A DNA stretch of 64,000 nt from an uncultured Anaerolineae bacterium (GCA_937124585.1 CAKZKT010000037.1:1-64000); one strand, 5' to 3'. Shown: positions 1 to 64,000, counted from the stretch's first letter. The notes: generated by a model not told the origin, from the sequence alone. Numbers and translations are program-made.

Positions 1-70
1 TGGTTTGTTGATGTATTCCATTATCCACGAAAGGGGCCATGCCCGCTACTTCAGTTTAGAAAAGTGCAAA

Positions 71-101
71 GGTAGTGATCACTTACCATGTAACCACTAC
101 C
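71..101. repeat. Imperfect inverted repeat at a composition break
   Basis: GGTAGTG at 71-77 is the reverse complement of CACTACC at 95-101. The element sits exactly where the hydrolase reading frame on the minus strand stops resembling its family. Bases 1-101 are visibly AT-richer than the rest of the window. It may be the end of an inserted element or a junction; the window edge prevents a decision. Confidence 0.4.
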
Positions 102-292
102 GGCCCTCGAAAGCTCGGGGCGATCAGGGCCCAGTCATGAGCCAGGCACCATTCGGCATACGGGATGTTCATCTCCTGATCGTAATCGTACGACCAGGTG
201 TGTAGCGCCACGAGCAGCGGCCGCGGCTCCCGGCCGGTCGGAGCGTAGAACGCAGCGGCCTGTCCGCTGCCATCGGCACTACTGGTCAACAT
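83..292 (-). pseudogene. Truncated alpha/beta hydrolase (prolyl-oligopeptidase-like), N-terminal fragment
   Basis: About 69 residues remain from an ATG at 292; a GTG at 304 is an alternative start. The fragment reads like the N-terminus of S9/alpha-beta-hydrolase proteins found in polysaccharide loci: PLLVALHTWSYDYDQ, then YAEWCLAHDW and ALIAPSFRGP. In that family the oxyanion-region FRGP is followed by several hundred residues with the Ser-Asp-His triad. Here only VVVTW follows before a stop, so the catalytic part is missing. The break coincides with an inverted repeat at 71-101 and a fall in GC content. I infer a gene broken by insertion or rearrangement; an assembly junction is equally possible. 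It lies downstream of the MFS gene on the same strand. The protein is unlikely to be functional. Confidence 0.6.
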
Positions 293-408
293 GACCGTCC
301 TCACCGCTTCAGGTCAGCCCGGTATCACGGCGCTTCGTCCCTCCTCCCGTGATCTGCCAGGCAATCCGTCGCGTTGCGCCCGGCGCATCTGTCGTTCAAC
401 CGATCGTG

Positions 409-1839
409 CTACAGGCCTCTGTTGCTTCCTGACTCCTGATGCCTGACGCCTGGCTCGTGGGCCTCCTGGTTGCCGTGAATCCTGCCGCGTGCCAGCGAGG
501 CGAAAACGCCGGCGAAGCAGGCCACAGCGAAGATCGAGAAAGCCAGCCGGGCGCTGGTCAGAAAGGCCGGGTACTGCTGCGGTGTGATCTGCACGCGGCC
601 GATGACGCTCGCGAAAATGAGCGCCGCAATGGCCAGGCTGAGCATCATGCCCATCGTGCGCATCGTCGCCACCGTGGCCGACGCGACGCCGTACCACCGT
701 CGCGCCACCGAGCTCATCACCGCGTTCGTGTTCGGCGAGGAGAAGAGGGCGAAGCCGAAGCCGAGCAAGATCAGGCACAGCACGATGTACCAGAACGGCG
801 TCGCGTCGCCGAGGAAAGTCAGCAGCGCCAGCCCGACCGCCGTCACCGCCATGCCGGCCGACGACACGATGCGCGATTCGACCCGGTCGGAGAGCCGGCC
901 GGTAATCGGCGAGAAGACCGCCTGCACGATCGGCTGCGCGATGAGCACCAGTCCTGCCTGCTGGGGCGACAGCGCTTTGATGTATTGTAGATAGAGGCTA
1001 AGCAGAAAGCCGACCGCGGCCGTTGCGCTGTAGTTGATCAGCGCGGCCACATTGGAGAGGACGAAGCCGCGGTTGTGTCGAAACAGCTCGAGATTGAGGA
1101 GCGGCTGCACAGCCCGCCCTTCCCACAGCACAAACCCGATTCCGAGAGCGAGGCCGACGGCGATCAGCCCGGCGCCTTCCGGCATCGGCAGGAGCGACAG
1201 GCCGTACATGAACGACACAATGGCCGCGCCATACACCAACGCGCCGCGGGCATCGAATCGTTCCCCGCGCGCCTCGGCCCACTCGCCTTTGACGCGAGTC
1301 GTCAGCAGGATGATGGAGATTAGGCCGAGCGCGGCGCCGATCAGGAAGATGCTGCGCCAGCCGAGGGCCTGGGTCATCACCCCGCCCAGAAACGGTCCGA
1401 CCGACAGACCGGTGTAGACGGCGGCCGTGTTGATTCCCAGCACGCGGCCGCGCTCGCTGGCCGGATAGACCGATGTGAGGATGGCCGTGCTGGTGGCGAA
1501 CATCATGGACGCGAACGCGCCCTGCACGAAGCGCGCGGCGATCAGCATCGCGGCCGACGACGCCAGGCCGACCCCGAAAGATGCGACGACGTACCCACTT
1601 ACCCCGATCGTGAAGACCCGGCGGCGGCCGAGGATATCGGCCAGCCGGCCGACGGGCAAGAGCGACATGGCATTCGCCAGGGTGTAGGTCATCGCCACCC
1701 AGCTCAACAGGACGGCGTCCATTGCGAATTCCCGCCCGATGGTCGGCAGCGCGATGTTCGTCGAAGACCCCATGAAGGCGGTCATAAAAACGGAAACGGT
1801 CGTGATCAGCAACACGACGCGATGATCGGTATCTCTCAT
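409..1839 (-). CDS. MFS transporter, DHA2-like drug/solute exporter
   Basis: This is an inner-membrane proton-coupled exporter of the major facilitator superfamily, 476 residues from the ATG at 1839. A longer frame to 1914 adds 25 residues lacking transporter features. It shows about 14 hydrophobic segments, typical of the DHA2 family. The loop 2-3 signature is GRLADILGRRRVF, the motif-C-like region is YTGLSVGPFLGGVMTQALGW, and there is a second-half GRLSDRVESR motif. The substrate cannot be read from sequence; these proteins often export drugs or metabolites. The C-terminal tail after residue ~455 (HGNQEAHEPGVRHQESGSN) is hydrophilic. It is encoded by degenerate CAGG(A/C)GTCAGG-type direct repeats, so the end of the gene looks extended by repeat DNA. 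It follows the GNAT gene on the same strand. Confidence 0.85.
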   Translation of the reverse strand: MRDTDHRVVLLITTVSVFMTAFMGSSTNIALPTIGREFAMDAVLLSWVAMTYTLANAMSLLPVGRLADILGRRRVFTIGVSGYVVASFGVGLASSAAMLIAARFVQGAFASMMFATSTAILTSVYPASERGRVLGINTAAVYTGLSVGPFLGGVMTQALGWRSIFLIGAALGLISIILLTTRVKGEWAEARGERFDARGALVYGAAIVSFMYGLSLLPMPEGAGLIAVGLALGIGFVLWEGRAVQPLLNLELFRHNRGFVLSNVAALINYSATAAVGFLLSLYLQYIKALSPQQAGLVLIAQPIVQAVFSPITGRLSDRVESRIVSSAGMAVTAVGLALLTFLGDATPFWYIVLCLILLGFGFALFSSPNTNAVMSSVARRWYGVASATVATMRTMGMMLSLAIAALIFASVIGRVQITPQQYPAFLTSARLAFSIFAVACFAGVFASLARGRIHGNQEAHEPGVRHQESGSNRGL

Positions 1840-2525
1840 GATTTCGATACTCCAACGCTTTTGTCGGAGCCGGCCTCCAACACAGACAGACTGAGGCGGT
1901 CCTGAAATATACATCGGCCTACCACGTCAAATGCCGCGATCGGCACGCGCGCGGCGGTGCTGGCCGCATACTCATCGGCCAACAACGTCCACACCAGCGT
2001 ATCGCGCACTTTGCCGGCAACCTTGCGGCGGCGCAGCGTGGCCTCGTGGGTGAAACCGAGCTTGCGGGGCACAGCTGCGCTGCGCACGTTGTCCGCGTGG
2101 CAGTGAATCTCCACCCGATCAAGCCGGTCAATCTCGAAAGCAACGCGCGTCAGGGCGGCGGCCGTCTCGGTTGCGATCCCCTGATTGATGCGGTCGCTGC
2201 GCACCCAGTAGCCGATCTCGCGCGCATCTGGCCCCAGTCGCGTGTGCAATCCCGTGCCTCCGAGCACCTCAGCTTCGTCGCTGCTGAAGATGCCGTAGAC
2301 GAAATCCTGGCCCAAATCGAATTGGCCGCGCCAGTGCCGAAGCAACGCGATCTTGGCGTCGAGATCGGTCGGCTCGTTTTCGGCCCAGGGCATCCAGGGC
2401 CGCAAGTGTTCGATGCTGCTGTCAATCGCGGCTTTGAGCAACGGTGCATCTACCGGCTGCCAGCAGCGGATCACCAGCCGGGGAGTGACGACCCGATAGG
2501 CCGGGCCAGGGGCGGGTGACGCCAT
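1836..2525 (-). CDS. GNAT-family N-acetyltransferase (RimJ/RimL type)
   Basis: A cytoplasmic acetyl-CoA-dependent N-acetyltransferase of 229 residues, resembling RimJ/RimL enzymes that acetylate ribosomal protein N-termini or small amines. It starts with the usual TPRLVIRCWQPVDAP strand. The motif-A region is EIGYWVRSDRINQGIATETAAAL, with a serine-poor variant of the Q/R-x-x-G-x-A pyrophosphate loop, then the NVRSAAVPRKLGF segment. I start at ATG 2525 because the upstream ATG at 2561 lies inside the 28-bp palindrome and would translate repeat DNA. The last ~40 residues after WTLLADEYA are not typical of the family. The stop overlaps the MFS start by a few bases, so the two are probably co-translated. 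The substrate is unknown. Confidence 0.8.
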   Translation of the reverse strand: MASPAPGPAYRVVTPRLVIRCWQPVDAPLLKAAIDSSIEHLRPWMPWAENEPTDLDAKIALLRHWRGQFDLGQDFVYGIFSSDEAEVLGGTGLHTRLGPDAREIGYWVRSDRINQGIATETAAALTRVAFEIDRLDRVEIHCHADNVRSAAVPRKLGFTHEATLRRRKVAGKVRDTLVWTLLADEYAASTAARVPIAAFDVVGRCIFQDRLSLSVLEAGSDKSVGVSKS

Positions 2526-2546
2526 ATTGGTCTGCTCCAAATCAGC

Positions 2547-2574
2547 GTAGAGACGTTGCATGCAACGTCTCTAC
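2547..2574. repeat. 28-bp perfect palindrome, copy 1
   Basis: GTAGAGACGTTGCA is followed at once by its exact reverse complement, giving a 28-bp perfect palindrome. A second identical copy follows 42 bp downstream. Both sit between nagB and the GNAT gene. Palindromes of this GTAGAGACG...CGTCTCTAC form are, from memory, dispersed in some Chloroflexota and cyanobacterial genomes. Confidence 0.9.
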
Positions 2575-2585
2575 CATGGTCATCG

Positions 2586-2619
2586 GTTGTAGAGACGTTG
2601 CATGCAACGTCTCTACAAC
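2586..2619. repeat. 28-bp perfect palindrome, copy 2, extended to 34 bp
   Basis: This is the same 28-bp palindrome (core 2589-2616), extended by 3 complementary bases on each side (GTT / AAC) so that it reaches the nagB stop codon. As RNA it would form a long hairpin at the 3' end of nagB mRNA and could act as a processing or attenuating structure before the GNAT gene. Confidence 0.9.
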
Positions 2620-3396
2620 TCATTTCAACCGCGTGGCAGACTCCTGATCCAGGAACAGGTGCGCGTGGTCGGCCTGGCGCAGGATGGATGCCGGGCAATC
2701 TTCCGTGATCGGGCCGAGCAGCGCGCGCTCGACCGCCTCGGCCTTGCGCGCTTCGGGCACGATGCAGAGGATGCGCCGGGCCGCCAGGAGCGCCGGGATC
2801 GTCAGCGTGATGGCGTGGGTGGGCACCGCGGCCAGGTCGGGGAAATGCCCCTCGCCCACCTGCTGACGCCGCGAGCGTTCATCCAGCTTCACGACTTTGA
2901 CCCAAACCGGATCGTCGAAGTCGGCAAACGGCGGGTCATTGAACGCGATATGGCCGTTTTCACCCATCCCCATGGCGCACAGGTCGGCCGGATGCGCCCG
3001 CAGCAGCGTTTCGTACGCGCGGCAGGCGGCTTCGACATCGGTTGCCTGACCAGGGACGGGGTAAAACGCCGCCGGCCGCACTGCATCGAGCAGGTGGGTG
3101 CGCAGGAAGCGCGGAAAACTGGCCGGATGATTCGGATCAATGCCGACGTACTCGTCCATGTGGAAGACGTTGACCGCGTCCCAGGCGATGCCGGGCAGAT
3201 CGCGCAGCGCATGGAGGAAAGTCAGCTGCGAATTACCGGTTGCCAGGATGATGTTGGCGTGACCCTTCGTTCGGATCGCGGCGGCAATAATCTCGCGCGC
3301 CTCTGCGGCGGCCGCCTCGCCCATGGCCGCATTCGTGGCAAAAACGCTCGTGCGCAGCGCGCCGTACACCTTCTCTTGGATCGGATTGGGGATCAT
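2620..3396 (-). CDS. nagB: Glucosamine-6-phosphate deaminase-like protein
   Basis: A cytoplasmic aldose-ketose isomerase/deaminase converting glucosamine-6-P to fructose-6-P plus ammonia, or a close relative, 258 residues. The NagB signatures are present: ATGNSQLTFLHAL (phosphate loop), MDEYVGID with the catalytic Asp near residue 81, and GENGHIAFNDP with the catalytic His near residue 147. The usual FNEP glutamate is Asp here (FNDP), and the region after it is shorter and different from E. coli NagB, so the true substrate may be a related amino sugar phosphate. It lies 27 bp downstream of the nagA-like gene on the same strand, which supports the pathway assignment. Confidence 0.85.
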   Translation of the reverse strand: MIPNPIQEKVYGALRTSVFATNAAMGEAAAAEAREIIAAAIRTKGHANIILATGNSQLTFLHALRDLPGIAWDAVNVFHMDEYVGIDPNHPASFPRFLRTHLLDAVRPAAFYPVPGQATDVEAACRAYETLLRAHPADLCAMGMGENGHIAFNDPPFADFDDPVWVKVVKLDERSRRQQVGEGHFPDLAAVPTHAITLTIPALLAARRILCIVPEARKAEAVERALLGPITEDCPASILRQADHAHLFLDQESATRLK

Positions 3397-3423
3397 TTGC
3401 GTGGCTCCGTAATGTGTGAAACG

Positions 3424-4611
3424 TCAAACGGGGCGCATCGCTTGCCCGTTTGCCCATTCTCCGCCCATGAGCACGCGCCAGGCGCTGAAATCATCGTTGA
3501 AAACGGCGAGATCGGCGCGTTTGCCGGCCGCGATGCTGCCGATGGTCGCATCCAGGCCGAGGGCGCGGGCGGGGTTCAGCGTGACCATGCGGATCGCCTC
3601 GACGAGCGGCACGCCGACGACATCGCGCAGGATCGGGATCATCTCGTTGAGGAGGGTGGTGCTGCCGGCAAATGCGGTGCCGTCGAGCATCATGCCCACT
3701 CCGTCGCTGACAACGTACTCCATGCCGCCCATGCGATAGCGCGTTCCCTCGGGCAGACCGGCGCCGTTGGTGGCGTCCGAGATGACGCACAGCCGGTCTG
3801 GCCCAATGCATTTGCGGGCCAGCTGCATCAGCGTGGCCGGCAGATGCCGGTTGTCGGCGATCATCTCGACGGTGAGGCTGTCGAAGAGCAATGCAGCCTC
3901 CAGCACGCCTGGCACCCGCCACGGTCCCACGCGCACTGTGCTCGACATGGCGCTCCAGATATGGGTGACATGGCGCAGGCCGACGCGCATGGCGGCCGCC
4001 ACCTGCTCGTCGGTGGCCGCGCTGTGGCCCACGGCGGGGATGATGTCCAGCGCGGCCAGCCGGCCGACCAGAGCGAGCGCGCCGGGCAGCTCAGGGGCCA
4101 GGACGAAAACGCGCAGGATGTCGGCATAGGCCAGCAGCGCGTCCGCCGAGCCGTCGTCGGGGGTGCGCAGGACAGACGGATCGAGCGCGCCCGCCTGGCG
4201 CGGGCTGACATACGGGCTTTCCAGATGCACGCCCAGCATGCGCGCGACGCCGGGCTGTGGCCGCGCCATCCACGCCCGGCAAAAGTCAAAGACGCGCGTC
4301 AGATTGGGCAGCGGCTCCGGCGCGATCGTGGCGACCAGCGCGGTCACTCCACGACGGGCATTCTCGCGCAGGATGGTTTCCCAGGCCGCTGCATTCGGCT
4401 CGTTGAAGGTGTGGCCGAGCGCGCCGTGTGTGTGCATGTCTATCAGGCCCGGCGCGATCAGCCGGCCGCCGACGTCATGCTGCTCGACATCGCTGCCCAG
4501 GGCAGCAGCTGTGGCTAGGCCCAGGATCGTGTCGCCCTCGATCACGATGGCGTGGCCTGTGACGATGCGATCAGGCAGGGCAATGCGACCGTTGGTGAGC
4601 GCGAGTTTCAT
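3424..4611 (-). CDS. nagA: N-acetylglucosamine-6-phosphate deacetylase-like amidohydrolase
   Basis: A cytoplasmic amidohydrolase-fold deacetylase, 395 residues, probably acting just before the nagB product. Recognisable metal and catalytic motifs in order are: DMHTHG near residue 58, HLESPY near 128 (metal Glu; most NagA have HLEGPF), GHSAAT, VTHIWSAMS (usually HLFNAM), MIADNRHLP and VISDATNGAG with the catalytic Asp near 275. All metal ligands remain, but the Gly-to-Ser change in HLEGP and Asn-to-Ser in FNAM are unusual and may signal a different N-acyl sugar. The C-terminus NPARALGLDATIGSIAAGKRADLAVF is standard for the fold. It begins 22 bp after the saccharopine-dehydrogenase-like gene, so it is probably in the same operon. 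Confidence 0.85.
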   Translation of the reverse strand: MKLALTNGRIALPDRIVTGHAIVIEGDTILGLATAAALGSDVEQHDVGGRLIAPGLIDMHTHGALGHTFNEPNAAAWETILRENARRGVTALVATIAPEPLPNLTRVFDFCRAWMARPQPGVARMLGVHLESPYVSPRQAGALDPSVLRTPDDGSADALLAYADILRVFVLAPELPGALALVGRLAALDIIPAVGHSAATDEQVAAAMRVGLRHVTHIWSAMSSTVRVGPWRVPGVLEAALLFDSLTVEMIADNRHLPATLMQLARKCIGPDRLCVISDATNGAGLPEGTRYRMGGMEYVVSDGVGMMLDGTAFAGSTTLLNEMIPILRDVVGVPLVEAIRMVTLNPARALGLDATIGSIAAGKRADLAVFNDDFSAWRVLMGGEWANGQAMRPV

Positions 4612-4633
4612 GCGTGAACTTTCCAGTACGGTG

Positions 4634-5773
4634 TTATGCCTTGCTTTCCGGCGCGCCCCGAACGATCACCCCGCGCGCGGTCAGGTCGGCGAGCACCGCT
4701 CGGAAGCATCCTTCGTCTGCTGCCACATATTCGGGCGGGTAGATGCCCTTGCGATCGAACCGACCCGCCAACACCAGCCGGGCGACCGCGGTGCAGGTGT
4801 AGCCGGTGGTGCGCGCCATGGATGAGGTGCCGGTGCGGGGGTCGGTGCGGTCGAACAGATGGTAGGTGTAACGACAATCGCGGCCGGCTTCCTGTCCCCA
4901 CACGGTGGCCTGGAGCACGGTGAACTCCTCTTCGCCCTCGTCCAGCCGCCATTGACGGAACAGGAGCGCCGCAGTCAGGTCAAGCGGCCGCACGATGGCG
5001 TTGCCCACGGCGATGGGCGTTTTGGCGAGGAAGCCGCTCTCGCGCAGCACGCGCACGTACTCGATATGGCTGGGGTAGCGCAGCGTCTTCTCGACCATAT
5101 TCGGGACAGGCATTGTCCTGAGCAGCGTGCGCAGGCCGTCGGTGTTGAACGCCTCCAGCGTGCCGATTGGCTCGACCTCCACCAGCTCTGCATCCGACAA
5201 CGCGGGCCGGGTGACCAGGGTGCCGTTTTCGATCAGCCGGGCCGGCCGGGTGTACTCCTCCAGCACGTCAATGGGCGAGAAAGGCGCCTTGTATTGCCAG
5301 GGCCAGCTGCGCCGGGCGGGCAGGCCGCCGACCAGACAGCGAAAGCCGGCCACCGTCATGCGACCGACGTGGTAACCCAGGATCATGTTGCTGAGGCCGG
5401 GCGCCACGCCGCAATCCACGACCGCAGTGACACCGGCCGCGCGGGCCGCCGCGTCCAGCGCGAACGGGTCCTCGTCGAAGAACGAGATGTCCACGACGTT
5501 TTTGCCTGCTTCGATGACCGTGCGAAGCACGGCGAAGCCCAGGAAGCCCGGCGCAGCGCCGATCACGAGATCGGCCGGCCCGATGACACGGCGAATGGCC
5601 GCCGGATCGGAGAGGTCGGCGACCTGCGTGGCCAACGGATGGCGTGCGGCGAGCGCGGCCAGCCGTTGCTGATCCACATCCACGGCGGTCACAGCATGAT
5701 CGCGGCACAGGTCGGCTGCGATGGCGCCGCCCACCATGCCGGCGCCGAGGACGACAATCCGATAGTCCGTCAT
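4634..5773 (-). CDS. Saccharopine dehydrogenase-like NAD(P)-dependent oxidoreductase
   Basis: A soluble 379-residue dehydrogenase of the saccharopine/lysine-6-dehydrogenase family. The N-terminal Rossmann motif is VVLGAGMVGGAIAADL, followed by VTAVDVDQQRL with the Asp expected to bind the cofactor ribose. A family segment KNVVDISFFDEDPFALDAAARAAGV and VDCGVAPGLSNMILGYH follow. Members oxidise C-N bonds of amino acids or their adducts; the substrate here is unknown. Its ATG at 5773 overlaps the TGA of the upstream kduD-like gene as ATGA, so the two are translationally coupled. Being in a sugar-acid and amino-sugar operon suggests action on a sugar-amine intermediate, which is inference. Confidence 0.8.
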   Translation of the reverse strand: MTDYRIVVLGAGMVGGAIAADLCRDHAVTAVDVDQQRLAALAARHPLATQVADLSDPAAIRRVIGPADLVIGAAPGFLGFAVLRTVIEAGKNVVDISFFDEDPFALDAAARAAGVTAVVDCGVAPGLSNMILGYHVGRMTVAGFRCLVGGLPARRSWPWQYKAPFSPIDVLEEYTRPARLIENGTLVTRPALSDAELVEVEPIGTLEAFNTDGLRTLLRTMPVPNMVEKTLRYPSHIEYVRVLRESGFLAKTPIAVGNAIVRPLDLTAALLFRQWRLDEGEEEFTVLQATVWGQEAGRDCRYTYHLFDRTDPRTGTSSMARTTGYTCTAVARLVLAGRFDRKGIYPPEYVAADEGCFRAVLADLTARGVIVRGAPESKA

Positions 5774-6534
5774 CGCGCCAGCCACCCTCCGTCCACACAG
5801 ACGATGCTGCCGTGCATGTAGTCTGAGGCGCGCGAGGCCAGGAAAACGACCGCGCCCTTCAGGTCGGCCGGTTCGCCCCAGCGGCCGGCCGGGATCCGGC
5901 CGAGAATGGCCTCGGCGCGGGCAGGGTCGGCGCGCAGGGGCGCGGTGTTGTCGGTTGCCATGTAGCCGGGCGCGATGGCGTTGACGTTGATATTGTGTCG
6001 GGCCCATTCGTTCGCCAGGGCGCGCGTGATGCCGGCGACCGCGCTTTTGGACGCCGTGTACGATGGCACCAGGATGCCGCCCTGGAACGACAGCATCGAG
6101 GCGACGTTGATGATCTTGCCGCCGCCCTGGGCCATCATCGCTCTGCCGGTCGCCTGCGCCAGGAAAAAGACGGCCTTGAGGTTGATCTGCAACACGTCAT
6201 CCCAGTCGGCCTCGCTGAATTCCAGCGCCGGCGCGCGACGGATGATGCCCGCATTGTTGACCAGGATGTCAAGCCGTCCCATGTCCGCGACGACCTGGCC
6301 GACGATCGCGTTCAGATCGGCCACGGTCGCCTCACGCAGGTCGCAACAGATCTGGGCGAAGCGCCGACCCAGCTTCGTCACGGCCTCGCCGGTTTCATCG
6401 CTGCTGCACCGATCGAGGCCTACGATGTCGGCGCCGGCCTCGGCCAGGCCCAACGCCATCGCCTGTCCCAACCCGCGCGCTGCGCCGGTCACCAGCGCCA
6501 CACGTTCATCGAGGCGAAAGAGATCGAGAATCAT
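5770..6534 (-). CDS. kduD: Short-chain dehydrogenase, 2-dehydro-3-deoxy-D-gluconate 5-dehydrogenase-like
   Basis: A cytoplasmic NAD(P)-dependent SDR of 254 residues. It shows TGAARGLGQAMA (cofactor loop), NNAGI near residue 87, the catalytic Ser in INVASML and the YTASKSA Tyr-Lys pair. The N-terminus MILDLFRLDERVALVTG and the SDYMHGSIVCVDGGWLAR end closely resemble KduD/gluconate 5-dehydrogenases of uronate and pectin breakdown. I chose ATG 6534, preceded by GGAGAC; the longer frame to 6597 runs into a hairpin repeat. It is followed by an ATGA overlap with the next gene and preceded by the iolB-like gene. The exact substrate (deoxy-ketogluconate or another ketose) is inferred. Confidence 0.8.
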   Translation of the reverse strand: MILDLFRLDERVALVTGAARGLGQAMALGLAEAGADIVGLDRCSSDETGEAVTKLGRRFAQICCDLREATVADLNAIVGQVVADMGRLDILVNNAGIIRRAPALEFSEADWDDVLQINLKAVFFLAQATGRAMMAQGGGKIINVASMLSFQGGILVPSYTASKSAVAGITRALANEWARHNINVNAIAPGYMATDNTAPLRADPARAEAILGRIPAGRWGEPADLKGAVVFLASRASDYMHGSIVCVDGGWLAR

Positions 6535-6563
6535 GACGGTGTCTCCCTGGAAAATTGGCGTCC

Positions 6564-6597
6564 ATGTGCCGGGCATTCTGCAAGATGCCTGGCACAT
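6564..6597. repeat. Hairpin of the GTGCC-GGCAT / ATGCC-GGCAC family
   Basis: ATGTGCCGGGCAT at 6564-6576 pairs with ATGCCTGGCACAT at 6585-6597, a 13-bp stem with one G-T pair and an 8-nt loop. It lies between the iolB and kduD genes. Related TGCCTGGCAC hairpins or half-sites occur near 18773, 43869 and 60061, so it is a dispersed element rather than a dedicated terminator. Confidence 0.75.
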
Positions 6598-6615
6598 CCA
6601 CCGGCGATTTTCGGG

Positions 6616-7434
6616 TCAGTGACCCAGCGCCTTCAGCATGGGCACAGTGCGCGCCACCCAGGCGAGGGTCGGATCATCTGCGGTGGCCTGCACGCGCTGA
6701 TTGCCGGCCAGGAACCAGAGGAAATAGCTGGTGTAGCCCGGCGCGCTGTTGGTCGTGTGATAGCCCTTCGGCGCCATCAGAATGGTGTTGTCGCGCACGA
6801 CGAAAGCGGTGTCAATCTCGTCGTTGTAGTAGCGCACCATGCCGAAGCCATCCGACGGATTGATCTTGAAGAAGTACATCTCTTCGTGATAGGCCTCGCG
6901 CGGCAGGTCGTCCACCTCGTGTTTGTGCGGGGGATAGGTGCTCCAGTTGCCCGACGGGGTGTACGTCTCGCCGACGATGAGGCGGGCGGCCGGCAGGTCG
7001 GGCTGGCCGGCCAGGGTGAGGATCTGGTGATAGCTGCGGCTGAAGTTCGCCGCGCCCCACACGCCCGTCGTGACCTTCTCCGGGCCGATGACGTAGGGCG
7101 CCACCTTCAGATCGCTCGGTGCGCTGGTCAATCCGACTTCGAGTCGGCCATGGGCCGTGATGGTGTATTCTGCGCCGCAGGGGATGTACACAGAGTGCGG
7201 CTTGCCTGCGAAGACGTTGGGCCGGCCGCCGACATTTTTGAACTCCTGGCCGTTCACGATGAACGTGCCTTTGCCGCCCAGGATCACGGCCAACACCTCG
7301 CGATCGGCCGTAGCGCTGCTGTAACTCTCGCCGCTGTTCAGGACGAGCAGGCCGAAGTCCAGCAGCTTGCAGGGATTAACCGGCAGCCGGTTCAGGCCGG
7401 CCGCAGATGGAACGGATGTGAAGTAGGTTGTCAT
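6616..7434 (-). CDS. iolB: 5-deoxy-glucuronate isomerase-like cupin protein
   Basis: A cytoplasmic two-cupin protein of 272 residues. In myo-inositol catabolism IolB converts 5-deoxy-D-glucuronate to 2-deoxy-5-keto-gluconate. The diagnostic region is present: RLIVGETYTPSGNWSTYPPHKH at about 145-166, then AYHEEMYFFKINPSDGFG, with His and Glu side chains expected to bind the metal. KduI proteins are related in fold but lack the SSYPPHKHD-like motif, so IolB is the better family. The start ATG 7434 has an AGGAGG about 11 nt upstream. It is the first gene of the minus-strand operon iolB-kduD-sdh-nagA-nagB. The other inositol genes (iolC, D, E, G) are not adjacent, so the physiological substrate remains uncertain. 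Confidence 0.85.
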   Translation of the reverse strand: MTTYFTSVPSAAGLNRLPVNPCKLLDFGLLVLNSGESYSSATADREVLAVILGGKGTFIVNGQEFKNVGGRPNVFAGKPHSVYIPCGAEYTITAHGRLEVGLTSAPSDLKVAPYVIGPEKVTTGVWGAANFSRSYHQILTLAGQPDLPAARLIVGETYTPSGNWSTYPPHKHEVDDLPREAYHEEMYFFKINPSDGFGMVRYYNDEIDTAFVVRDNTILMAPKGYHTTNSAPGYTSYFLWFLAGNQRVQATADDPTLAWVARTVPMLKALGH

Positions 7435-7468
7435 ATAGTGAAGGCCTCCTGGATGATGTGCAAAGCAT

Positions 7469-7477
7469 AGTATACCA
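7469..7477 (-). promoter_or_regulatory. Extended -10 promoter for the iolB operon
   Basis: On the minus strand TGG-TATACT forms an extended -10 element about 35 bp before the iolB ATG. The -35 region is weak. An AGGAGG ribosome site follows. It is the only clear -10 in the short divergent gap to uup. Confidence 0.45.
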
Positions 7478-7522
7478 GCGAATGGGCCGATCAGAAAAAA
7501 TGGCCAAAGCATCCGCCGACAA

Positions 7523-7551
7523 TTGTCAGTCGCGACATTTGGTTGTATGAT
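7523..7551 (+). promoter_or_regulatory. Sigma-70-type promoter for uup
   Basis: TTGTCA at 7523-7528 and TATGAT at 7546-7551 are separated by 17 bp. The start would fall near 7558, giving an 18-nt leader. GAAAGGGA at 7563-7570 is a good ribosome site for the ATG at 7576. Confidence 0.65.
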
Positions 7552-7575
7552 CTGATCCGATGAAAGGGAACTCCG

Positions 7576-9537
7576 ATGAATCTCATTGCGCTGGAACACA
7601 TCTACAAACAACTCGGCGAACGCGTTCTCCTGGAAGACGTGAGCCTGACCATCAATCGGGGCGACCGTATCGGGCTGATCGGCATCAACGGCAGCGGCAA
7701 GACCACCCTGCTGCGCATGATCGCCGGCCTGGAGCACGCGGACGCCGGCCAGATCGTGCGCTGGAGCGGTGTGCGCATCCACTATCTGCCGCAGGAGCCC
7801 GTGCTCGACGAGACGGCGCGCGTGCTGGATGTGTTGTTTCAAAGCGAATCGCCGCGCATGCAGCTCGTGCGCGAATATGAGCAGGTTGTGTCGCTGTTCC
7901 AGCAGCAGCCGGCCGATCCTGAGCTCCAGGCCCGCTTCGCGCGCGTGGACGCGGAGATGCAGCGGTTGGACGGCTGGACGGCCGAAGCGAATGCGAAAGC
8001 CATCCTGTCGCGGCTGGGCATCAGCCAGGTGGACGCGGTGATCGGCAGCCTGAGCGGCGGCATGCGGAAGCGCGTGGCGCTGGCGCGCACGTTGTTGGGG
8101 CTCGAGGACGACACTGTCGAGCCGGACGCCAATCTGCTGATCCTCGATGAGCCCACCAACCATGTGGACGCGGACACGATTGATTGGTTGGAGCAATATC
8201 TGTTGAACCTGCGGGCCGCGCTTTTCATGGTGACGCACGATCGTTATTTCCTGAACCGGATCGTGAACCGCATCATCGAGCTCGATCGCCGCCAGCTGAT
8301 CGGCTATCCGGGCAACTACGCGCGCTACCTGGAGCTGTCGGCCGAGCGGCACGAGCGGCTGGTCAAAGCCGAAGAGGATCGTCGCCGCGCCCTCAAACGC
8401 GAACTGGAGTGGCTGCATCGCAGCCCGATGGCGCGCGGCACCAAACAGAAGGCGCGCAAGCAGCGCGTGGCCGAGCTGGAGCAGATCCGCTATGACAGCC
8501 AGGAGGATCGCGTGGCGATTCGGCTGGCGAGTCGCCGGTTGGGCAAAAAAGTGCTCCAGGTGCGTGGGCTGAGCAAATCCTACGGCGACCTCGTCGTGCT
8601 CAACAACCTGGATTTCGTCCTGGCGCCCGGCGACCGGGTCGGCATCATCGGGCCGAACGGCGCGGGCAAGAGCACCTTCCTCGACCTGCTGGCCGGCGTG
8701 CAGCAGCCGAGCTCCGGCGCGATCACCTGGGGCGAAACGGTGCAGATCGGCTACTACGATCAGCGCAACGTCGAGCTGAACGATGCCGAACGCGTGCTCG
8801 ATTTCATCAAAGGCGAGGCCGAGTTGATTCGCATTCGGGAGCGCCAACGGCCCCGCTGGCTCCAGGACGAAGACGACATGCGCCTGCTGGATGCGGCACA
8901 GGCGCTGGAGTGGTTCCTCTTCCCGCGGCCGCAGCAGCAGGCCCGCATCGGCTCGCTCAGCGGCGGCGAGCGACGTCGGCTCTACCTGCTGCGTACGCTG
9001 ATCCATCGGCCCAACGTGCTGCTGCTCGATGAGCCAACCAACGACCTGGACATCCAGACCCTGACCGTGTTGGAGGAGTTCCTGGATCACTTCCAGGGCT
9101 GCCTGATCGTGGCCAGCCACGATCGCTATTTTCTGGATCGCACGGTAGATCTGCTCTACAGCTTCGAGCCGGGCGGGATCGTGCGCGGGCCATATCCTGG
9201 CCCCTACGAGACCTATCGTCAGCTGCGCGAAGCGGAAGCGGCTGCAGCCGATGCCGTGGCGCAGCCGGCGTCGGCGAAGCACGAACTACGGCGGCCGGTT
9301 GCACGTTCGGCGGCCACCCGGCGTCTGAGCTGGAAGGAGCAGCGCGAGCTCGAAAGCCTGGAAGCTCGGGTCGCTGAACTCGAAATGCAGCGGGCGGCTC
9401 TGCTGGCCGAAATGAACGCGGCCGGCAGCGACTATGTCCGGCTGGCCAGGCTGACCGAAGCACTGCGCGCGGCCGAGGCCGAGATAGATGTCGCAAGCGA
9501 GCGTTGGCTGGCGCTGGCTGAGTTGCAGGAGGCTTGA
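7576..9537 (+). CDS. uup: ABC-F family ATPase, Uup-like
   Basis: A soluble tandem ABC ATPase of 653 residues without membrane segments. ABC-F proteins act on ribosomes; Uup also affects DNA transposition and branched structures. Two nucleotide-binding domains are visible: Walker A GINGSGKT at ~36-43, LSGGMRKR and LLILDEPTNHVD in the first; GPNGAGKS at ~358-366, LSGGERRR and LLLDEPTNDLD in the second. An inter-domain arm with ERLVKAEEDRRRALKRE sits between them, as expected for ABC-F. The C-terminal ~70 residues (from RLSWKEQRELESLEARV) form a two-helix coiled coil of the Uup/ABC_tran_CTD type, favouring Uup over EttA. The gene stands alone with its own promoter and a hairpin downstream. Confidence 0.9.
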   Translation: MNLIALEHIYKQLGERVLLEDVSLTINRGDRIGLIGINGSGKTTLLRMIAGLEHADAGQIVRWSGVRIHYLPQEPVLDETARVLDVLFQSESPRMQLVREYEQVVSLFQQQPADPELQARFARVDAEMQRLDGWTAEANAKAILSRLGISQVDAVIGSLSGGMRKRVALARTLLGLEDDTVEPDANLLILDEPTNHVDADTIDWLEQYLLNLRAALFMVTHDRYFLNRIVNRIIELDRRQLIGYPGNYARYLELSAERHERLVKAEEDRRRALKRELEWLHRSPMARGTKQKARKQRVAELEQIRYDSQEDRVAIRLASRRLGKKVLQVRGLSKSYGDLVVLNNLDFVLAPGDRVGIIGPNGAGKSTFLDLLAGVQQPSSGAITWGETVQIGYYDQRNVELNDAERVLDFIKGEAELIRIRERQRPRWLQDEDDMRLLDAAQALEWFLFPRPQQQARIGSLSGGERRRLYLLRTLIHRPNVLLLDEPTNDLDIQTLTVLEEFLDHFQGCLIVASHDRYFLDRTVDLLYSFEPGGIVRGPYPGPYETYRQLREAEAAAADAVAQPASAKHELRRPVARSAATRRLSWKEQRELESLEARVAELEMQRAALLAEMNAAGSDYVRLARLTEALRAAEAEIDVASERWLALAELQEA

Positions 9538-9566
9538 GGAGGCGACCCCGGAGAGATCGCCCCGAT

Positions 9567-9596
9567 GTGTGGGCGGGCCTCCGGGGCCGCCCACAC
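9567..9596. repeat. GC-rich hairpin between uup and GH127 gene
   Basis: GTGTGGGCGG at 9567-9576 pairs perfectly with CCGCCCACAC at 9587-9596 around a 10-nt loop. There is no T-tract, so it is either a dispersed repeat or a weak bidirectional terminator between two convergent genes. A second short inverted segment (GGGCGACC... GGTTGCCC) follows at 9613-9636. Confidence 0.6.
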
Positions 9597-9640
9597 CCGT
9601 GCCTGCCTCGCTGGGCGACCACAGAGGGGTTGCCCCTGCT

Positions 9641-11542
9641 TTATCCCTCTTTGAGCCACACCTGGAGCTGTCCCGGCTGGCGATTGGCCCACGCGTAGTA
9701 CGGGATCGCCGTGATCGTCGTGTGCCGGCTGCGCGGCCGAGGCCGCCTTTCGCCGACGGGCCGATACAATCGGCCTGCCCAGGCGGAGTCAGGCGGCTGA
9801 CTGCGACCCTCGGCGACCAGTGTCACCACGCCGCCCAGCAGGTCGGCGCGCTCCACCGCCTCCAGCCCGGCCGTCCGCGGCAGCACCAGATCGCGCAGGT
9901 CTATGCCCGGATGATCGGCGCCTTCAACGCAGTAGAGGAGCGGCCCGCGGCTGAGCGCCACCCGGCCGGTATTTTCCAGCGCGTAGGGATGGCTTTCGAT
10001 GCGGCGAGGCGACATCGGCAGACCGAGGCGCACGACATCGCCCGCATGCCAGGTGCGGTGCAATTCGGCGTAGCTGCCCGGTTTCAGCGGCCCGGCGACC
10101 GGCTCACCGTTCACGGTCAGGCTGGCGTCTGCCTCGCACCAGCCCGGAATGCGCAGCCGCAGGCTGAACTCGGCCGGCGTGTCCACCGTCAACAACACAT
10201 CTCCATGCCACGGGTAATCTGTCTGCTGGCGCACAACCACCTCGCGGCCATCGGGCAACGTCAGACGGGCAGTGCCGGACGCGTACAGGTGACACCAGAC
10301 GCCGTCCGCAGCGACGTTGTAGAAGCAGGCCGGCAGCGATCCCAGCAGCCGGGCGATGTTGGGCGGGCAGCACGCACAGCTGAACCATGGCTGGCGGCGA
10401 TGCGCGCCGGAGTCGGCCATGGGATTGACATAAAAATAGGATATCCCGTCCAGCGACAACCCGGCCAGGAAGCCGTTGTACAGGGTCAGCTCCATAATGT
10501 CGGCGTAGGCGGCATCGCCTTCGAGCGTTAACATGCGCCACGCCCACATGATCAGCGCGATGGCCGCGCATGTCTCGGTGTAGGCGCGCGCGTTGGGCAG
10601 CTCGTAGTCCTCGCCGAACGCCTCTCCGTCGTGGCGCGAGCCGGCGCCGCCGCTGATGTACAATTGCCGCGTGGTCAGATTCTGCCACAGGCGATGCAAT
10701 GCGGCCGACAGAGCCGGCTCGCCCGTGTGAGCCAGCAGATCGGCCGCGCCGCCGTTGAGATAGAGGGCGCGCACCGCGTGGCCGACCAGCCGGTCGAGCT
10801 CGCGAAACGGCTTATGATCCTGGTGATACGGATTGCCGCCGATGACGCCGTGGCCGCGCACATCCAGGAAATACTGCGCCTGGGCCAGATATTTCTCGTC
10901 GTCGGTGGCGCGCGCCAGCTCGACCAGCCCCATCTCGACTTCGGGATGGCCGCATGTCCCGGCGCGTTTGCCGGTTTCCGGCGGCCCGAATACGGCGCAG
11001 ATATGGTCGGCCATGCGCCGCGCGATGGTCAGCAGCCGCTCGCTGCCCGTCACCCGATAGTGCGCCACAGCCGCCTGGAACAGATGTCCGGCGCAGTACA
11101 GCTCGTGCATATCCTTCAGGTTTGACCAGCGGTCGCCCGCCCGTTCGAGCGCGTAGTAGGTGTTGATGTAGCCGTCGGGCTGCTGCGCGGCCTCGATCTC
11201 GGCGATGGCCGCATCCATCATCTGCGTCAGCTCGGGATCGGGCACCGCGGCTGTCGTCCAGGCTGCCGCCTCGATCCATTTGTACACATCGGAGTCGTTG
11301 AAGAAATAGCCCTTGAAAGGCGTGGCGCGCGGGTCAATCCGGCCCGAAACGCGGCGAAAATTGTCGAGCCGGCCGGTCTCTTCGAGCAGCCGGTATTGGG
11401 TCGGCAGCGTCGCCGTGCGCAGCAGGCTGCGCCGCGGCGCCCAAAACATGTCGTCGAGGGTCGCAGCCGTCAGCGGCGCCGGCTTGAGCGGCGCGTATGG
11501 GCTGTCCCACGTATCCACAACGATAGCCGATGACTGCTTCAT
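9641..11542 (-). CDS. Beta-L-arabinofuranosidase, GH127 (DUF1680) family
   Basis: A 633-residue glycoside hydrolase with the GH127 (alpha/alpha)6-barrel layout. It probably removes beta-L-arabinofuranose from plant extensin or pectin-type glycans. The cysteine-glutamate-zinc active site of the family is preserved: YTETCAAIA near residue 321 supplies Glu and Cys, and CACCPPN near 389-393 supplies the nucleophile Cys and its neighbour. Other family segments are PEVEMGLVELARAT, YHQDHKPF and LYNGFLAGLSLDG. No signal peptide is seen, so it would act inside the cell on imported oligosaccharides. The ATG at 11542 follows GGAGGA. It lies downstream of mutL on the same strand rather than in a sugar operon. 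Confidence 0.9.
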   Translation of the reverse strand: MKQSSAIVVDTWDSPYAPLKPAPLTAATLDDMFWAPRRSLLRTATLPTQYRLLEETGRLDNFRRVSGRIDPRATPFKGYFFNDSDVYKWIEAAAWTTAAVPDPELTQMMDAAIAEIEAAQQPDGYINTYYALERAGDRWSNLKDMHELYCAGHLFQAAVAHYRVTGSERLLTIARRMADHICAVFGPPETGKRAGTCGHPEVEMGLVELARATDDEKYLAQAQYFLDVRGHGVIGGNPYHQDHKPFRELDRLVGHAVRALYLNGGAADLLAHTGEPALSAALHRLWQNLTTRQLYISGGAGSRHDGEAFGEDYELPNARAYTETCAAIALIMWAWRMLTLEGDAAYADIMELTLYNGFLAGLSLDGISYFYVNPMADSGAHRRQPWFSCACCPPNIARLLGSLPACFYNVAADGVWCHLYASGTARLTLPDGREVVVRQQTDYPWHGDVLLTVDTPAEFSLRLRIPGWCEADASLTVNGEPVAGPLKPGSYAELHRTWHAGDVVRLGLPMSPRRIESHPYALENTGRVALSRGPLLYCVEGADHPGIDLRDLVLPRTAGLEAVERADLLGGVVTLVAEGRSQPPDSAWAGRLYRPVGERRPRPRSRHTTITAIPYYAWANRQPGQLQVWLKEG

Positions 11543-11617
11543 GAGTCCTCCTCGTGTCTCTCTGCCTGAACCTGCCTCCGCCGCGCCCGCCGATCTGCCT
11601 GTTTGCCGGTTTTCCCC

Positions 11618-13624
11618 TCACTGCCGGCCGAACAATCGCGCCAGCTCCGCCGCGCTGACATGGATCATCGTGGGTCGGCCGTGCGGACACGTGCGCGGCG
11701 AGCGACAGGCCTCCAGCCGGCGCACCAGCTCCTGCATCTCGGCCGGGCTCAACACCTGGCCGCCTTTGACCGCAGCCCGTTTGCAGATCAGCGTGATGAG
11801 CGCGGCTTCGCGCGCGGCCGCGACTGCATCGTCGGTCTGCGCCAGCCCATCGAGGATCTCGGCCAGCGCGATCTGGGGTTGATCGCGGCTCAGGATGGCG
11901 GGCAGGCTGCGGAGGAGGTAGCTGGCACCGCCGAACGGCTCGATGCCCACCCCCAGCGCGTTCAACGTGTCCAACATCTCGGCTGCGACCGCTGCCTGCT
12001 GTGGGCTCAGGTCCAGGACGACCGGCTCGAGCAGAGGCTGGATCGCCAGCTTTTGGGCCGCTTTTTCGGCCAGGAACTGCTCGTAGAGTACCCGCTCGTG
12101 CGCCGCGTGCTGATCAATCAGATACATCCCGTCTGGCCCTTCGCAGACGATGTACGTGGCGCCCAGCTGCCCGACGACGCGCAGGAGCGGCAGGAGGCCG
12201 GCGGACGTTTGGCCAGGGGAGGTCGGCAGCTGAAAGCCGGTGGCCGCTGGCTGACAGCCGAAAACGGGCGAGGATGGGGCCGAAGGCGATTGCCCTGGAG
12301 ACGGCAGATTCTGGCCGCCGGCCTGTGAGGTCAGGTCGGGGGCGGCAAAGAGGCGTCGCTGGCTGGCTTCCACATTGAGCAGGGCCGCGCGGCGTTGAGC
12401 CCAGGACGGATCGGCCGATGGCAACGCGTGGGGGTCGTCGGCTGTGGGCCAGCGCGTGGCCGACTGTGCGTCTGATGTCGGCCCTGCCAAGGTGACCTGT
12501 GGTGTCGGCGCGTGATCCACCAGCGCGCGACGCACGGCGCGTTGCACGGCCGCATAGACTGCGCCGGTATCGCGAAAGCGCACCTCGGCTTTGGTCGGGT
12601 GAACGTTGACGTCCACCTCGGCTGGATCCATTTCGATGAAGATCACCGCCACGGGATAGCGGCCGGCCGGCAACAACGTGTGATAGGCCTGGATGACGCT
12701 GTAGGCAATGGAGGCATCTTGAAACCAGCGCCGATTGACGAACAGCGTGATGTAGCTCCGGTTGGCCCGGTGCATGGCCGGCGCGCCGACGTAGCCGAAG
12801 ACGCGCACGGCGTGAGGTGTGGCGCGCGGCGCGTCCAACGCGATTCGTGATTCATCGGCCTGCGCCTCGCCCTCTGTTTCGCCGCTCTGCTCATTTGCCG
12901 ATTTGCCGATTTCCCCATTTGCTGATTTGCCGATTTCCCGATTTTCCTCCTCGCCCACCTCGATCATCTGCCGCGCCGTCTCCAGGTCGTACACCTTCAT
13001 CAGCGCATCGTAGAGCCTGCCGCTTCCGGTGGACTGGAAGACCAGCCGGCCGTCGCTCACCAGGCTGAAGCGGCGCTCCGGGTAGGCCAGCGCGAAGCGG
13101 CTGACGATCTGCTGGGCGTGCGCGGCTTCGGTGGCAGGCTGTTTGAGGAACTTCAGCCGCGCCGGCACATTGGCGAAGAGATGCTCGACGGTGATGACCG
13201 TGCCGACCGGCGCGCCGGCCGGTTCTTGGCTGACCAGTCGGCCCTCGGCCACGCGGAGGTGCGTGCCGAGCGTTTCGCCGGCTGTGCGCGTGAGCAGGGT
13301 GACCTGGGCGACTGCGGCGATGCTGGCGAGCGCCTCACCCCGAAAGCCGAGGGTGGTCAGCCGCAGCAGGTCATCGGCGGTGGCAATTTTGCTGGTGGCG
13401 TGGCGGGCGAAGGCCAGAGGTGCTTCGACCATCGGGATGCCACAGCCATCATCCTGCACGCGCACCAAGCGCCGGCCGCCCTCGCGTATCTCGACGCGAA
13501 TATCGGTGGCGCCGGCGTCCAGGCTGTTCTCTACCAGCTCCTTGACGACCGACGCCGGCCGTTCGATCACTTCACCGGCCGCGATCTGGTTGGCAACCTC
13601 TGGGGGTAGAATGCGAATTGGCAT
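11618..13624 (-). CDS. mutL: DNA mismatch repair protein MutL
   Basis: A 668-residue mismatch repair ATPase and latent endonuclease. The GHKL motifs are ELVENSLDAG, DDGCGI, TLGFRGEAL and the GTVITVEHLF region. The C-terminal domain carries the endonuclease motif DQHAAHERVLYE near residue 504, plus CKRAAVKGG and CPHGRP, so it is the nicking MutL type found in bacteria lacking MutH. Between the ATPase and transducer parts, residues ~225-245, the protein contains NREIGKSANGEIGKSANEQ. This is encoded by a low-GC direct repeat at 12891-12950 that is absent from ordinary MutL and looks like in-frame repeat insertion. A TACAAT box with a TG extension lies 6 nt before the ATG, so the mRNA may be leaderless. 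Confidence 0.95.
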   Translation of the reverse strand: MPIRILPPEVANQIAAGEVIERPASVVKELVENSLDAGATDIRVEIREGGRRLVRVQDDGCGIPMVEAPLAFARHATSKIATADDLLRLTTLGFRGEALASIAAVAQVTLLTRTAGETLGTHLRVAEGRLVSQEPAGAPVGTVITVEHLFANVPARLKFLKQPATEAAHAQQIVSRFALAYPERRFSLVSDGRLVFQSTGSGRLYDALMKVYDLETARQMIEVGEEENREIGKSANGEIGKSANEQSGETEGEAQADESRIALDAPRATPHAVRVFGYVGAPAMHRANRSYITLFVNRRWFQDASIAYSVIQAYHTLLPAGRYPVAVIFIEMDPAEVDVNVHPTKAEVRFRDTGAVYAAVQRAVRRALVDHAPTPQVTLAGPTSDAQSATRWPTADDPHALPSADPSWAQRRAALLNVEASQRRLFAAPDLTSQAGGQNLPSPGQSPSAPSSPVFGCQPAATGFQLPTSPGQTSAGLLPLLRVVGQLGATYIVCEGPDGMYLIDQHAAHERVLYEQFLAEKAAQKLAIQPLLEPVVLDLSPQQAAVAAEMLDTLNALGVGIEPFGGASYLLRSLPAILSRDQPQIALAEILDGLAQTDDAVAAAREAALITLICKRAAVKGGQVLSPAEMQELVRRLEACRSPRTCPHGRPTMIHVSAAELARLFGRQ
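12891..12950. repeat. AT-richer direct repeat inside mutL
   Basis: Degenerate units of ATTTGCCGATTTCCC / ATTTGCTGATTTGCC are repeated in frame. On the coding strand they give two EIGKSAN units. The base composition is clearly lower in GC than the surrounding gene. Confidence 0.8.
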
Positions 13625-13630
13625 GAGGAG

Positions 13631-13639
13631 ATTGTATCA
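13631..13639 (-). promoter_or_regulatory. Extended -10 promoter of mutL (probably leaderless)
   Basis: On the minus strand TGA-TACAAT is an extended -10 box. Only 6 nt (CTCCTC) separate it from the mutL ATG, so transcription should begin at or next to the start codon. There is no Shine-Dalgarno sequence. The same geometry occurs at 29059-29071. Confidence 0.5.
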
Positions 13640-13772
13640 CAGAGCGCGGCGAAGCGATAGAAAAGCGGCCATCCCAAATGGGGCTTGTTGGGGGCCAGAG
13701 TACCGCATAAAAACAAACCGGCTCTCCGGCCCCCTGATCTCCCGGTCGTGGCTCTCAACCCCTGGTCCACGG

Positions 13773-15164
13773 CTAGACCAGCTGCCCATCCCGGCGCAGC
13801 GCCTCGCGCAGCGCGTTGACATCCACGGCCGCCGGCTCTATCCCGGCCTGCGTGGCCAGGGCCGCCGCTGTTCCGGCCGCCTGGCCGATGGCCACGCACG
13901 TGCCCATCACCCGCGAGCCGGCCATCCCCTCGTGCGTCGCCGAGATGCAACGCCCCGACGAGAGCAGATTCGGCACGCCGATGGACAGCAGACAGCGATA
14001 CGGGATGTCGTACCAGTCGCCTTCCGGCGGGAAGAGCTCCTCATAGGTGCGCATGCGGTCATATTCGGCGGCATAGAACGGGCAATCGGTGCCTTTGGGG
14101 CATTCCTTCCGGCACAGATGAACGGGATAGGTGTTGCCGAGCGGGCAGTGGATGTCAATCCACCAGGAGCCGCGCGCGATGGCGTCGGGATATTTGCGCC
14201 CCAGGTGGATGTCGTCGCCGTTCAGCGCGTACGGGCCGACGATCTGACGGCTCTCGCGCGGGCCGACTTGAGTCGAGAGTTGCTGGACGTAGCAGTGCTC
14301 GAAGCCGGGCACGTGTGCGCGGAGGAAGCGCACCAGCGCCCACACATCGCGGCGGATGCTCAGTTCGGCGGCCGTCATGTCGGCTGCGTTCACCGGATCG
14401 CCGCCGAAGCGGGTCATGTTGGCCGAGGTGTGATCGAGCTGGTTATCGTTGCGGTTCAGGAAGTGGGGATTGTAGAAGCTGAGCCGGCCGGCGGCCATCT
14501 CTGCCTCGACCAGCGCCTCGATTTCCTTTTTGCGGGCGGCGTCCGGATAGGGGAAGCCTGCCAGGTGGATGAACGAGCCCATGGATTCTGGCCGGCCGTC
14601 CCACGCGCGGCCGTGGGTGGTGGGCGCGCCGGCGCGAAACGCCACGTCGGCGTCGCCGGTAGCGTCAATGAAGACCTTGCCCGCTACGGCCTGCCGGCCC
14701 GATTTATTCTCGACCAGCACGGCGGCAATTCGGCCGTCCTGCATGGCCACATCGGCGATGTAGCTGTGCAGCATCAGTGCGACGCCCGCCTCCTGGCACA
14801 TCTCGTCCAGGACGATCTTCAGGCATTCGGCGTCGAAGTTGATGCCCCAGACTTTCAGGGTGTCTTCCCAGCAGGGCGCGCCGCCGAGCGCGTGCATCCG
14901 CTCGGTGATCTCGCGCAGAAGGCCCTCCACGATGGCGAAGTCGGCCGCGTGGGCCTTGTGCGCCAGGATCGGCGCGACCAGCCCGGCGGTCGCCAGGCCG
15001 CCCATGAAGCCATAGCGCTCGATGAGGACGACTTTGGCGCCGTGGCGCGCGGCTGCGATGGCCGCCGGAACGCCGCCCGGCCCGCCGCCACAGACGACAA
15101 CGTCGGCTTCGGCAATGATGGGGATTTGGCGGGATGGTTCGGTGATGGTACGTGGCTTGGACAT
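13773..15164 (-). CDS. FAD-dependent oxidoreductase (FAD_oxidored, PF12831-like)
   Basis: A 463-residue flavoprotein with an N-terminal dinucleotide-binding motif VVVCGGGPGGVPAAIAAARHG at 23-43, then VVLIERYGFMGGLAT. The GDADVAFRAGAP and SGRCISATHEGMAGSRVMGTCVAIGQAAGTAAAL segments are typical of the FAD_oxidored family, which is frequent in carbohydrate loci but has few characterised members. The protein has an unusual cysteine-rich stretch CRKECPKGTDCPF near residue 355 that could bind a metal. No signal peptide is visible. It is the second of two such genes at the end of the LacI-SBP-permease-permease cluster, suggesting that it oxidises the imported sugar or a derivative; this is inference. 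Confidence 0.8.
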   Translation of the reverse strand: MSKPRTITEPSRQIPIIAEADVVVCGGGPGGVPAAIAAARHGAKVVLIERYGFMGGLATAGLVAPILAHKAHAADFAIVEGLLREITERMHALGGAPCWEDTLKVWGINFDAECLKIVLDEMCQEAGVALMLHSYIADVAMQDGRIAAVLVENKSGRQAVAGKVFIDATGDADVAFRAGAPTTHGRAWDGRPESMGSFIHLAGFPYPDAARKKEIEALVEAEMAAGRLSFYNPHFLNRNDNQLDHTSANMTRFGGDPVNAADMTAAELSIRRDVWALVRFLRAHVPGFEHCYVQQLSTQVGPRESRQIVGPYALNGDDIHLGRKYPDAIARGSWWIDIHCPLGNTYPVHLCRKECPKGTDCPFYAAEYDRMRTYEELFPPEGDWYDIPYRCLLSIGVPNLLSSGRCISATHEGMAGSRVMGTCVAIGQAAGTAAALATQAGIEPAAVDVNALREALRRDGQLV

Positions 15165-15204
15165 GGTAGCTCCTGATGGAATGATGCGCCGGACAATGGA
15201 CCGG

Positions 15205-15262
15205 GTTTACAGGACGAACAGGCTCAGAGAAGTGAGATCATCCGGAAATCCTGTTCATCCTC
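15205..15262. repeat. Imperfect inverted repeat with TCCTGTTCATCCTC-type sequence
   Basis: ACAGGACGAACAGG at 15208-15221 and CCTGTTCATCCT at 15249-15260 are imperfect complements around a central segment. The GATGAACAGGAT form is a common simple dispersed repeat. It occupies the gap between the two flavoprotein genes. Confidence 0.45.
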
Positions 15263-15268
15263 CGATCA

Positions 15269-16873
15269 TCATCTCGGCGTGATGGCCGCGTACTCCGGCC
15301 AGGCCAGCTCGAAGCCGAGCGTGTTGACCAGCATAGCCTGGAAGTCGGCCAGATGTGTCGCGTTGTTGCGTACCTGCCGTGGGACGCGTTGCTTCGTCAG
15401 GCAGTAGGCTGCCAACGCGCCGGCCGCCTCGCCGATGTTCCACTCGACCGGATGCAGGCGATAGCAGCCGTTGGTGATGTGGGTCACGCCCAGGTTTTTG
15501 CACGCCGGCAGCAGATTTTCGACGCGCACCGGAATCAACGCGCCGAGCGGGATCTGGAACGGATAGTTCGAGATGTCAATGTAATTGCGCACGCCGGTGC
15601 TGACGTGCAGGTCAATGCGATAGCTGCCAATGCCGACGCTGTCGGGAAAGTGCGCCGCGCCGATCAGCTTGCCGCGCTGTTCGACGCCGACGTGCTGCTC
15701 CAGCACCGTGAATTCGGCCTGGATGCGCCGGCTCTCCCGGATATAGACGTGCTTTGCCAGGCCATCGGCGGTGCCTACGATGTCGTGGCGCAGCCGCAGG
15801 CCGGGATAGCCGATCCCGCCGTCGTGTCGGGGGGCCTCGGTCTGCATCCAGTAGAGGAGCGATAGGCTCAGGTTTTTGGCCTCCTGGATATGCCGGGCAG
15901 CCTCCTCCCGGCTGACGCCCACCAGCGGCCCCGACCAGTAATCGTTGTGCGGCCAGTTCACCAGGGTGATGTCGCTGGGATAGAGGCCTTCCGGATAGTA
16001 GTCTTTGCAGAAGATGCGGCGATAGAGCCAGAACGTGCCGACAGCGCGGCCGCTGGACAGCGGCTCCGCGTGAAAGATGCCGCGGTCCCGCGGCTCCAGG
16101 GTGATCGGGTCCACATCGCGCCAGCCCAGTTGCGGGCCAGGCCAGAAGGGTGCCTGGTAGGTGCGCCAGCGTTCGTAGTCGGGCGGCTTGGGGATGGTGT
16201 GATCCTCGCCGGGCAGGTAGTCTATGGCAAAACAGGCAGTGAACGACTGCTGATCGAGCGGGTCGGGGTCGCCGGGCAGCGCGTGCAGCTCGCCGGTCTG
16301 CGCCTGGCTTTCCGAGCCGATCACGTGCTCCACGCGGGCCAGCTCCAGCAGATCGCCCAGCTCGGTGGCGTCGAGGATATAGGCCGCGCTGACGGTCATC
16401 TCCCGGCCGGTCTCTGCGTCGAGCAGGCGCACGGCCTGCACTCGGTCGCCGTCGGTCTCCGCGGCAACCGGCCGGTGGCGCAGCAGCACTTCCAGTTGCC
16501 GGCCAGCGCGAGAGGGCGCCAGCATCTCCTCCAGCACGGCCAGCGCCACGCGCGGCTCGTGGCATAGCCGGCTGACGTGGCCGTTGCCCGGGTTGAGCAG
16601 CACCCGTTCCCGGATTTCCTGTCGCAGCGGATAGTTGCGGCGGTAATAGTCGCGGATGCCCTGGCGCAGCCGGCGATAGGAGTTGGTGCAGCCGGTCGTC
16701 TCGATCCAGGGGTGCTCGTCGGGTGGCACGGCTTGCTGGGTCAGCTGCCCGCCGATCCAGTCGGTCTCCTCGGTCAGGATGACGCGTTGGCCCAGTCGCA
16801 GCGCGGCCAGCGCGGCGGCCACGCCTCCCAGCCCGCCGCCGACGATCAGGATATCGGTGTATCTTTCGGTCAT
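15269..16873 (-). CDS. FAD-dependent oxidoreductase (FAD_oxidored family), second paralogue
   Basis: A 534-residue flavoprotein. The N-terminal motif ILIVGGGLGGVAAALAALRLG at ~8-28 is followed by TDWIGGQLTQQAVPPDEH, and ILDATELGDLLELA is the typical middle motif of the family. The C-terminal region ACKNLGVTHITNGCYRLHPVEWNIGEAAGALAAYC matches the end of the fold. It is only distantly related to the neighbouring paralogue. A longer frame to 17020 exists but overlaps the permease gene; ATG 16873 is preferred. It lies 32 bp after the MalG-type permease gene, so it is probably part of the ABC operon. The function is unassigned; oxidation of an imported glycan unit is inferred from context. Confidence 0.8.
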   Translation of the reverse strand: MTERYTDILIVGGGLGGVAAALAALRLGQRVILTEETDWIGGQLTQQAVPPDEHPWIETTGCTNSYRRLRQGIRDYYRRNYPLRQEIRERVLLNPGNGHVSRLCHEPRVALAVLEEMLAPSRAGRQLEVLLRHRPVAAETDGDRVQAVRLLDAETGREMTVSAAYILDATELGDLLELARVEHVIGSESQAQTGELHALPGDPDPLDQQSFTACFAIDYLPGEDHTIPKPPDYERWRTYQAPFWPGPQLGWRDVDPITLEPRDRGIFHAEPLSSGRAVGTFWLYRRIFCKDYYPEGLYPSDITLVNWPHNDYWSGPLVGVSREEAARHIQEAKNLSLSLLYWMQTEAPRHDGGIGYPGLRLRHDIVGTADGLAKHVYIRESRRIQAEFTVLEQHVGVEQRGKLIGAAHFPDSVGIGSYRIDLHVSTGVRNYIDISNYPFQIPLGALIPVRVENLLPACKNLGVTHITNGCYRLHPVEWNIGEAAGALAAYCLTKQRVPRQVRNNATHLADFQAMLVNTLGFELAWPEYAAITPR

Positions 16874-16905
16874 GAGATTTTTGTCTCCACTTCTTGAAGT
16901 TTGTG

Positions 16906-17763
16906 CTATCCGCGCAGCCCGGTCATCGTCGTGCCTTCGACGATGTGCCGCTGACCCCAGGCGAAGACCAGAAGCACCGGGATGATCATGATCACGGCAT
17001 AGGCCATGAGCTGCTGCCACAGCATCTCGCCCTCCAGCGAGCGCATCCCGTACAGGCCGAGCGCCATCGTCCAGTTGATCTTCTTGGCGCCCAGATAGAT
17101 GAGCGGGAAGAGAAAATCGTTCCAGGCATATTGAAATGAGAAAATGGCGACCGTAGCGAGCACCGGCTTGGAAAGGGGCAACACGATGCGCGCCCAGATG
17201 CCTAGATCGGACAGGCCGTCCACGCGCGCCGCATCGAAGAGATCTTCCGGGATGCCGCGAAAGAACTGACGGTAGAGAAAGATATAGAACGCGTCATGCC
17301 CCAGGATGCGCGGGATGATCAGCGGCCAGAAGGTGTTGATCAGACCTACCTGATCGAACATGATGTAGAGCGGGATCAGGCGCACCACATACGGCAGCAT
17401 CATCGTGCTGAGGACGATCACGAAGATCACATCGCGGCCCGGAAAACGGAGGCGCCCGAAGGCGAACCCGGCCAGCGAGCAGGTGATGAGGCCGCCGAAC
17501 AGGGCCGGAATGAGCACCTTCATGGTGTTGATAAAGTAAGTCGGAATCGGATGCCTTTGAAATAGCTCTACATAGTTCCACCAGGCGATCGGGTTGGGGA
17601 TCAATTCGATGGTTGTCAACGTGACCTTCTCGGCGATCTTGAGTGACGTCGAGATGGTCCAAACCAGCGGGAAAAGCAACAGCAACGCGCCCGCCGTGAG
17701 GATGAGGTAGGTCAGCGATATCCTGATGAACCGAAAGGGATTGGCAGCCAATGCGGTCATCAT
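16906..17763 (-). CDS. Sugar ABC transporter permease, MalG type
   Basis: An inner-membrane permease of the CUT1 carbohydrate ABC family, 285 residues with six predicted membrane spans. The EAA loop that contacts the ATPase is EDLFDAARVDGLSDLGIWARIVLPLSKP at ~195-222. It forms the channel with the MalF-type partner encoded 6 bp upstream. No ATPase gene of the MalK type is present nearby, so a shared ATPase elsewhere must energise it. Two adjacent ATGs at 17763 and 17760 are possible starts. Confidence 0.9.
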   Translation of the reverse strand: MMTALAANPFRFIRISLTYLILTAGALLLLFPLVWTISTSLKIAEKVTLTTIELIPNPIAWWNYVELFQRHPIPTYFINTMKVLIPALFGGLITCSLAGFAFGRLRFPGRDVIFVIVLSTMMLPYVVRLIPLYIMFDQVGLINTFWPLIIPRILGHDAFYIFLYRQFFRGIPEDLFDAARVDGLSDLGIWARIVLPLSKPVLATVAIFSFQYAWNDFLFPLIYLGAKKINWTMALGLYGMRSLEGEMLWQQLMAYAVIMIIPVLLVFAWGQRHIVEGTTMTGLRG

Positions 17764-17769
17764 TCCCTC

Positions 17770-18738
17770 CTAGCGGCCGCCGCCGGCATAGAAGACCCAA
17801 CGATCCGATGTGCGTACCAGGATGATCGTGAAGATCAGGATGGCTACGAACAGGATCAGCGATAGCGCGGATGCGTATCCCATCTTGAAGAAGCGAAAGG
17901 CGTTGTTGTAGATGTGCACCATGTAGAAAAGCCCGGCGTTTAGGGGGCCACCATCCGTCCCGAAGAAGATGTAAGCCGGCGTGAACACCTGGAAGCTGCC
18001 GATAATGCCGACGATCAGGTTGAAAAAGATGACCGGTGTCATCAGTGGGATCGTCAGGTGAATCAGCTTGTGCCATGAATTGCCGCCATCAATCTCTACT
18101 GCCTCATAAAGTTCGCGCGGGATGTCCTGCAGGCCAGCCAGGAAGATGATCATCTGCGCGCCGAAGCCCCACAGGCTGACGATGATAACCGCCGGCTTCA
18201 CCCATTCTGGCCTGGAGAGCCAACGGATCGGCTCAATGCCGACCAGACCGAGCAACCGGTTGAGCGCGCCGTAGTTGGTGTTCAATATCCACAGGAAGAT
18301 CAGCGACGCGGCCACAGCCGGCACCAGGGATGGCACGTAGAACGCGGTACGATAGACGCCCAGCCCGCGCACCCGGCTGTTCAGGAGCAATGCGATGATG
18401 AAAGCGAAGATCAGGCCGAGCGGCACGGCGCCGATTGCGTAGTAAAGTGTGTTACCGACTCCCTTCAGGAAACGCGGGTCGGCGGTGAAGATGGTGGTGT
18501 AGTTCTCCAGCCCGATCCATTTGGCCCGCGTCAACGGTCCCACCGAATAGTTCGTGAAGCTCAAATAGAGGTTCAGGATGAACGGGATGACATCGAACCA
18601 GAGAAAGGAGAGAAACCACGGGAGAATGAACAGATATCCGATCAGATAGCGGTGGCGGTAGCGAAAACGGGTCAGCCAGGATATGGATGTGGCCTGAGTG
18701 ACTTTCGAGTTTGGCGCAGCCGAAGGGTGGTCCGTCAT
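17770..18738 (-). CDS. Sugar ABC transporter permease, MalF type
   Basis: A 322-residue CUT1 permease with six hydrophobic segments after a ~25-residue cytoplasmic N-terminus. The EAA motif PRELYEAVEIDGGNSWHKLIHLTIPLMTP is at ~210-238. Between the binding-protein gene and this one lies a hairpin (18773-18801) that could lower permease expression relative to the binding protein, as is common in such operons. The transported sugar is not evident. Confidence 0.9.
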   Translation of the reverse strand: MTDHPSAAPNSKVTQATSISWLTRFRYRHRYLIGYLFILPWFLSFLWFDVIPFILNLYLSFTNYSVGPLTRAKWIGLENYTTIFTADPRFLKGVGNTLYYAIGAVPLGLIFAFIIALLLNSRVRGLGVYRTAFYVPSLVPAVAASLIFLWILNTNYGALNRLLGLVGIEPIRWLSRPEWVKPAVIIVSLWGFGAQMIIFLAGLQDIPRELYEAVEIDGGNSWHKLIHLTIPLMTPVIFFNLIVGIIGSFQVFTPAYIFFGTDGGPLNAGLFYMVHIYNNAFRFFKMGYASALSLILFVAILIFTIILVRTSDRWVFYAGGGR

Positions 18739-18772
18739 GGTTGACTCCTTGCAGGGTTAACTGGAGGTGACT

Positions 18773-18801
18773 GTGCCAGACACCGGCCAGGTGCCTGGCA
18801 C
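18773..18801. repeat. Hairpin between binding-protein and permease genes
   Basis: GTGCCAGACACC at 18773-18784 pairs with GGTGCCTGGCAC at 18790-18801, a 12-bp stem with one mismatch and a 5-nt loop. It belongs to the TGCCTGGCAC family seen elsewhere in the window and may stabilise or attenuate the polycistronic mRNA. Confidence 0.7.
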
Positions 18802-18809
18802 GAGACATC

Positions 18810-20261
18810 TCACGCGCCCTTCCAATACTTGTCGAGCACAGCCTGACCCTGCTTGGCAGCGGCATCGAGCGCATCCTTTGGTTTGGCAGTGCCCAGGAGC
18901 GCCTTCTCGACAGCCTCTTTGATGAACGAGTTGATCTCCGTCTGGACCGGAGTGATCGGAAGACTGATGTCGGTTTCCAGCGCCTTCAGCACGATATCCC
19001 AGTAGGGATTGTTCTTCTTGTAGTCCGGATTGGCATTGCAACTGATCAGCGGAGCGGGTCGGTCTTGGGCGAACAGGAACGCGCACACGCCCTTTTCGTT
19101 GGTGCTCAGGAACTCGACGAATTTGTAGGCCGCGTCCTGCTTCTCCTTCGAGATCGCCTTGGGAATCACCTGGCCCCAGGCAAAGGCGAGACCGGTTTCG
19201 CCATGGTGGGTCGCCTTCGGATTCTTCGCGTTGTACGGCCGCAATGCCACTCCCCAGGCGTTCTGCGGGTCCTTGTACTTGTCCGGTGCCTGCGTCTTGA
19301 GATGGCTGAAAGCCGAGACGTTTACCCACCAGATGCCCAGCCGATCTTTGTAGAAGCGGCCATCTGGTGCCGTGTCGTTGTTCCCCGTCCAGAAATCAAT
19401 GCAGTTCGACCAGTTGCCATAGTATTTGTTGACGAACTCGATCATCCATTCCAGCGTCTCGATGGCCTCTGGTGTGTTGATGGTCAGCGTGCGGCCATCT
19501 TCGGTGGCCAGGTTGCCGTTGTTGCATACCAGCCAGTAGATAAGCGTCGTGGCGCCGGCGGTAGATCCCCCAACCGGATCTACGCCCATGACTTCGATGG
19601 CATCTCCCTTCTTTTTCGTGATTTTCTGGGCTACCTCGTCCAATTCTTGCCATGTCTTGGGTGGCTTTTCGGGGTCGAGGCCGGCTTCCTTGAAGAGTTT
19701 CTTGCTGTAGATGTACAAGGAGCTGTTGCCGCCGCCGGTGGGCATGGGCAGCGCCCACAGCTTGCCGTTCCAACGCTGATTGTTGATCTCGCCGGGATAG
19801 AAGAGCTTGTCTACATTGAGCCCTGATGCTTTGACATAATCGTCAATCGGGATGATCAGCCCCTCTTTGGCATATTTGTAGGTCTCGACGCGGGTGGACA
19901 TCATGACATCCGGCGGAGTGCTGGAGGCCATGGCAGTCGCAGCGACCTGATCGCGATTGTCCCATGGGGTCTCCCGATTGATCACCTCAATGTTGGGATT
20001 GACTGCCATGAACTCAGTGATGACCTGATCCATGAGAGGCCGGCGTTGTGCGCCCCACCAGTTCATGAATTCGATCGTCACTTTTTTGGCCGCTGCAGGC
20101 GCGGCAGTTGGCGCGGCCGGGGCGGCTGCTTTCGTCGGCTCTGCTTTGGCGGCAGGTGCCGGCGCAGGCGTAGGCTGTGGTGCACAGGCAGCAAGAGCGA
20201 CACCGCCTGTTGCGACGCCGGTCAAGCGGAGAAAATCTCTGCGGCTAAGTTTGCGAGACAT
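18810..20261 (-). CDS. Extracellular sugar-binding lipoprotein of ABC transporter (Tat-exported)
   Basis: A 483-residue CUT1-type solute-binding protein anchored to the membrane. The N-terminus SRKLSRRDFLRLTG is a twin-arginine signal and LAAC near residue 27 is a lipobox. It is followed by an Ala/Pro/Thr-rich tether (to residue ~62) typical of Chloroflexota binding proteins. The mature part starts KKVTIEFMNWWGAQRRPLMDQVITEF, an SBP_bac_1 fold. ATG 20261 has AAGGAG upstream. It is the first gene of the operon with two permeases and two flavoproteins, and lies just downstream of the LacI gene. The ligand is unknown; oligosaccharides of plant origin are a guess from the locus. Confidence 0.9.
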   Translation of the reverse strand: MSRKLSRRDFLRLTGVATGGVALAACAPQPTPAPAPAAKAEPTKAAAPAAPTAAPAAAKKVTIEFMNWWGAQRRPLMDQVITEFMAVNPNIEVINRETPWDNRDQVAATAMASSTPPDVMMSTRVETYKYAKEGLIIPIDDYVKASGLNVDKLFYPGEINNQRWNGKLWALPMPTGGGNSSLYIYSKKLFKEAGLDPEKPPKTWQELDEVAQKITKKKGDAIEVMGVDPVGGSTAGATTLIYWLVCNNGNLATEDGRTLTINTPEAIETLEWMIEFVNKYYGNWSNCIDFWTGNNDTAPDGRFYKDRLGIWWVNVSAFSHLKTQAPDKYKDPQNAWGVALRPYNAKNPKATHHGETGLAFAWGQVIPKAISKEKQDAAYKFVEFLSTNEKGVCAFLFAQDRPAPLISCNANPDYKKNNPYWDIVLKALETDISLPITPVQTEINSFIKEAVEKALLGTAKPKDALDAAAKQGQAVLDKYWKGA

Positions 20262-20365
20262 GGCGTTACTCCTTTCGAGTGGCAAGGTTTATAATGGCCG
20301 ATTCAGCGGATGGACTCGCCTGCTGACGTTAGCGTTGTGCCTGACGTCTCACCTCCTTCCTTCGT

Positions 20366-21415
20366 TCAACCAATTTCCCGTGTCGCCGAGACCGGCGGCG
20401 CGGTGGTATTGCCCAGGACAAGCTGGCAGGATAAACGAATCTGCTGGGGCGGTAGCGCCGCATCTCGCATTCGTTCCAGCAGAACGCGCACCGCCGTTTC
20501 GCCTATCAGGTGCCGGTTCAGGCAGACGACCGTGGGCTGCATGCCGATCGGAAGGTCGGCGTATCCATCGGTCAGGCTGACTACGGAGAGCTCCTCTGGG
20601 ATCCGTACAGACGCCGCGAGGAGCTGCTGCACGGCGCCTGTGAGCGTTGCGATCTCAGTGCACACGAGCGCTGTGGGCGCGAAATCGCGCAGCGCCTGCA
20701 AGAAGGCGGCCGGTGTGCTGAGCAGATCGCGCTCCCAGATTGCCAACTCGGCGCCGGCTGCGCCGGACAATGCCTCCTGGCAGCCATCCAGTTTCTCTTC
20801 CGACGTCTCGGCCGGCGGCCCCATGCCGAGAAAGGCCAGCCGACGATGCCCCAGTTTGAGCAAATGCTGTGTCGCTTCGGTGCTGCCCGCGCGGTAATCA
20901 CTGGCCACCCAGTCAATAGCGTGACCGACTACCTCTCGCCGACCGATGGAGACGAACGGATAACCTTCTTCTGCGAGCAGGCGCAGTTCTTCCCGGTTCG
21001 TCTGGCTGCCCATCACGATCGCGCCGTCGGCCCGGCGCAGTTGATTTACCCCATCGCAGTAAATTGTCCTGGCGGGGCACCCGCGGCTACGCGTGAAAAG
21101 CAGCAGATCGTAGTCTTGTCTGCTGGCCTCGCGCTCGATCCCCAATAAATACGGGAAGAAGAAATCTTCGCGCTCGTAGGGGAAGCGCGCCTCATAGGCA
21201 AACACGCCGATCAGCCGACTGGAGCCGCTGGCGAGCATCTGGGCGACCGGATTGGGCACGTAGCCCAGCTGCCGAACCGCCTCCAAAACCCGCGCGCGCG
21301 TCTCCTCGCCGATCGGCACGCGACCGTTACGTTTGTTCAACACCAGCGAGACCGTGGCGCTCGACACTCCTGCCAGGCGGGCCACATCGGCCAGGGTGGG
21401 TCGTGAACGCCTCAT
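20366..21415 (-). CDS. LacI-family transcriptional regulator (LacI-1)
   Basis: A cytoplasmic sugar-responsive repressor of 349 residues. The LacI helix-turn-helix is TLADVARLAGVSSATVSLVLN with the hinge RVLEAVRQLGYVPNPVAQMLA. The effector domain is of the periplasmic-binding type (LIGVFAYEARFPYERE to the end). ATG 21415 has AGAGG at the right distance; the ATG at 21421 would sit directly on that ribosome site. It lies upstream of the SBP-permease operon on the same strand. A strong palindromic operator overlaps its own promoter, which predicts autoregulation and probably control of the operon. Confidence 0.9.
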   Translation of the reverse strand: MRRSRPTLADVARLAGVSSATVSLVLNKRNGRVPIGEETRARVLEAVRQLGYVPNPVAQMLASGSSRLIGVFAYEARFPYEREDFFFPYLLGIEREASRQDYDLLLFTRSRGCPARTIYCDGVNQLRRADGAIVMGSQTNREELRLLAEEGYPFVSIGRREVVGHAIDWVASDYRAGSTEATQHLLKLGHRRLAFLGMGPPAETSEEKLDGCQEALSGAAGAELAIWERDLLSTPAAFLQALRDFAPTALVCTEIATLTGAVQQLLAASVRIPEELSVVSLTDGYADLPIGMQPTVVCLNRHLIGETAVRVLLERMRDAALPPQQIRLSCQLVLGNTTAPPVSATREIG

Positions 21416-21479
21416 CGTCATCCTCTCTGCGGCTATAATGTCCTGAGGAAACAGGACGATTTGTGGATCGGCCTGTTGG

Positions 21480-21531
21480 AGCGCTTTAGCTAAAGCGCTT
21501 TAATATTATACCGGAGCCCTCAGTCTGTCAA
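21480..21531 (-). promoter_or_regulatory. LacI-1 promoter with palindromic operator
   Basis: On the minus strand TTGACA (21526-21531) is followed after 17 bp by TAATAT (21503-21508); an overlapping TATAAT gives 15 bp. Directly downstream, at the start site, lies AGCGCTTTAGCTAAAGCGCT (21480-21499), a perfect 20-bp palindrome. It overlaps TAAAGCGCTTTA (21491-21502), a LacI-type operator with a central CG. The layout indicates autorepression. Confidence 0.7.
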
Positions 21532-21561
21532 ATCTCCGACCGATCCTGCGGCGGGCAAAAG

Positions 21562-21591
21562 TTGGACAGGAATATCTGGCTGGTGTATCAT
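21562..21591 (+). promoter_or_regulatory. Candidate promoter of the ABC-2/HlyD operon
   Basis: TTGGAC at 21562-21567 and TATCAT at 21586-21591 are 18 bp apart, about 110 bp before the first gene. The match is moderate. No operator-like palindrome is visible close by. Confidence 0.4.
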
Positions 21592-21703
21592 GACGCGCAA
21601 TCAGCGATGATCGCTATCCGATCATTGTCATACTTTTCATGGCCGGTGGGCCATGGATTGCGGCAGCGCGACCCTGATGGGGCCATTTCAGGAGGTGTCG
21701 CCG

Positions 21704-22849
21704 ATGCGTTTCCTCCACGTATTGATCCGCATCTTCGCGATCATGCGCAAGGAGTTCATCCATATCCGTCGCGATCCCCGCACGTTAGCGATCGTGATCA
21801 TCCTGCCCATTTTCCAGCTGATCATCTTCGGCTATGCGGTTACCAGCGACGTGAAACACCTGCCGCTGGCCGTGTTCGACCAGGATCGCACGGCCGCCAG
21901 CCGGGCGCTGATCGAGGCCTATCGGAATTCCGGCTATTTCGACATCGCCTATTACGTGAGCACCCACGATGAGATCGCCTACTTGATTGACGCCGGCCTG
22001 GCACGCGCCGGCCTGACGATCCCGCCGGGCTACAGCAATCGCCTGGCCCGCCGCGAGCAGGCCGAGGTGAGCTTCATCATTGACGGCTCTGACCCGACCA
22101 TCGCGAACACGGCGCTGGCCTCGGCTTCGGCCATCGGCCAGGCGCACGGCGCCGAATTGCTGCAGACGGCGCTGCGTCGCGGCGGCACCCTGCCCGGCCT
22201 GTTGCCCGGTGTCGAAGTGCGCACGCGCGTCTGGTACAATCCCAACATGCGCAGCGCGAACTACATGGTGCCCGCGCTGATCGGACTCATCCTGCAAACC
22301 CTCACCGCATTGCTCACGGCAGTGGCCATCGTGCGCGAACGCGAACAGGGCACGCTCGAGAGCTTGATCGTCACGCCGATCCGCTCCGTCGAGCTGGTTC
22401 TGGGCAAGATTGTCCCCTATGTCGTGCTCGCGTTCATGGACATGATCCTGATCCTCGTCGTCGGTACCTACTGGTTTCATGTGCCGATCAACGGCAGCGT
22501 GACGCTCCTGCTGGCGCTGGCCGCCCTGTTCCTGATGAGCTCGCTGGGAATCGGCCTGCTGGTCTCCTCGGCCGCGCGCACGCAGCAGGAAGCGATGATG
22601 ATGGCCTTCTTCACCATCCTGCCGTCGGTTTTCCTGTCCGGTTTCATGTTTCCCATCGCCTCGATGCCGCCGGTCCTGCAATGGCTCAGCAAGGTGATCC
22701 CCCTCACCTACTTCCTGGTGATTGACCGCGGCATCGTGCTGAAGGGCAACGGCATGGACATCCTGTTGCCTCAAGTGACGATGCTGACCGTGCTCGGCGT
22801 CATCATCCTGTCTCTGGCCGTCCTGCGTTTTCGCAAGCGGCTGGAATGA
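21704..22849 (+). CDS. ABC-2 type efflux permease (YhhJ/YbhR-like)
   Basis: A 381-residue inner-membrane permease of the ABC2_membrane_3 type. One N-terminal span (AIVIILPIFQLIIFGYAVT) is followed by a ~170-residue external domain and five C-terminal spans. The family signature REREQGTLESLIVTPIRSVELVLGK precedes the third span. GGAGGT lies 7 nt before ATG 21704; the frame to 21653 adds unsupported residues. Relatives YhhJ and YbhR/S export cationic drugs or other amphiphiles with paired ATPases and a HlyD-like adaptor, all of which follow here. Only one permease gene is present, so the channel is probably a homodimer. Confidence 0.9.
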   Translation: MRFLHVLIRIFAIMRKEFIHIRRDPRTLAIVIILPIFQLIIFGYAVTSDVKHLPLAVFDQDRTAASRALIEAYRNSGYFDIAYYVSTHDEIAYLIDAGLARAGLTIPPGYSNRLARREQAEVSFIIDGSDPTIANTALASASAIGQAHGAELLQTALRRGGTLPGLLPGVEVRTRVWYNPNMRSANYMVPALIGLILQTLTALLTAVAIVREREQGTLESLIVTPIRSVELVLGKIVPYVVLAFMDMILILVVGTYWFHVPINGSVTLLLALAALFLMSSLGIGLLVSSAARTQQEAMMMAFFTILPSVFLSGFMFPIASMPPVLQWLSKVIPLTYFLVIDRGIVLKGNGMDILLPQVTMLTVLGVIILSLAVLRFRKRLE

Positions 22850-22903
22850 GACGCCGCGCGCACAGCGCGCGAACCGAACGCGCGGCGACCTTCGGAGGCG
22901 CGC

Positions 22904-23845
22904 ATGACGGACTCACCCATCGTCGTTGAAGCCGACCGCTTGAGCCGACGCTTCGGCCCCATTGTCGCCGTGAACGAGCTGAGCCTGACCGTGGCGCGCG
23001 GCGAGATCTTCGGGCTGATCGGCCCCGACGGCGCCGGCAAAACGACCGTGCTGCGCCTGCTGGCCGCGGTGATGCCGCCCAGCAGCGGCCAGGCGCGCGT
23101 GCTCGGTTTCGACATCCGACACCAGGCCGAGCGCATCCGCCAGGCGATCGGCTATATGCCCCAGAAGTTCAGCCTCTACGCCGACCTGACCGTCATCGAG
23201 AATCTGAATTTTTTCGCCGACCTGTTCAACGTGCGCGGCGCCCGACGGCATCAGCGCATCGCCGAGCTGCTGGCCTTCTCCCGATTGGCCGAGTTCACCG
23301 AGCGTCGCGCGGCCGCGCTCTCTGGCGGCATGCAGAAGAAGCTGGCCCTGGCCTGCGCACTGATCCACAATCCCCAGGTGATCTTCCTGGACGAGCCCAC
23401 TACCGGCGTGGACCCGATCAGCCGCCGCGAGTTCTGGGATATTCTGAGCAGCCTGCACGTGCAGGGCGCCACGATCATCGTCAGCACGCCGTACATGGAC
23501 GAGGCCGAGCGATGCAGCCGGGTGGGCTTGATGTACGAGGGGCGCATCGCCGAGTGCGACACGCCCGACGGGTTGCGCCGCCTGACGCCGGGCGAGCTCC
23601 TGGCCGTCTGGACGCCGCAGGTCATGCAGGCCCGGCGCATCGCCGCCGCGCTGCCTGGCGTGCTGGAGGTGCAGACCTATGGCGATCTGCTGCATGTCTT
23701 CGTGCATGATGCGGCCGCAATTGCCCCGCAGCTGGCCCAGGCGCTCGCGGCAGCCGGTGTGCCGGTCACCGAAATCAAGCGCGCCCAGCCGCGCGTCGAA
23801 GAGGCGTTCATTTCGTTGATCGTCGGCCGCCGCGCTGCCACATGA
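22904..23845 (+). CDS. ABC efflux ATPase, first of two (N-half of YbhF/RbbA type)
   Basis: A cytoplasmic ABC ATPase of 313 residues. It has Walker A GPDGAGKT at ~42-49; this GPDG variant is characteristic of the N-terminal ATPase of tandem YbhF/RbbA proteins. LSGGMQKK, IFLDEPTTGVDP and a switch region STPYMDEAER follow. GGAGG precedes the ATG. In E. coli YbhF and RbbA the two ATPase halves are one polypeptide, whereas here they are separate genes 19 bp apart. Confidence 0.9.
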   Translation: MTDSPIVVEADRLSRRFGPIVAVNELSLTVARGEIFGLIGPDGAGKTTVLRLLAAVMPPSSGQARVLGFDIRHQAERIRQAIGYMPQKFSLYADLTVIENLNFFADLFNVRGARRHQRIAELLAFSRLAEFTERRAAALSGGMQKKLALACALIHNPQVIFLDEPTTGVDPISRREFWDILSSLHVQGATIIVSTPYMDEAERCSRVGLMYEGRIAECDTPDGLRRLTPGELLAVWTPQVMQARRIAAALPGVLEVQTYGDLLHVFVHDAAAIAPQLAQALAAAGVPVTEIKRAQPRVEEAFISLIVGRRAAT

Positions 23846-23864
23846 TGTGAGGCTCTGGAACTGC

Positions 23865-24779
23865 ATGGATGCCGTCGTCACCGAAAACCTGACCAAACGC
23901 TTTGGTGGCTTCATCGCTGTGGACCGCGTCAATTTGCGCGTGCCGATCGGCGTCATTTTCGGCTTTCTGGGGCCCAACGGTTCCGGCAAGACGACCACGA
24001 TCCGCATGTTGCTGGGCTTGTTACAGCCGAGCGAGGGCCGCGCGACCATCCTCGGTTTCGACTGCGCTGCCGAGACCGAAGCGATCCGTCGTCGCGCCGG
24101 CTATATGTCGCAACGTTTCAGCCTGTACGATGAGCTGACCGTCGTGGAAAATCTCGACTTCTACGGCCACACCTACGGCGTCGTCGGCAGGCGGCTGGCC
24201 GAGCGGAAACGTTTCATCCTGGAGCTGGCCGGCCTGAAGGGCCGCGAGAAGGAATTGACCCGCAACCTGTCCGGCGGCTGGAAGCAACGCCTGGCCCTGG
24301 GCGTGGCGATCCTCCACGAACCGCAGGTCCTCTTCCTGGACGAGCCGACCGCGGGCGTGGATCCGGTCTCCCGCCGCCAGTTTTGGGAGCTGCTCTACAC
24401 GCAGGCGGCTGCGGGCGTCACCGTCTTTGTCACCACGCATTACATGGATGAAGCCGAACAGTGCCAGGCGCTCGCCTTCATCCATCGCGGCAAGATCGTC
24501 GCTCAGGGTAGCCCGGCCGAGATCAAGGCGCAGCAGATGCGCGGCCAGGTGCTCGAAATCGCGTGTCAGCCGACTGCTGTCGCGCTCCCCATCCTGAAGG
24601 GCCTTGCTCTCTTCGAAGAGGTGGCGCTCTACGGCGCTCGCCTCCATGCCGTGGCCGAGAACGCGGCCGCGCTGATGCCGCGCGTCGAGGCCGCCCTGAC
24701 GGCCGCCGGTGTCGCGGTGCAGGAGATCACGCCCATCCCGCCCTCGCTGGAGGATGTCTTCATCTCACGGATACGATAA
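23865..24779 (+). CDS. ABC efflux ATPase, second of two (C-half of YbhF/RbbA type)
   Basis: A 304-residue ABC ATPase with Walker A GPNGSGKT, a Q-loop in SQRFSLYDELTV, LSGGWKQR and LFLDEPTAGVDP. It pairs with the preceding ATPase as the second half of an asymmetric dimer. A GTG at 23847 is an alternative start. The stop lies 4 bp before the adaptor lipoprotein gene. Confidence 0.9.
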   Translation: MDAVVTENLTKRFGGFIAVDRVNLRVPIGVIFGFLGPNGSGKTTTIRMLLGLLQPSEGRATILGFDCAAETEAIRRRAGYMSQRFSLYDELTVVENLDFYGHTYGVVGRRLAERKRFILELAGLKGREKELTRNLSGGWKQRLALGVAILHEPQVLFLDEPTAGVDPVSRRQFWELLYTQAAAGVTVFVTTHYMDEAEQCQALAFIHRGKIVAQGSPAEIKAQQMRGQVLEIACQPTAVALPILKGLALFEEVALYGARLHAVAENAAALMPRVEAALTAAGVAVQEITPIPPSLEDVFISRIR

Positions 24780-24783
24780 CCTC

Positions 24784-27420
24784 ATGAAACAATCGCTTTT
24801 TGCCAGCCTGTTACTCTTCGTCGCAATCGGCCTTGTCGCCTGCAACGCTCCCTGGCCTGCGCCGCTCGAACGGCTTCCGCAGGCGTTTCAGGCCGGCATG
24901 GACACATTGCGCGGCCGGCCGCCGGCTGGATCGGTATCTACGACCGCTCTCGTCGCTTCTGGGATGATCGAAGCGCCGACTCTGGCCGTGGGAAGCCCGC
25001 TCGGCGGTCGCATCCGGCGGCTGGCCGTCACCGAGGGCCAGGCCGTGCAGTCCGGCGACCTCATCGCCGAGCTGGACAGCGCCCTGCTCGACGCAGAGAT
25101 CAGCCAGGTCGAAGCGAATCTGGCCGCGGCCCAGGCCCAGGTCGCCCTGCTGCAGGCCGGCGCGCGGCCAGCCGACCTCGACGTGGCGCATGCGGCCATT
25201 CGCCAGGCCGAAGCCGCTGCCGCCGCCGCATATGTCGCGTGGCAAGACGCAGTGGCGCTGCTCGACGCGCCTTCTGATCTGGACGTACGCATCGCCGGCG
25301 CGACGGCCGCCGTGGCTGTGGCCGAGGAACAGGTGCGCGCGGCGCAGGCTGCCGCCGCCGCGGCCGACCTGGAGATGCAGCTCTGGGGTCGGACGGTGAA
25401 ATCGCTGGAAGAAGGCTTCAACGTCACATTGCCGCCGGCGCTGGGCGGCGGCACGCGCCACGTTGAGGCGCCGGCCGAAAAGCTCGGCGAGGCGCGGCTG
25501 CAGTGGAACCTGGCCAGCCAGCGCACCTGGGAGGCATATGCCGGAGTGGAGACCGCCCAGGCCGGCCTGGCCGCCGCACGACAGACGCTGGCCGATCTGC
25601 GCAGCCAGAAGGCCGATCCGGTTGCCCTGAAAGCGCAGGCCGATGCGGCCCGTGCAGCCTACGAGGTGGCCGAGGCAGCGGTCGGCGTGGCGCGCGCGAA
25701 TCTGGCCGTGCTGGAGGCCGGCGCGCCGGCCGAGCAGGTGGCGGCGGCCCAGGCGCTGGCCGAACGCGCTGCGGCCGGCCTGGCTGCCGCACAGGCCAAA
25801 CGCCGGCAGGCCGAGGTGTGGGCGGCCGAGGCCGGCATTGTCTCGTCCATCGTCCTCCATGAAGGCGAGGTCGCCGCGCCGGGCAGCGCGATCGTGCATC
25901 TGTTGCGCCCCGAAGAGACCACTCTCACCGTCTACGTGCCGGCGCCAGAGCTCGGCCGCGTCGCCATCGGGCAACGGGTAGCGGTGCGGGTGGATTCCTT
26001 CCCCGACCGCATTTTCGACGGCGTGGTGAGCCGGATTGCGGAACGAGCCGAATTCACGCCCAAAAACGTGCAGACTCGCGAGGAGCGGGCCGAGACCGTC
26101 TTTCCGGTTAAGATCAGCCTGGACAATGCCGGGAGATTGCTTAAGCCCGGGATGCCAGCTGATGCCTGGTTCGATGCGGGGGCCGGCGCAACCGGGACCG
26201 TAGCCGGCGGCTCGCTCGTCCCCGCCTGGAGCAGCGTGACATCGTCGCCGGCCCGGCCCCTGTCTGAGTTCAGTTTCGCGGGCGCCATCGAGGCAACCGA
26301 GGTGACCATAGCCGCCGAGATCGGCGGTCGGGTGATGCGCGTTGCGGTGGCCGAAGGCGAAACCGTCCAGGCCGGCCAAGTGGTCGCGGAGCTCGACGCC
26401 GGTGAGTGGCAGGCGCGGTGCGACGAGGCCGAGGCCGCCGTGGCCGTGGCGCGCGCCGAGCTGTCCCGGCTGCTGGCCGCGCCGCAGCCTGCGCGTGTCG
26501 CTCAGGCCGAGGCCCAGGTGGCGCAGGCGCGCGCCGCGCTGGCGGCCGGCCAGACGGCGCTGGCGAACGCGCGCGCGTTGCGCGAGAAGCCGCAGGAGCT
26601 CGACGCCCAGATCCAGGCCGGCCGGGCGCAGGTGAAGACGACCGCTGCGCAGATCGAGGTGGCGCGCGCCCGGCTCAAGGCGGCGCGCGTGTTGCAGGAG
26701 AGTCTGTCGCCGAACACCGGCAGCGATCAGGATCGCACCCGCCGGGCCATCTACGATCAAAATGTGGCTGCTGCGGAGGCGCTGGTGCGCAGCGCCGAAG
26801 CAGCCCATCAAGGCGCTCAGGCCAGCCTGGCCGTTTTGCTGCAGATCCGTCAGCAGCCGGTGGCGCTGGATGCCGTCGTGCACAAGGCCGAGGCCGGCCT
26901 CGGTCAGGCGCAAACCGCGGTGGCCGTGGCCGAGGCCGCGTTGGCGCAGGTCAGGGCGCCGGCTCAGGCCGAAGCCGTGGCCGCTGCGCAGGCGCGCGTG
27001 GCCCAGGCCGAAGCGGGCCTGCGGGCTGCCCGGGTGGCGCTCGCCAAACTGGTTGTGCACAGCCCGGTGACGGGGACGATTACGACCCAGGCGATCCACG
27101 CGGGCGAGGTGGCCACAGCCGGCGCGCCGTTGTTCACCGTGACCGATATGCGGCGGGCGAAGCTCGTTATCTATGTGCCGACCAGCCAGATCGGCCAGGT
27201 GAAGCTGGGACAGGCGGCGCGGGTCGCTGTGGACGCGTATCCGGCGCGGACGTTCGTCGGGACCGTGGTGCGCATTGCGGAGGAGGCCGAGTTCACGCCG
27301 AAGAATGTCCAGACGCAGGAGGAGCGCGTGCGGACGGTTTTCGCGGTGGAGCTCAACCTGCAGGATGAGGCCGGCCTGCTCCGGCCTGGGATGCCTGCGG
27401 AAGCGATTTTGTTGCCGTGA
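24784..27420 (+). CDS. Tandem HlyD-like membrane fusion lipoprotein (two adaptors in one chain)
   Basis: An 878-residue exported adaptor. The N-terminus MKQSLFASLLLFVAIGLVAC ends in a lipobox cysteine at residue 20. The chain then holds two complete HlyD/YbhG-type units. Unit 1 (~55-472) has a biotinyl-lipoyl half (GGRIRRLAVTEGQAVQSGD), a long Ala/Gln-rich coiled coil and the beta-barrel end RIAERAEFTPKNVQTREERAETVFP...KPGMPADAW. Unit 2 (~492-878) repeats the order: GGRVMRVAVAEGETVQAGQ, coiled coil, RIAEEAEFTPKNVQTQEERVRTVFA...RPGMPAEAIL. The two barrels are clearly homologous, so this is an internal duplication or fusion. Known relatives carry one unit. It ends the permease-ATPase-ATPase operon. 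Confidence 0.9.
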   Translation: MKQSLFASLLLFVAIGLVACNAPWPAPLERLPQAFQAGMDTLRGRPPAGSVSTTALVASGMIEAPTLAVGSPLGGRIRRLAVTEGQAVQSGDLIAELDSALLDAEISQVEANLAAAQAQVALLQAGARPADLDVAHAAIRQAEAAAAAAYVAWQDAVALLDAPSDLDVRIAGATAAVAVAEEQVRAAQAAAAAADLEMQLWGRTVKSLEEGFNVTLPPALGGGTRHVEAPAEKLGEARLQWNLASQRTWEAYAGVETAQAGLAAARQTLADLRSQKADPVALKAQADAARAAYEVAEAAVGVARANLAVLEAGAPAEQVAAAQALAERAAAGLAAAQAKRRQAEVWAAEAGIVSSIVLHEGEVAAPGSAIVHLLRPEETTLTVYVPAPELGRVAIGQRVAVRVDSFPDRIFDGVVSRIAERAEFTPKNVQTREERAETVFPVKISLDNAGRLLKPGMPADAWFDAGAGATGTVAGGSLVPAWSSVTSSPARPLSEFSFAGAIEATEVTIAAEIGGRVMRVAVAEGETVQAGQVVAELDAGEWQARCDEAEAAVAVARAELSRLLAAPQPARVAQAEAQVAQARAALAAGQTALANARALREKPQELDAQIQAGRAQVKTTAAQIEVARARLKAARVLQESLSPNTGSDQDRTRRAIYDQNVAAAEALVRSAEAAHQGAQASLAVLLQIRQQPVALDAVVHKAEAGLGQAQTAVAVAEAALAQVRAPAQAEAVAAAQARVAQAEAGLRAARVALAKLVVHSPVTGTITTQAIHAGEVATAGAPLFTVTDMRRAKLVIYVPTSQIGQVKLGQAARVAVDAYPARTFVGTVVRIAEEAEFTPKNVQTQEERVRTVFAVELNLQDEAGLLRPGMPAEAILLP

Positions 27421-27423
27421 TCG

Positions 27424-27448
27424 GGCCGGGCACGGTCGGAGCCCGGCC
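27424..27448. terminator. Bidirectional hairpin between convergent genes
   Basis: GGCCGGGC at 27424-27431 pairs with GCCCGGCC at 27441-27448 around a 9-nt loop. It sits just after the adaptor stop and before the end of the convergent phosphatase gene. There is no T-run, so terminator function is tentative. Confidence 0.5.
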
Positions 27449-27468
27449 TCAGCGGTGGGGAGAAGTTT

Positions 27469-28038
27469 TCATGGGCGTTGGGGTGGCTGCTCTGCCTGTC
27501 TCGCCATCCAGGCGGCGATGACCGCGCGGTGCCGTTCCTCCAGTTTGGTCAGCGGCCGCTTGGCCCGCAGCAGCGCGTTCGCCTGATCGAAGGTCAGGCC
27601 GTGCTCGCGCATCAGATACGCGGCTAGGAGCGTTGCCGAACGGCCCCGGCCCTTCGCACAGTGGATCAGCGTGATGCGGCCAGCATCCACCTGGGCTTTG
27701 ATCCAGGCGACCGCATGCGCGATGGTCTCGACGTCCGGCACCTCGATGTCCGGCACCCAGTAGCGCACATGTTGGATGCCATGTTGGGCGTAGAACGCGG
27801 TGTCGTCGCTGCGCTCGGCGCGGATATTTACCACCGCGCCGATCCCGATCTCCAGCAGCCGCCGGTAGTCTCGCCGATAGGTCGGTGCGCCGCCCAGCCA
27901 CAGCTGCGGGGTGATCTGCGAAAACCACGCATGCCCCAGCACGCGTTCGTAGGTGAAGCGGATGAGCGGATAGAACTTGTCGAAGATGCGATGAAACAGG
28001 CCGAGCTGCGCGGTCGGCGCAACGGTCGTCGTGGTCAT
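27469..28038 (-). CDS. Dual-specificity protein phosphatase (Cys-based)
   Basis: A 189-residue Cys-dependent phosphatase. The P-loop HCAKGRGRSAT near residue 132 fits C-x5-R. The upstream general acid is likely Asp in VPDIEVPDVETI. The N-terminal segment WFSQITPQLWLGGAPTYRRDY is the usual dual-specificity start, and a hydrophobic stretch near residue 20 could be a membrane-proximal helix. The family includes phosphatases for phosphoproteins and phosphatidylglycerophosphate-type lipids (PTPMT1-like), so the substrate is open. Its ATG overlaps the TGA of the upstream acetyltransferase as ATGA, implying coupling. Confidence 0.85.
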   Translation of the reverse strand: MTTTTVAPTAQLGLFHRIFDKFYPLIRFTYERVLGHAWFSQITPQLWLGGAPTYRRDYRRLLEIGIGAVVNIRAERSDDTAFYAQHGIQHVRYWVPDIEVPDVETIAHAVAWIKAQVDAGRITLIHCAKGRGRSATLLAAYLMREHGLTFDQANALLRAKRPLTKLEERHRAVIAAWMARQAEQPPQRP

Positions 28039-28949
28039 GAAGCGTCCCCTCGCGGCGCGTCGAGTGCAAGCCGCATCTCCACCTGGCGCACGGTCACCAG
28101 GAAACGCAGCGCGGCCAGCACACGATTCAGCGGATCGTCGGCCGGCACATTGCTGATCGTCAGCGCCTGGCCCCAGTATTGATGCGCCAGCGCCTGTAGC
28201 AGAATCCGCCCCGGCGTCACGATGTCGGTCGCCGGGTCAATTCCCACATCCATCAACGAGAGCGTCTCGCTGTGGCCGCTCACCAGACAATATGCGGCAG
28301 CCTGGCCGCGCCAATCGAGACGATATCCTTTCAGCCGGCCGGCCGCGGCCATGGTGCGCAGCGTGGCAACATCGCGCTGCCAGACGGCCGGCTGCGTGTG
28401 CCAGCGGTCGAAAAAGGTCAGCAGGCCGAACGGCGCGACCGCAACCAGCCGCTCGGCCGGAATGGGTAACGCGTCGGCTTCGGCCGGCCGCCGCCACACC
28501 AGCAGCTCGCGCGTCGGCTGAAAGCCGAGCCCGGCATACAACCGTCGGGCGGGGTCGTTTTCGACGATCACCTCCAGGATAAGCTCTGTCAGGCCCGCGC
28601 GCGCGGCGTTTTCGCACAAACGGCCCATCAGCGCGCGGCCGATCCCCCGGCGGCGATGGCCAGGCATCACCCCGACGCCGCTCACCCAGCCGCGATGGCC
28701 GCGCACGGCCAGCAGCGCCATGCCGACCGGCTCCTGGCCGACCAGCGCCACCACAGAGCGCGCCAGGTCAATATCGTAGAAATGGTCAATCGCCGCCATC
28801 TGCTCGGGGGTCAGGTGCACCGGCACGAGGTAATCCGCGTAGGCGCTGTTGAGGAGCTGGGCGCGCGCGGCCACGGAGATCTCCCCGGCGGGGATCAGCG
28901 AGCAAACGGGCATGGACGGAACTCGGCGCACACAGGCATCTCGCGACAT
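28035..28949 (-). CDS. GNAT-family acetyltransferase with C-terminal extension
   Basis: A 304-residue protein. The first ~150 residues are a GNAT domain with the acetyl-CoA loop VSGVGVMPGHRRRGIGRALMGRL near 90 and ENDPARRLYAGLGFQPTRELLVWRR. Residues 170-300 form a second, weaker GNAT-like half (WRGQAAAYCLVSG, ALAHQYWGQALTISNVPADDPLNRVLAALRF), so it is probably a tandem-GNAT protein with one active site. The start is uncertain: ATG 28949, or ATG 28913 with a shorter N-terminus. It is coupled to the phosphatase. The substrate is unknown. Confidence 0.75.
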   Translation of the reverse strand: MSRDACVRRVPSMPVCSLIPAGEISVAARAQLLNSAYADYLVPVHLTPEQMAAIDHFYDIDLARSVVALVGQEPVGMALLAVRGHRGWVSGVGVMPGHRRRGIGRALMGRLCENAARAGLTELILEVIVENDPARRLYAGLGFQPTRELLVWRRPAEADALPIPAERLVAVAPFGLLTFFDRWHTQPAVWQRDVATLRTMAAAGRLKGYRLDWRGQAAAYCLVSGHSETLSLMDVGIDPATDIVTPGRILLQALAHQYWGQALTISNVPADDPLNRVLAALRFLVTVRQVEMRLALDAPRGDAS

Positions 28950-29034
28950 GTCGGCTGAGCCTCAGGATAGCATAGCCCCGCCCGGGCGTCAACAGCCCGA
29001 CCCCGGCTGCAGCGCAGATCGTAAGCCAACCCGC

Positions 29035-29064
29035 TTGGCAAGCGGTGGACAAACGGGCTATAAT
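29035..29064 (+). promoter_or_regulatory. Consensus sigma-70 promoter giving a leaderless mRNA
   Basis: TTGGCA at 29035-29040 and a perfect TATAAT at 29059-29064 are separated by 18 bp. The ATG at 29071 is 6 nt past the -10 box, exactly where transcription should start. No ribosome-binding site is possible, so the transcript should be leaderless. Confidence 0.75.
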
Positions 29065-29070
29065 CCGGCC

Positions 29071-30474
29071 ATGAGTATTGTTTCAGCAACTCAACGCGCG
29101 GTGATGTTTCGCCTGGCCGGCTGGGGACGGAGCCTGGCGCGCGCGGCGCGGTTATGGCCGCTGGCCCTCCTCCTTCTTTGGATTGCGCTGGCGCTTCCGG
29201 CCGATGGCTACGGAGGCCAGGCCCGCATTGACCTGGTGTTGCGCCAGGCCATCGGCGGCGATGGCTTTCGGCTGGTGGCCTGGGAGGCCCAGGCGCTGGT
29301 CGGCGAAGCGCGCGATCTGATCGCAGGGCCGGCCACCGGGCTCAGTGCGGCGGCTCAACACGATCTCGTGGTGACGTATTTCGATGCCATCGCAGCGATC
29401 GGTCGGCTGGAGGCCCAGATCGAACGCATCTACGCCGACCCCAAACAGGCCGATCCCGGCGCCGCAGCCGCGCCGCTGCAGGCCGAGCTGGATCGGCTGC
29501 GCGGCGAGCAGGCCCGTCGTCGGCCTGCGGTCGAGCAGATCCTGAGCCGCCAGGTCACGACGATCCTGGCAGAGGAGGGGCTGACGACGCTCGGCCTGGT
29601 GTGGCCGCCGGTCAGTTTTCAGTTCGCCGAGAGCCCCAACTATTTGATCGTCTCGCCGCGGCATCGGATCGCTGTCGAAAAGGGCATCTATCTCGATCCG
29701 ACGCTGTCGGTCGCCAGGATGGAGCAGATCGAGCGACAAGTCGAGGCAGGGCTGGGCGTCAGCGCGCTGGTCGAGGGCACGGGCGGCTTCTCCTCCTACC
29801 CGACGATGATCGTCGAGTATGCTGGGCTGGAGTGGGTCATCAGCACCATCGCGCACGAGTGGGTTCACACCTACCTGGCGTTCCGACCTCTGGGCTGGCG
29901 CTACTACGACAGTGGCGCCATGCGCACGATCAACGAGACGGTCGCCTCCATCGTCGGCGATGAGGTGGGCCGGCGGGTGGTCGAGCGCTTTTATCCGGAG
30001 AAGGCGGCGCCGGCCTCATGGCCGCAGCCGCGTTCGCTGCGGCCGGATCCGGCGGCGAAGCCCGAGTTCAGCTTCGGCGTGTTCATGCGCGAGACGCGGC
30101 TGACGGTGGACAAGATGCTGGCCGCGGGAAAGATCGAGGAGGCCGAAGCCTATATGGAGGCGCGGCGCAGAGAGCTGGCCGAGCACGGCTATTTCCTGCG
30201 TCGGCTCAACCAGGCCTATTTCGCGTTCCACGGCTCCTATGCGGTCGGCCCGGCAGCCACCGATCCGATCGGCGGCAAGCTGCGCCTGCTGCGCCGCCAG
30301 GCGGGCAGCCTGGCCGAGTTTGTGCGCATCGTGTCGAGATTTACGACGGCGGCCGATCTGGACGCGGCATTGGGCCAGGCGACCGAGCCTGAACGGCCGC
30401 CCAGGGCTGCTGCAGGTTATGCGTTGCTGCAAGCTTCGCCGGGGCCGGGCTTCGCCAGTTTGTCTGCCAGGTGA
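29071..30474 (+). CDS. Membrane-anchored zinc metalloprotease-like protein (HEWVH)
   Basis: A 467-residue protein with one N-terminal membrane segment (LWPLALLLLWIALALP, ~28-43) and a large external part. A zincin motif HEWVH is at 262-266 (IAHEWVHTYLAF), and NETVASIVGDEVG about 30 residues later offers the third ligand Glu. Upstream is a coiled-coil-like region (IGRLEAQIERIYAD...LQAELDRLRGEQARR). The fold looks like a gluzincin, but I do not recognise a characterised family. The start is fixed by the promoter at 29035-29064. The gene stands alone; its 3' end overlaps the convergent PFK gene by 58 bp. Confidence 0.75.
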   Translation: MSIVSATQRAVMFRLAGWGRSLARAARLWPLALLLLWIALALPADGYGGQARIDLVLRQAIGGDGFRLVAWEAQALVGEARDLIAGPATGLSAAAQHDLVVTYFDAIAAIGRLEAQIERIYADPKQADPGAAAAPLQAELDRLRGEQARRRPAVEQILSRQVTTILAEEGLTTLGLVWPPVSFQFAESPNYLIVSPRHRIAVEKGIYLDPTLSVARMEQIERQVEAGLGVSALVEGTGGFSSYPTMIVEYAGLEWVISTIAHEWVHTYLAFRPLGWRYYDSGAMRTINETVASIVGDEVGRRVVERFYPEKAAPASWPQPRSLRPDPAAKPEFSFGVFMRETRLTVDKMLAAGKIEEAEAYMEARRRELAEHGYFLRRLNQAYFAFHGSYAVGPAATDPIGGKLRLLRRQAGSLAEFVRIVSRFTTAADLDAALGQATEPERPPRAAAGYALLQASPGPGFASLSAR

Positions 30475-32630
30475 CGCCAGCGCAGGAACGCCTGTTGGCG
30501 CGGTCGGCCGTTCTCCATATCCATGGCAGCCATTGCTTCGGCGTAGGGCGTGATTTTGATGCCGCGCTGCGCTAGCCCGATCACGTTCACCTCATCGCGG
30601 CCGGCGCTGATGTCGTCCATGATCTGCTGCGCGGCGCGCGCGCCCAGCCGCGCGCCCTGGATACGGTCGAAGGCTGTCGGCACGCCCCCACGCTGGAGAT
30701 GTCCCAGGATGCACACGCGCACGTCGAATGCGCCTTTCGCCTCGGCGTCAATGACCCGGCGCACGAAATCGGTGTCGTAATAGGGCGAGGATTCCTCCGC
30801 GATGATCACGATCCCTAGCTTTTTGCCGCTGTCGAAGCCGCGACGAAGCATCTCGGTATCGCGCTGCAAATCGTGGAGCGAGATGCCGTCTTCGGGCAGC
30901 AGTTCCATCTCCGCGCCGGTGGCGATGCCGGCGGTGAGCGCTAGGTAGCCGCAGCGCCGACCCATCACCTCGACGATGTAGACGCGCCGCGCGGCGCTGG
31001 CGGTGTACTTGATCTTGTCCACCGCGTTGACGATGTTGTTCAGCGCAGTGTCCGCGCCGATGGTGAAGTCGGTGGCGGGCAGGTTGTTGCCGATGGTGGC
31101 CGGCACGCAGATGATGGGGATGCGCAGCGCCGGATGAAGCGCGCGCGCGTCCAGCAGGCGCCCCACCTCGCGATAGGTTTCCAGCCCGCCCACGGCGATC
31201 AGGCCGCGAATGTCCCAGGCCTGGATGTTGTGGGCGATCTCCGCGATCTCATCTGTGGTCAGCTCGTGGCGCACCGCGCCCAGTTCCGAGCCGCCCAGCC
31301 CCATCCAGTTCTGCACGTCCATCCAGCCGATTTCGACCAGATCGCCCTGTGCCAGGCCGCCGAAGCCGTAGCGCGCGCCGATGACATCCTGACCGGCATT
31401 GCGCGCAATGCGCAGCGCGGTGCGCAGGATCGCGTTCATGCCCGGCGCATCCGGTCCGCCCGTCAGCAGGCAGATGCGGCCGCGATCCTTCAGCGCCTCC
31501 TTCGGCTCGGCCCGGCTGAGCGCTTTGACCAGATCGAGCGCGTCGAGGAAGCTACGGCCGCGCAGCCTCAGCGCCTCTTCGAACTGGCCCTGATCCATCT
31601 GAGCGTTCACCTCCTGGCTCTTGGCAACGACCTCGGTCAGCGGGGTGGCCTGCGGTTGATTGTTTATCAGCCCGATCATCACCGGGGTGGGATCGGGGCC
31701 GGCGATGTAGTTGACCGCGGCCTCGCCCAGCCGGGAGGAGAGGACGCGATCGAACGCGGTGGGCGAGCCGCCGCGCTGGACATGGCCCAGGACGGTCACG
31801 CGACCCTCAACACCCATGCGCGTCTTCAGGATCTCGGTGATCGTCTCGGCCCGGATCGGCAGGCCATCGCTGTGCCGCGCGCCTTCGGCGAAGATGATCA
31901 GGTCGTGGCGACGGCCGGCCGCGCGACCGCGTTTGAGCGCCTCGACCATGCGGTAGTGCCAGCGCGGATCGAGTTCCTCTTCGGGGATGAGGACCCAGTC
32001 GGCGCCGGTGGCCAGGGCGCTCATCAGGGCCAGGTAGCCGCAGCGCCGGCCCATCACCTCGACGACGAAGGTGCGCTGGTGCGAGTCGGCCGTGGAGCTG
32101 AGTTTGTCCACCGCCTCGACGATGGTGTTGAGTGCGGTATCGGCACCGATGCTCATGTCGGTGCCGTACTGGTCGTTGTCAATTGAGCCGGGCAGCCCCA
32201 CGATCCGGAACGGCGCCGGCTCGTGCGCTTTTTCCGCCGGGATGGTGCCCTCTGCGGCCAGCGCCTTCAGATGATCCGGCCACTCCTGATAGAGCAGCAA
32301 CGCACCGGTCAGCGAGCCGTCGCCGCCGACCACCACCATGCCGTCAATGCCGGCCCGCACCAGGTTGCGCGCGGCCTGACGCCGGCCGGCGACGGTGCGG
32401 AACGCCTCGGAGCGGGCCGTGCCGATAATGGTGCCTCCGCGCTGGAGGATGCCGCCGGCGCTGCGCCAGTTGAACGGCTCGAATTTGTTCTCGCCGTCAA
32501 TGACGCCCTGCCAACCCTCGTGGATGCCGATCACTTCGATGCCGATGTCGAGCGCGCAGCGGGCGACCGCGCGAATGGTGGCGTTCATGCCCGGCGCATC
32601 GCCGCCGCTGGTGATGATGCCGATGCGCAT
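30417..32630 (-). CDS. pfkA: 6-phosphofructokinase, double-domain (eukaryote-like)
   Basis: An ATP-dependent phosphofructokinase of 737 residues with two fused PFKA domains; bacterial PFKs are usually ~320 residues. The N-half (1-~385) is catalytic: GGDAPGMNA, GTARSEAF (Arg for substrate), GGDGSLTGA (the Gly typical of ATP users), GSIDNDQYGTDMSIGADTALN with the catalytic Asp, and MGRRCGYLAL. The C-half (~390-737) repeats the fold with GGPDAPGMNA but has VGGLETY in place of GGDGS and PATIGNNLPATDFTIGADTALN, where Asn replaces the catalytic Asp. These are the changes seen in the regulatory C-half of eukaryotic PFK. GGAGGAGG precedes the ATG, 18 bp after the flippase stop, so it is co-transcribed with glycan genes. 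Confidence 0.92.
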   Translation of the reverse strand: MRIGIITSGGDAPGMNATIRAVARCALDIGIEVIGIHEGWQGVIDGENKFEPFNWRSAGGILQRGGTIIGTARSEAFRTVAGRRQAARNLVRAGIDGMVVVGGDGSLTGALLLYQEWPDHLKALAAEGTIPAEKAHEPAPFRIVGLPGSIDNDQYGTDMSIGADTALNTIVEAVDKLSSTADSHQRTFVVEVMGRRCGYLALMSALATGADWVLIPEEELDPRWHYRMVEALKRGRAAGRRHDLIIFAEGARHSDGLPIRAETITEILKTRMGVEGRVTVLGHVQRGGSPTAFDRVLSSRLGEAAVNYIAGPDPTPVMIGLINNQPQATPLTEVVAKSQEVNAQMDQGQFEEALRLRGRSFLDALDLVKALSRAEPKEALKDRGRICLLTGGPDAPGMNAILRTALRIARNAGQDVIGARYGFGGLAQGDLVEIGWMDVQNWMGLGGSELGAVRHELTTDEIAEIAHNIQAWDIRGLIAVGGLETYREVGRLLDARALHPALRIPIICVPATIGNNLPATDFTIGADTALNNIVNAVDKIKYTASAARRVYIVEVMGRRCGYLALTAGIATGAEMELLPEDGISLHDLQRDTEMLRRGFDSGKKLGIVIIAEESSPYYDTDFVRRVIDAEAKGAFDVRVCILGHLQRGGVPTAFDRIQGARLGARAAQQIMDDISAGRDEVNVIGLAQRGIKITPYAEAMAAMDMENGRPRQQAFLRWRHLADKLAKPGPGEACSNA

Positions 32631-32648
32631 TGCAGTCCTCCTCCTGGA

Positions 32649-35600
32649 TCACGCTCTGGATAGTTTGAGGCGCGGCAGCCGCGCCCGCAACACTGCGAAA
32701 TCCTCGCCGCGGAACACGCCGAGCGCCAGCAGCGCGCCGAGATAGGCCAGGAAGCCCGGTACGAGCGCCGGCAATGTCGGCAGGCCGAGCCGTTCCAGGC
32801 CCCAGGTGACGCCAATGTTGGCTGCTGCGGCCAGCAGCGGGCTGCCGGCCAGGCGCAGCCAGGGGATGGCCGCGACATGACGGTGCACTGCCCAGGCGAA
32901 CGGAATGAATAGGGACAGCTCGGCCGGCGTCAGCAGCGCGGCCGAGGCAATGTAGCCGAAGCGCGGTACCAGCAGCAGGTTGGCGATGCCGGTGAAGAGG
33001 ACGCCGATCAGAAACGCGCGCGTGAGAAAACGCTGCTGGTTCACCGAGATCAGCACGTATTGGGTCACCGAATTGACCCACCCGATCGGGATGGACCAGA
33101 TCATGATCTGCAGGGCCAGCGCCGAGTTGGGCAGATAGGCCGCGCCGCCCAGGATGCGGATGAGCGGGGTGGCCAGGAAGGTGCACGCGACCGCGATCGG
33201 CAGCGCCAGGATGAAGAGCATCTGCGCGGCCAGCCGGTAGCCGCGCGCCAGCGCGTCCTCTTTGCCCTGGGCGTAGCGGCTCAGCATGGGAAAGAGCGCC
33301 AGGGTGAAATAGCTGGGGATGACGTTCAGCCCGTCGAGGTACTTCGTGGCGGCCGAGAAGATGCCCACCGCCGCCGCGCCGGAAAACCACTGCAGGATGT
33401 ACAGGTTGATGCGCCAGAAGACGCTCGCCAGCAGATGATTGATCATCAGCGGGCCTGATTCGGCCAGCATGTAGCGTTGCAGCGGCCAGTCCCACGTCCA
33501 GCCGCGGCGCAGCCGGTTCAGCGTCCGGTCGACCACACCCGCCTCCGATGGCAGCGGCGCCACCGGCAAGACGGTCTTGCGCAGCACCAGAGCGAGCCAC
33601 ACCACCTGCACGATGTTCATGATGAGGGACACGCCGGCCAGGCCGATAAAACCCCATTCCAGCGGCGGCAGCAGCACCAGCGCGCCGAGCGCCACCTTCG
33701 CCACCGCGGTCGCCGCGGCAATACTGGCCGGATGCTCCATCTGCTCGTAGGCGAAAAAGACCGCGCTGATGGCATCGGCGATGTTGGCGAACAGCAGCGC
33801 GGCCACAAACAATGCGATGGCCTCCACCGTGCCCGCGGCCAGCTGGCCGCGGCTCTGATACGCCAGCACCACCAGCGCCATGACCGGCAGACTCGCCAGC
33901 CAGAGCAGGGTGCGCAGGCCGAGCACATTGGCCAGGTAACGTCGGGCCTGGCCGCAGTCTTTGGCCACGTCTCGGGTGAGCAAAGTGCCGAGGCCGAAGC
34001 GGGTGACGATTTCGAAGGTGGTGTAGAAGGTGATGGCGAATGCGTACGCGCCTTCGCCGGCCGGGCTCAAGATGCGCAGCCGCAGCATGGCGAACGCGAA
34101 ATCGAGGCCGCGCGTCATCAGCGCAGTGGCCATCTGCACGGCACTGTTTTTTGCCACGCGCGCCACCTCGCTGCGCTCCCCGCGGTAGAGGCGACCCCAT
34201 GCCCACCAGCCTGCCAGCAGCAGCAACGTGATGCCGGCCAGGAAGCTGCTGTACAGGCCCAGGATCACCGGCCGCGGAGAGTAGACGAAGCGCACCGTCC
34301 ACTGGCCGGCGCGCGGCAGATAGACCGCACGAAACGCGCCGTTGGCCCGGTAGATGGGCAACTGCTGCTCCACCGCCTCGCCCGTGGAGGTCACTCCTTC
34401 GCCCTGCGCGCCGAACGGCCGCAGATAGGCCTTCCAGCCGTCCGCGAAGCTGTCGGTCAGCACCAGCCAGCCGCGATCGCTCAGGTTGATGTCCACGAAG
34501 ACCTCGCGCGGGGTGTAACGGCTGATGCTGACGTCGCGCGTTTGCGGCGACGCGGGCGGCGGCAACGCCTCGGCCGCGATCCCCTCCACCACGACAACTT
34601 GCCTGGCATCGAGCTGCTGCAGCGCGTCGAGCGCGGCCTGCTGGTCGGCTGCGGCCACGGCCTGAGGCACGATGAACGCGCGCGGGAATGCCCGTCGGTT
34701 CTCGAAGACCTTGACCTCGCCGTCGTAGACCAGCTTGTAGCTATCGTTCGGAATGGCGTGCGTGGTGACGACGTACTTCACGCCGAGCAGGCTGAGCAGC
34801 GGATGGTCGAGCACGTCGAAGTTGGGGCGGTCGCCGAGCCGAACGTAGAGCGCAGCGATCCGATTGTACAGCAGCTCGCCCTGGGGATGGATCCGCTTCA
34901 TGTACTCGACGTACTGTCGGGGGATGATCGAGTCGTAGCCGCGCACGTCTTCCAGGCCATAGGTCATGGGCGAGTTGGCGTTCAGCGTCTTCTCGTCCGG
35001 GCCATCGAAACTGGTCAGCCGCCAGGGCTGTGCCGGATCGCGCTGCGCCTGCAGCCAGGCGATGACCGGCGGCTTGAACTCCAGCAATGACCGATCGGTC
35101 GCCGGATTGAAGCCGTGGCCGAAGAGCCAGAGGTCGGCGGCCAGCACGATGATGGTGGCCAGCGGCCAGCGGCGGGCCTGGGGCGATGAGATGACAGGAT
35201 GGCCGACTGACAGGGTGGATCTGTTATCTTTCCTTATTTTCCTGTTTCCTGGTTTCCGGCCTGCCCACCAGAGCACGCCGCCCGTCAGGAGGGCCATCAG
35301 GCCGAATTTCGCCAGCACGCCGGCCTCATAGCTCCATGCCATGGCCGCGTCGGCGAAGCCGTTGGCGCGCGCCAGATCGGACGAGGCCAGCAGGCGATCG
35401 CCCAGCGCGATGAACGGCGCCGGCATGACTATGCTCAGCGCCACGAGGGCCAGGCTGCTCACGCCTGCAGCCAGGCTGACGAGCCCCAGCGCGCCGGCCA
35501 GCCGCGGCAGCGTCAGCCATGGGTGCCGATCGGCCGGCGCGTGCTGTGCCTCCAGCAGCGCGTTGACCCCAAATCCGGCCAGTGCGGTCATGCTCAGCGT

Positions 35601-36923
35601 GTAGGGATAAACCCAGCGGAAGGCGGAATGCAGCTGATTGTAGCCCGGCAGGAGATAGAACGGGATCGCGTAGAGCGGTGTGCCGAATGCGAACAGGAGC
35701 GCCAGCACGGCCAGCAGCGCGAAGCCGAGGATTGTGAAGCCGGGCAACTCGGAAGAGGGCGTCCCTCGGCGCAGTCGCGTGACCAGGGCCGCCACAGCCA
35801 CTCCCGCCAGCGCCAGGGTCAACAGTCCCAGATAGTTGGCGCCCTCGACATAATTTTTGACGCCCCAGTCAATCGTGTGCAGCGGCTGGCCGAATGCATT
35901 GCGGGTGACCGGGACCCAGGTGAAGCGCCAGATATCGAAATATGCGTGATGGGTGGGGTTGCCGAAAAAGTCGGGCAGCAGGAAGGTGATGATCTGGCGG
36001 CTCGGCCAGGCCCACTCGCGTACCTGTTGCAGGGACGCCGCGCCCTCCCGGAAGCTCTGGCGCACCAGGTCATAGAGCGGCGCGATCTGCACCGCGCCCA
36101 GGGCCAACCCCAGGCCGACCATGGCACCCAGCCAGAGCACCAGCCGGGACAGCGGCCGCCAGCTGCGCAGGCGGCGCCACGCGCCGATCAATCGCCATCC
36201 TGCGTAGAGCGCGCTGACGAGCAGCACATAATAGGTGATCTCGACATGGCCGGCCAGCGTCTGGACGCCCAGGAAGAGCGCGCCGGCGATCACATAGGGC
36301 ACCGGCGAATAGGCCACGACGCCTTTCTGCTCTTGTTTGGCGACGATGATCTCGATCATCGCCAGGATATAGGGCAGCCAGGCTGCAGCCGCGATCATCA
36401 TGGTGAAATTGACACTGACGATGTAGAAACCGGAGAAGGCATAGGCGAGCGCGGCGACGACCGCGGCGGGCCGGCGTTGGCCCAGCACGCGCGCGAAGAG
36501 GAACATGCCCGCCGCGGCCAGTCCGAGTTGCAGCGCGGAGAAAACCCCATAGGCCAGCCAGAGGGGTAGGATGTAAAAAAGCAGGCTAAACGGATAAAGC
36601 GCGGAATGCTGACCGGCTGCCAGAAACGGCACACCTGCAAAGATGCGGGGATTCCAAAGGATGTCGCCGGGCCGGCCTGCTGCCAGCTGCTCGATGATGA
36701 ACGTCTTCCACGGCAGGTTCTCTAGCACCAGGTCGCTGATCAGCGGGTTGTAGGGGACGCGCACACCGAGCTGAGCGGCATAGCTCTGCCACGGCTGGTA
36801 CTGATACAGATTGTCCGCGGGCAACAGCGTCCGCCCGCCGAATGTCTGGGGCCAAAACCAGAGCAACGGCAGCAGCAGCAACGCCAGCCCGATGACCAGA
36901 TCGTATTTTCGCTCCGGTTTCAC
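32649..36923 (-). CDS. YfhO-type membrane protein fused to MOP-superfamily polysaccharide flippase
   Basis: A 1424-residue polytopic membrane protein in one uninterrupted frame. Residues ~1-915 match the YfhO architecture: an N-terminal segment GGRTLLPADNLYQYQPW, a dozen or more membrane spans, and an external domain (YVEYMKRIHPQGELLYNRIAALY, SDRGWLVLTDSFADGWKAYL). YfhO proteins are linked to glycosylation of lipoteichoic acid or surface glycans. Residues ~920-1424 are a complete Wzx-like flippase with about 14 spans (starting VAKNSAVQMATALMTRGLDFA). At residues ~555-578 a short AT-rich, repeat-like segment encodes RKPGNRKIRKDNRSTLS between spans. It lies 69 bp after a dolichol-phosphate-mannose-synthase-like gene, which fits a lipid-linked glycan pathway. 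Confidence 0.85.
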   Translation of the reverse strand: MKPERKYDLVIGLALLLLPLLWFWPQTFGGRTLLPADNLYQYQPWQSYAAQLGVRVPYNPLISDLVLENLPWKTFIIEQLAAGRPGDILWNPRIFAGVPFLAAGQHSALYPFSLLFYILPLWLAYGVFSALQLGLAAAGMFLFARVLGQRRPAAVVAALAYAFSGFYIVSVNFTMMIAAAAWLPYILAMIEIIVAKQEQKGVVAYSPVPYVIAGALFLGVQTLAGHVEITYYVLLVSALYAGWRLIGAWRRLRSWRPLSRLVLWLGAMVGLGLALGAVQIAPLYDLVRQSFREGAASLQQVREWAWPSRQIITFLLPDFFGNPTHHAYFDIWRFTWVPVTRNAFGQPLHTIDWGVKNYVEGANYLGLLTLALAGVAVAALVTRLRRGTPSSELPGFTILGFALLAVLALLFAFGTPLYAIPFYLLPGYNQLHSAFRWVYPYTLSMTALAGFGVNALLEAQHAPADRHPWLTLPRLAGALGLVSLAAGVSSLALVALSIVMPAPFIALGDRLLASSDLARANGFADAAMAWSYEAGVLAKFGLMALLTGGVLWWAGRKPGNRKIRKDNRSTLSVGHPVISSPQARRWPLATIIVLAADLWLFGHGFNPATDRSLLEFKPPVIAWLQAQRDPAQPWRLTSFDGPDEKTLNANSPMTYGLEDVRGYDSIIPRQYVEYMKRIHPQGELLYNRIAALYVRLGDRPNFDVLDHPLLSLLGVKYVVTTHAIPNDSYKLVYDGEVKVFENRRAFPRAFIVPQAVAAADQQAALDALQQLDARQVVVVEGIAAEALPPPASPQTRDVSISRYTPREVFVDINLSDRGWLVLTDSFADGWKAYLRPFGAQGEGVTSTGEAVEQQLPIYRANGAFRAVYLPRAGQWTVRFVYSPRPVILGLYSSFLAGITLLLLAGWWAWGRLYRGERSEVARVAKNSAVQMATALMTRGLDFAFAMLRLRILSPAGEGAYAFAITFYTTFEIVTRFGLGTLLTRDVAKDCGQARRYLANVLGLRTLLWLASLPVMALVVLAYQSRGQLAAGTVEAIALFVAALLFANIADAISAVFFAYEQMEHPASIAAATAVAKVALGALVLLPPLEWGFIGLAGVSLIMNIVQVVWLALVLRKTVLPVAPLPSEAGVVDRTLNRLRRGWTWDWPLQRYMLAESGPLMINHLLASVFWRINLYILQWFSGAAAVGIFSAATKYLDGLNVIPSYFTLALFPMLSRYAQGKEDALARGYRLAAQMLFILALPIAVACTFLATPLIRILGGAAYLPNSALALQIMIWSIPIGWVNSVTQYVLISVNQQRFLTRAFLIGVLFTGIANLLLVPRFGYIASAALLTPAELSLFIPFAWAVHRHVAAIPWLRLAGSPLLAAAANIGVTWGLERLGLPTLPALVPGFLAYLGALLALGVFRGEDFAVLRARLPRLKLSRA

Positions 36924-36992
36924 GCCAGATCCTCAGAATGGTCAGGGACCCGAAAAAAGCCTTTGCGACCTTTCGGGCTTGTCTGCGCCTGA

Positions 36993-37763
36993 CTAAGCCG
37001 CGCGCGTCACGTGCCCCCGATAGCGCCAGCGGATGCGCAGCACATCCAGCGCGCCCTGGAACTTCACGCGCATACTCATCTTCGACTTGCCGATGCGCCG
37101 ATCCTCGAAGTAGATGGGCATCTCGCAGACGCGATACCCGAGCCGCTCGGTGAGGTAGGCCATTTCCACCTGAAACGCATAGCCGTTGGAGACGACGCGT
37201 TCCAGCCCGATGCCGCGCAATGTGGCACTGCGCCAGCATTTGAAGCCGGCCGTGATGTCGCGCGCGATCAGGCCCAACAGGGCGCGCGACCAGATCTCGT
37301 TGGCCCACCAGCTCAGGAAGCGCCGCCACCAACTCCACCGTTCGTCGAGCCGGCCACCTTCGATGTAGCGGGAGCCGACCACCACGTCATATTCGCCGAT
37401 GAGCATCAGCATCTGTGGGATGGCGCCGGGCGGGTGCGAAAAGTCGGCGTCCATCTGAAGGATGTAGTCGGCCCCCATCTCCAGGGCGATGCCGAAGCCC
37501 TCGATATAGGCCCGTCCCAGCCCTTCTTTGCCCGGCCGGTGACGCACGTGCACGAACCCGGGAAAGCGCTGCGCCAGCATCTCGGCGACCGCGCCGGTGC
37601 CATCGGGCGAGTTGTCGTCTACAATGAGCACCGACAGGCCGGAGATGCCCAGTGCCAACAGCTCGGCAATCAGTCCGGGCAGGTTGTCGGCTTCGTTGTA
37701 GGTGGGAATAACAATGACGATCTTGGCGCCATTTTGGGCGCCAATCAGTTCGTTCTGAGGCAT
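36993..37763 (-). CDS. Glycosyltransferase family 2, dolichyl/polyprenyl-phosphate mannose synthase-like
   Basis: A 256-residue GT-A enzyme that would transfer a sugar from a nucleotide donor to polyprenyl phosphate at the inner membrane face. It has [16 protein letters not shown] near residue 17, [10 protein letters not shown], the metal-binding [10 protein letters not shown] and GSRYIEGG. The [15 protein letters not shown] segment matches the Dpm1 group. There is no C-terminal membrane domain, so it is the soluble Dpm1/Ppm1 type. The ATG at 37763 lies 10 nt from a good -10 box; the longer frame to 37802 would read through the promoter. It is the first gene of a run with the YfhO-flippase fusion and PFK. 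Confidence 0.9.
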
Positions 37764-37773
37764 AGCGTAGACA

Positions 37774-37802
37774 ATTTTATCACGCTGCGCACGAAAGGTC
37801 AA
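37774..37802 (-). promoter_or_regulatory. Promoter of the glycosyltransferase-flippase-pfk run
   Basis: On the minus strand TTGACC (37797-37802) and TAAAAT (37774-37779, with a TGA extension) are 17 bp apart. The -10 box ends 10 nt before the ATG, leaving a leader of only ~3-4 nt. It therefore also gives a nearly leaderless transcript. Confidence 0.7.
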
Positions 37803-37896
37803 AGCAGGCCCGCCGCGCTCGCAGCAGAGATGTCCATGCGGGGCTTCGCGGGCAGCGCCCCATCTCGCAGGGCGATTTTCGGGACGGGGTGCTGAT

Positions 37897-37925
37897 TTGA
37901 CACCAGGCCCGATTGGGAGTATGAA
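37897..37925 (+). promoter_or_regulatory. Promoter of the isomerase-kinase-aldolase-dehydrogenase operon
   Basis: TTGACA at 37897-37902 and TATGAA at 37920-37925 are 17 bp apart, predicting a start near 37932 and a ~60-nt leader. AGGAAAGGA at 37977-37985 is the ribosome site for the isomerase gene. Confidence 0.65.
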
Positions 37926-37991
37926 TGGTCAGGTTGGCTGATATGATGGTGCGCAAATGATTCTGCGATCAGCCCCAGGAAAGGATGCCTT

Positions 37992-39440
37992 ATGACTGTT
38001 TCGATCTGTCTCGGTTTTGTCCCCTCTTATCGTTTTCAATGGACTTCCTGGACGGCCAGGATGCGGGAAGACAGCTATCGTGCGCTGGCGGCCCTGCCGG
38101 GCGTGGAACGGGTCGTGATGCCTCAGCCCACACCTGACGGGAAGATGCTGGATGCCGCGGCCGGCCTCACTCCCTTCGGCGCTGTGCACGACCTGGATGA
38201 GGCAGAGACGGTCGCCGAGTACTTCCGCCGGCAGGGGGTAGACGGCCTGGTGTTCTGCCCGCTCGACTTCGGCGACGAGCGCTCGGCTGCGAAGGTCGCC
38301 GAGAAGCTGGGCGTGCCCGTCCTGCTCTATGCCACGAAGGAGCCGCCCGCCCTGGAAGGCCCGGCATTGGCCCGCCAGTCCGATTCCTACTGCGGCAACC
38401 TCTCGATGGCCTCCGCGCTCTATCGGCGCAAGATCCCCTTCCATTTCGCCGGCATCTTCTTCCCGGACGAGCCGGAGTTTGCGGCGGCCGTAGAGCCGTT
38501 CGTGCGCGCCGTGGCGGTCGTCAAAGGCTTGCGGGGCGCCAGGGTCGGCCAGGTGGGCGTGCGGCCGGCCACCTTCGAGACGGTCGGCTACGACGAGCAC
38601 GCGCTGGCGCTCAAATTCGGTCAAAACGTGATCTACGCCAATCTGGACGACATCGTGGACATGGCTCGACGCTACGCGGACGACGATCCGCAGGTGGTCG
38701 AGACCGTGACCGGCGTGCAGGCGGAATTCAAGGAGATCACGGTCGGCCCCAGCTATCTCCTGAACGCGGCCAAATTGGAGCTGGCGCTTACCGAGTTCTG
38801 GCGTCGGTCGAAGCTGTCGGCGATGGCCGTGCAATGCTGGCCCGCCATCCAGCGCATGATGGGCATCTCAGTTTGCAACACTTACAGCCGGCTGACCGAT
38901 CGGGGCATGCTCACCGCCTGCGAGGCGGACGTGCTCGGCGCGGAGGCGATGCTGATCTCGCATCGGGTGGCGCTGGGGGCCACGGTGCCGCACTTCATTG
39001 ACTGGACGATCCAGCATCGGGAGAATCCCAACTGGCTGTTGGCCTGGCATTGCGGCAACGCGCCCGCCTCGCTGGCCGCCGACCCGGAGCGGGTTGCGCT
39101 TCGCTCGCGCAAAGACATGGCCGGCGCGCTGCCCGTCCCCGAAGCGGATCCGCAGGCCGGCCTGAACCAGTTCCAGATCCGGCCCGGCAAAGTCACCCTG
39201 TGCCGCCTGGCCGAATACGACAATCGCTGGAAGCTGCTCATCACCACCGGCGAAATCATCCCCTCGGACGAAACGCTGGCGGGCACCTGGTCATGGATCG
39301 AGGTGAAAGATCACGCCCGGCTCTATCGCACGCTGGTCGAGGAGGGATTCGTCCACCACGCCAGCATGATCCACGGCGACTGGTCGGCCGCACTGCTCCA
39401 GGCATGTAAATTCCTGGACATCACCCCGGTGGTAGTTTGA
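37992..39440 (+). CDS. L-fucose/L-arabinose isomerase-family protein
   Basis: A 482-residue cytoplasmic aldose-ketose isomerase-like protein of the FucI/AraA fold. An N-terminal Rossmann-like domain (GVDGLVFCPLDFGDERSAAKVAEKLGVPVLLYATKEPP) is followed by a central region with AVQCWPAIQRMMGISVCNTYSRLTDRGMLTACEADVLGA, where the Glu would be a metal ligand as in this family. A C-terminal domain has HCGNAP and EGFVHHASMIHGDW. It lacks close similarity to canonical FucI or AraA, so the sugar cannot be named. It heads an operon with a PfkB kinase, a class II aldolase and an Ldh2-type dehydrogenase, implying aldose to ketose, phosphorylation, then aldol cleavage. Confidence 0.8.
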   Translation: MTVSICLGFVPSYRFQWTSWTARMREDSYRALAALPGVERVVMPQPTPDGKMLDAAAGLTPFGAVHDLDEAETVAEYFRRQGVDGLVFCPLDFGDERSAAKVAEKLGVPVLLYATKEPPALEGPALARQSDSYCGNLSMASALYRRKIPFHFAGIFFPDEPEFAAAVEPFVRAVAVVKGLRGARVGQVGVRPATFETVGYDEHALALKFGQNVIYANLDDIVDMARRYADDDPQVVETVTGVQAEFKEITVGPSYLLNAAKLELALTEFWRRSKLSAMAVQCWPAIQRMMGISVCNTYSRLTDRGMLTACEADVLGAEAMLISHRVALGATVPHFIDWTIQHRENPNWLLAWHCGNAPASLAADPERVALRSRKDMAGALPVPEADPQAGLNQFQIRPGKVTLCRLAEYDNRWKLLITTGEIIPSDETLAGTWSWIEVKDHARLYRTLVEEGFVHHASMIHGDWSAALLQACKFLDITPVVV

Positions 39441-39450
39441 TTCATGACGC

Positions 39451-40392
39451 ATGACCATCAACATGAGCCACATCCAAGTCGTCGGCCTGGGCATGGCCAC
39501 CCTCGACATCCTGGTGCGCCTCACCGAGCTGCCCACCTGGGAGGAGGGCAGCCACTTCGGCGCCATCGCCATTGACGGCGGCGGGCCGGTGGCGACGGCT
39601 ATCGCTGCCGTGGCCCGGCTGGGCGTGCCGGCCGGCTTCATCGGCACCTGTGGCAACGACCGCCTGGGCGAGATCAAGCGGCAAACGCTGATCGAGTGCG
39701 GCATTGACGTCAGCCGCATGGTGCGTCGGCCGGCACCCGAAAACGAGATCGTGCTGGTGAGCGTGCACGAGCAGACCGGCGAGCGGGTTTTCACCGGTTC
39801 CCGTGCTTTTCAGGACTATCAGCTCACGGCCGACGAGATAGATCGCGATTACATCCTGGCAGCCGATGTGCTGCACCTGGATGGCTATCACGCGGACGCT
39901 GCGGCGTCGGCCGCGGCCTGGATGCGCGCGGCCGGGAAATGCGTGGTGCTCGACGGTTCGGCCACGCGGCGGCCGATCCCACCGAAGATGGCCGACCTGG
40001 TGCGCCGGGCGAACGTGCTGATCTGCGGTGTCGGCTTCGGCGCCATGTTGACCGGCCGCGCCGACCCGTGGGAGATCGGCCGGGCCATCCTCGACATGGG
40101 GCCGGATGTGGTCGTTCAGACCGAGGGCAAAGCCGGCAGCTACACGGTCACGCGCGACGAGATGTTCCATACACCCGCTTTTGATGTGGATGTCGTGGAC
40201 ACCACGGGCGCCGGCGATGTCTTCCATGGTGCCTACATCGTGGGGATGCTCCGTGGCTGGGAGGTACGCCGCATCGTGCAGTTCGCCACTGCGGTCTCAG
40301 CACTCAAATGCACCGGACTGGGCGGCCGACGGCCCATCCCCTGCTTCGACCAGGTGATCGCGTTCCTGCGCGAGCGGGTTGGCGATTGGTAG
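39451..40392 (+). CDS. PfkB/ribokinase-family carbohydrate kinase
   Basis: A 313-residue cytoplasmic sugar kinase. The PfkB signature 2 is DTTGAGDVFHGAYIVGML near residue 250, with the catalytic Asp in GAGD. The N-terminus VVGLGMATLDILVRLTELP and GGGPVATAIAAVARLG are typical of ribokinase-like ketose kinases. It begins 10 bp after the isomerase gene, and the aldolase follows by 15 bp, so it most likely phosphorylates the ketose product at C1. Sulfofructose kinase, 5-dehydro-2-deoxygluconokinase and fructokinase are all in this family; sequence alone does not choose. A second ATG at 39463 is possible. Confidence 0.85.
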   Translation: MTINMSHIQVVGLGMATLDILVRLTELPTWEEGSHFGAIAIDGGGPVATAIAAVARLGVPAGFIGTCGNDRLGEIKRQTLIECGIDVSRMVRRPAPENEIVLVSVHEQTGERVFTGSRAFQDYQLTADEIDRDYILAADVLHLDGYHADAAASAAAWMRAAGKCVVLDGSATRRPIPPKMADLVRRANVLICGVGFGAMLTGRADPWEIGRAILDMGPDVVVQTEGKAGSYTVTRDEMFHTPAFDVDVVDTTGAGDVFHGAYIVGMLRGWEVRRIVQFATAVSALKCTGLGGRRPIPCFDQVIAFLRERVGDW

Positions 40393-40407
40393 AGAGGAAC
40401 TTTCTTC

Positions 40408-41256
40408 ATGGCTTTGGTTTCAGTCAAACAAGCGTTGCTGGCAGCGCAGGCGGGCGGCTATGCGCTGCCTCTGTTCGACACCTTCGACATGGCCGCGACC
40501 GATGGCATGTTTCAGGCCTTCGAGGCGAAGCGCGCCCATGCCTGCATCGGGCTCTACGGCGGCTTCTTCGAGCGGCCGAACGCGCGTGCCAATGTCGCCT
40601 ACATCCGGGAATGCGCAGCGACGGCCAAAGTCCCGGTCTCGCTCATGCTCGACCATGGCGCGAGCTTCGAGCAGTGCGTCCTGGCCATCTCGCTCGGCTT
40701 CACCGACGTGATGTTCGACGGCTCCAGGCTGCCGCTGGAGGAAAACATCGCTCAGACCCGGCTGGTGGTGCGCGCGGCGCACGCAGTGGGGGTGGCGGTG
40801 GAGGCAGAGCTGGGACATGTGGGCAGTGGCCGGGAATATCAGAGCTTCGGCGCCAAACGCCTCGGCTTTACCGACCCCGCCGCGGTCGAACGTTTTGTGG
40901 CCGAGACGGGCGTGGATTTCCTGGCGGTCGCCATCGGCACCGCGCACGGCGTTTACCAGGGCGAACCGCAGCTCGATCTCGATCTGCTCCGCGAGATCCG
41001 GCGCCGGGTGGAGATCCCGCTCGTCATGCACGGCGGCTCTGGCCTGTCGGATGCGCAGTTTCGCGGCGCGATCGAGGCCGGCATCGCCAAAGTCAACGTG
41101 GCGACCGAGCTGTTCATGACCTCGGCGCAGCGCATCACCGAGGCCGCACGCGCCAGAGAGCTTTCCTATTTCGATATCTCCCGCATCGCCGCGACCACTT
41201 TCCAGGAACGCTGCGGTTTCTACATTGATCTGTTCGGCGCGGCAGGAAGGGTCTGA
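40408..41256 (+). CDS. Class II (zinc) ketose-bisphosphate aldolase
   Basis: A 282-residue class II aldolase of the Fba/GatY/IolJ family. The expected motifs are LMLDHGASFEQC with the catalytic Asp and zinc His, VEAELGHVGSG, VAIGTAHGVY (zinc His), VMHGGSGLSD (zinc His) and KVNVATELF. It would cleave the phosphorylated ketose to dihydroxyacetone phosphate plus an aldehyde. AGAGAGGAAC lies upstream of the ATG. Its position after the isomerase and kinase makes a dedicated sugar pathway more likely than glycolysis. Confidence 0.88.
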   Translation: MALVSVKQALLAAQAGGYALPLFDTFDMAATDGMFQAFEAKRAHACIGLYGGFFERPNARANVAYIRECAATAKVPVSLMLDHGASFEQCVLAISLGFTDVMFDGSRLPLEENIAQTRLVVRAAHAVGVAVEAELGHVGSGREYQSFGAKRLGFTDPAAVERFVAETGVDFLAVAIGTAHGVYQGEPQLDLDLLREIRRRVEIPLVMHGGSGLSDAQFRGAIEAGIAKVNVATELFMTSAQRITEAARARELSYFDISRIAATTFQERCGFYIDLFGAAGRV

Positions 41257-41259
41257 GCC

Positions 41260-42312
41260 ATGCCCACATTCAGCGCACCGCATCTGATCGCGATCGGCCG
41301 GCGTCTGTTGCAGGCGGCCGGTGTCCCTGCGGAGACGGCTCAGCTCGTCAGCCGCTCGCTGGTCGAGGGCAACCTGACGGGCCACGACTCGCACGGCGTG
41401 ATCCGCCTGGCGCAATACGTGCGCGCCATCGAGCGCGGCCAGATCAACCCCCACGCCGAACTGGAGATCGTGCGTGAGACTGCTACCACCGCGTTGATAG
41501 ACGCGCATTGGGCGTTCGGTCAGGTCGCCGCGCGGCGGAGCATGGAGGTCGCCATCGCCAAAGCTCGCCAGTACGCCGTGGCTGCGGTCGGGCTGCGCAA
41601 CTCGGCGCACATCGGCCGTCTGGCCGATTACGTGCTGATGGCGGTCGAACACGGCATGATCGGTTTCATGACGTGCAACTCGTCCCTGCTCACCGCGCCC
41701 TACGGCGGCGTGGATCGCGTTTTCGGCACGAACCCGTTCGCGTACGCGTTCCCGCGCAGCGGCACGCCCTTCCTGATGGATTTCGCCACCTCCGTCGTCG
41801 CAGAGGGCAAGCTGCGAGTGGCGGCGGCGAAAGGCGTCTCCATCCCGGAGGGCTGGATCCTCGACAAAGAACGCAAACCGACCACCAATCCGGCCGATTT
41901 CTACGACGGCGGCGTGCTCCTGCCGCTGGGCGGACACAAAGGCTACGGCCTGTTGATGGTGGCCGATCTGCTGGGCGGCGCGCTGACCGGTCACGGTTGC
42001 ACCGTCCTGCCGGAGCACACGACCGGCAACGGCGTCTTCATGATGGCGATTGACATCGCGGCCTTCTGCACGGTCGAAGAGCTGACTGCGACCGTGGATC
42101 GGCTGGCGGCTGCCATCAAAGCGGGTCGCACCGCGCCGGGCTTCGACGAGATCCTGATCCCGGGCGAGCCGGAGGCGCGCTCGAAGGCGCAGCGCGAACG
42201 CGACGGCATCCCCCTGGCGGAGACGGTATGGCAGGAGATGGTTGCCGTCGCGGCGCAGTATGGGCTGTCGGAGGAGATGTTGCGCGCTGCAGAGATTACA
42301 GATACGGCTTGA
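41260..42312 (+). CDS. Malate/L-lactate/ureidoglycolate dehydrogenase-type oxidoreductase (Ldh2 family)
   Basis: A 350-residue NAD(P)-dependent dehydrogenase of the Ldh2/MDH2 fold, distinct from Rossmann dehydrogenases. The family motif GHDSHGVIRLAQYVRAI near residue 43 supplies the catalytic His. VGLRNSAHIGRLADYVLMA, GTNPFAYAFP and GYGLLMVADLLGGALTGHG also match. Members oxidise 2-hydroxy acids (malate, lactate, sulfolactate, ureidoglycolate). It could act on a hydroxy acid derived from the aldehyde that the aldolase releases; that is inference. The gene starts 3 bp after the aldolase and ends 17 bp inside the convergent aminotransferase gene. Confidence 0.85.
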   Translation: MPTFSAPHLIAIGRRLLQAAGVPAETAQLVSRSLVEGNLTGHDSHGVIRLAQYVRAIERGQINPHAELEIVRETATTALIDAHWAFGQVAARRSMEVAIAKARQYAVAAVGLRNSAHIGRLADYVLMAVEHGMIGFMTCNSSLLTAPYGGVDRVFGTNPFAYAFPRSGTPFLMDFATSVVAEGKLRVAAAKGVSIPEGWILDKERKPTTNPADFYDGGVLLPLGGHKGYGLLMVADLLGGALTGHGCTVLPEHTTGNGVFMMAIDIAAFCTVEELTATVDRLAAAIKAGRTAPGFDEILIPGEPEARSKAQRERDGIPLAETVWQEMVAVAAQYGLSEEMLRAAEITDTA

Positions 42313-43693
42313 TCCGCCGCGCCGCGCGGCGGCATGCCTCGTCCAGCCGGGCCAAGTCGGCAGGCGTGTGGGCCGTGCTGACGGCACCGCCGCCGTGTAC
42401 CGCGTGGACATCCTCCAGCAGCAGCGCCAGGTGGAGCGCCTGATCTCGCAGGCGCACGTCGCAGCGGCCAGGGTCGAGCACGTCCTCCGGCCGCAGGAGC
42501 GCGACGTCGTCTCGAGCCAGGAAATGCGGCAGGGCAAATGCGCTGTGCGCGACCACGGCGTTGCCTTCGCCCGTGCAGCGCACCGGGCCGAGTCCCTCGG
42601 CCGCGAGCGCCTCTGCCATGATGCGTCGCATCTGGGCCCCCAGCCGGCCGAGGGCCGGATAGATCTCGGCCTCGTGCGCGACCAGGTAGGTCAGCATGGC
42701 ACGGGCGGCCAGCAGCGCGGCGGGGAGTGCGGAGTAGGTGCCTCCCGAGAAGGCCACCCGACTCCCTCCCTCTCGGCCGCAGAGCCGCATGATGTCGTTG
42801 CGACCGGCCACTGCGGCCACCGGCAGGCCGCCGCCGATGATCTTGGCGAACGTGGCCAGGTCGGGCCGGACGCCGTAAAGTGTCCCCAGGTCGCCTGCCC
42901 GAAACCGGAAGCCGCTGATCACCTCGTCGAAGATGAGCACGACGCCGTAGCGATCGGCCAGCGCGCGGGCGGTGCGCAGGTATTCGGGCGTGGCCAGGAT
43001 GAAGCCGCCCGCGCCCAGGAACGGCTCAACGATGAAGCAGGCCAGCCGGTCGCCGTGCTCCCGGAAATCGCGCTCCAGGGCCTCTGGGTCGTTGAAGCAG
43101 GTTGCCACGACCTCGCCGACGACGGCCGCGGGGATGCCCTCGCTCTCCACGCCCCAGGGCTGGCTGCCCGGCGCCATGTGCACGGCTACCAGTCCCCACG
43201 GATGCGCGCCGTGCCAGCCGCCGCCCACCTTCAGCACCCGTTCGCGGCCGGTGAACGCGCGGGCCAGCAGGATCGCGTACATTGTCGCCAGCGAGCCGCT
43301 GGTGGTGAAACGGACGCGCTCGGCCCCGGTCTGTCGGCAGAGGAGCTCGGCGACCTCGATCTGAAGCTCGTCGGTGAAACCGGTCAGCAGCCCCTGGCCG
43401 GTCGTAAATGCCTGATGGAGCGCCTCGACGACGACCGGCGGGTTGTGCCCCAGGATATTGGCGTGATGTCCCTGCCAGAAATCGAGGATCTCATGGCCGT
43501 CGGCGTCTCGGATACAGGCGCCGCGCGCCTCGACCAGGCGGGGCGGGAAAGGATGGATCAGGCGCAGGCTGTGGCTGCCGCCATCCACCATCACCTGTTG
43601 CGCGCGGCGGTTCAGCGCGGCCGACCGCGGCGCGTGTTGCGCATAGGCCTGCGCAAGGGCTTGGAGAAGCTGCGTGTGGTCTCGTGGGGTCAT
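42296..43693 (-). CDS. Class III aminotransferase, glutamate-1-semialdehyde aminomutase-like
   Basis: A 465-residue PLP enzyme. The HemL-like motifs are RGACIRDADGHEILDFWQGHHANILGH near the N-terminus, VRFTTSGSLATMYAILLARAFTGR, VLIFDEVISGFR with the PLP Asp, and FAKIIGGGLPVAAVAGR with the Schiff-base Lys near 282. It differs from HemL in the active-site segments and sits beside sugar genes, so a role in making an amino sugar or amino acid is as likely as haem synthesis. ATG 43693 is preceded by GGAGG and a good promoter. It is convergent with the Ldh2 gene and divergent from the FGGY kinase. Confidence 0.8.
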   Translation of the reverse strand: MTPRDHTQLLQALAQAYAQHAPRSAALNRRAQQVMVDGGSHSLRLIHPFPPRLVEARGACIRDADGHEILDFWQGHHANILGHNPPVVVEALHQAFTTGQGLLTGFTDELQIEVAELLCRQTGAERVRFTTSGSLATMYAILLARAFTGRERVLKVGGGWHGAHPWGLVAVHMAPGSQPWGVESEGIPAAVVGEVVATCFNDPEALERDFREHGDRLACFIVEPFLGAGGFILATPEYLRTARALADRYGVVLIFDEVISGFRFRAGDLGTLYGVRPDLATFAKIIGGGLPVAAVAGRNDIMRLCGREGGSRVAFSGGTYSALPAALLAARAMLTYLVAHEAEIYPALGRLGAQMRRIMAEALAAEGLGPVRCTGEGNAVVAHSAFALPHFLARDDVALLRPEDVLDPGRCDVRLRDQALHLALLLEDVHAVHGGGAVSTAHTPADLARLDEACRRAARRIKPYL

Positions 43694-43731
43694 GCGACTC
43701 GGCCTCCGATAAACAGGATCGAATAGCCAGA

Positions 43732-43760
43732 ATGATACCTGATGCACGCCATCTGTGCAA
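43732..43760 (-). promoter_or_regulatory. Promoter of the aminotransferase gene
   Basis: On the minus strand TTGCAC (43755-43760) and TATCAT (43732-43737) are separated by 17 bp. GGAGG follows at about 9 nt before the ATG 43693. Confidence 0.6.
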
Positions 43761-43812
43761 CTTGACTTTTCCAACTTGTCCTGAAAATGTCCCTCCAGTC
43801 GATGCTTGAGGC

Positions 43813-43851
43813 GGTCTCCTGACCGCCGGGTGTCGGCTTGGTCAGGAGACC
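43813..43851. repeat. Inverted repeat GGTCTCCTGACC / GGTCAGGAGACC
   Basis: The two 12-bp arms (43813-43824 and 43840-43851) are exact reverse complements around a 15-nt spacer. Directly beyond it is a TGCCTGGCACGT half-site (43869-43880). Both elements look like dispersed repeats placed in the divergent gap between the aminotransferase and the FGGY kinase. Confidence 0.75.
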
Positions 43852-43902
43852 TCGCGCAAGCGCGGGGATGCCTGGCACGTGGCGACTTTCATCCGCTGTG
43901 GC

Positions 43903-43953
43903 GCCGGTACCGGCATGTGACATCTTGCACGCCCTGAGCGCCTGTGCTACCAT
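43903..43953 (+). promoter_or_regulatory. Promoter and candidate operator of the FGGY kinase gene
   Basis: GCCGGTACCGGC at 43903-43914 is a perfect 12-bp palindrome. It lies 10 bp upstream of TTGCAC (43925-43930), which is 17 bp from TACCAT (43948-43953). The GTG start at 43961 is 7 nt past the -10 box, so translation is probably leaderless. Confidence 0.5.
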
Positions 43954-43960
43954 AGGCCAC

Positions 43961-45562
43961 GTGGAGAAAGACCTCGTCCTCGCCATTGATAACGGCACGC
44001 AGAGCGTGCGCGCGCTGCTCTTCGACCTGGAAGGCAACCTGGTCGCGGGCGTGCGCGTGCCGTTGGAGCCGTATTTCTCCGTGCAGCCCGGCTGGGCCGA
44101 GCAGCACCCCGCCTATTTCTGGGCCTCCCTGGCTCAGGCATGTCAGCGCCTGTGGCAGGAGGCCGCGATGAAGACGGGCGCCGACGTGCGACCCCGGCTG
44201 GCCGGTGCCACGTTGACCACGCAGCGCGGCACGGTGATCAATGTGGATCGGGACGGCGAACCGCTGCGACCGGCCATCATCTGGTTGGATCAGCGCCGTA
44301 CCTACGGGCTGAAGCCGGTCGGCGGGCTGTGGGGGCTGGCCTTCTCGCTCGCCGGGATGCGCGAGACCGTGGCCTATCTGCAGGCCGAAGCAGAGGCCAA
44401 TTGGATCCGCACGCATCAGCCGGAGATCTGGCAGCGCACCCACAAATACCTCTTCCTCTCCGGCTATCTGACCTACAAACTGACCGGCCGTTTCGCCGAT
44501 TCGTCCGGCTGTCAGGTCGGCTATGTGCCGTTCGACTACAAGCGGCTGCGTTGGGCTGCCTCCTATGACTGGAAATGGCAGGCCGTGCCGATGGCTCCGG
44601 CGCTCCTGCCAGAGCTGACGCCGCCGGCCGGCCAGCTCGGCGAGATCACGCCCGCAGCTGCCGAGGCGACCGGAATCCCGGCCGGCCTGCCGCTGATCGC
44701 CGCGGCCGCAGACAAGGCGTGCGAGGTGATCGGCGCCGGCTGCCTGGCGCCACACATCGGCTGTCTGAGCTATGGCACGACCGCCACGATCAACACCACG
44801 CACACCCGCTACATCGAGGTGATTCCGCTCATCCCGCCCTATCCCGCCGCGGTGCCGGGCGCCTACAGCCTGGAAATCCAGGTTTATCGCGGCTTCTGGA
44901 TGGTGAGCTGGTTCCGACATGAGTTCGGCTATCTCGAAGAGCAGCTCAGCCGGGAACGCGGGGTGGCCCCCGAGACCCTCTTCGACGAAATGGTCAACTC
45001 GGTGCCGGCCGGCTCCATGGGGCTGGTGCTGCAACCCTACTGGTCGCCAGGGCTCAAGCTGCCCGGCCCCGAGGCCAAAGGCGCAGTGATCGGCTTCGGC
45101 GATGTGCACACGCGGGCGCACTTGTACCGTGCCATCCTGGAGGGGCTGGCCTATGCCCTGCGCGAGGGCAAGGAGCGCAGTGAGGCGCGCAGCAAAGTGC
45201 CCATCACCGAACTGCGCGTGGCAGGCGGCGGCTCACAGAGCGACGCCGCCATGCAGATCACCGCCGATGTCTTCGGTCTGCCCGCGGCCCGACCGCACAT
45301 TTACGAGACCTCTGGCCTGGGTGCATCGATTGCAGCCAGCGTCGGCCTGCGGCTGCACCGCGATTTCCCGACCGCCGTGGCTGCCATGACGCGGCTGGGC
45401 CACGTGTTCGAGCCCGACCCGCGAACGCATCGCCTCTACAACGGGCTGTACGAGCGGGTCTACAAAGTGATGTATCGTCACCTGAAGCCGCTCTACGAGG
45501 CGATCCGCGATGTGACCGGCTATCCGGAGCGGCTGATGGGAAAGTCGCAGGTTGAAGGTTGA
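43961..45562 (+). CDS. FGGY-family carbohydrate kinase
   Basis: A cytoplasmic sugar or polyol kinase of 533 residues starting at GTG 43961. The ATP phosphate motif is [18 protein letters not shown] at ~6-23, with [13 protein letters not shown] carrying the catalytic Asp. The second domain shows [27 protein letters not shown] and the adenosine segment [25 protein letters not shown]. The substrate class (xylulose, glycerol, erythritol, gluconate) is not decided by sequence. I rejected ATG starts further upstream because they lie before the promoter. The last residues GKSQVEG come from a short repeat sequence. It is divergent from the aminotransferase. Confidence 0.88.
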
Positions 45563-45586
45563 AAGGCTCGAGGAGGCGTTGCCGTG

Positions 45587-46294
45587 ATGCCGATGGGAAT
45601 GGCGATGCTGGCGGTGGTGTGGGCCGCATTGTTGGTCGGCGGGTTTGTTTTGGGCAGGCCGCAAGCGGGGCGAGCCGGGCGGATGCCGACGTGGACGCGC
45701 ATGGCCTCGTCGCTGACGTTGGTCGTGGCGGCCTGGATGGCGCTGACAGGAACAGGTGCCGGAAACCGCTTCGCGTGGCTGATCGCGCTCGGCATGACGC
45801 TGGGCTTTGTCGGCGACCTGTGCATGGCGCGGCTGCTGCCGGTGTCGCCGCATGTGCTGTGGGGCATGGCGGCGTTCGGCCTCGGCCATGTGGCCTACAT
45901 CGCCGCGCTCGTCGGCTTTGGCAATGCGGCCGGCCTGAACGCGACGGGGCCGCGCATGGTCGCCTGGCTCGTCTGGCTGGCGATCGGCGCAGCGGCCTGG
46001 TATCTCGTCGTCTTTCGCGGCCAGCGGCCGACCGTGCTCCATTGGGCCGCACTGCCCTACGCGCTGTTGCTGGCTTCCACGTCTGGCTTTGCCTCGGGCC
46101 TGGCGCTGCAATGGTCGGCTGCCATCCCGCTGGCGGTCGGCGCCGCGCTCTTCCTCCTCAGCGACCTGATCCTCGCCGGCCGGCTTTTCGCCGGCCGCAG
46201 CTTCCGCCTGATAGACGACGTGGTCTGGCTGACCTACGGGCCGGGGCAGATGCTGATCGTGTACGGCTTCGCTTTCGCTGCGGCTGCCGGCTAA
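45587..46294 (+). CDS. YhhN/TMEM86-family membrane protein (lysoplasmalogenase-like)
   Basis: A 235-residue integral membrane protein with about eight hydrophobic segments. The family features are GFVGDLCMARLLP near residue 83 and GAALFLLSDLILAGR near 184, whose Asp residues are conserved in YhhN/TMEM86 proteins. Animal members hydrolyse the vinyl-ether bond of lysoplasmalogens; bacterial roles are mostly unknown. GAGGAGG at about 8 nt supports the ATG at 45587, with a GTG just before it. Its stop codon lies 3 bp before the nitrogen operator of glnA. Confidence 0.8.
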   Translation: MPMGMAMLAVVWAALLVGGFVLGRPQAGRAGRMPTWTRMASSLTLVVAAWMALTGTGAGNRFAWLIALGMTLGFVGDLCMARLLPVSPHVLWGMAAFGLGHVAYIAALVGFGNAAGLNATGPRMVAWLVWLAIGAAAWYLVVFRGQRPTVLHWAALPYALLLASTSGFASGLALQWSAAIPLAVGAALFLLSDLILAGRLFAGRSFRLIDDVVWLTYGPGQMLIVYGFAFAAAAG

Positions 46295-46297
46295 AGG

Positions 46298-46342
46298 TAC
46301 CCATTTGGGTAGTAGACAGCCGGCCCACGGCCGAGGTAAACT
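46298..46342 (+). promoter_or_regulatory. glnA promoter with TACCC-N4-GGGTA operator
   Basis: TACCC-ATTT-GGGTA at 46298-46311 is followed by one base and TAGACA (46313-46318), a -35-like hexamer. TAAACT (46337-46342) lies 18 bp further on. The amtB promoter has the same arrangement. A dyad touching the -35 edge suggests an activator that contacts RNA polymerase, although repression is also possible. Confidence 0.7.
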
Positions 46343-46346
46343 GAAT

Positions 46347-46402
46347 CTGTGCTTTGCGAGGCCGCCAGCCGCAACGTTGGCGGCCTTCCATATGAGGCAC
46401 AG
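46347..46402 (+). other. Structured 5' leader of glnA
   Basis: CTGTGC (46347-46352) pairs with GCACAG (46397-46402). Inside, GGCCGCCA (46360-46367) pairs with TGGCGGCC (46378-46385) around a 10-nt loop. The predicted transcription start is ~46349, so the mRNA begins with a two-tier stem-loop, followed by AAGGAG and AAAAAAGGAGA before the ATG. Confidence 0.5.
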
Positions 46403-46437
46403 CATCCCAAGGAGCAGAAAAAAGGAGATCCCCGACA

Positions 46438-47853
46438 ATGCCAAAGACAGTGGCCGATGTCATTAAGATGGCTGAAGGCGTGAAGATGATAGATCTGCGG
46501 TTCACAGATATGCCCGGCGTGTGGCAGCATTTCAGCATTCCGGCGCGCGAGCTGACCGCGGAGCTGTTCGAGGAGGGCATCGGGTTCGACGGGTCGTCCA
46601 TTCGCGGCTTCAAAGAGATCCATGAATCGGACATGTTGCTCATGCTCGATCCCTCGACAGCGTTCATTGATCCGATCTATGAAGTGCCGACCCTGGCCAT
46701 CATCTGCAATGTGTATGAGCCGATCACGCGCGAGCCGTACAGCCGCGATCCGCGCTTCATCGCCCAGCGCGCCGAGGCCTATCTCAAGCAGACCGGGCTG
46801 GGTGACATCTCTTATTGGGGGCCGGAACCGGAATTTTTCATCTTCAGCAATGTGCGCTACGGCGGCGGCACCAACGAGGGGTTCTACTACATTGACAGCC
46901 CGGAAGGGTGGTGGAACAGCGGCTCGGATCTGCGGCCCAATTTCGGCGGCCAGATCGCGCCGAAACGGGGCTATTTCCCGACCCCGCCGGCCGATACGCT
47001 CCAGGATGTGCGCAGCAAGATCGTGATGGCCATCGAGAGCGCCGGCGTGCCGGTCGAAGTTCACCATCACGAAGTGGCGACGGCCGGCCAGTGCGAGATA
47101 GACATGCGCTTCGACTCGCTGACCCGCATGGCCGACAACGTCATGATCTACAAATATATGGTGAAGAACGTCGCTCGCCAGAACGGACTCACGGCGACCT
47201 TCATGCCGAAGCCGCTCTTCGGCGACAACGGCAGCGGCATGCACGTGCATCAGAGCATCTGGAAGGGCGGCAAGAACCTGTTCTTCGACGAAAGCGGCTA
47301 TGCCCAGCTTTCAGACACGGCCAAATACTATATCGGCGGCCTGTTGAAGCATGCGCCAGCGTTGCTGGCGCTGGCGGCGCCCGGCACGAACTCCTATCGC
47401 CGGCTGGTGCCCGGCTTCGAGGCGCCGGTGAATCTGGCCTATTCGCAGCGCAACCGGTCAGCCATCTGCCGCATCCCGGTCTATTCCAAGAGCCCGAAGG
47501 CCAAGCGCATCGAGTTCCGTGCGCCCGATCCGTCGTGCAACCCATATCTGTGCTTCGCAGCCCTGCTGATGGCCGGCCTGGATGGCATCCAGAACCGCAT
47601 TGATCCGGGCGAGCCGCTCGACAAGGACCTCTATGGCCTGCCGCCGGAAGAGGCAAAGCTGATCAAGCAGGTGCCGGGCTCGCTCGATGCCGTGTTGAAG
47701 GCCCTGGAAGAGGATCACGAGTTCCTGCTGAAGGGCGACGTGTTCACAACCGACCTGCTCGAGACCTACATCGCATACAAGCGTGAGACCGAGGTGGACC
47801 CGGTGCGGATGCGGCCGCATCCCTACGAATTCACGCTCTACTACGACGCTTAA
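46438..47853 (+). CDS. glnA: Glutamine synthetase, type I
   Basis: The cytoplasmic dodecameric enzyme joining ammonia to glutamate, 471 residues as in E. coli. Family motifs are [30 protein letters not shown]-like ([12 protein letters not shown]), [16 protein letters not shown] with metal ligands, [15 protein letters not shown], and [27 protein letters not shown]. The loop [14 protein letters not shown] keeps the tyrosine at the position that is adenylylated in GSI-beta enzymes. A structured leader and an operator lie upstream, and a double hairpin lies downstream. amtB-glnK follow with a matching operator. Confidence 0.97.
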
Positions 47854-47874
47854 ACCATCCTTCTCTCCTTGGTT

Positions 47875-47910
47875 CTCCACAGATGAGGAGGGGGGCCCTC
47901 ATCTGTGGAG
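47875..47910 (+). terminator. 14-bp perfect hairpin downstream of glnA
   Basis: CTCCACAGATGAGG (47875-47888) pairs exactly with CCTCATCTGTGGAG (47897-47910) around an 8-nt G-rich loop. There is no T-tract, so it may stabilise the mRNA end or act with the following terminator. Confidence 0.6.
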
Positions 47911-47923
47911 GAGGTATCATCGG

Positions 47924-47964
47924 GGCGGGCACAAGGCAGATGCTTTGCGCCCGCCTTTGTTTTT
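47924..47964 (+). terminator. Intrinsic terminator of glnA
   Basis: GGCGGGC (47924-47930) pairs with GCCCGCC (47949-47955), with an inner AAGGCA/TGCTTT stem. It is followed by TTTGTTTTT at 47956-47964, a classic Rho-independent terminator. Confidence 0.8.
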
Positions 47965-47987
47965 ACCGCGCAATCATCCCGCAAAGT

Positions 47988-48032
47988 GTACCCAAAAGGG
48001 TACTAGACCCGATCATGCCAACCTGATAGAGT
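47988..48032 (+). promoter_or_regulatory. amtB-glnK promoter with TACCC-N4-GGGTA operator
   Basis: GTACCC-AAAA-GGGTAC (47988-48003) is a perfect 6-bp inverted repeat. It runs directly into TAGACC (48004-48009), a -35-like hexamer, with TAGAGT (48027-48032) 17 bp on. The layout and the GGGTA-S-TAGAC junction are the same as at glnA. Confidence 0.7.
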
Positions 48033-48067
48033 GAGGGCGCAGCATAGATCAAACGCAGGAGGTAGAC

Positions 48068-49291
48068 ATGGAAGGTATCAATGCCGGCGACACAGCGTGG
48101 GTGCTCATCTCCACTGCACTCGTGATGATGATGACGCCTGCGCTGGCATTCTTCTATGGCGGCATGGTGCGCAGGAAGAATGTGCTTTCGACCCTTAACC
48201 TCAGCTTCATCCTGATGGCCGTGATCAGCATCCAGTGGGTGCTGTTCGGCTTCAGCCTGGCCTTTGGGGATAGCCTGGGTGGCCTGATCGGCGGGCTGAA
48301 TTGGGCCGGCCTGGCGGGCGTCGGCGCAGAGCCGAATCCCGATTATGCGGGGACCATTCCGTTTCTGCTCTTCGCCGCCTATCAGATGATGTTTGCCGTC
48401 ATCACGCCTGCGCTCATCACCGGCACGTTTGTGGAGCGGATCCGCTTCAGGGCATTCTTGATCTTCAGCGTGCTCTGGGCCACGTTGGTCTACGATCCGG
48501 TGGCACATTGGGTATGGGGCGTCGGCGGCATCCTGCGCGGGCTGGGCGCGCTGGACTTCGCGGGCGGCACTGTCGTCCACATCACGGCAGGCTTTTCGGC
48601 GCTGGCGCTCGCCATGGTGATCCGACCTCGTCGCGGCTTCGGCAACGGCACCATGGAGCCACACAACATCCCCTATTCGGTGCTCGGCGCCGGCTTGCTG
48701 TGGGTTGGCTGGTTCGGCTTCAACGGCGGCAGCGCGCTGGCGGCGAACGGCCTGGCCGTCACTGCGCTGGTGAACACGAATACGGCCGCGGCCGCCGCAG
48801 CGGCGGCCTGGATGCTGTTGAGCTGGCGAGATCACCGGCCGAGCGTGCTGGGCATCATCACAGGCGCGGTGGTGGGCCTGGTCGCAGTGACGCCGGCAGC
48901 CGGTTTCGTGACGCCGCTGGCCGCGCTGGTCATCGGCGTGGTCGCGGCGCCGATCAGCTTCTACGCCATCAAGTTCCGCCAACGCCGCCAGCTCGACGAA
49001 TCGCTCGATGTCTGGGCGTGTCACGGCATGGGCGGGCTGTGGGGCGCATTGGCCACCGGCCTGTTCGCTACCACCGCGGTGAACCCGGCCGGCGCCGATG
49101 GGCTGTTTTACGGCAACCCGGCCCAATTCCTCGTGCAGCTCGTGGCCGCACTGGCGACGCTCGTCTTCGCCTTCGTGGTGACCGTGGTGGTCGCCAAGGC
49201 GTTGAACAGCAGCATCGGGCTGAGTGTGTCGGACAGCGAAGAGCAAGTCGGTCTGGACATCGCCGAGCACGGCGAGCGGGCCTATGCATAG
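48068..49291 (+). CDS. amtB: Ammonium transporter
   Basis: An 11-span Amt/Rh/MEP channel of 407 residues that conducts ammonium or ammonia across the inner membrane. The Amt signatures are TPALAFFYGGMVRRKNVLST, VYDPVAHWVWG with a pore-lining His-Trp motif, DFAGGTVVHITAGFSALALA with the conserved twin-His first residue, and WACHGMGGLWGALATG with the second. There is no obvious signal peptide. AGGAGGT precedes the ATG. It is followed by glnK in the usual AmtB-GlnK pair. The protein ends in a short acidic tail SEEQVGLDIAEHGERAYA. Confidence 0.95.
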   Translation: MEGINAGDTAWVLISTALVMMMTPALAFFYGGMVRRKNVLSTLNLSFILMAVISIQWVLFGFSLAFGDSLGGLIGGLNWAGLAGVGAEPNPDYAGTIPFLLFAAYQMMFAVITPALITGTFVERIRFRAFLIFSVLWATLVYDPVAHWVWGVGGILRGLGALDFAGGTVVHITAGFSALALAMVIRPRRGFGNGTMEPHNIPYSVLGAGLLWVGWFGFNGGSALAANGLAVTALVNTNTAAAAAAAAWMLLSWRDHRPSVLGIITGAVVGLVAVTPAAGFVTPLAALVIGVVAAPISFYAIKFRQRRQLDESLDVWACHGMGGLWGALATGLFATTAVNPAGADGLFYGNPAQFLVQLVAALATLVFAFVVTVVVAKALNSSIGLSVSDSEEQVGLDIAEHGERAYA

Positions 49292-49305
49292 CAGGAGAAG
49301 CAGCG

Positions 49306-49719
49306 ATGACTAAAAAGATCGAAGCCATCATCCGCGAGGAAAAGCTGAACGATGTGAAGGAAGCGCTCCGGCACATCGGCATCGTTGGCATGAACGTGAC
49401 GGAGTGTCGGGGGCACGGCCGTCAGGGCGGCATCGAGCTGGTGGGGCGCACCGGCCCGTACAAGGTGGATCTGCTGCCGCGCGTGCAGATCAACATCGTG
49501 CTGAGCGATCACAACGTGGAGAAGGCGATCGAGACCATCTGTCAGGCCGCTCAGACCGGCAATGTGGGCGATGGGCTGATCTTCGTCTATCCGGTGGATG
49601 ATGTCATCCGCATCCGCACGGGCGAGCGGGGTCGCGCGGCGCTGATGTATCCCGATGACATTGACGAGAGACGAGAGAAGGCGCAAGCCGCGGCCGCGGC
49701 CGGTGCAGGCACAAGATAG
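49306..49719 (+). CDS. glnK: PII nitrogen regulatory protein
   Basis: A trimeric signal protein of 137 residues sensing ATP/ADP and 2-oxoglutarate; it would block AmtB. Usual PII proteins have ~112 residues. The T-loop GRQGGIELVGRTGPYKVDLLPR keeps the tyrosine (GPY) at the uridylylated position 51, while the Y46 position is not Tyr. The ATP site GDGLIFVYPVDDVIRIRTGERG is intact. After it comes an extra ~30-residue Arg/Glu/Ala-rich tail (ALMYPDDIDERREKAQAAAAAG). It lies 14 bp after amtB and shares its promoter. Confidence 0.95.
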   Translation: MTKKIEAIIREEKLNDVKEALRHIGIVGMNVTECRGHGRQGGIELVGRTGPYKVDLLPRVQINIVLSDHNVEKAIETICQAAQTGNVGDGLIFVYPVDDVIRIRTGERGRAALMYPDDIDERREKAQAAAAAGAGTR

Positions 49720-49740
49720 CGTATTGCGTGGCGAGAAATC

Positions 49741-49778
49741 AGCGACGGCGGTCCGACCGGACCGCCGTCGCTGTGTTT
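49741..49778 (+). terminator. Intrinsic terminator of amtB-glnK
   Basis: AGCGACGGCGGTCC (49741-49754) pairs perfectly with GGACCGCCGTCGCT (49759-49772) around the loop GACC, followed by GTGTTTAA. A 14-bp stem with a short T-rich end fits a terminator that would also stop readthrough into the convergent LacI gene. Confidence 0.7.
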
Positions 49779-49810
49779 AAGCCCGATCATGGTGGGCAAT
49801 CCGGCGCGTT

Positions 49811-50866
49811 TCAAGAGAAGCCGATTTGCCCCGATGTCTGGGGCAACGCCAGCGGCCCTGTGCTCCCCCGCACATGGAGTTCTGCCGGCAACAGAACATG
49901 TTGCGCGGCGAGCAGCTTCCCTTCCAGCCTGGCGATCAGGATTCTGGCCGCCTCATCGCCCATCTTGCGCGACGGGAATCTGATCGCGGTCAGGGGAAAC
50001 GCCAGGAAGTCCGCCATTGCGTCGTCCACCAGGCCGACGACCGAAAAGTCGTGCGGCACACGCCGCCCACACATCTGGATCGCCTTCAGGATGCCCGGCA
50101 CACCGGCATTTTGGGGCGTGACCAGCGCCGTGATTTCGGGCATTTGGCCGAGAAAAGCCGAAACAGCGTCGTGGACATAATTGGACTTTAGATCTACAGC
50201 CTGCCACAAAACGGGCAGGTCGAACTGCTGACAGGCCCTTCGATAGGCTTGCAAGGCCCAGGTGACGTAGCCGTATTCCTTCTGCTGGAGAACCGGCGCA
50301 AAGGTGACGAAACCGATGCGGCGATGTCCCAGCTCAACCAGATGGCGGATAGCGTCGGTCACTCCCTGGCCGATGTCGAGATCCACATAGCTCAAGCCGG
50401 TGTTATCCTCACAGCGGCCGATCATGACAAAAGGATAACCGTGCCGACGCAGCAGATCCACACGCCAGTCGCGGGTGAGAATTTCCATCAAAATCATGCC
50501 ATCGGCCTGGCCGCTCCGATACAGCGTCAACAGATCATTTTCCGTCAAGGAGTTGGCAATCAGATTCAGGGAATATCCCTCGCCGGCGCAGCGCAATGCG
50601 GCCCCGGTGATGATGTCTTGGGCCGGCGGATTGAAATCCTGCGGGAAGTGCAACGTGATCGTTCGGCTTTTGCCGGAACGCAGTTGCTGCCAGACGATTT
50701 GCGGCGCGAATTTCTGTTCTTCGATCACCTGCAGGACGCGCTGGCGAGTTTCTTCGGCGACATCGGGCTTGTTGTTGAGGATACGCGAGACGGTGGATAC
50801 CGACACGCCGCTGGCCCTGGCGATATCTATGATGGTTGTTTTTTTGATTTTCGCGCGTTGCGCCAT
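49811..50866 (-). CDS. LacI-family transcriptional regulator (LacI-2) of the GH31 operon
   Basis: A 351-residue repressor-type regulator. The helix-turn-helix is TTIIDIARASGVSVSTVSRILN with the hinge RVLQVIEEQKFAPQIVWQQLR. The effector domain starts TITLHFPQDFNPPAQDI. ATG 50866 is chosen, because the longer frame to 51127 overlaps the GH31 gene. It is the last gene of the minus-strand run from the binding protein at 57748. Operators at that promoter (TTACCGGTAA) fit the LacI-type half-site arrangement, so LacI-2 is the likely repressor; this is inference. Confidence 0.88.
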   Translation of the reverse strand: MAQRAKIKKTTIIDIARASGVSVSTVSRILNNKPDVAEETRQRVLQVIEEQKFAPQIVWQQLRSGKSRTITLHFPQDFNPPAQDIITGAALRCAGEGYSLNLIANSLTENDLLTLYRSGQADGMILMEILTRDWRVDLLRRHGYPFVMIGRCEDNTGLSYVDLDIGQGVTDAIRHLVELGHRRIGFVTFAPVLQQKEYGYVTWALQAYRRACQQFDLPVLWQAVDLKSNYVHDAVSAFLGQMPEITALVTPQNAGVPGILKAIQMCGRRVPHDFSVVGLVDDAMADFLAFPLTAIRFPSRKMGDEAARILIARLEGKLLAAQHVLLPAELHVRGSTGPLALPQTSGQIGFS

Positions 50867-50949
50867 AGGAGCGGTTGCGGAACCTTTCTCAATCGTGATA
50901 GACGGAAGCACACTGCACGTATATCTCGGCGCCCAACGCCCATGTCGGA

Positions 50950-53382
50950 TCAAAACTGCACTGTAAGCGACGCGCCGCTGTAGAGAAACGACCTCACCTG
51001 CCCGGCGCCAGATGAAACATCGCCCCCCGAATCGTGCAACACCGCCCGGAAAGCGCGCTGCTCTGCCATGCCCGGGAAACATCCTGTGCGGGCGCCCAGG
51101 ATCAGGCGCCTGGGCGCATCTTGCCACACAACATCAATTGTCGAATAAGCGCCGATTTCATAATTATAACCGTTGCCCTCATCTTCGTAAAGTTGAAAGT
51201 CCCCATCGCAGCCGGGATAGACATGCAGTTCTAGCGGGGCATCCGGCAAGTCGTCCACGTGCTGCCGTTGTGGCCCCAGCGGTATGATCGAGCCGGCGCG
51301 CACGTACAGCGGCAGCAGATCGAGCGGGGCGTTTGCCAGGATCGTCTGGCCACCCTGAAGCCGCCGGTCGGTCCAGAAGTCGTGCCAGTCGCAGCCGGCC
51401 GGCAAATAGACCGGTCGGCTCTTGCTGACACCTGCCAGCGGCCGGGAACCCGTCGTGTAATACATCGGCTGTGTCACCGGAGCGACCAGAAAGGCCGGGC
51501 CGAACATGAACTGATCCCGAACGTCATAGGTGGCCGGATCGTGCCTGAAATCGAAAGGCAACGTGCGCAGCATCGTATAATCTCGATGTGTAACCCAGCC
51601 GGCCAATGAATAAATGTAGGGGAGCAGGCGGTAGCGCAGGTGGAGGAACTTGACCAGCGCCTCATACATCGGATCGCCCGGCTCGCCGAAGTGCCAGATC
51701 TCGCGCGGGGTGTCGGTGCCATGTGCGCGAAAGATGGGCAGGAACGCGCCCAGCTGAAACCAACGCACATAAAGCTCCCGGTAGCCCAGGTCAGCGACGC
51801 CCAGGTCATAGTCGCCTTGCCAAAACCAGAGATCGGGCCGGCGACGCACGAAAAAGCCGCCGATATCGGTGGTCCAGTAGGGCAGGCCGGTCACGCAGAA
51901 GTTGAGCCCGGCAGCGATCTGACGGCGCAACGTGTCCCAGGTCGCGGTGACATCGCCCGACCAGGTGATGGTCGCATAGCGTTGTTGGCCGGCGTAGGCC
52001 GAACGCGTCAGATTCACCACCCGCTTGGTCGCGGTGACGCCGCGTTGGCCTTCATAGATGCCCCGGGAGTGGAGCAGCGAATAGGCGTTGATGAACTCCG
52101 GATCGAGATAGCGTTTGGCCTCCTCGGTATTGATCCGCATCCGCTCCTCGGGCTCCGGTTTGATGGCGCCCCTCCAATCGGCCTCGAACGGCTCGGTGCA
52201 ATCACACCACCAGGCATCTATGCCGTGCACAAACAGGCCATCGTTGGCTTGCCGCCAATAAAGCGCCCGCGCTGCCTCGCTGAAGGCATTGTAGGTGGCC
52301 TGGTTTCCCAGCAAACAACCCTGCTCGTGCATTTCCTGCCAATCGCTGCCGCCCGGTCGCATGATCGGCCAGATCGAGACCATCAAGTGGGCATGGAGTG
52401 CGTGGAGCTCTTCCATCATGCGCTTGGGCGCAGGGAAGCGTGCCGGATCCAGCGTCTTCTGTCCCCACAAATCGCCCGTCCACGATTTCCAGTCCAGGAC
52501 GATGCAGTCGAGCGGCAGGCCGCGTGCCCGGTACTTCCGAACGACCTGCACCAATTCCTCCTGGCAGGTGTATCGCTCCTTCGATTGGATATAACCGAAA
52601 GCCCATTTGGGCAACATGGGCGCCCGACCGGTCAGGTGGCGCAGCTCGTGGATGATCTGATCGAACTCGGGGCCGTAGATGAAGTAGTAGTCCAGCTCGT
52701 CGTCCACATCGGTCCACAGGTAGGAGCCGAACGCGTCGTCGTGGAAGGTGATCAACGAGGTGCTGTCCAGCAGGATGCCGTAGCCGCGGGTGGATACCAG
52801 CACCGGCACGACGGCCTTCATGTTTTGCTGGTAGAGGTATTGATGCTGGCCGCGCAGGTTCAGCACGCCTTCTTCGTGTGAACCGAGCCCGTATAACGCC
52901 TCACCGGGCGCCCACTCGAACTCCAGCCTGGTGTGATATGCTTGCCGGTTGACGACCTGGCGCCCTTCGTGGCCGCGGACGCGCACGCCATCCGCGTCTT
53001 CCCTGATCTCGCCCATGGCCGATTCATCGAATACGGTGACCGAAACCGGGGTCGGCTCCAGGGTTTTGCCGCCGCGCTCGGGTTCCTTCGTCAGCAGGTT
53101 GCCCCGCCGATCGCGGTAGGTGAACGCGCCGGTCTGGCGATTGATCTCGATCACCAATTCGGCCGTAGAGAAAAGCAGATGGCCTGGCGTCTCGGCGACC
53201 GTGAAAGCGATGTCCGCTTTCGGCTGCGCCACGACGATCAAGCTCTGTCGCGCGCTGAATTGCTCGCCCAGGGTATAGCGGATCCGAACGCTGCGAGCAG
53301 TGTAGGGTGTGAGCGCCAGCTGTCCCTGGGCGCATCGAAGATACAAGCCGTCGGGCTGAAGCGAATAGTTCAGTATAGGCAT
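50950..53382 (-). CDS. Glycoside hydrolase family 31, alpha-xylosidase/alpha-glucosidase
   Basis: A retaining alpha-glycosidase of 810 residues, from ATG 53382. The GH31 (beta/alpha)8 barrel starts at WAFGYIQSKERY. The nucleophile Asp lies in WWCDCTEPF near residue 393, and the acid/base Asp in TWSGDVTATW near 476. The C-terminal RYRLLPYIYSLAGWVTHRDYTMLRTL and PLYVRAGSIIPLGP are standard for the family. The LDWKSWTGDLWGQKTLDPARFPAP barrel segment resembles XylS-type alpha-xylosidases more than alpha-glucosidases or sulfoquinovosidases, but the choice is not certain. No signal peptide is seen. It is in an operon with an ABC importer, suggesting hydrolysis of imported xylo- or gluco-oligosaccharides. 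Confidence 0.9.
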   Translation of the reverse strand: MPILNYSLQPDGLYLRCAQGQLALTPYTARSVRIRYTLGEQFSARQSLIVVAQPKADIAFTVAETPGHLLFSTAELVIEINRQTGAFTYRDRRGNLLTKEPERGGKTLEPTPVSVTVFDESAMGEIREDADGVRVRGHEGRQVVNRQAYHTRLEFEWAPGEALYGLGSHEEGVLNLRGQHQYLYQQNMKAVVPVLVSTRGYGILLDSTSLITFHDDAFGSYLWTDVDDELDYYFIYGPEFDQIIHELRHLTGRAPMLPKWAFGYIQSKERYTCQEELVQVVRKYRARGLPLDCIVLDWKSWTGDLWGQKTLDPARFPAPKRMMEELHALHAHLMVSIWPIMRPGGSDWQEMHEQGCLLGNQATYNAFSEAARALYWRQANDGLFVHGIDAWWCDCTEPFEADWRGAIKPEPEERMRINTEEAKRYLDPEFINAYSLLHSRGIYEGQRGVTATKRVVNLTRSAYAGQQRYATITWSGDVTATWDTLRRQIAAGLNFCVTGLPYWTTDIGGFFVRRRPDLWFWQGDYDLGVADLGYRELYVRWFQLGAFLPIFRAHGTDTPREIWHFGEPGDPMYEALVKFLHLRYRLLPYIYSLAGWVTHRDYTMLRTLPFDFRHDPATYDVRDQFMFGPAFLVAPVTQPMYYTTGSRPLAGVSKSRPVYLPAGCDWHDFWTDRRLQGGQTILANAPLDLLPLYVRAGSIIPLGPQRQHVDDLPDAPLELHVYPGCDGDFQLYEDEGNGYNYEIGAYSTIDVVWQDAPRRLILGARTGCFPGMAEQRAFRAVLHDSGGDVSSGAGQVRSFLYSGASLTVQF

Positions 53383-53467
53383 GGGATTTTCCGGATTCTG
53401 ATGGTAATAGAGCGTGGTGAATTCGATGTGATCGCTGATGTCGGCATGCAATGAGGCCGTGGCTGCA

Positions 53468-54538
53468 TCAACGATAACGCGATGCGATTGCCAGCGCAGC
53501 GTTAATCTCGCGCTCGGATCGGAAGTCCATCAGGACGTTGACCCCCGCCGGTCCGATCGCATCGAGCAGCGGTTGCAACTCGGCCAGTTTCACGCCGCTC
53601 GGCATGACCGCTTTGCCGGCCGCGCGAATCCGCCTGTACAGATCATACCAGCGCGGGTCGCCGCCTTGCGGCTGGCCGATGCCGGGCGTCCATTGGATGG
53701 CGTCCAGCTCCTCGATCTCCAGCAACGCATCGAGATGGCGCAGGGCCTCCATGCCATCCAGATGGTACAGGGAATAATCGAGCCACTGACACTGCTGGCG
53801 GATGAACGGTCGCACGAAACGACGGAAATTTCGCGGCGAGATCATGCCGGAGATATCGCTCTGGAGCTTCGCCACCCGCCCTGGCGCCCAAAGCGAAAAG
53901 TAGCAAAAGGCCATTTCGCCGTTTTCGTTGATTTCGCTGTAAATCCGCTCGAAGACCTCGCGCCAGATGCGGTTGACGGCGTCCAGGGCTTGCTCCAGTT
54001 CGTCAGGATGATCCATCATCTCCAGCAACACCGGTTGAGTGCCCCACAGCCCGGCCAGCGTATCGAGGCCCTCGATCAGGTCGGGGCAACCGACGAGGTA
54101 GCGGCCCTGGCTGCGTTTTTTGCAGGCCCGGATCAGATCGAGATGAAGGCGCCACCAGCGGTTGTCCTCATCGAGGCGAATGGGATCGGCCGGCGTGGCG
54201 CGCGGATGGATCCAAATCGTATCCGGGCCGCCTTCCAGCTCGGCGCCCAGGATGGCCGCCAGCGAGCCCGGCCCCAGATGCGTGTTCGCGACCGCCAGGA
54301 TGTCGGCCTTGAACGAGCTGCGGGACAGGCGATAGTGGATGTTGTCCCCGCGCCATTCCGGGTCGAACCAGTAGTGATGCAGATCCCTGGCCGGCGGTGG
54401 GCAGGGCACGTCCTCATGAGGTGGCCCTTCTGTCTCCAGGTGTTCCCACATGGTGATGACCAGACCGCGGCCGGCCCACCAGTCCAGGTAGTGCTGCCGG
54501 GACTCCTCCCAGTTGTCCTTCCAAAGCATGGGCGTCAT
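53468..54538 (-). CDS. Uroporphyrinogen-decarboxylase-fold protein (unknown activity)
   Basis: A 356-residue protein of the URO-D/methyltransferase superfamily. Features are RLVG-like GRYLVGCPDLIEGLDTLAGLWG, ISPRNFRRFVRPFIRQQ, YHLDGMEALRHLDALLEIEELDAIQWTPG and the C-terminal GVNVLMDFRSEREINAAL. Corrinoid methyltransferases of this fold carry His-x-Cys for zinc; here the position reads HLDG, so a zinc-thiol methyl transfer is unlikely. True HemE substrate arginines are also not evident. It is encoded between the MalG-type permease (4-bp gap) and the GH31 gene, so its function probably concerns a sugar or glycoside. A second ATG at 54529 is possible. Confidence 0.7.
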   Translation of the reverse strand: MTPMLWKDNWEESRQHYLDWWAGRGLVITMWEHLETEGPPHEDVPCPPPARDLHHYWFDPEWRGDNIHYRLSRSSFKADILAVANTHLGPGSLAAILGAELEGGPDTIWIHPRATPADPIRLDEDNRWWRLHLDLIRACKKRSQGRYLVGCPDLIEGLDTLAGLWGTQPVLLEMMDHPDELEQALDAVNRIWREVFERIYSEINENGEMAFCYFSLWAPGRVAKLQSDISGMISPRNFRRFVRPFIRQQCQWLDYSLYHLDGMEALRHLDALLEIEELDAIQWTPGIGQPQGGDPRWYDLYRRIRAAGKAVMPSGVKLAELQPLLDAIGPAGVNVLMDFRSEREINAALAIASRYR

Positions 54539-54542
54539 CGGG

Positions 54543-55361
54543 TTAACCTTTCACCGCGCCGGCCACCATGCCGGACAGGAGGAAGCGTTGCGCCAGCAGA
54601 TAGATCACGATCACCGGCAGGATGGTCAGCAAGACATCTGCCGAAACCAGGCTCCAATCGGCCTGGTACTGTCCGAAGAAGTTATAGACCGCCAGCGTCA
54701 TAGGCCAGTAGGTGCTGCGGTTGAGATAGTACAACGGCAACAGGAACTCGTTCCAGATGCCCAGCAGATTGAGCACGCCCGCCGTCACCAGGACCGGGGT
54801 CAGCAGCGGGAAGACCACGTAAAAGAACAACCTGAACGGGCTACAACCGTCAATGATGGCCGCCTCATCGAGCTCGCGCGGCAATGTTTCAACGAAAGCA
54901 TAGATCAAGAAGACGTTGAAGGGGATCTGCGCGGCCGCGTAGAGCACGATGATGCCGAATTGCGTGTTGATGAGGTGTACCCACTGCATCACCCTGGTCA
55001 GGGTGACGAAGTTGGTGGGCATCGCAATGCCCATGATGATGAAGAAATAGATGAAGCGGTTGAACGGGGTCCGATTGCGAGAGAGGACATAGGCCGCCAG
55101 AGCCGCTAGCGTGACGCCGATCGCGGTCGCGGCGACGGCGTACAGCAGGCTGTTGCCGAAAGCGGTCACCAGCTTGCCGCGCTCGATCACTATGGCAAAG
55201 TTTTGCCATTGGGGCACAGCCGGCAGCTCGACGCCCATGGAGCTGGCCTCGGCCTTGGTTTTCAGCGAGTTGACGATGACCAGATAGACCGGAATGAACA
55301 TGATCAGGCTGGCGATCATGGCCACCGCGTGATTGAAAATGCCCTGGAGCGTTCGTCGCAT
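54543..55361 (-). CDS. Sugar ABC transporter permease, MalG type (second system)
   Basis: A 272-residue CUT1 permease with six membrane segments. The EAA loop PRELDEAAIIDGCSPFRLFFYVVFPLLTP lies at ~175-203. GAGGTG lies 7 nt before ATG 55361; a GTG at 55370 overlapping the upstream stop is an alternative. It pairs with the MalF-type permease encoded upstream. No MalK-type ATPase is nearby. Confidence 0.9.
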   Translation of the reverse strand: MRRTLQGIFNHAVAMIASLIMFIPVYLVIVNSLKTKAEASSMGVELPAVPQWQNFAIVIERGKLVTAFGNSLLYAVAATAIGVTLAALAAYVLSRNRTPFNRFIYFFIIMGIAMPTNFVTLTRVMQWVHLINTQFGIIVLYAAAQIPFNVFLIYAFVETLPRELDEAAIIDGCSPFRLFFYVVFPLLTPVLVTAGVLNLLGIWNEFLLPLYYLNRSTYWPMTLAVYNFFGQYQADWSLVSADVLLTILPVIVIYLLAQRFLLSGMVAGAVKG

Positions 55362-55366
55362 CTGAA

Positions 55367-56239
55367 TCACCTCGTCTCTTCTCGATGCATGAAGCGGATG
55401 ACGAAATAGCCCAGCCCGATCATGACCAGGAATAAGATGGACGAGAGGGCGGTCGCAACACCGTAGCGTCCTTTCGAGAATTCATCGAAGATGACGGTGT
55501 ACACGGTGTCGGTGGCACGCCCTGGCCCGCCGTTGGTCAACACGAATACGATGTCGAACACCTTCAGGCCATAAAGCAGGTTCAGCACAGTGGTGACTGC
55601 CAACACGGGCATCAGCAGGGGCAGGGTGACGTGGCGGAACGCGTTCCAGCCGCTCGCGCCGTCAATGGCCGCAGCCTCGTAGTAGTCTTTGGGGATCGCC
55701 TGGATGCCCGCGATCAGGATCACCATGATGTAACCGGCCCCGCGCCAGGTGTCCACGCCGATCACGGAAGGCATCGCCCAGTGCACATCCACCAGCCATT
55801 TCTGCGCCAGGAAGCCCAGGCCCACCTCGCGCAAAAAGGTGTTGAGCAGACCCGTGGCCGGATTCAGGATGGATTTGAAGATCAGGCTGACCACCAACAT
55901 GGGCAACACGGCCGGGAGATACATGATGACCCGATGGAAGTGCGCCAGGCGTTTTAGGCCGCTGGTCAGCAGCACCGCCAGCCCCAACGCGATCACCGTT
56001 TTCGTCAGGATGGTGGCCACTGTGAACACAACGGTGTTCTTGATGAAAAGCAAGTATCCCTGGCCGGAGGCAAAGATCAGCTTGAGGTTCGCCAATCCTA
56101 CGAAATTCACCTCGGACGAGTAGCTGTTCCAGTCGGTGAACGCGTAGTAGAAGCCCATTACGCTGGGCAACACGTAGAAAAGCAGATAGAGGCCGAGCGC
56201 GCCGCCGGCAAAATAGAAGGGATAGGCCCTGCTCTTCAT
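55367..56239 (-). CDS. Sugar ABC transporter permease, MalF type (second system)
   Basis: A 290-residue CUT1 permease with six spans and the EAA motif PKDYYEAAAIDGASGWNAFRHVTLPLLMP near 195-222. ATG 56239 is chosen over a start at 56281 that adds a charged, unsupported N-terminus. The end of the gene is near or overlaps the start of the next permease, consistent with stoichiometric translation. Confidence 0.9.
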   Translation of the reverse strand: MKSRAYPFYFAGGALGLYLLFYVLPSVMGFYYAFTDWNSYSSEVNFVGLANLKLIFASGQGYLLFIKNTVVFTVATILTKTVIALGLAVLLTSGLKRLAHFHRVIMYLPAVLPMLVVSLIFKSILNPATGLLNTFLREVGLGFLAQKWLVDVHWAMPSVIGVDTWRGAGYIMVILIAGIQAIPKDYYEAAAIDGASGWNAFRHVTLPLLMPVLAVTTVLNLLYGLKVFDIVFVLTNGGPGRATDTVYTVIFDEFSKGRYGVATALSSILFLVMIGLGYFVIRFMHREETR

Positions 56240-56374
56240 ACCATTTCTCTCGTTGCGATCCGTGTTGCGAGGGCGAGGCACTCCTCTCGCAGCGCGTCGG
56301 ACGTACCCATCGGAGCGGCCATCTGGGCTGGGGCCATGCTGACCACGTCCGGGAATGCCTCGCCCCGCTGCCGG

Positions 56375-57748
56375 TTATGGCCAGGCCGGGTCTTTCGCCG
56401 CCTTCGCCATGTCGGCGCGGCGCTGATCTATGTTCTTCAGCACACCTTCAGGGGTGAGCGTGCCCGTGAACATGGCGACCAGGTCCTTGCCGATGTCCAT
56501 CCACTGCGGATTCACGTAATTGACGGCATCCTGATAGACGATGGATTTGGCGGGGTACGTGGTCAAGAACTCCCTCTGTTCAGGAGTCCATTTGTCCTTC
56601 AGGCCGCTGAAGTTGAGCGTGGAGAACTCCGGCGTGTTGTCCAGCAGATACTGCAGGTTATCGGGCCGCATCAGAAAAGCCAGATACTGCCTGGCTTCCG
56701 CGATGTGCTTGGACTTCGCGTAGATGAACTTGCTGGGGCCGGCCGGATGGACGGGCGCCAGGTTGTTGTCAACCAGGGGAATGGGGAAGAAGCCGAAATC
56801 TTCGGCCTTCACCTCAGGATAATCCTTCTTGAGGCTGGGCAGCTGCGCGAGTGGCACGAGCGCCATAGCGACCTCGCCCGTTGCCAGCATCTTGTTGGTG
56901 TCGGCATAGGCGTCGGAAAGGGCGTTTTCGCCGAAGCAGCCCAGTTTGTACAGCTCGAGCAATTGCTCCAGGGCCAGCCGCATCGTCTCGTTGTCCGCGA
57001 ACTTGACCTTGTTCGCATTCAATTGCTCGGCCAGGCCGGGATGCAGCTCCTCAAAGCGAGGGCCGATCATGGGGAACCATAGGACATGGTGCCAGCCATC
57101 GGAGATCGGCTCGAACATCGGAGTGATGCCGGTGGCCTTGATCTTCTCACAGGCGGTCTTGAAGTCGGCGTAGGACTTGGGAACGCTCAGCCCCAGCTTT
57201 TGGAAGATCGGCTTGTTGTAGATGACGACAAAGTAGTTGGAGCCGATGATGTCCCAGATCTCGGCGCCGTACACTTTGCCGTCCAGGCTGACCTGGTCCA
57301 GCGCGAAGGGATCCATGCGTTTGACCCATTCTTCGCCGCTGAGATCCACGGCGTTTTTCTCGACATCGTATTGAACCTTGAGGTCGGTCTTGCCGCTCTG
57401 CCCGCCGAAGATGTCGGTGGCTTCGCCCGCATTCAGTTTGGTCTTCAGCACATTGAAGTACTGGGCCGCCGGGATGATCTGGTAGTCCACATGGATGCCG
57501 GTTTCGGCCTCGAATTTCTTCGCCAGTTCGAGCTCGGCATCCTTGATCCAGCCCTGGCTCGCCATGTAGGTGAGCGTGACGTTTGATTTGCTTGCAGGGG
57601 CGGCTGTCGGCGCCGGGGCAGAGGCCTGAGTTGCCGCAGGCGCTTGAGTGGGCGCGGCCGGTGCGGCGGCCGGCTGGGCCGGCGCACAGCCGACGATCAG
57701 GACCGCCGCCAGCAACAGGGCGCTGAGCGCGTACAGGGTTTGCTTCAT
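56375..57748 (-). CDS. Extracellular sugar-binding lipoprotein of ABC transporter (second system)
   Basis: A 457-residue SBP_bac_1 protein. A Sec signal MKQTLYALSALLLAAVLIVGC ends in lipobox VGC at residue 21. It is followed by an Ala/Pro/Thr/Gln-rich tether to ~50, then the mature fold starting NVTLTYMASQGWIKDAELELAKKFEAETG. Unlike the first system it uses Sec, not Tat. ATG 57748 follows GGAGG. It is the first gene of the operon that continues with two permeases, the URO-D-like protein, GH31 and LacI-2. The ligand is probably a xylo- or gluco-oligosaccharide, inferred from GH31. Confidence 0.9.
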   Translation of the reverse strand: MKQTLYALSALLLAAVLIVGCAPAQPAAAPAAPTQAPAATQASAPAPTAAPASKSNVTLTYMASQGWIKDAELELAKKFEAETGIHVDYQIIPAAQYFNVLKTKLNAGEATDIFGGQSGKTDLKVQYDVEKNAVDLSGEEWVKRMDPFALDQVSLDGKVYGAEIWDIIGSNYFVVIYNKPIFQKLGLSVPKSYADFKTACEKIKATGITPMFEPISDGWHHVLWFPMIGPRFEELHPGLAEQLNANKVKFADNETMRLALEQLLELYKLGCFGENALSDAYADTNKMLATGEVAMALVPLAQLPSLKKDYPEVKAEDFGFFPIPLVDNNLAPVHPAGPSKFIYAKSKHIAEARQYLAFLMRPDNLQYLLDNTPEFSTLNFSGLKDKWTPEQREFLTTYPAKSIVYQDAVNYVNPQWMDIGKDLVAMFTGTLTPEGVLKNIDQRRADMAKAAKDPAWP

Positions 57749-58156
57749 GATTTTATCCTCCGTGGAAAGGGTGTGGATTCTGGCGTGCTGATCTGTGAGT
57801 GACCTGTCTTTATGGCTTCGATAGGCACCTCCTGTTCGGATCAGATCCACAGGCGACAGCGAGGTGATCGCTGTTGTGGCCGCAAAAATGGAGCTCATGA
57901 TGTCGGTGATGGCTTCGATAAAGTTGCCGGTAAAATTACCGGTAACATTACCGAAATCTTACACCATGAAGCGACGTTTGTCAAGAGGCAAACCCGCGCA
58001 TCTCATTAAAAAAGCCGCAGGGCGGCATGAAATCTTGCTCGATGGGGCGCTCTGGTGATAGGATGTGAGGGCACGCTCGATGATGGGCTACGGGATCGAG
58101 ACCCGGCAGCAAGCAAACGCAAAGCTTGCCCTCGCCCGGTGAAAGGATAGGACACG
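57749..58156. other. 408-bp divergent intergenic region
   Basis: This gap separates the binding-protein gene (minus) and the aldo/keto reductase (plus). It holds the SBP-2 promoter and its tandem operators at 57925-57984. The ~200-nt mRNA leader on the minus strand includes an ACAGCGA/TCGCTGT hairpin (57856-57874). An AAAGGA ribosome site lies 10 bp before the reductase ATG. No open reading frame of note lies in it. Confidence 0.7.
57925..57984 (-). promoter_or_regulatory. SBP-2 operon promoter with tandem LacI-type operators
   Basis: On the minus strand TTGACA (57979-57984) and TAAGAT (57956-57961) are 17 bp apart. Immediately downstream, over the start site, lie overlapping dyads. TTACCGGTAA (57936-57945) has a central CG as in LacI operators. 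CCGGTAA-AA-TTACCGG (57927-57942) and CGGTAA-CA-TTACCG (57940-57953) flank it. The TTACCG unit recurs every 12 bp, so two or three repressors could bind side by side. Confidence 0.75.
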
Positions 58157-59188
58157 ATGGAATACAGACAACTCGGCGGATCGGGTTTCATGGTGCCGAC
58201 GCTGTGCCTGGGCACCGTCACTTTCGGCGGCCAGGGCGAATTTTTCAAGGCCTGGGGCAGCGCCGACGTCGCAGAAGCCACACGAATGGTGGATATCTGC
58301 CTGGAAGCCGGCCTCACCATGTTCGACTCGGCGGATGTCTATTCGGCCGGCCTGGCCGAGGAGATCCTCGGCCAGGCGATCCGCGGCCGCCGCGATCAGG
58401 TCATCATCTCGACCAAAGGCACCTTTCGCACGGGGCCAGGGCCGAACGATGTCGGCTCCTCGCGTCATCACCTGATCCGGGCGATCGAGGCCAGCCTGCG
58501 TCGGTTGGGGACGGACTACATTGACCTTTATCAGTTGCACGGCTTCGACGCGCTGACGCCGGTCGAGGAGACGCTGCGCACGCTCGACGACCTGATGCGC
58601 GCCGGCAAGATCCGCTATATCGGCTGCTCGAACTTCTCCGGCTGGCATCTGATGAAGTCGCTGGCGGTCTCCGATCGCTATGGCCTGACGCGCTATGTGG
58701 CGCACCAGGCCTATTATTCGCTGATCGGCCGTGATTACGAGTGGGAGCTGATGCCGCTGGCGCTGGATCAGCGGGTCGGCACGGTGGTGTGGAGCCCGCT
58801 GGGCTGGGGCCGGCTCACGGGCAAGATCCGCCGCGGCGCGCCGTTGCCCGAGGTCAGCCGCTTACGCAACAAGGCAGTCGCCGACGGCGGGCCGCCGGTG
58901 GACGATGAATATCTCTTCCGCGTGGTGGACGCCCTGGACGAGGTGGCGCAGGAGACGGGCAAGACCGTGCCGCAGGTGGCGCTCAACTGGCTGCTGCGCC
59001 GGCCCACCGTGGCAACCGTGATCATCGGCGCGCGCAACGAGGCGCAGCTGCGCGAGAATCTGGGCGCGGTCGGCTGGGCGTTGACGCCGGAGCAGGTGGG
59101 CCGGCTGGATGCGGCCAGCGCGGTGACACCGCCCTATCCGTATTGGCATCAGCGGGGCTTTCGCTCCCGCAATCCTTCTCCGGTGTGA
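58157..59188 (+). CDS. Aldo/keto reductase
   Basis: A 343-residue NADPH-dependent (beta/alpha)8 reductase of the AKR/YajO-like group. It has LCLGTVTFGGQGEFF, LTMFDSADVYSAGLAEEILGQAI with catalytic Asp and Tyr, STKGTF with Lys and YQLHGFD with His. The cofactor segment is near IGCSNFSGWHLM and ATVIIGARNEAQLRENLGAVGW. The native carbonyl substrate is unknown; sugar aldehydes and ketones are plausible given the surrounding genes. The Nif3-like gene starts 7 bp after its stop, so the two form a small operon. Confidence 0.9.
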   Translation: MEYRQLGGSGFMVPTLCLGTVTFGGQGEFFKAWGSADVAEATRMVDICLEAGLTMFDSADVYSAGLAEEILGQAIRGRRDQVIISTKGTFRTGPGPNDVGSSRHHLIRAIEASLRRLGTDYIDLYQLHGFDALTPVEETLRTLDDLMRAGKIRYIGCSNFSGWHLMKSLAVSDRYGLTRYVAHQAYYSLIGRDYEWELMPLALDQRVGTVVWSPLGWGRLTGKIRRGAPLPEVSRLRNKAVADGGPPVDDEYLFRVVDALDEVAQETGKTVPQVALNWLLRRPTVATVIIGARNEAQLRENLGAVGWALTPEQVGRLDAASAVTPPYPYWHQRGFRSRNPSPV

Positions 59189-59195
59189 GGCATCT

Positions 59196-59984
59196 ATGAT
59201 CACCATTCAACAGGCCATCGAGACCATCGTCGCCGCCATGCCGGTCGCGCCGCCGGCCGACACGGTGGACACCGTCAAGATCGGCGACCCGACGCAGCCG
59301 CTGGCCGGGATCGTCACGACTTTCCTGGCGACGGCCGAAGTGATCGAGCAGGCGGCTGCGCTCGGCGCCAACCTGATCATCACGCACGAGCCGACCTTCT
59401 ACAACCACCGCGATGAGACCGACTGGCTGGCCGACAAGCCGGTCTATGCGGCCAAACGGCGCCTGATCGAGGGTCGCGGCCTCGTCATCTGGCGCTTCCA
59501 CGACCTACTGCACAGGCTCCAGCCCGATCCCACCGTCATCGGCATGCAGGAGGAATTGGGCTGGCAGGATCATGTGCTGGCCGACCGGCCCCATATCTGT
59601 CGCATCCCGGAGATGGCGCTGGCCGAGGTCGTACAGCATGCCAAACGCCGGCTGGGCATCGAGAGGCTGCGCGTTGTGGGCGACCTCGCCATGCCCTGCC
59701 GGGGCGTGGCGATCTGGCCCGGCTGCCCCGGCCGCAGCCTGCAGATCGCCGCGCTGGCGCAGGACGAGGTAGACGTCCTCATCACCGGCGAGGTCAGCGA
59801 GTGGGAGACCAGCGAATACGCGCGCGATGCGACGTGGCTGAGCTATCGGAAGGCGCTGGTCGTGCTTGGCCATGCCGCCAGCGAGGAGCCGGGCATGCGC
59901 TGGATCACGCCCTGGCTGCAGGCGCGGCTGCCCGGCGTGCCCATCCGATTCGTGCCGACGGCGCGGTTGTTTCAGTGGCTGTAG
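59196..59984 (+). CDS. Nif3-like dinuclear metal-centre protein
   Basis: A 262-residue protein of the Nif3/NIF3L1 family. These form hexamers with two metal ions per subunit; members hydrolyse modified nucleotides or act as GTP cyclohydrolase-like enzymes, and many are uncharacterised. Ligand motifs are LIITHEPTFYNH near residue 60 and VIWRFHDLLHRL near 100. The C-terminal VVLGHAASEEPGMRWI supplies the final His and Glu. It is shorter than the ~370-residue Nif3 proteins carrying the central PII-like insert. Its role beside an aldo/keto reductase is unclear. Confidence 0.8.
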   Translation: MITIQQAIETIVAAMPVAPPADTVDTVKIGDPTQPLAGIVTTFLATAEVIEQAAALGANLIITHEPTFYNHRDETDWLADKPVYAAKRRLIEGRGLVIWRFHDLLHRLQPDPTVIGMQEELGWQDHVLADRPHICRIPEMALAEVVQHAKRRLGIERLRVVGDLAMPCRGVAIWPGCPGRSLQIAALAQDEVDVLITGEVSEWETSEYARDATWLSYRKALVVLGHAASEEPGMRWITPWLQARLPGVPIRFVPTARLFQWL

Positions 59985-60121
59985 AATAGAGTCGGCGCGC
60001 AAATGGTGCAAATGCCCGCGTGCCTTCGCCGTCGCGAGACTTCGCGGGCACTCGACAAGCTGCCTGGCACGTCTGGCTGCGATTTTCCGAGGAGCGAGCA
60101 GCATTCCGACTCTACCTGCAC

Positions 60122-63100
60122 CTACGGCTGTGCCAGATCCTCGCCCAGCACTTCGTCCAGCGTCTCCAGCAGCCGCGTCGCAGCAGCCGCATCGAAGGTC
60201 ATCGGCGGCCGGATCTTGAGCACGTTGTCCTGCGGGCCCTCGGTGCCGATCAGCACGCGGCGCTCGCGCAGGCGGTTTTTCACGTAGCTCGCCTGCCGCG
60301 TGGCCGGCTCGCGCGCGGTGCGATCCGTCACCAGTTCGACGCCGATGAACAGGCCCATGCCGCGCACGTCGCCGATGAGCGGATGACGCTGCGCCAGCTC
60401 GGCCAGGCCCGCCAGCAACAGCGCGCCGATCCGCGTGGCGTTGGCCTGCAACTGCTCTTCCTCCAGCACGTCCAGCACGGCGCGGCCCACCGCGCAGGAA
60501 ACGCTGTTCCCGCCGAAGGTGCTGAAGAACTCTGGCCCGGTCGCAAACGAGGCTGCGATCTCCGGCGTAGTCACCACCGCGGCCAGGGGATGGCCGTTGC
60601 CCAGCGGTTTGCCCAACACCAGAATGTCGGGAACGACGTTTTGATACTCGAAGCCCCAGAAGTGGGTGCCGGTGCGGCCCAACGCGGTCTGCACATCGTC
60701 GGCGATGCACACGCCGCCCGCCTGCCGCACGTCGGCGTAGACCGCGGCCAGGAAGCCATCCGGCAGAATGATCTGTCCGCCGACGCTCGGCAGGCACTCG
60801 GAGATGTAGCCGGCGATGCGGCGGCCCGACGCCAGCACGGCCGCGATCTCGGCCCGCACGTGCGCGGCGTACCGCGTGCCGGCCTCTCGTGGGGAGAGCC
60901 GGTCGCCAACCGGCCCGACGCGATACAGGCCGCGGTACACATCGGGCAGCGGTGCCACGTGCACCCAATCTGCCGGGCCGGGGCCGGCCGGCCGGTTGAA
61001 CTTGTACGGGCTGATGTCCATGGCGCCGGTCGTGTGCCCGTGATAGCCGTGATCCATCACCAGCATGTCTCTGGCGCCGGTGTGCGCACGGGCCAGCCGT
61101 AGCGCCAGCTCGTTGGCCTCGCTGCCCGAGTTCACGAAAAAGCAGACCGAGAGGGGCGCGGGCAGCCGGCCCACCAGCCGATCCGCGTAATCCAGCCAGG
61201 TATCATACAGGTAGCGTGTGTTCGTGCTCAGCAGGCGCATCTGCTGCGTGGCGGCTGCGACGACGCGCGGATGGCAGTGGCCGACGTGCGGCACGTTGTT
61301 GTAGGCATCCAGGTACGAACGGCCCTCGGCATCGTACAGCAGGTGCCGCCAGCCGCGCACCGGATGGAATGGCGTCGCGTAGCTGAGTTTGAGATTGGTG
61401 GCCGCCCGGGCCGCGCGGCGGACGCGCATGGCCGACAGCGAGGGGGCCTCCCAGCGCACGAATTCGTCCGGCAGGTTGAGCAACGCGGCCGGGCACGGAT
61501 TGAGCGCCGAGCGGGCCACGAACTCTCCCGGTGCGACCGAGCCTTGCGGTGTCTCGCCGGCCGGGCTGACATCCTCCACCAGCAGCTGGACGTGGACATG
61601 AGGGGGCCAGCCGCCGTTTTCCTCGGGCGCGCCGAGCACTGCAAACGCCTCGCTGGCGGTGATGTGCTGGCCGATCCGCAACGCTTCGACGCTGGCGCGC
61701 GCCAGGTGGCCGTAGAGGGTCTCGAACACGTCGCCCGCGTCGGTGCAGTGGCGCAGCACGACCAACCCGCCGTAGTCGAGGTGGTCGGGGATCCAGCGCG
61801 CCTGCGTCACCTCGCCGGCCAGCGGCGCATGGACGGCCGTCCCGGCCGGCGCGAACAGGTCCACGGCGATGTGGCGGGTGCGCCGGGCAGCCAGCGGATC
61901 GCTGCTCGCGGCGAAGCGCGGCCCGGCGTTGATCGGCCGTGGCTCGCCGTAGCGGCCGATGCCCAACCTCATCCCTGCCCCCTCTCCTGCCAGGAGCGGG
62001 GAACGCGAAGTCCCTGCGCGATGCGAGCAGTGGTCGGAAGGTGGGGGCGCCAGGATCTCCGCCACTCGCGCCGCACACACATCGGGATCGAACTGCTCGG
62101 GGTCGTCGCCGCCCACGGTCGAGGCAAACGAGAGGTCGAGCACGACGCCGCCGGCGGCCGGTCGCTCTGGGCCGAAGATCTCGGCGAAGGCGCCACGGCG
62201 CGCCGCGAGCCAGGCCAGCACACGCGTGGATTTCGGCCAGGGATCGAGGCCGCAGGCGGCGCGCAGCCGCGCCTCGGCCAGCCGGGGATCGTATTCGTGG
62301 AGTTGTTCCAGCAGTCGCCACGCCGGCGCCTCGCTGATGATGACGTAGGGGTCATCGGGCCGCTCGCGTTTGAACAGGGCCGAGTTGACCACGCTGACGG
62401 CCAGCCGCGTGAGGATGAGCGGGAAAAGCAGCGCCAATTCGTCGTCCTGGAGCGGGCACTCGCGGTGATAGCCGGCTACGAGCGCCTCGGCGGCGGCGAA
62501 CGGCTCCTCCTTGCCCATCATGGCGTAGGCCGCGGCGATCGCCGGCTCGCAGACCAGCGCGCTGCGGCTCATGTCGCCGAAATCAAGCAGGCCGCTCAGC
62601 CGTTGGCTGCCGTCCGGCTCGCAGGTCACCAGGAGATTGTAATCGTTGGCGTCGCCGTGGATCACTCCACGGCGTGCAGCCTCCAGGCGCGGGGCAACGT
62701 CGCGGATAAAACGCTCGGCGATGCGGCCGACCAGCGCCCGTCGCCTGGCATCCGGGATGGCGTCGAGGGCCTCGGCGATCCAGCCGGCGCGGCGCAGATC
62801 CCATTTGAACGCCCGCTCGACGGCCGGATGGCTGAAATCGAGGAGCGCGGCGTCCAGCCGGCCCAGCGTGGCGCCGATCTGGGCCAGCAAGGCGGGGGTA
62901 TGAGGCCGGGTCTCGCCCATCAGGCGGCCGGGCAGATAGGTGAGCAGCCAGGCAAGCCGCTCGTGCCCGTGGCTGTCCACCAGGATCGTGGTCGCTGCAC
63001 CTGTTCGCGTGCGGATCAGCTGCTGTACGGGCAGGTCGGGCAGCCGGTCGGCGAGCGTGTCGAGCGCCCGGCATTGCATATCCACCAGCGTAGGGTTGCA

Positions 63101-63271
63101 GTCAGGGCGCATGATCTTCAGCAGATAGCGCCGCTCGCCGCTCTCGACGCGCAGGTTCAGATCATACTCGCCGGCCAGCGGCTGCAACGCGCCGGCGATG
63201 CCGTAGGCAGAGGCGAGGAGGGACTCGAGGGCGTCCCGATTGGCCGTGAGCCAGGAAGTCGAAGTCGTCAT
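60122..63271 (-). CDS. Fused kinase (APH)-M23 domain-class III aminotransferase/phospho-lyase
   Basis: A 1049-residue three-domain protein without a signal peptide. Residues ~1-330 are an aminoglycoside-phosphotransferase-fold kinase ([11 protein letters not shown] near 204, LLDFGDMS near 229), as in hydroxylysine kinase. Residues ~450-570 resemble LytM/M23 domains ([31 protein letters not shown]) with the His-x3-Asp and HxH residues retained. Residues ~620-1049 are a PLP enzyme with [29 protein letters not shown] and [12 protein letters not shown] (Lys near 888), related to AGXT2L phospho-lyases that eliminate phosphate and ammonia from phosphoethanolamine or phosphohydroxylysine. Kinase plus lyase would phosphorylate then break down an amino alcohol. 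A repeat-like linker occurs near 405-435. Confidence 0.85.
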
Positions 63272-63444
63272 GGGCGAGATCCTTCGATGCGAGTGATGTG
63301 TGATCAGAGGATGCCCCGGATGGCCGCGAAAGTCAAGTTGCGCGGACGGCTCATTTTCCCGGCGCGTTGTGCGCCGATTGGCGCATGAGCAACTGCGAGA
63401 GATGCTTGCTGTTCGAACCCAGGCCTGAACATCACAATGCGGAT

Positions 63445-63485
63445 TTGACATGTCGGGATTTTTGTGATATATTGGGAACGTTCTC
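63445..63485 (+). promoter_or_regulatory. LacI-3 promoter with operator at the start site
   Basis: TTGACA (63445-63450) and TATATT (63468-63473) are 17 bp apart. GGGAACGTTCTC (63474-63485) abuts the -10 box and is a near-palindrome with core GAACGTTC and a central CG. It is well placed for autorepression by the LacI gene downstream. Confidence 0.65.
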
Positions 63486-63528
63486 AAAGCGATGCAATAA
63501 CTCTGCTGCAACGAACGGCCAGGTGGCA

Positions 63529-64000
63529 ATGGCGGGGCGTCCCACGATCATTGACGTAGCACGTGTGGCGGGTGTGTCGAAGTCCACAGTTGCGCGCGTG
63601 CTGGAGGGTCAGAATACGCCGGTGCGCGAGGAGGTGCGCGCGCGAGTCTGGCAAGCCGTGACGGCACTGGGCTACGAACGCAACGCGGTGGCCAGCAGCC
63701 TGCGCACCGATCGCACCTTGATGATGATGCTCGCCATTCCCGACATCACGAACCCTTTCTGGCCGGAAGTCGCGCGCGGGCTTCAGGATACGGTCGAGCG
63801 GGAAGGTTACTCGGTCGTTTTCGCCAACAGCGACTGGGACGCAACCCGCGAGGAAGGATTCCTCCGCCTGGCGCGGCGCAATCGCTTCGACGCCATCGCC
63901 ATCAACCCCACTTGCGTCACCAACGCCGAGCTTCTGGCCAGCGGCATTCCTGCGGTCATCCTGGGGTTGCGCGATGATTTCCCCGACTTCGACATGGTTG
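63529..64000 (+). CDS. LacI-family transcriptional regulator (LacI-3), 5' part
   Basis: The first 157 residues of a LacI repressor that continues past the window. The helix-turn-helix is TIIDVARVAGVSKSTVARVLE with the hinge ARVWQAVTALGYERNAVASSLR. The effector domain opens LMMMLAIPDITNPFWPEVARGLQDTVEREGYSVVFANS, as in this family. AGGTGG lies before ATG 63529. It is divergent from the kinase-aminotransferase fusion, with a 257-bp gap containing its own promoter and operator. The target genes are probably outside the window. Confidence 0.9.
   Translation, partial: MAGRPTIIDVARVAGVSKSTVARVLEGQNTPVREEVRARVWQAVTALGYERNAVASSLRTDRTLMMMLAIPDITNPFWPEVARGLQDTVEREGYSVVFANSDWDATREEGFLRLARRNRFDAIAINPTCVTNAELLASGIPAVILGLRDDFPDFDMV

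Follow-up and report, generated by a model that had tools for sequence, protein, structure and literature searches.

The window analysed was a 64,000-nucleotide stretch from an uncultured Anaerolineae bacterium (GCA_937124585.1, CAKZKT010000037.1:1-64000). Its minus strand carries, at exactly 30417-32630, an open reading frame with an ATG start and a TAA stop, preceded on its 5′ side by a well-matched ribosome-binding site (AGGAGGAGG). The encoded protein is assigned as a tandem 6-phosphofructokinase (PFK), with the following features.

30417..32630, minus strand: tandem ATP-dependent 6-phosphofructokinase, 737 residues (open reading frame; TIGR02478, 813.3 bits, residues 2-727; AlphaFold model, pLDDT 92.6, pTM 0.92)
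31638..32630, minus strand: N-half, predicted catalytic, residues ~1-331 (PF00365, 352.8 bits; GGDGS, PGSIDND, MGRR and GHVQRGG kept)
32211..32291, minus strand: N-half-specific insert of ~22 residues within 114-140, also found in eukaryotic N-halves and absent from C-halves and single-domain PFKs
31485..31637, minus strand: interdomain linker, residues ~332-382, with a conserved LRGxSF pattern common to human PFK
30420..31484, minus strand: C-half, pseudo-catalytic by its residue map and predicted regulatory, residues 383-737 (PF00365, 283.8 bits)
31173..31193, minus strand: VGGLETY in place of GGDGS (D103, G104 and S105 lost)
31065..31103, minus strand: PATIGNNLPATDF in place of PGTIDND (catalytic D127 to G, D129 to N)
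30690..30692, minus strand: C-half equivalent of R252 (R647), kept in all seven sampled members of class A (defined below) and replaced by Q in the eukaryotic sequences and in almost every bacterial tandem PFK outside class A

The start-codon side of the gene is occupied, on the same strand, by a 1424-residue YfhO/polysaccharide-flippase-like membrane protein and a glycosyltransferase, and the stop-codon side by a converging open reading frame lacking a Pfam match and an acetyltransferase. Nothing in this neighbourhood suggests a dedicated glycolytic operon. The membrane protein (32649-36923, minus strand) is a single open reading frame in which a YfhO-like membrane region is fused to a polysaccharide-flippase-like domain. 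Separately, a run of genes at 37992-42312 on the plus strand is reminiscent of a sulfosugar or related sugar pathway. It encodes an isomerase weakly similar to sulfoquinovose isomerase (144 bits against a cut-off of 700), a PfkB-type kinase, a class II ketose-bisphosphate aldolase and a malate/lactate dehydrogenase-family protein whose match to sulfolactate dehydrogenase falls below cut-off.

With two PF00365 domains in 737 residues, the protein departs from the pattern of bacterial PfkA, in which a single PFK domain spans ~320 residues. Its match to TIGR02478 (NCBIfam 6PF1K_euk) runs as one stretch over profile positions 2-741 of 744 and exceeds the curated cut-off of 708.4 bits; given an E-value of 1.9e-244, a chance match is not an issue. 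The best sequence matches in the PDB were human liver and platelet PFK (PFKL and PFKP), at ~636 bits over the full length, and single-domain bacterial PFKs reached only ~253 bits. The AlphaFold (AF2) model could be overlaid end to end on human PFKP R-state chains, with TM scores of 0.95-0.97 and an rmsd of ~1.6 Å.

Residue states were mapped in E. coli PfkA numbering across 37 tandem PFKs (31 bacterial and 6 eukaryotic). The N-half of the 737-residue protein retains G11, R72, D103, G104, S105, D127, D129, R162, M169, R171, E222, R243, H249 and R252, such that every active-site position checked is kept, allowing for S at T125, as in eukaryotic N-halves, and W at Y41. The phosphate donor indicated by the motifs GGDGS and PGSIDND is ATP and not pyrophosphate. 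Pyrophosphate-dependent PFKs are recognized by D104 and K124, and the N-half has G at both positions. The N-half would be an active kinase using ATP. By contrast, the C-half is changed at positions 11, 103, 104, 105, 108, 127 and 129 (including P11, L103, E104, T105, G127 and N129) and keeps the sugar-phosphate contacts R72, T125, R162, M169, G170, R171, E222, R243, H249 and R252. Given that D103 was kept in none of the 37 sampled C-halves, catalysis by this half is predicted to have been lost throughout; R162 was present in 37 of 37 and E222 in 35 of 37. Position 127 varies by group, being G in the 737-residue protein, N or an unchanged D in other bacteria and S in eukaryotes. On this pattern, the C-half would be a pseudo-kinase: its ATP pocket and catalytic aspartates are gone, but the arginines, glutamate and histidine that grip the sugar phosphate remain. 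The first-pass annotation had described one 737-residue frame with two PFKA domains, an N-half with all catalytic motifs and a C-half in which PATIGNNLPATDF and VGGLETY signal catalytic loss. Each element of this description was borne out, the two C-half motifs lying at 31103-31065 and 31193-31173, respectively.

Two further PFK-A genes are present in the source genome, on contigs C67 and C81. Both encode GGDD and PKT(I/M)DND, the established signature of pyrophosphate-dependent PFKs, and the tandem enzyme is therefore the only PFK-A with an ATP signature in that genome. The products of C67 and C81 belong to the same PFK-A superfamily but are single-domain proteins with the pyrophosphate-donor signature. 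Strict replacement of a single-domain ATP-PFK by the tandem enzyme was not supported, since genomes G667, G720 and G749 carry both. The idea that the tandem gene arose recently from a single-domain gene beside it was discarded: in G749, the single-domain PFK whose gene lies ~2 kb away clusters with Meiothermus-type PFKs and with neither half. Single-domain PFKs of the ATP type from Chloroflexota and Meiothermus (loci L145, L146, L157, L131, L140; L118) have GGNGS or GGGGS at the place where D103 is expected, with DND kept. A second, distant PFK-A open reading frame lies near the tandem gene in several Chloroflexota (L020, L024, L027, L029, L032, L036, L098, L101 and L104).

The distribution of such proteins was assessed in two bacterial phyla, reached through three loci from one contig scan. 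Of the 301 genomes sampled from the phylum of the source genome, 32 had a TIGR02478 match above cut-off. In the other phylum, identified by way of Lentisphaerae bacterium WC36, the count was 15 of 289, and none of 14 control genomes had such a match. Strong full-length matches were found in 105 of 298 genomes of the class to which the source genome belongs. A 747-residue "6PF1K_euk" protein, Cagg_2702 of Chloroflexus aggregans, with homologues in many Chloroflexota, was reported by Kawai et al. in 2021 (PMC8004040). The initial view that bacterial PFKs are normally single-domain has to be narrowed accordingly: within this phylum the fused form is nothing out of the ordinary, and it had already been noted in 2021. 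Some genomes carry two tandem PFKs, one class A-like and one of the other Chloroflexota class (L080 and L113 in G667; L082 and L115 in G682; L083 and L114 in G634).

The source assembly is in 164 contigs, which leaves room for an assembly chimera or eukaryotic contamination in the draft genome. However, the G+C content of the tandem gene (0.674) and its GC3 (0.86) are both in line with the flanking genes, orthologues occur at 73-79% identity in five other genomes of the same family, and tandem PFK genes are also present in genomes assembled as a single contig, as well as on the complete chromosome of Lentisphaerae WC36. Contamination is ruled out by these observations, and an artefact of either kind is vanishingly improbable. 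Near relatives at 75% identity were identified in Chloroflexi bacterium HGW-Chloroflexi-1 and Anaerolineae bacterium CG2_30_64_16, which assigns the source genome to Chloroflexota.

To place the two halves, the 31 bacterial and 6 eukaryotic tandem PFKs were split and analysed together with 16 single-domain PFKs in IQ-TREE under LG+C20+F+G4. The six eukaryotic sequences, all animal or fungal, were taken from PDB chains and comprised human PFKL and PFKP, two yeast subunits and two Komagataella subunits. All tandem PFK halves formed one clade (support 100/100). The 37 N-halves, bacterial and eukaryotic together, formed one clade (100/99), as did the 37 C-halves (100/100). Separate trees of N- and C-halves had been proposed in the first-pass annotation, which offered both a relative of the ancestor of eukaryotic PFK and a parallel fusion as readings; bacterial halves did not pair off to the exclusion of eukaryotic halves, and the grouping of N-halves with N-halves and C-halves with C-halves supports the former. 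Under the latter, bacteria and eukaryotes would each have fused two PFK genes and lost C-half catalysis separately. Fusions of tandem paralogues are common, and the C-half substitutions do vary by group, as described above for D127, both of which would fit such a history. Nevertheless, forcing the eukaryotic N- and C-halves into one clade was rejected (dlnL 190, p-AU 1.6e-7). The spacing between E. coli positions 105 and 125 also parts N- from C-halves in all groups, at 40-42 residues in 37 of 37 N-halves and 26 in 37 of 37 C-halves, compared with 19-20 in the 16 single-domain PFKs; this indel signature, a model-free character, is fully consistent with a shared fusion. Furthermore, the linker (LRGxSF) is homologous between the 737-residue protein and human PFK. 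Identity with human PFKL was 49% for N-half to N-half, 40% for C-half to C-half and 29% for N-half to C-half. Parallel fusion is thus refuted by the AU test and the indels and is considered highly improbable; the bacterial and eukaryotic proteins descend from the same fusion event.

The 737-residue protein belongs to a clade termed class A here (L001, L082, L086, L090, L092, L093 and probably L085). This clade fell outside a grouping of the eukaryotes with the 24 other bacterial tandem PFKs, with support of 100/99 for N-halves and 100/98 for C-halves, and the same split was recovered (100/100) when N-halves were analysed on their own with single-domain PFKs as root. With single-domain PFKs and the opposite half serving as root, the earliest divergences of the N subtree, and likewise of the C subtree, fell among bacteria. 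A clade of bacterial N-halves apart from eukaryotes was rejected (p 0.0098 and 0.0106 in two tests). The equivalent result for C-halves was not significant (p 0.18), and the long branch leading to the C-halves could distort rooting inside that subtree. Eukaryotes and the Lentisphaerae-phylum sequences grouped together in the N-half tree with moderate support (87/89). Reciprocal concatenation of the halves agreed with the half trees; given that each half is used twice, its support is inflated and was not relied on. On a sampling of opisthokonts and two bacterial phyla, the fusion was most likely present in bacteria before the eukaryotic lineage of the fusion.

The same fusion might instead have been invented in early eukaryotes and passed by horizontal transfer to Chloroflexota and the Lentisphaerae-containing phylum. 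The C-half test, in which a separate bacterial clade was not rejected, and the thin eukaryotic sampling of six opisthokont sequences leave some room for this order of events, and a 2025 review of the superfamily documents cases in which PFK has moved horizontally both ways (PMC12203962). It is nonetheless judged unlikely, given the first splits among bacteria in both subtrees, the rejection of bacterial N-half monophyly at p ~0.01 and the spread of tandem PFKs through the class. An origin in bacteria followed by passage to eukaryotes, with class A as the deepest branch sampled, is favoured but not settled. In the C-half, R252 was kept in 7 of 7 class A sequences, and Q was found in 6 of 6 eukaryotes, 9 of 9 sequences of the Lentisphaerae phylum and 13 of 15 other Chloroflexota; position 171 is R in the 737-residue protein and G in eukaryotes. 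Given these residue differences and its separate deep branch, class A was counted as a variant and not just another member.

The eukaryotic two-domain ATP-PFKs (human PFKL, PFKM and PFKP; yeast PFK1 and PFK2) share with the bacterial protein the tandem architecture, linker, N-half insert, catalytic N-half, degenerate C-half and fold over the whole chain, as well as, from the half trees, the fusion event. They differ in that the bacterial host has no recognizable 6PF2K, that the bacterial C-half keeps the equivalents of R171 and R252 where eukaryotes have G and Q, and that the regulatory tail of human PFK and the N-terminal glyoxalase-like domain of yeast PFK are, respectively, absent or much shorter and absent. 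Single-domain PfkA (E. coli, Geobacillus, Meiothermus) resembles the N-half in PFK-A fold and active site, the N-half being 43% identical to E. coli PfkA, but lacks the N-half insert, and every subunit is catalytic. Cagg_2702 is likewise a double-length PFK from the same phylum and constitutes the prior art found; the study describing it drew on transcriptomes alone and contained no analysis of evolution or residues (PMC8004040). Class A is deeper than most other Chloroflexota tandem PFKs in the sampled set. In parts of the 2025 superfamily review, tandem duplication is described for eukaryotes only, as a feature opening the way to complex regulation of eukaryotic PFK, and all solved bacterial ATP-PFK structures are given as single-domain (PMC12203962). 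A literature search, confined mostly to non-subscription sources, returned no paper dealing with how bacterial tandem PFKs arose in evolution.

In eukaryotic PFK, the F′ site is a former fructose 6-phosphate (F6P) pocket that binds sugar phosphate without catalysis, as set out in the same review (PMC12203962). Given the retained sugar-phosphate shell and the lost catalysis, the bacterial C-half is predicted to bind in the same way. Its most likely role would be to sense a sugar phosphate and adjust the activity of the N-half, in the manner of the eukaryotic F′ site. The 6PF2K domain (PF01591) was found above cut-off in none of 20 tandem-bearing genomes, in a search whose 14 controls were all prokaryotic, with no eukaryotic positive control. 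The ligand is therefore probably not fructose 2,6-bisphosphate, and an effect of that compound, if assayed, would be unlikely to reflect physiology; F6P or fructose 1,6-bisphosphate is the best guess. The phosphate-binding shell of the F′ site is nonetheless kept in the C-half. Residues of the nucleotide effector site are kept at R21 and R25 in the N-half and at K154, E187 and K213 in the C-half, and position 154 of the N-half is S. With half-sites paired as in E. coli, one composite effector site looks intact and one eroded. The sequence match to human PFK stops ~10 residues before the C terminus of the tandem protein, and the human chains are ~25 residues longer, such that the human regulatory C-terminal tail appears absent or much shorter, with no full counterpart. 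Given the eroded half-site and this difference in the tail, regulation may differ from that of human PFK.

The loss of the C-half ATP pocket, the missing human regulatory tail and the missing synthesis of fructose 2,6-bisphosphate would also suit a C-half acting only as a structural scaffold, standing in for a second active subunit to complete the quaternary structure and sensing no ligand. A pure scaffold would, however, need none of R72, R162, M169, R171, E222, R243, H249 and R252, all of which are kept, R162 in every sampled C-half and E222 in nearly all. The scaffold role is accordingly rated a minor possibility.

Taken as a whole, the protein is very probably a two-domain ATP-dependent 6-phosphofructokinase of eukaryotic type that shares its founding duplication and fusion with the PFKs of human and yeast, with an active N-half and a C-half that most likely serves as a sugar-phosphate sensor. 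The wider scenario is evenly balanced in our estimation: the pseudo-kinase-regulated tandem PFK of animals and fungi would stem from a bacterial duplication and fusion, Chloroflexota-like on present sampling, and would have been acquired ready-made, with class A preserving an early stage when the inactive half still read ordinary sugar phosphates, before fructose 2,6-bisphosphate was recruited. Should the fusion prove to be a common one that predates eukaryotes, living bacterial relatives would allow a direct test of the sequence in which duplication, the loss of catalysis in the C-half and the recruitment of fructose 2,6-bisphosphate took place.
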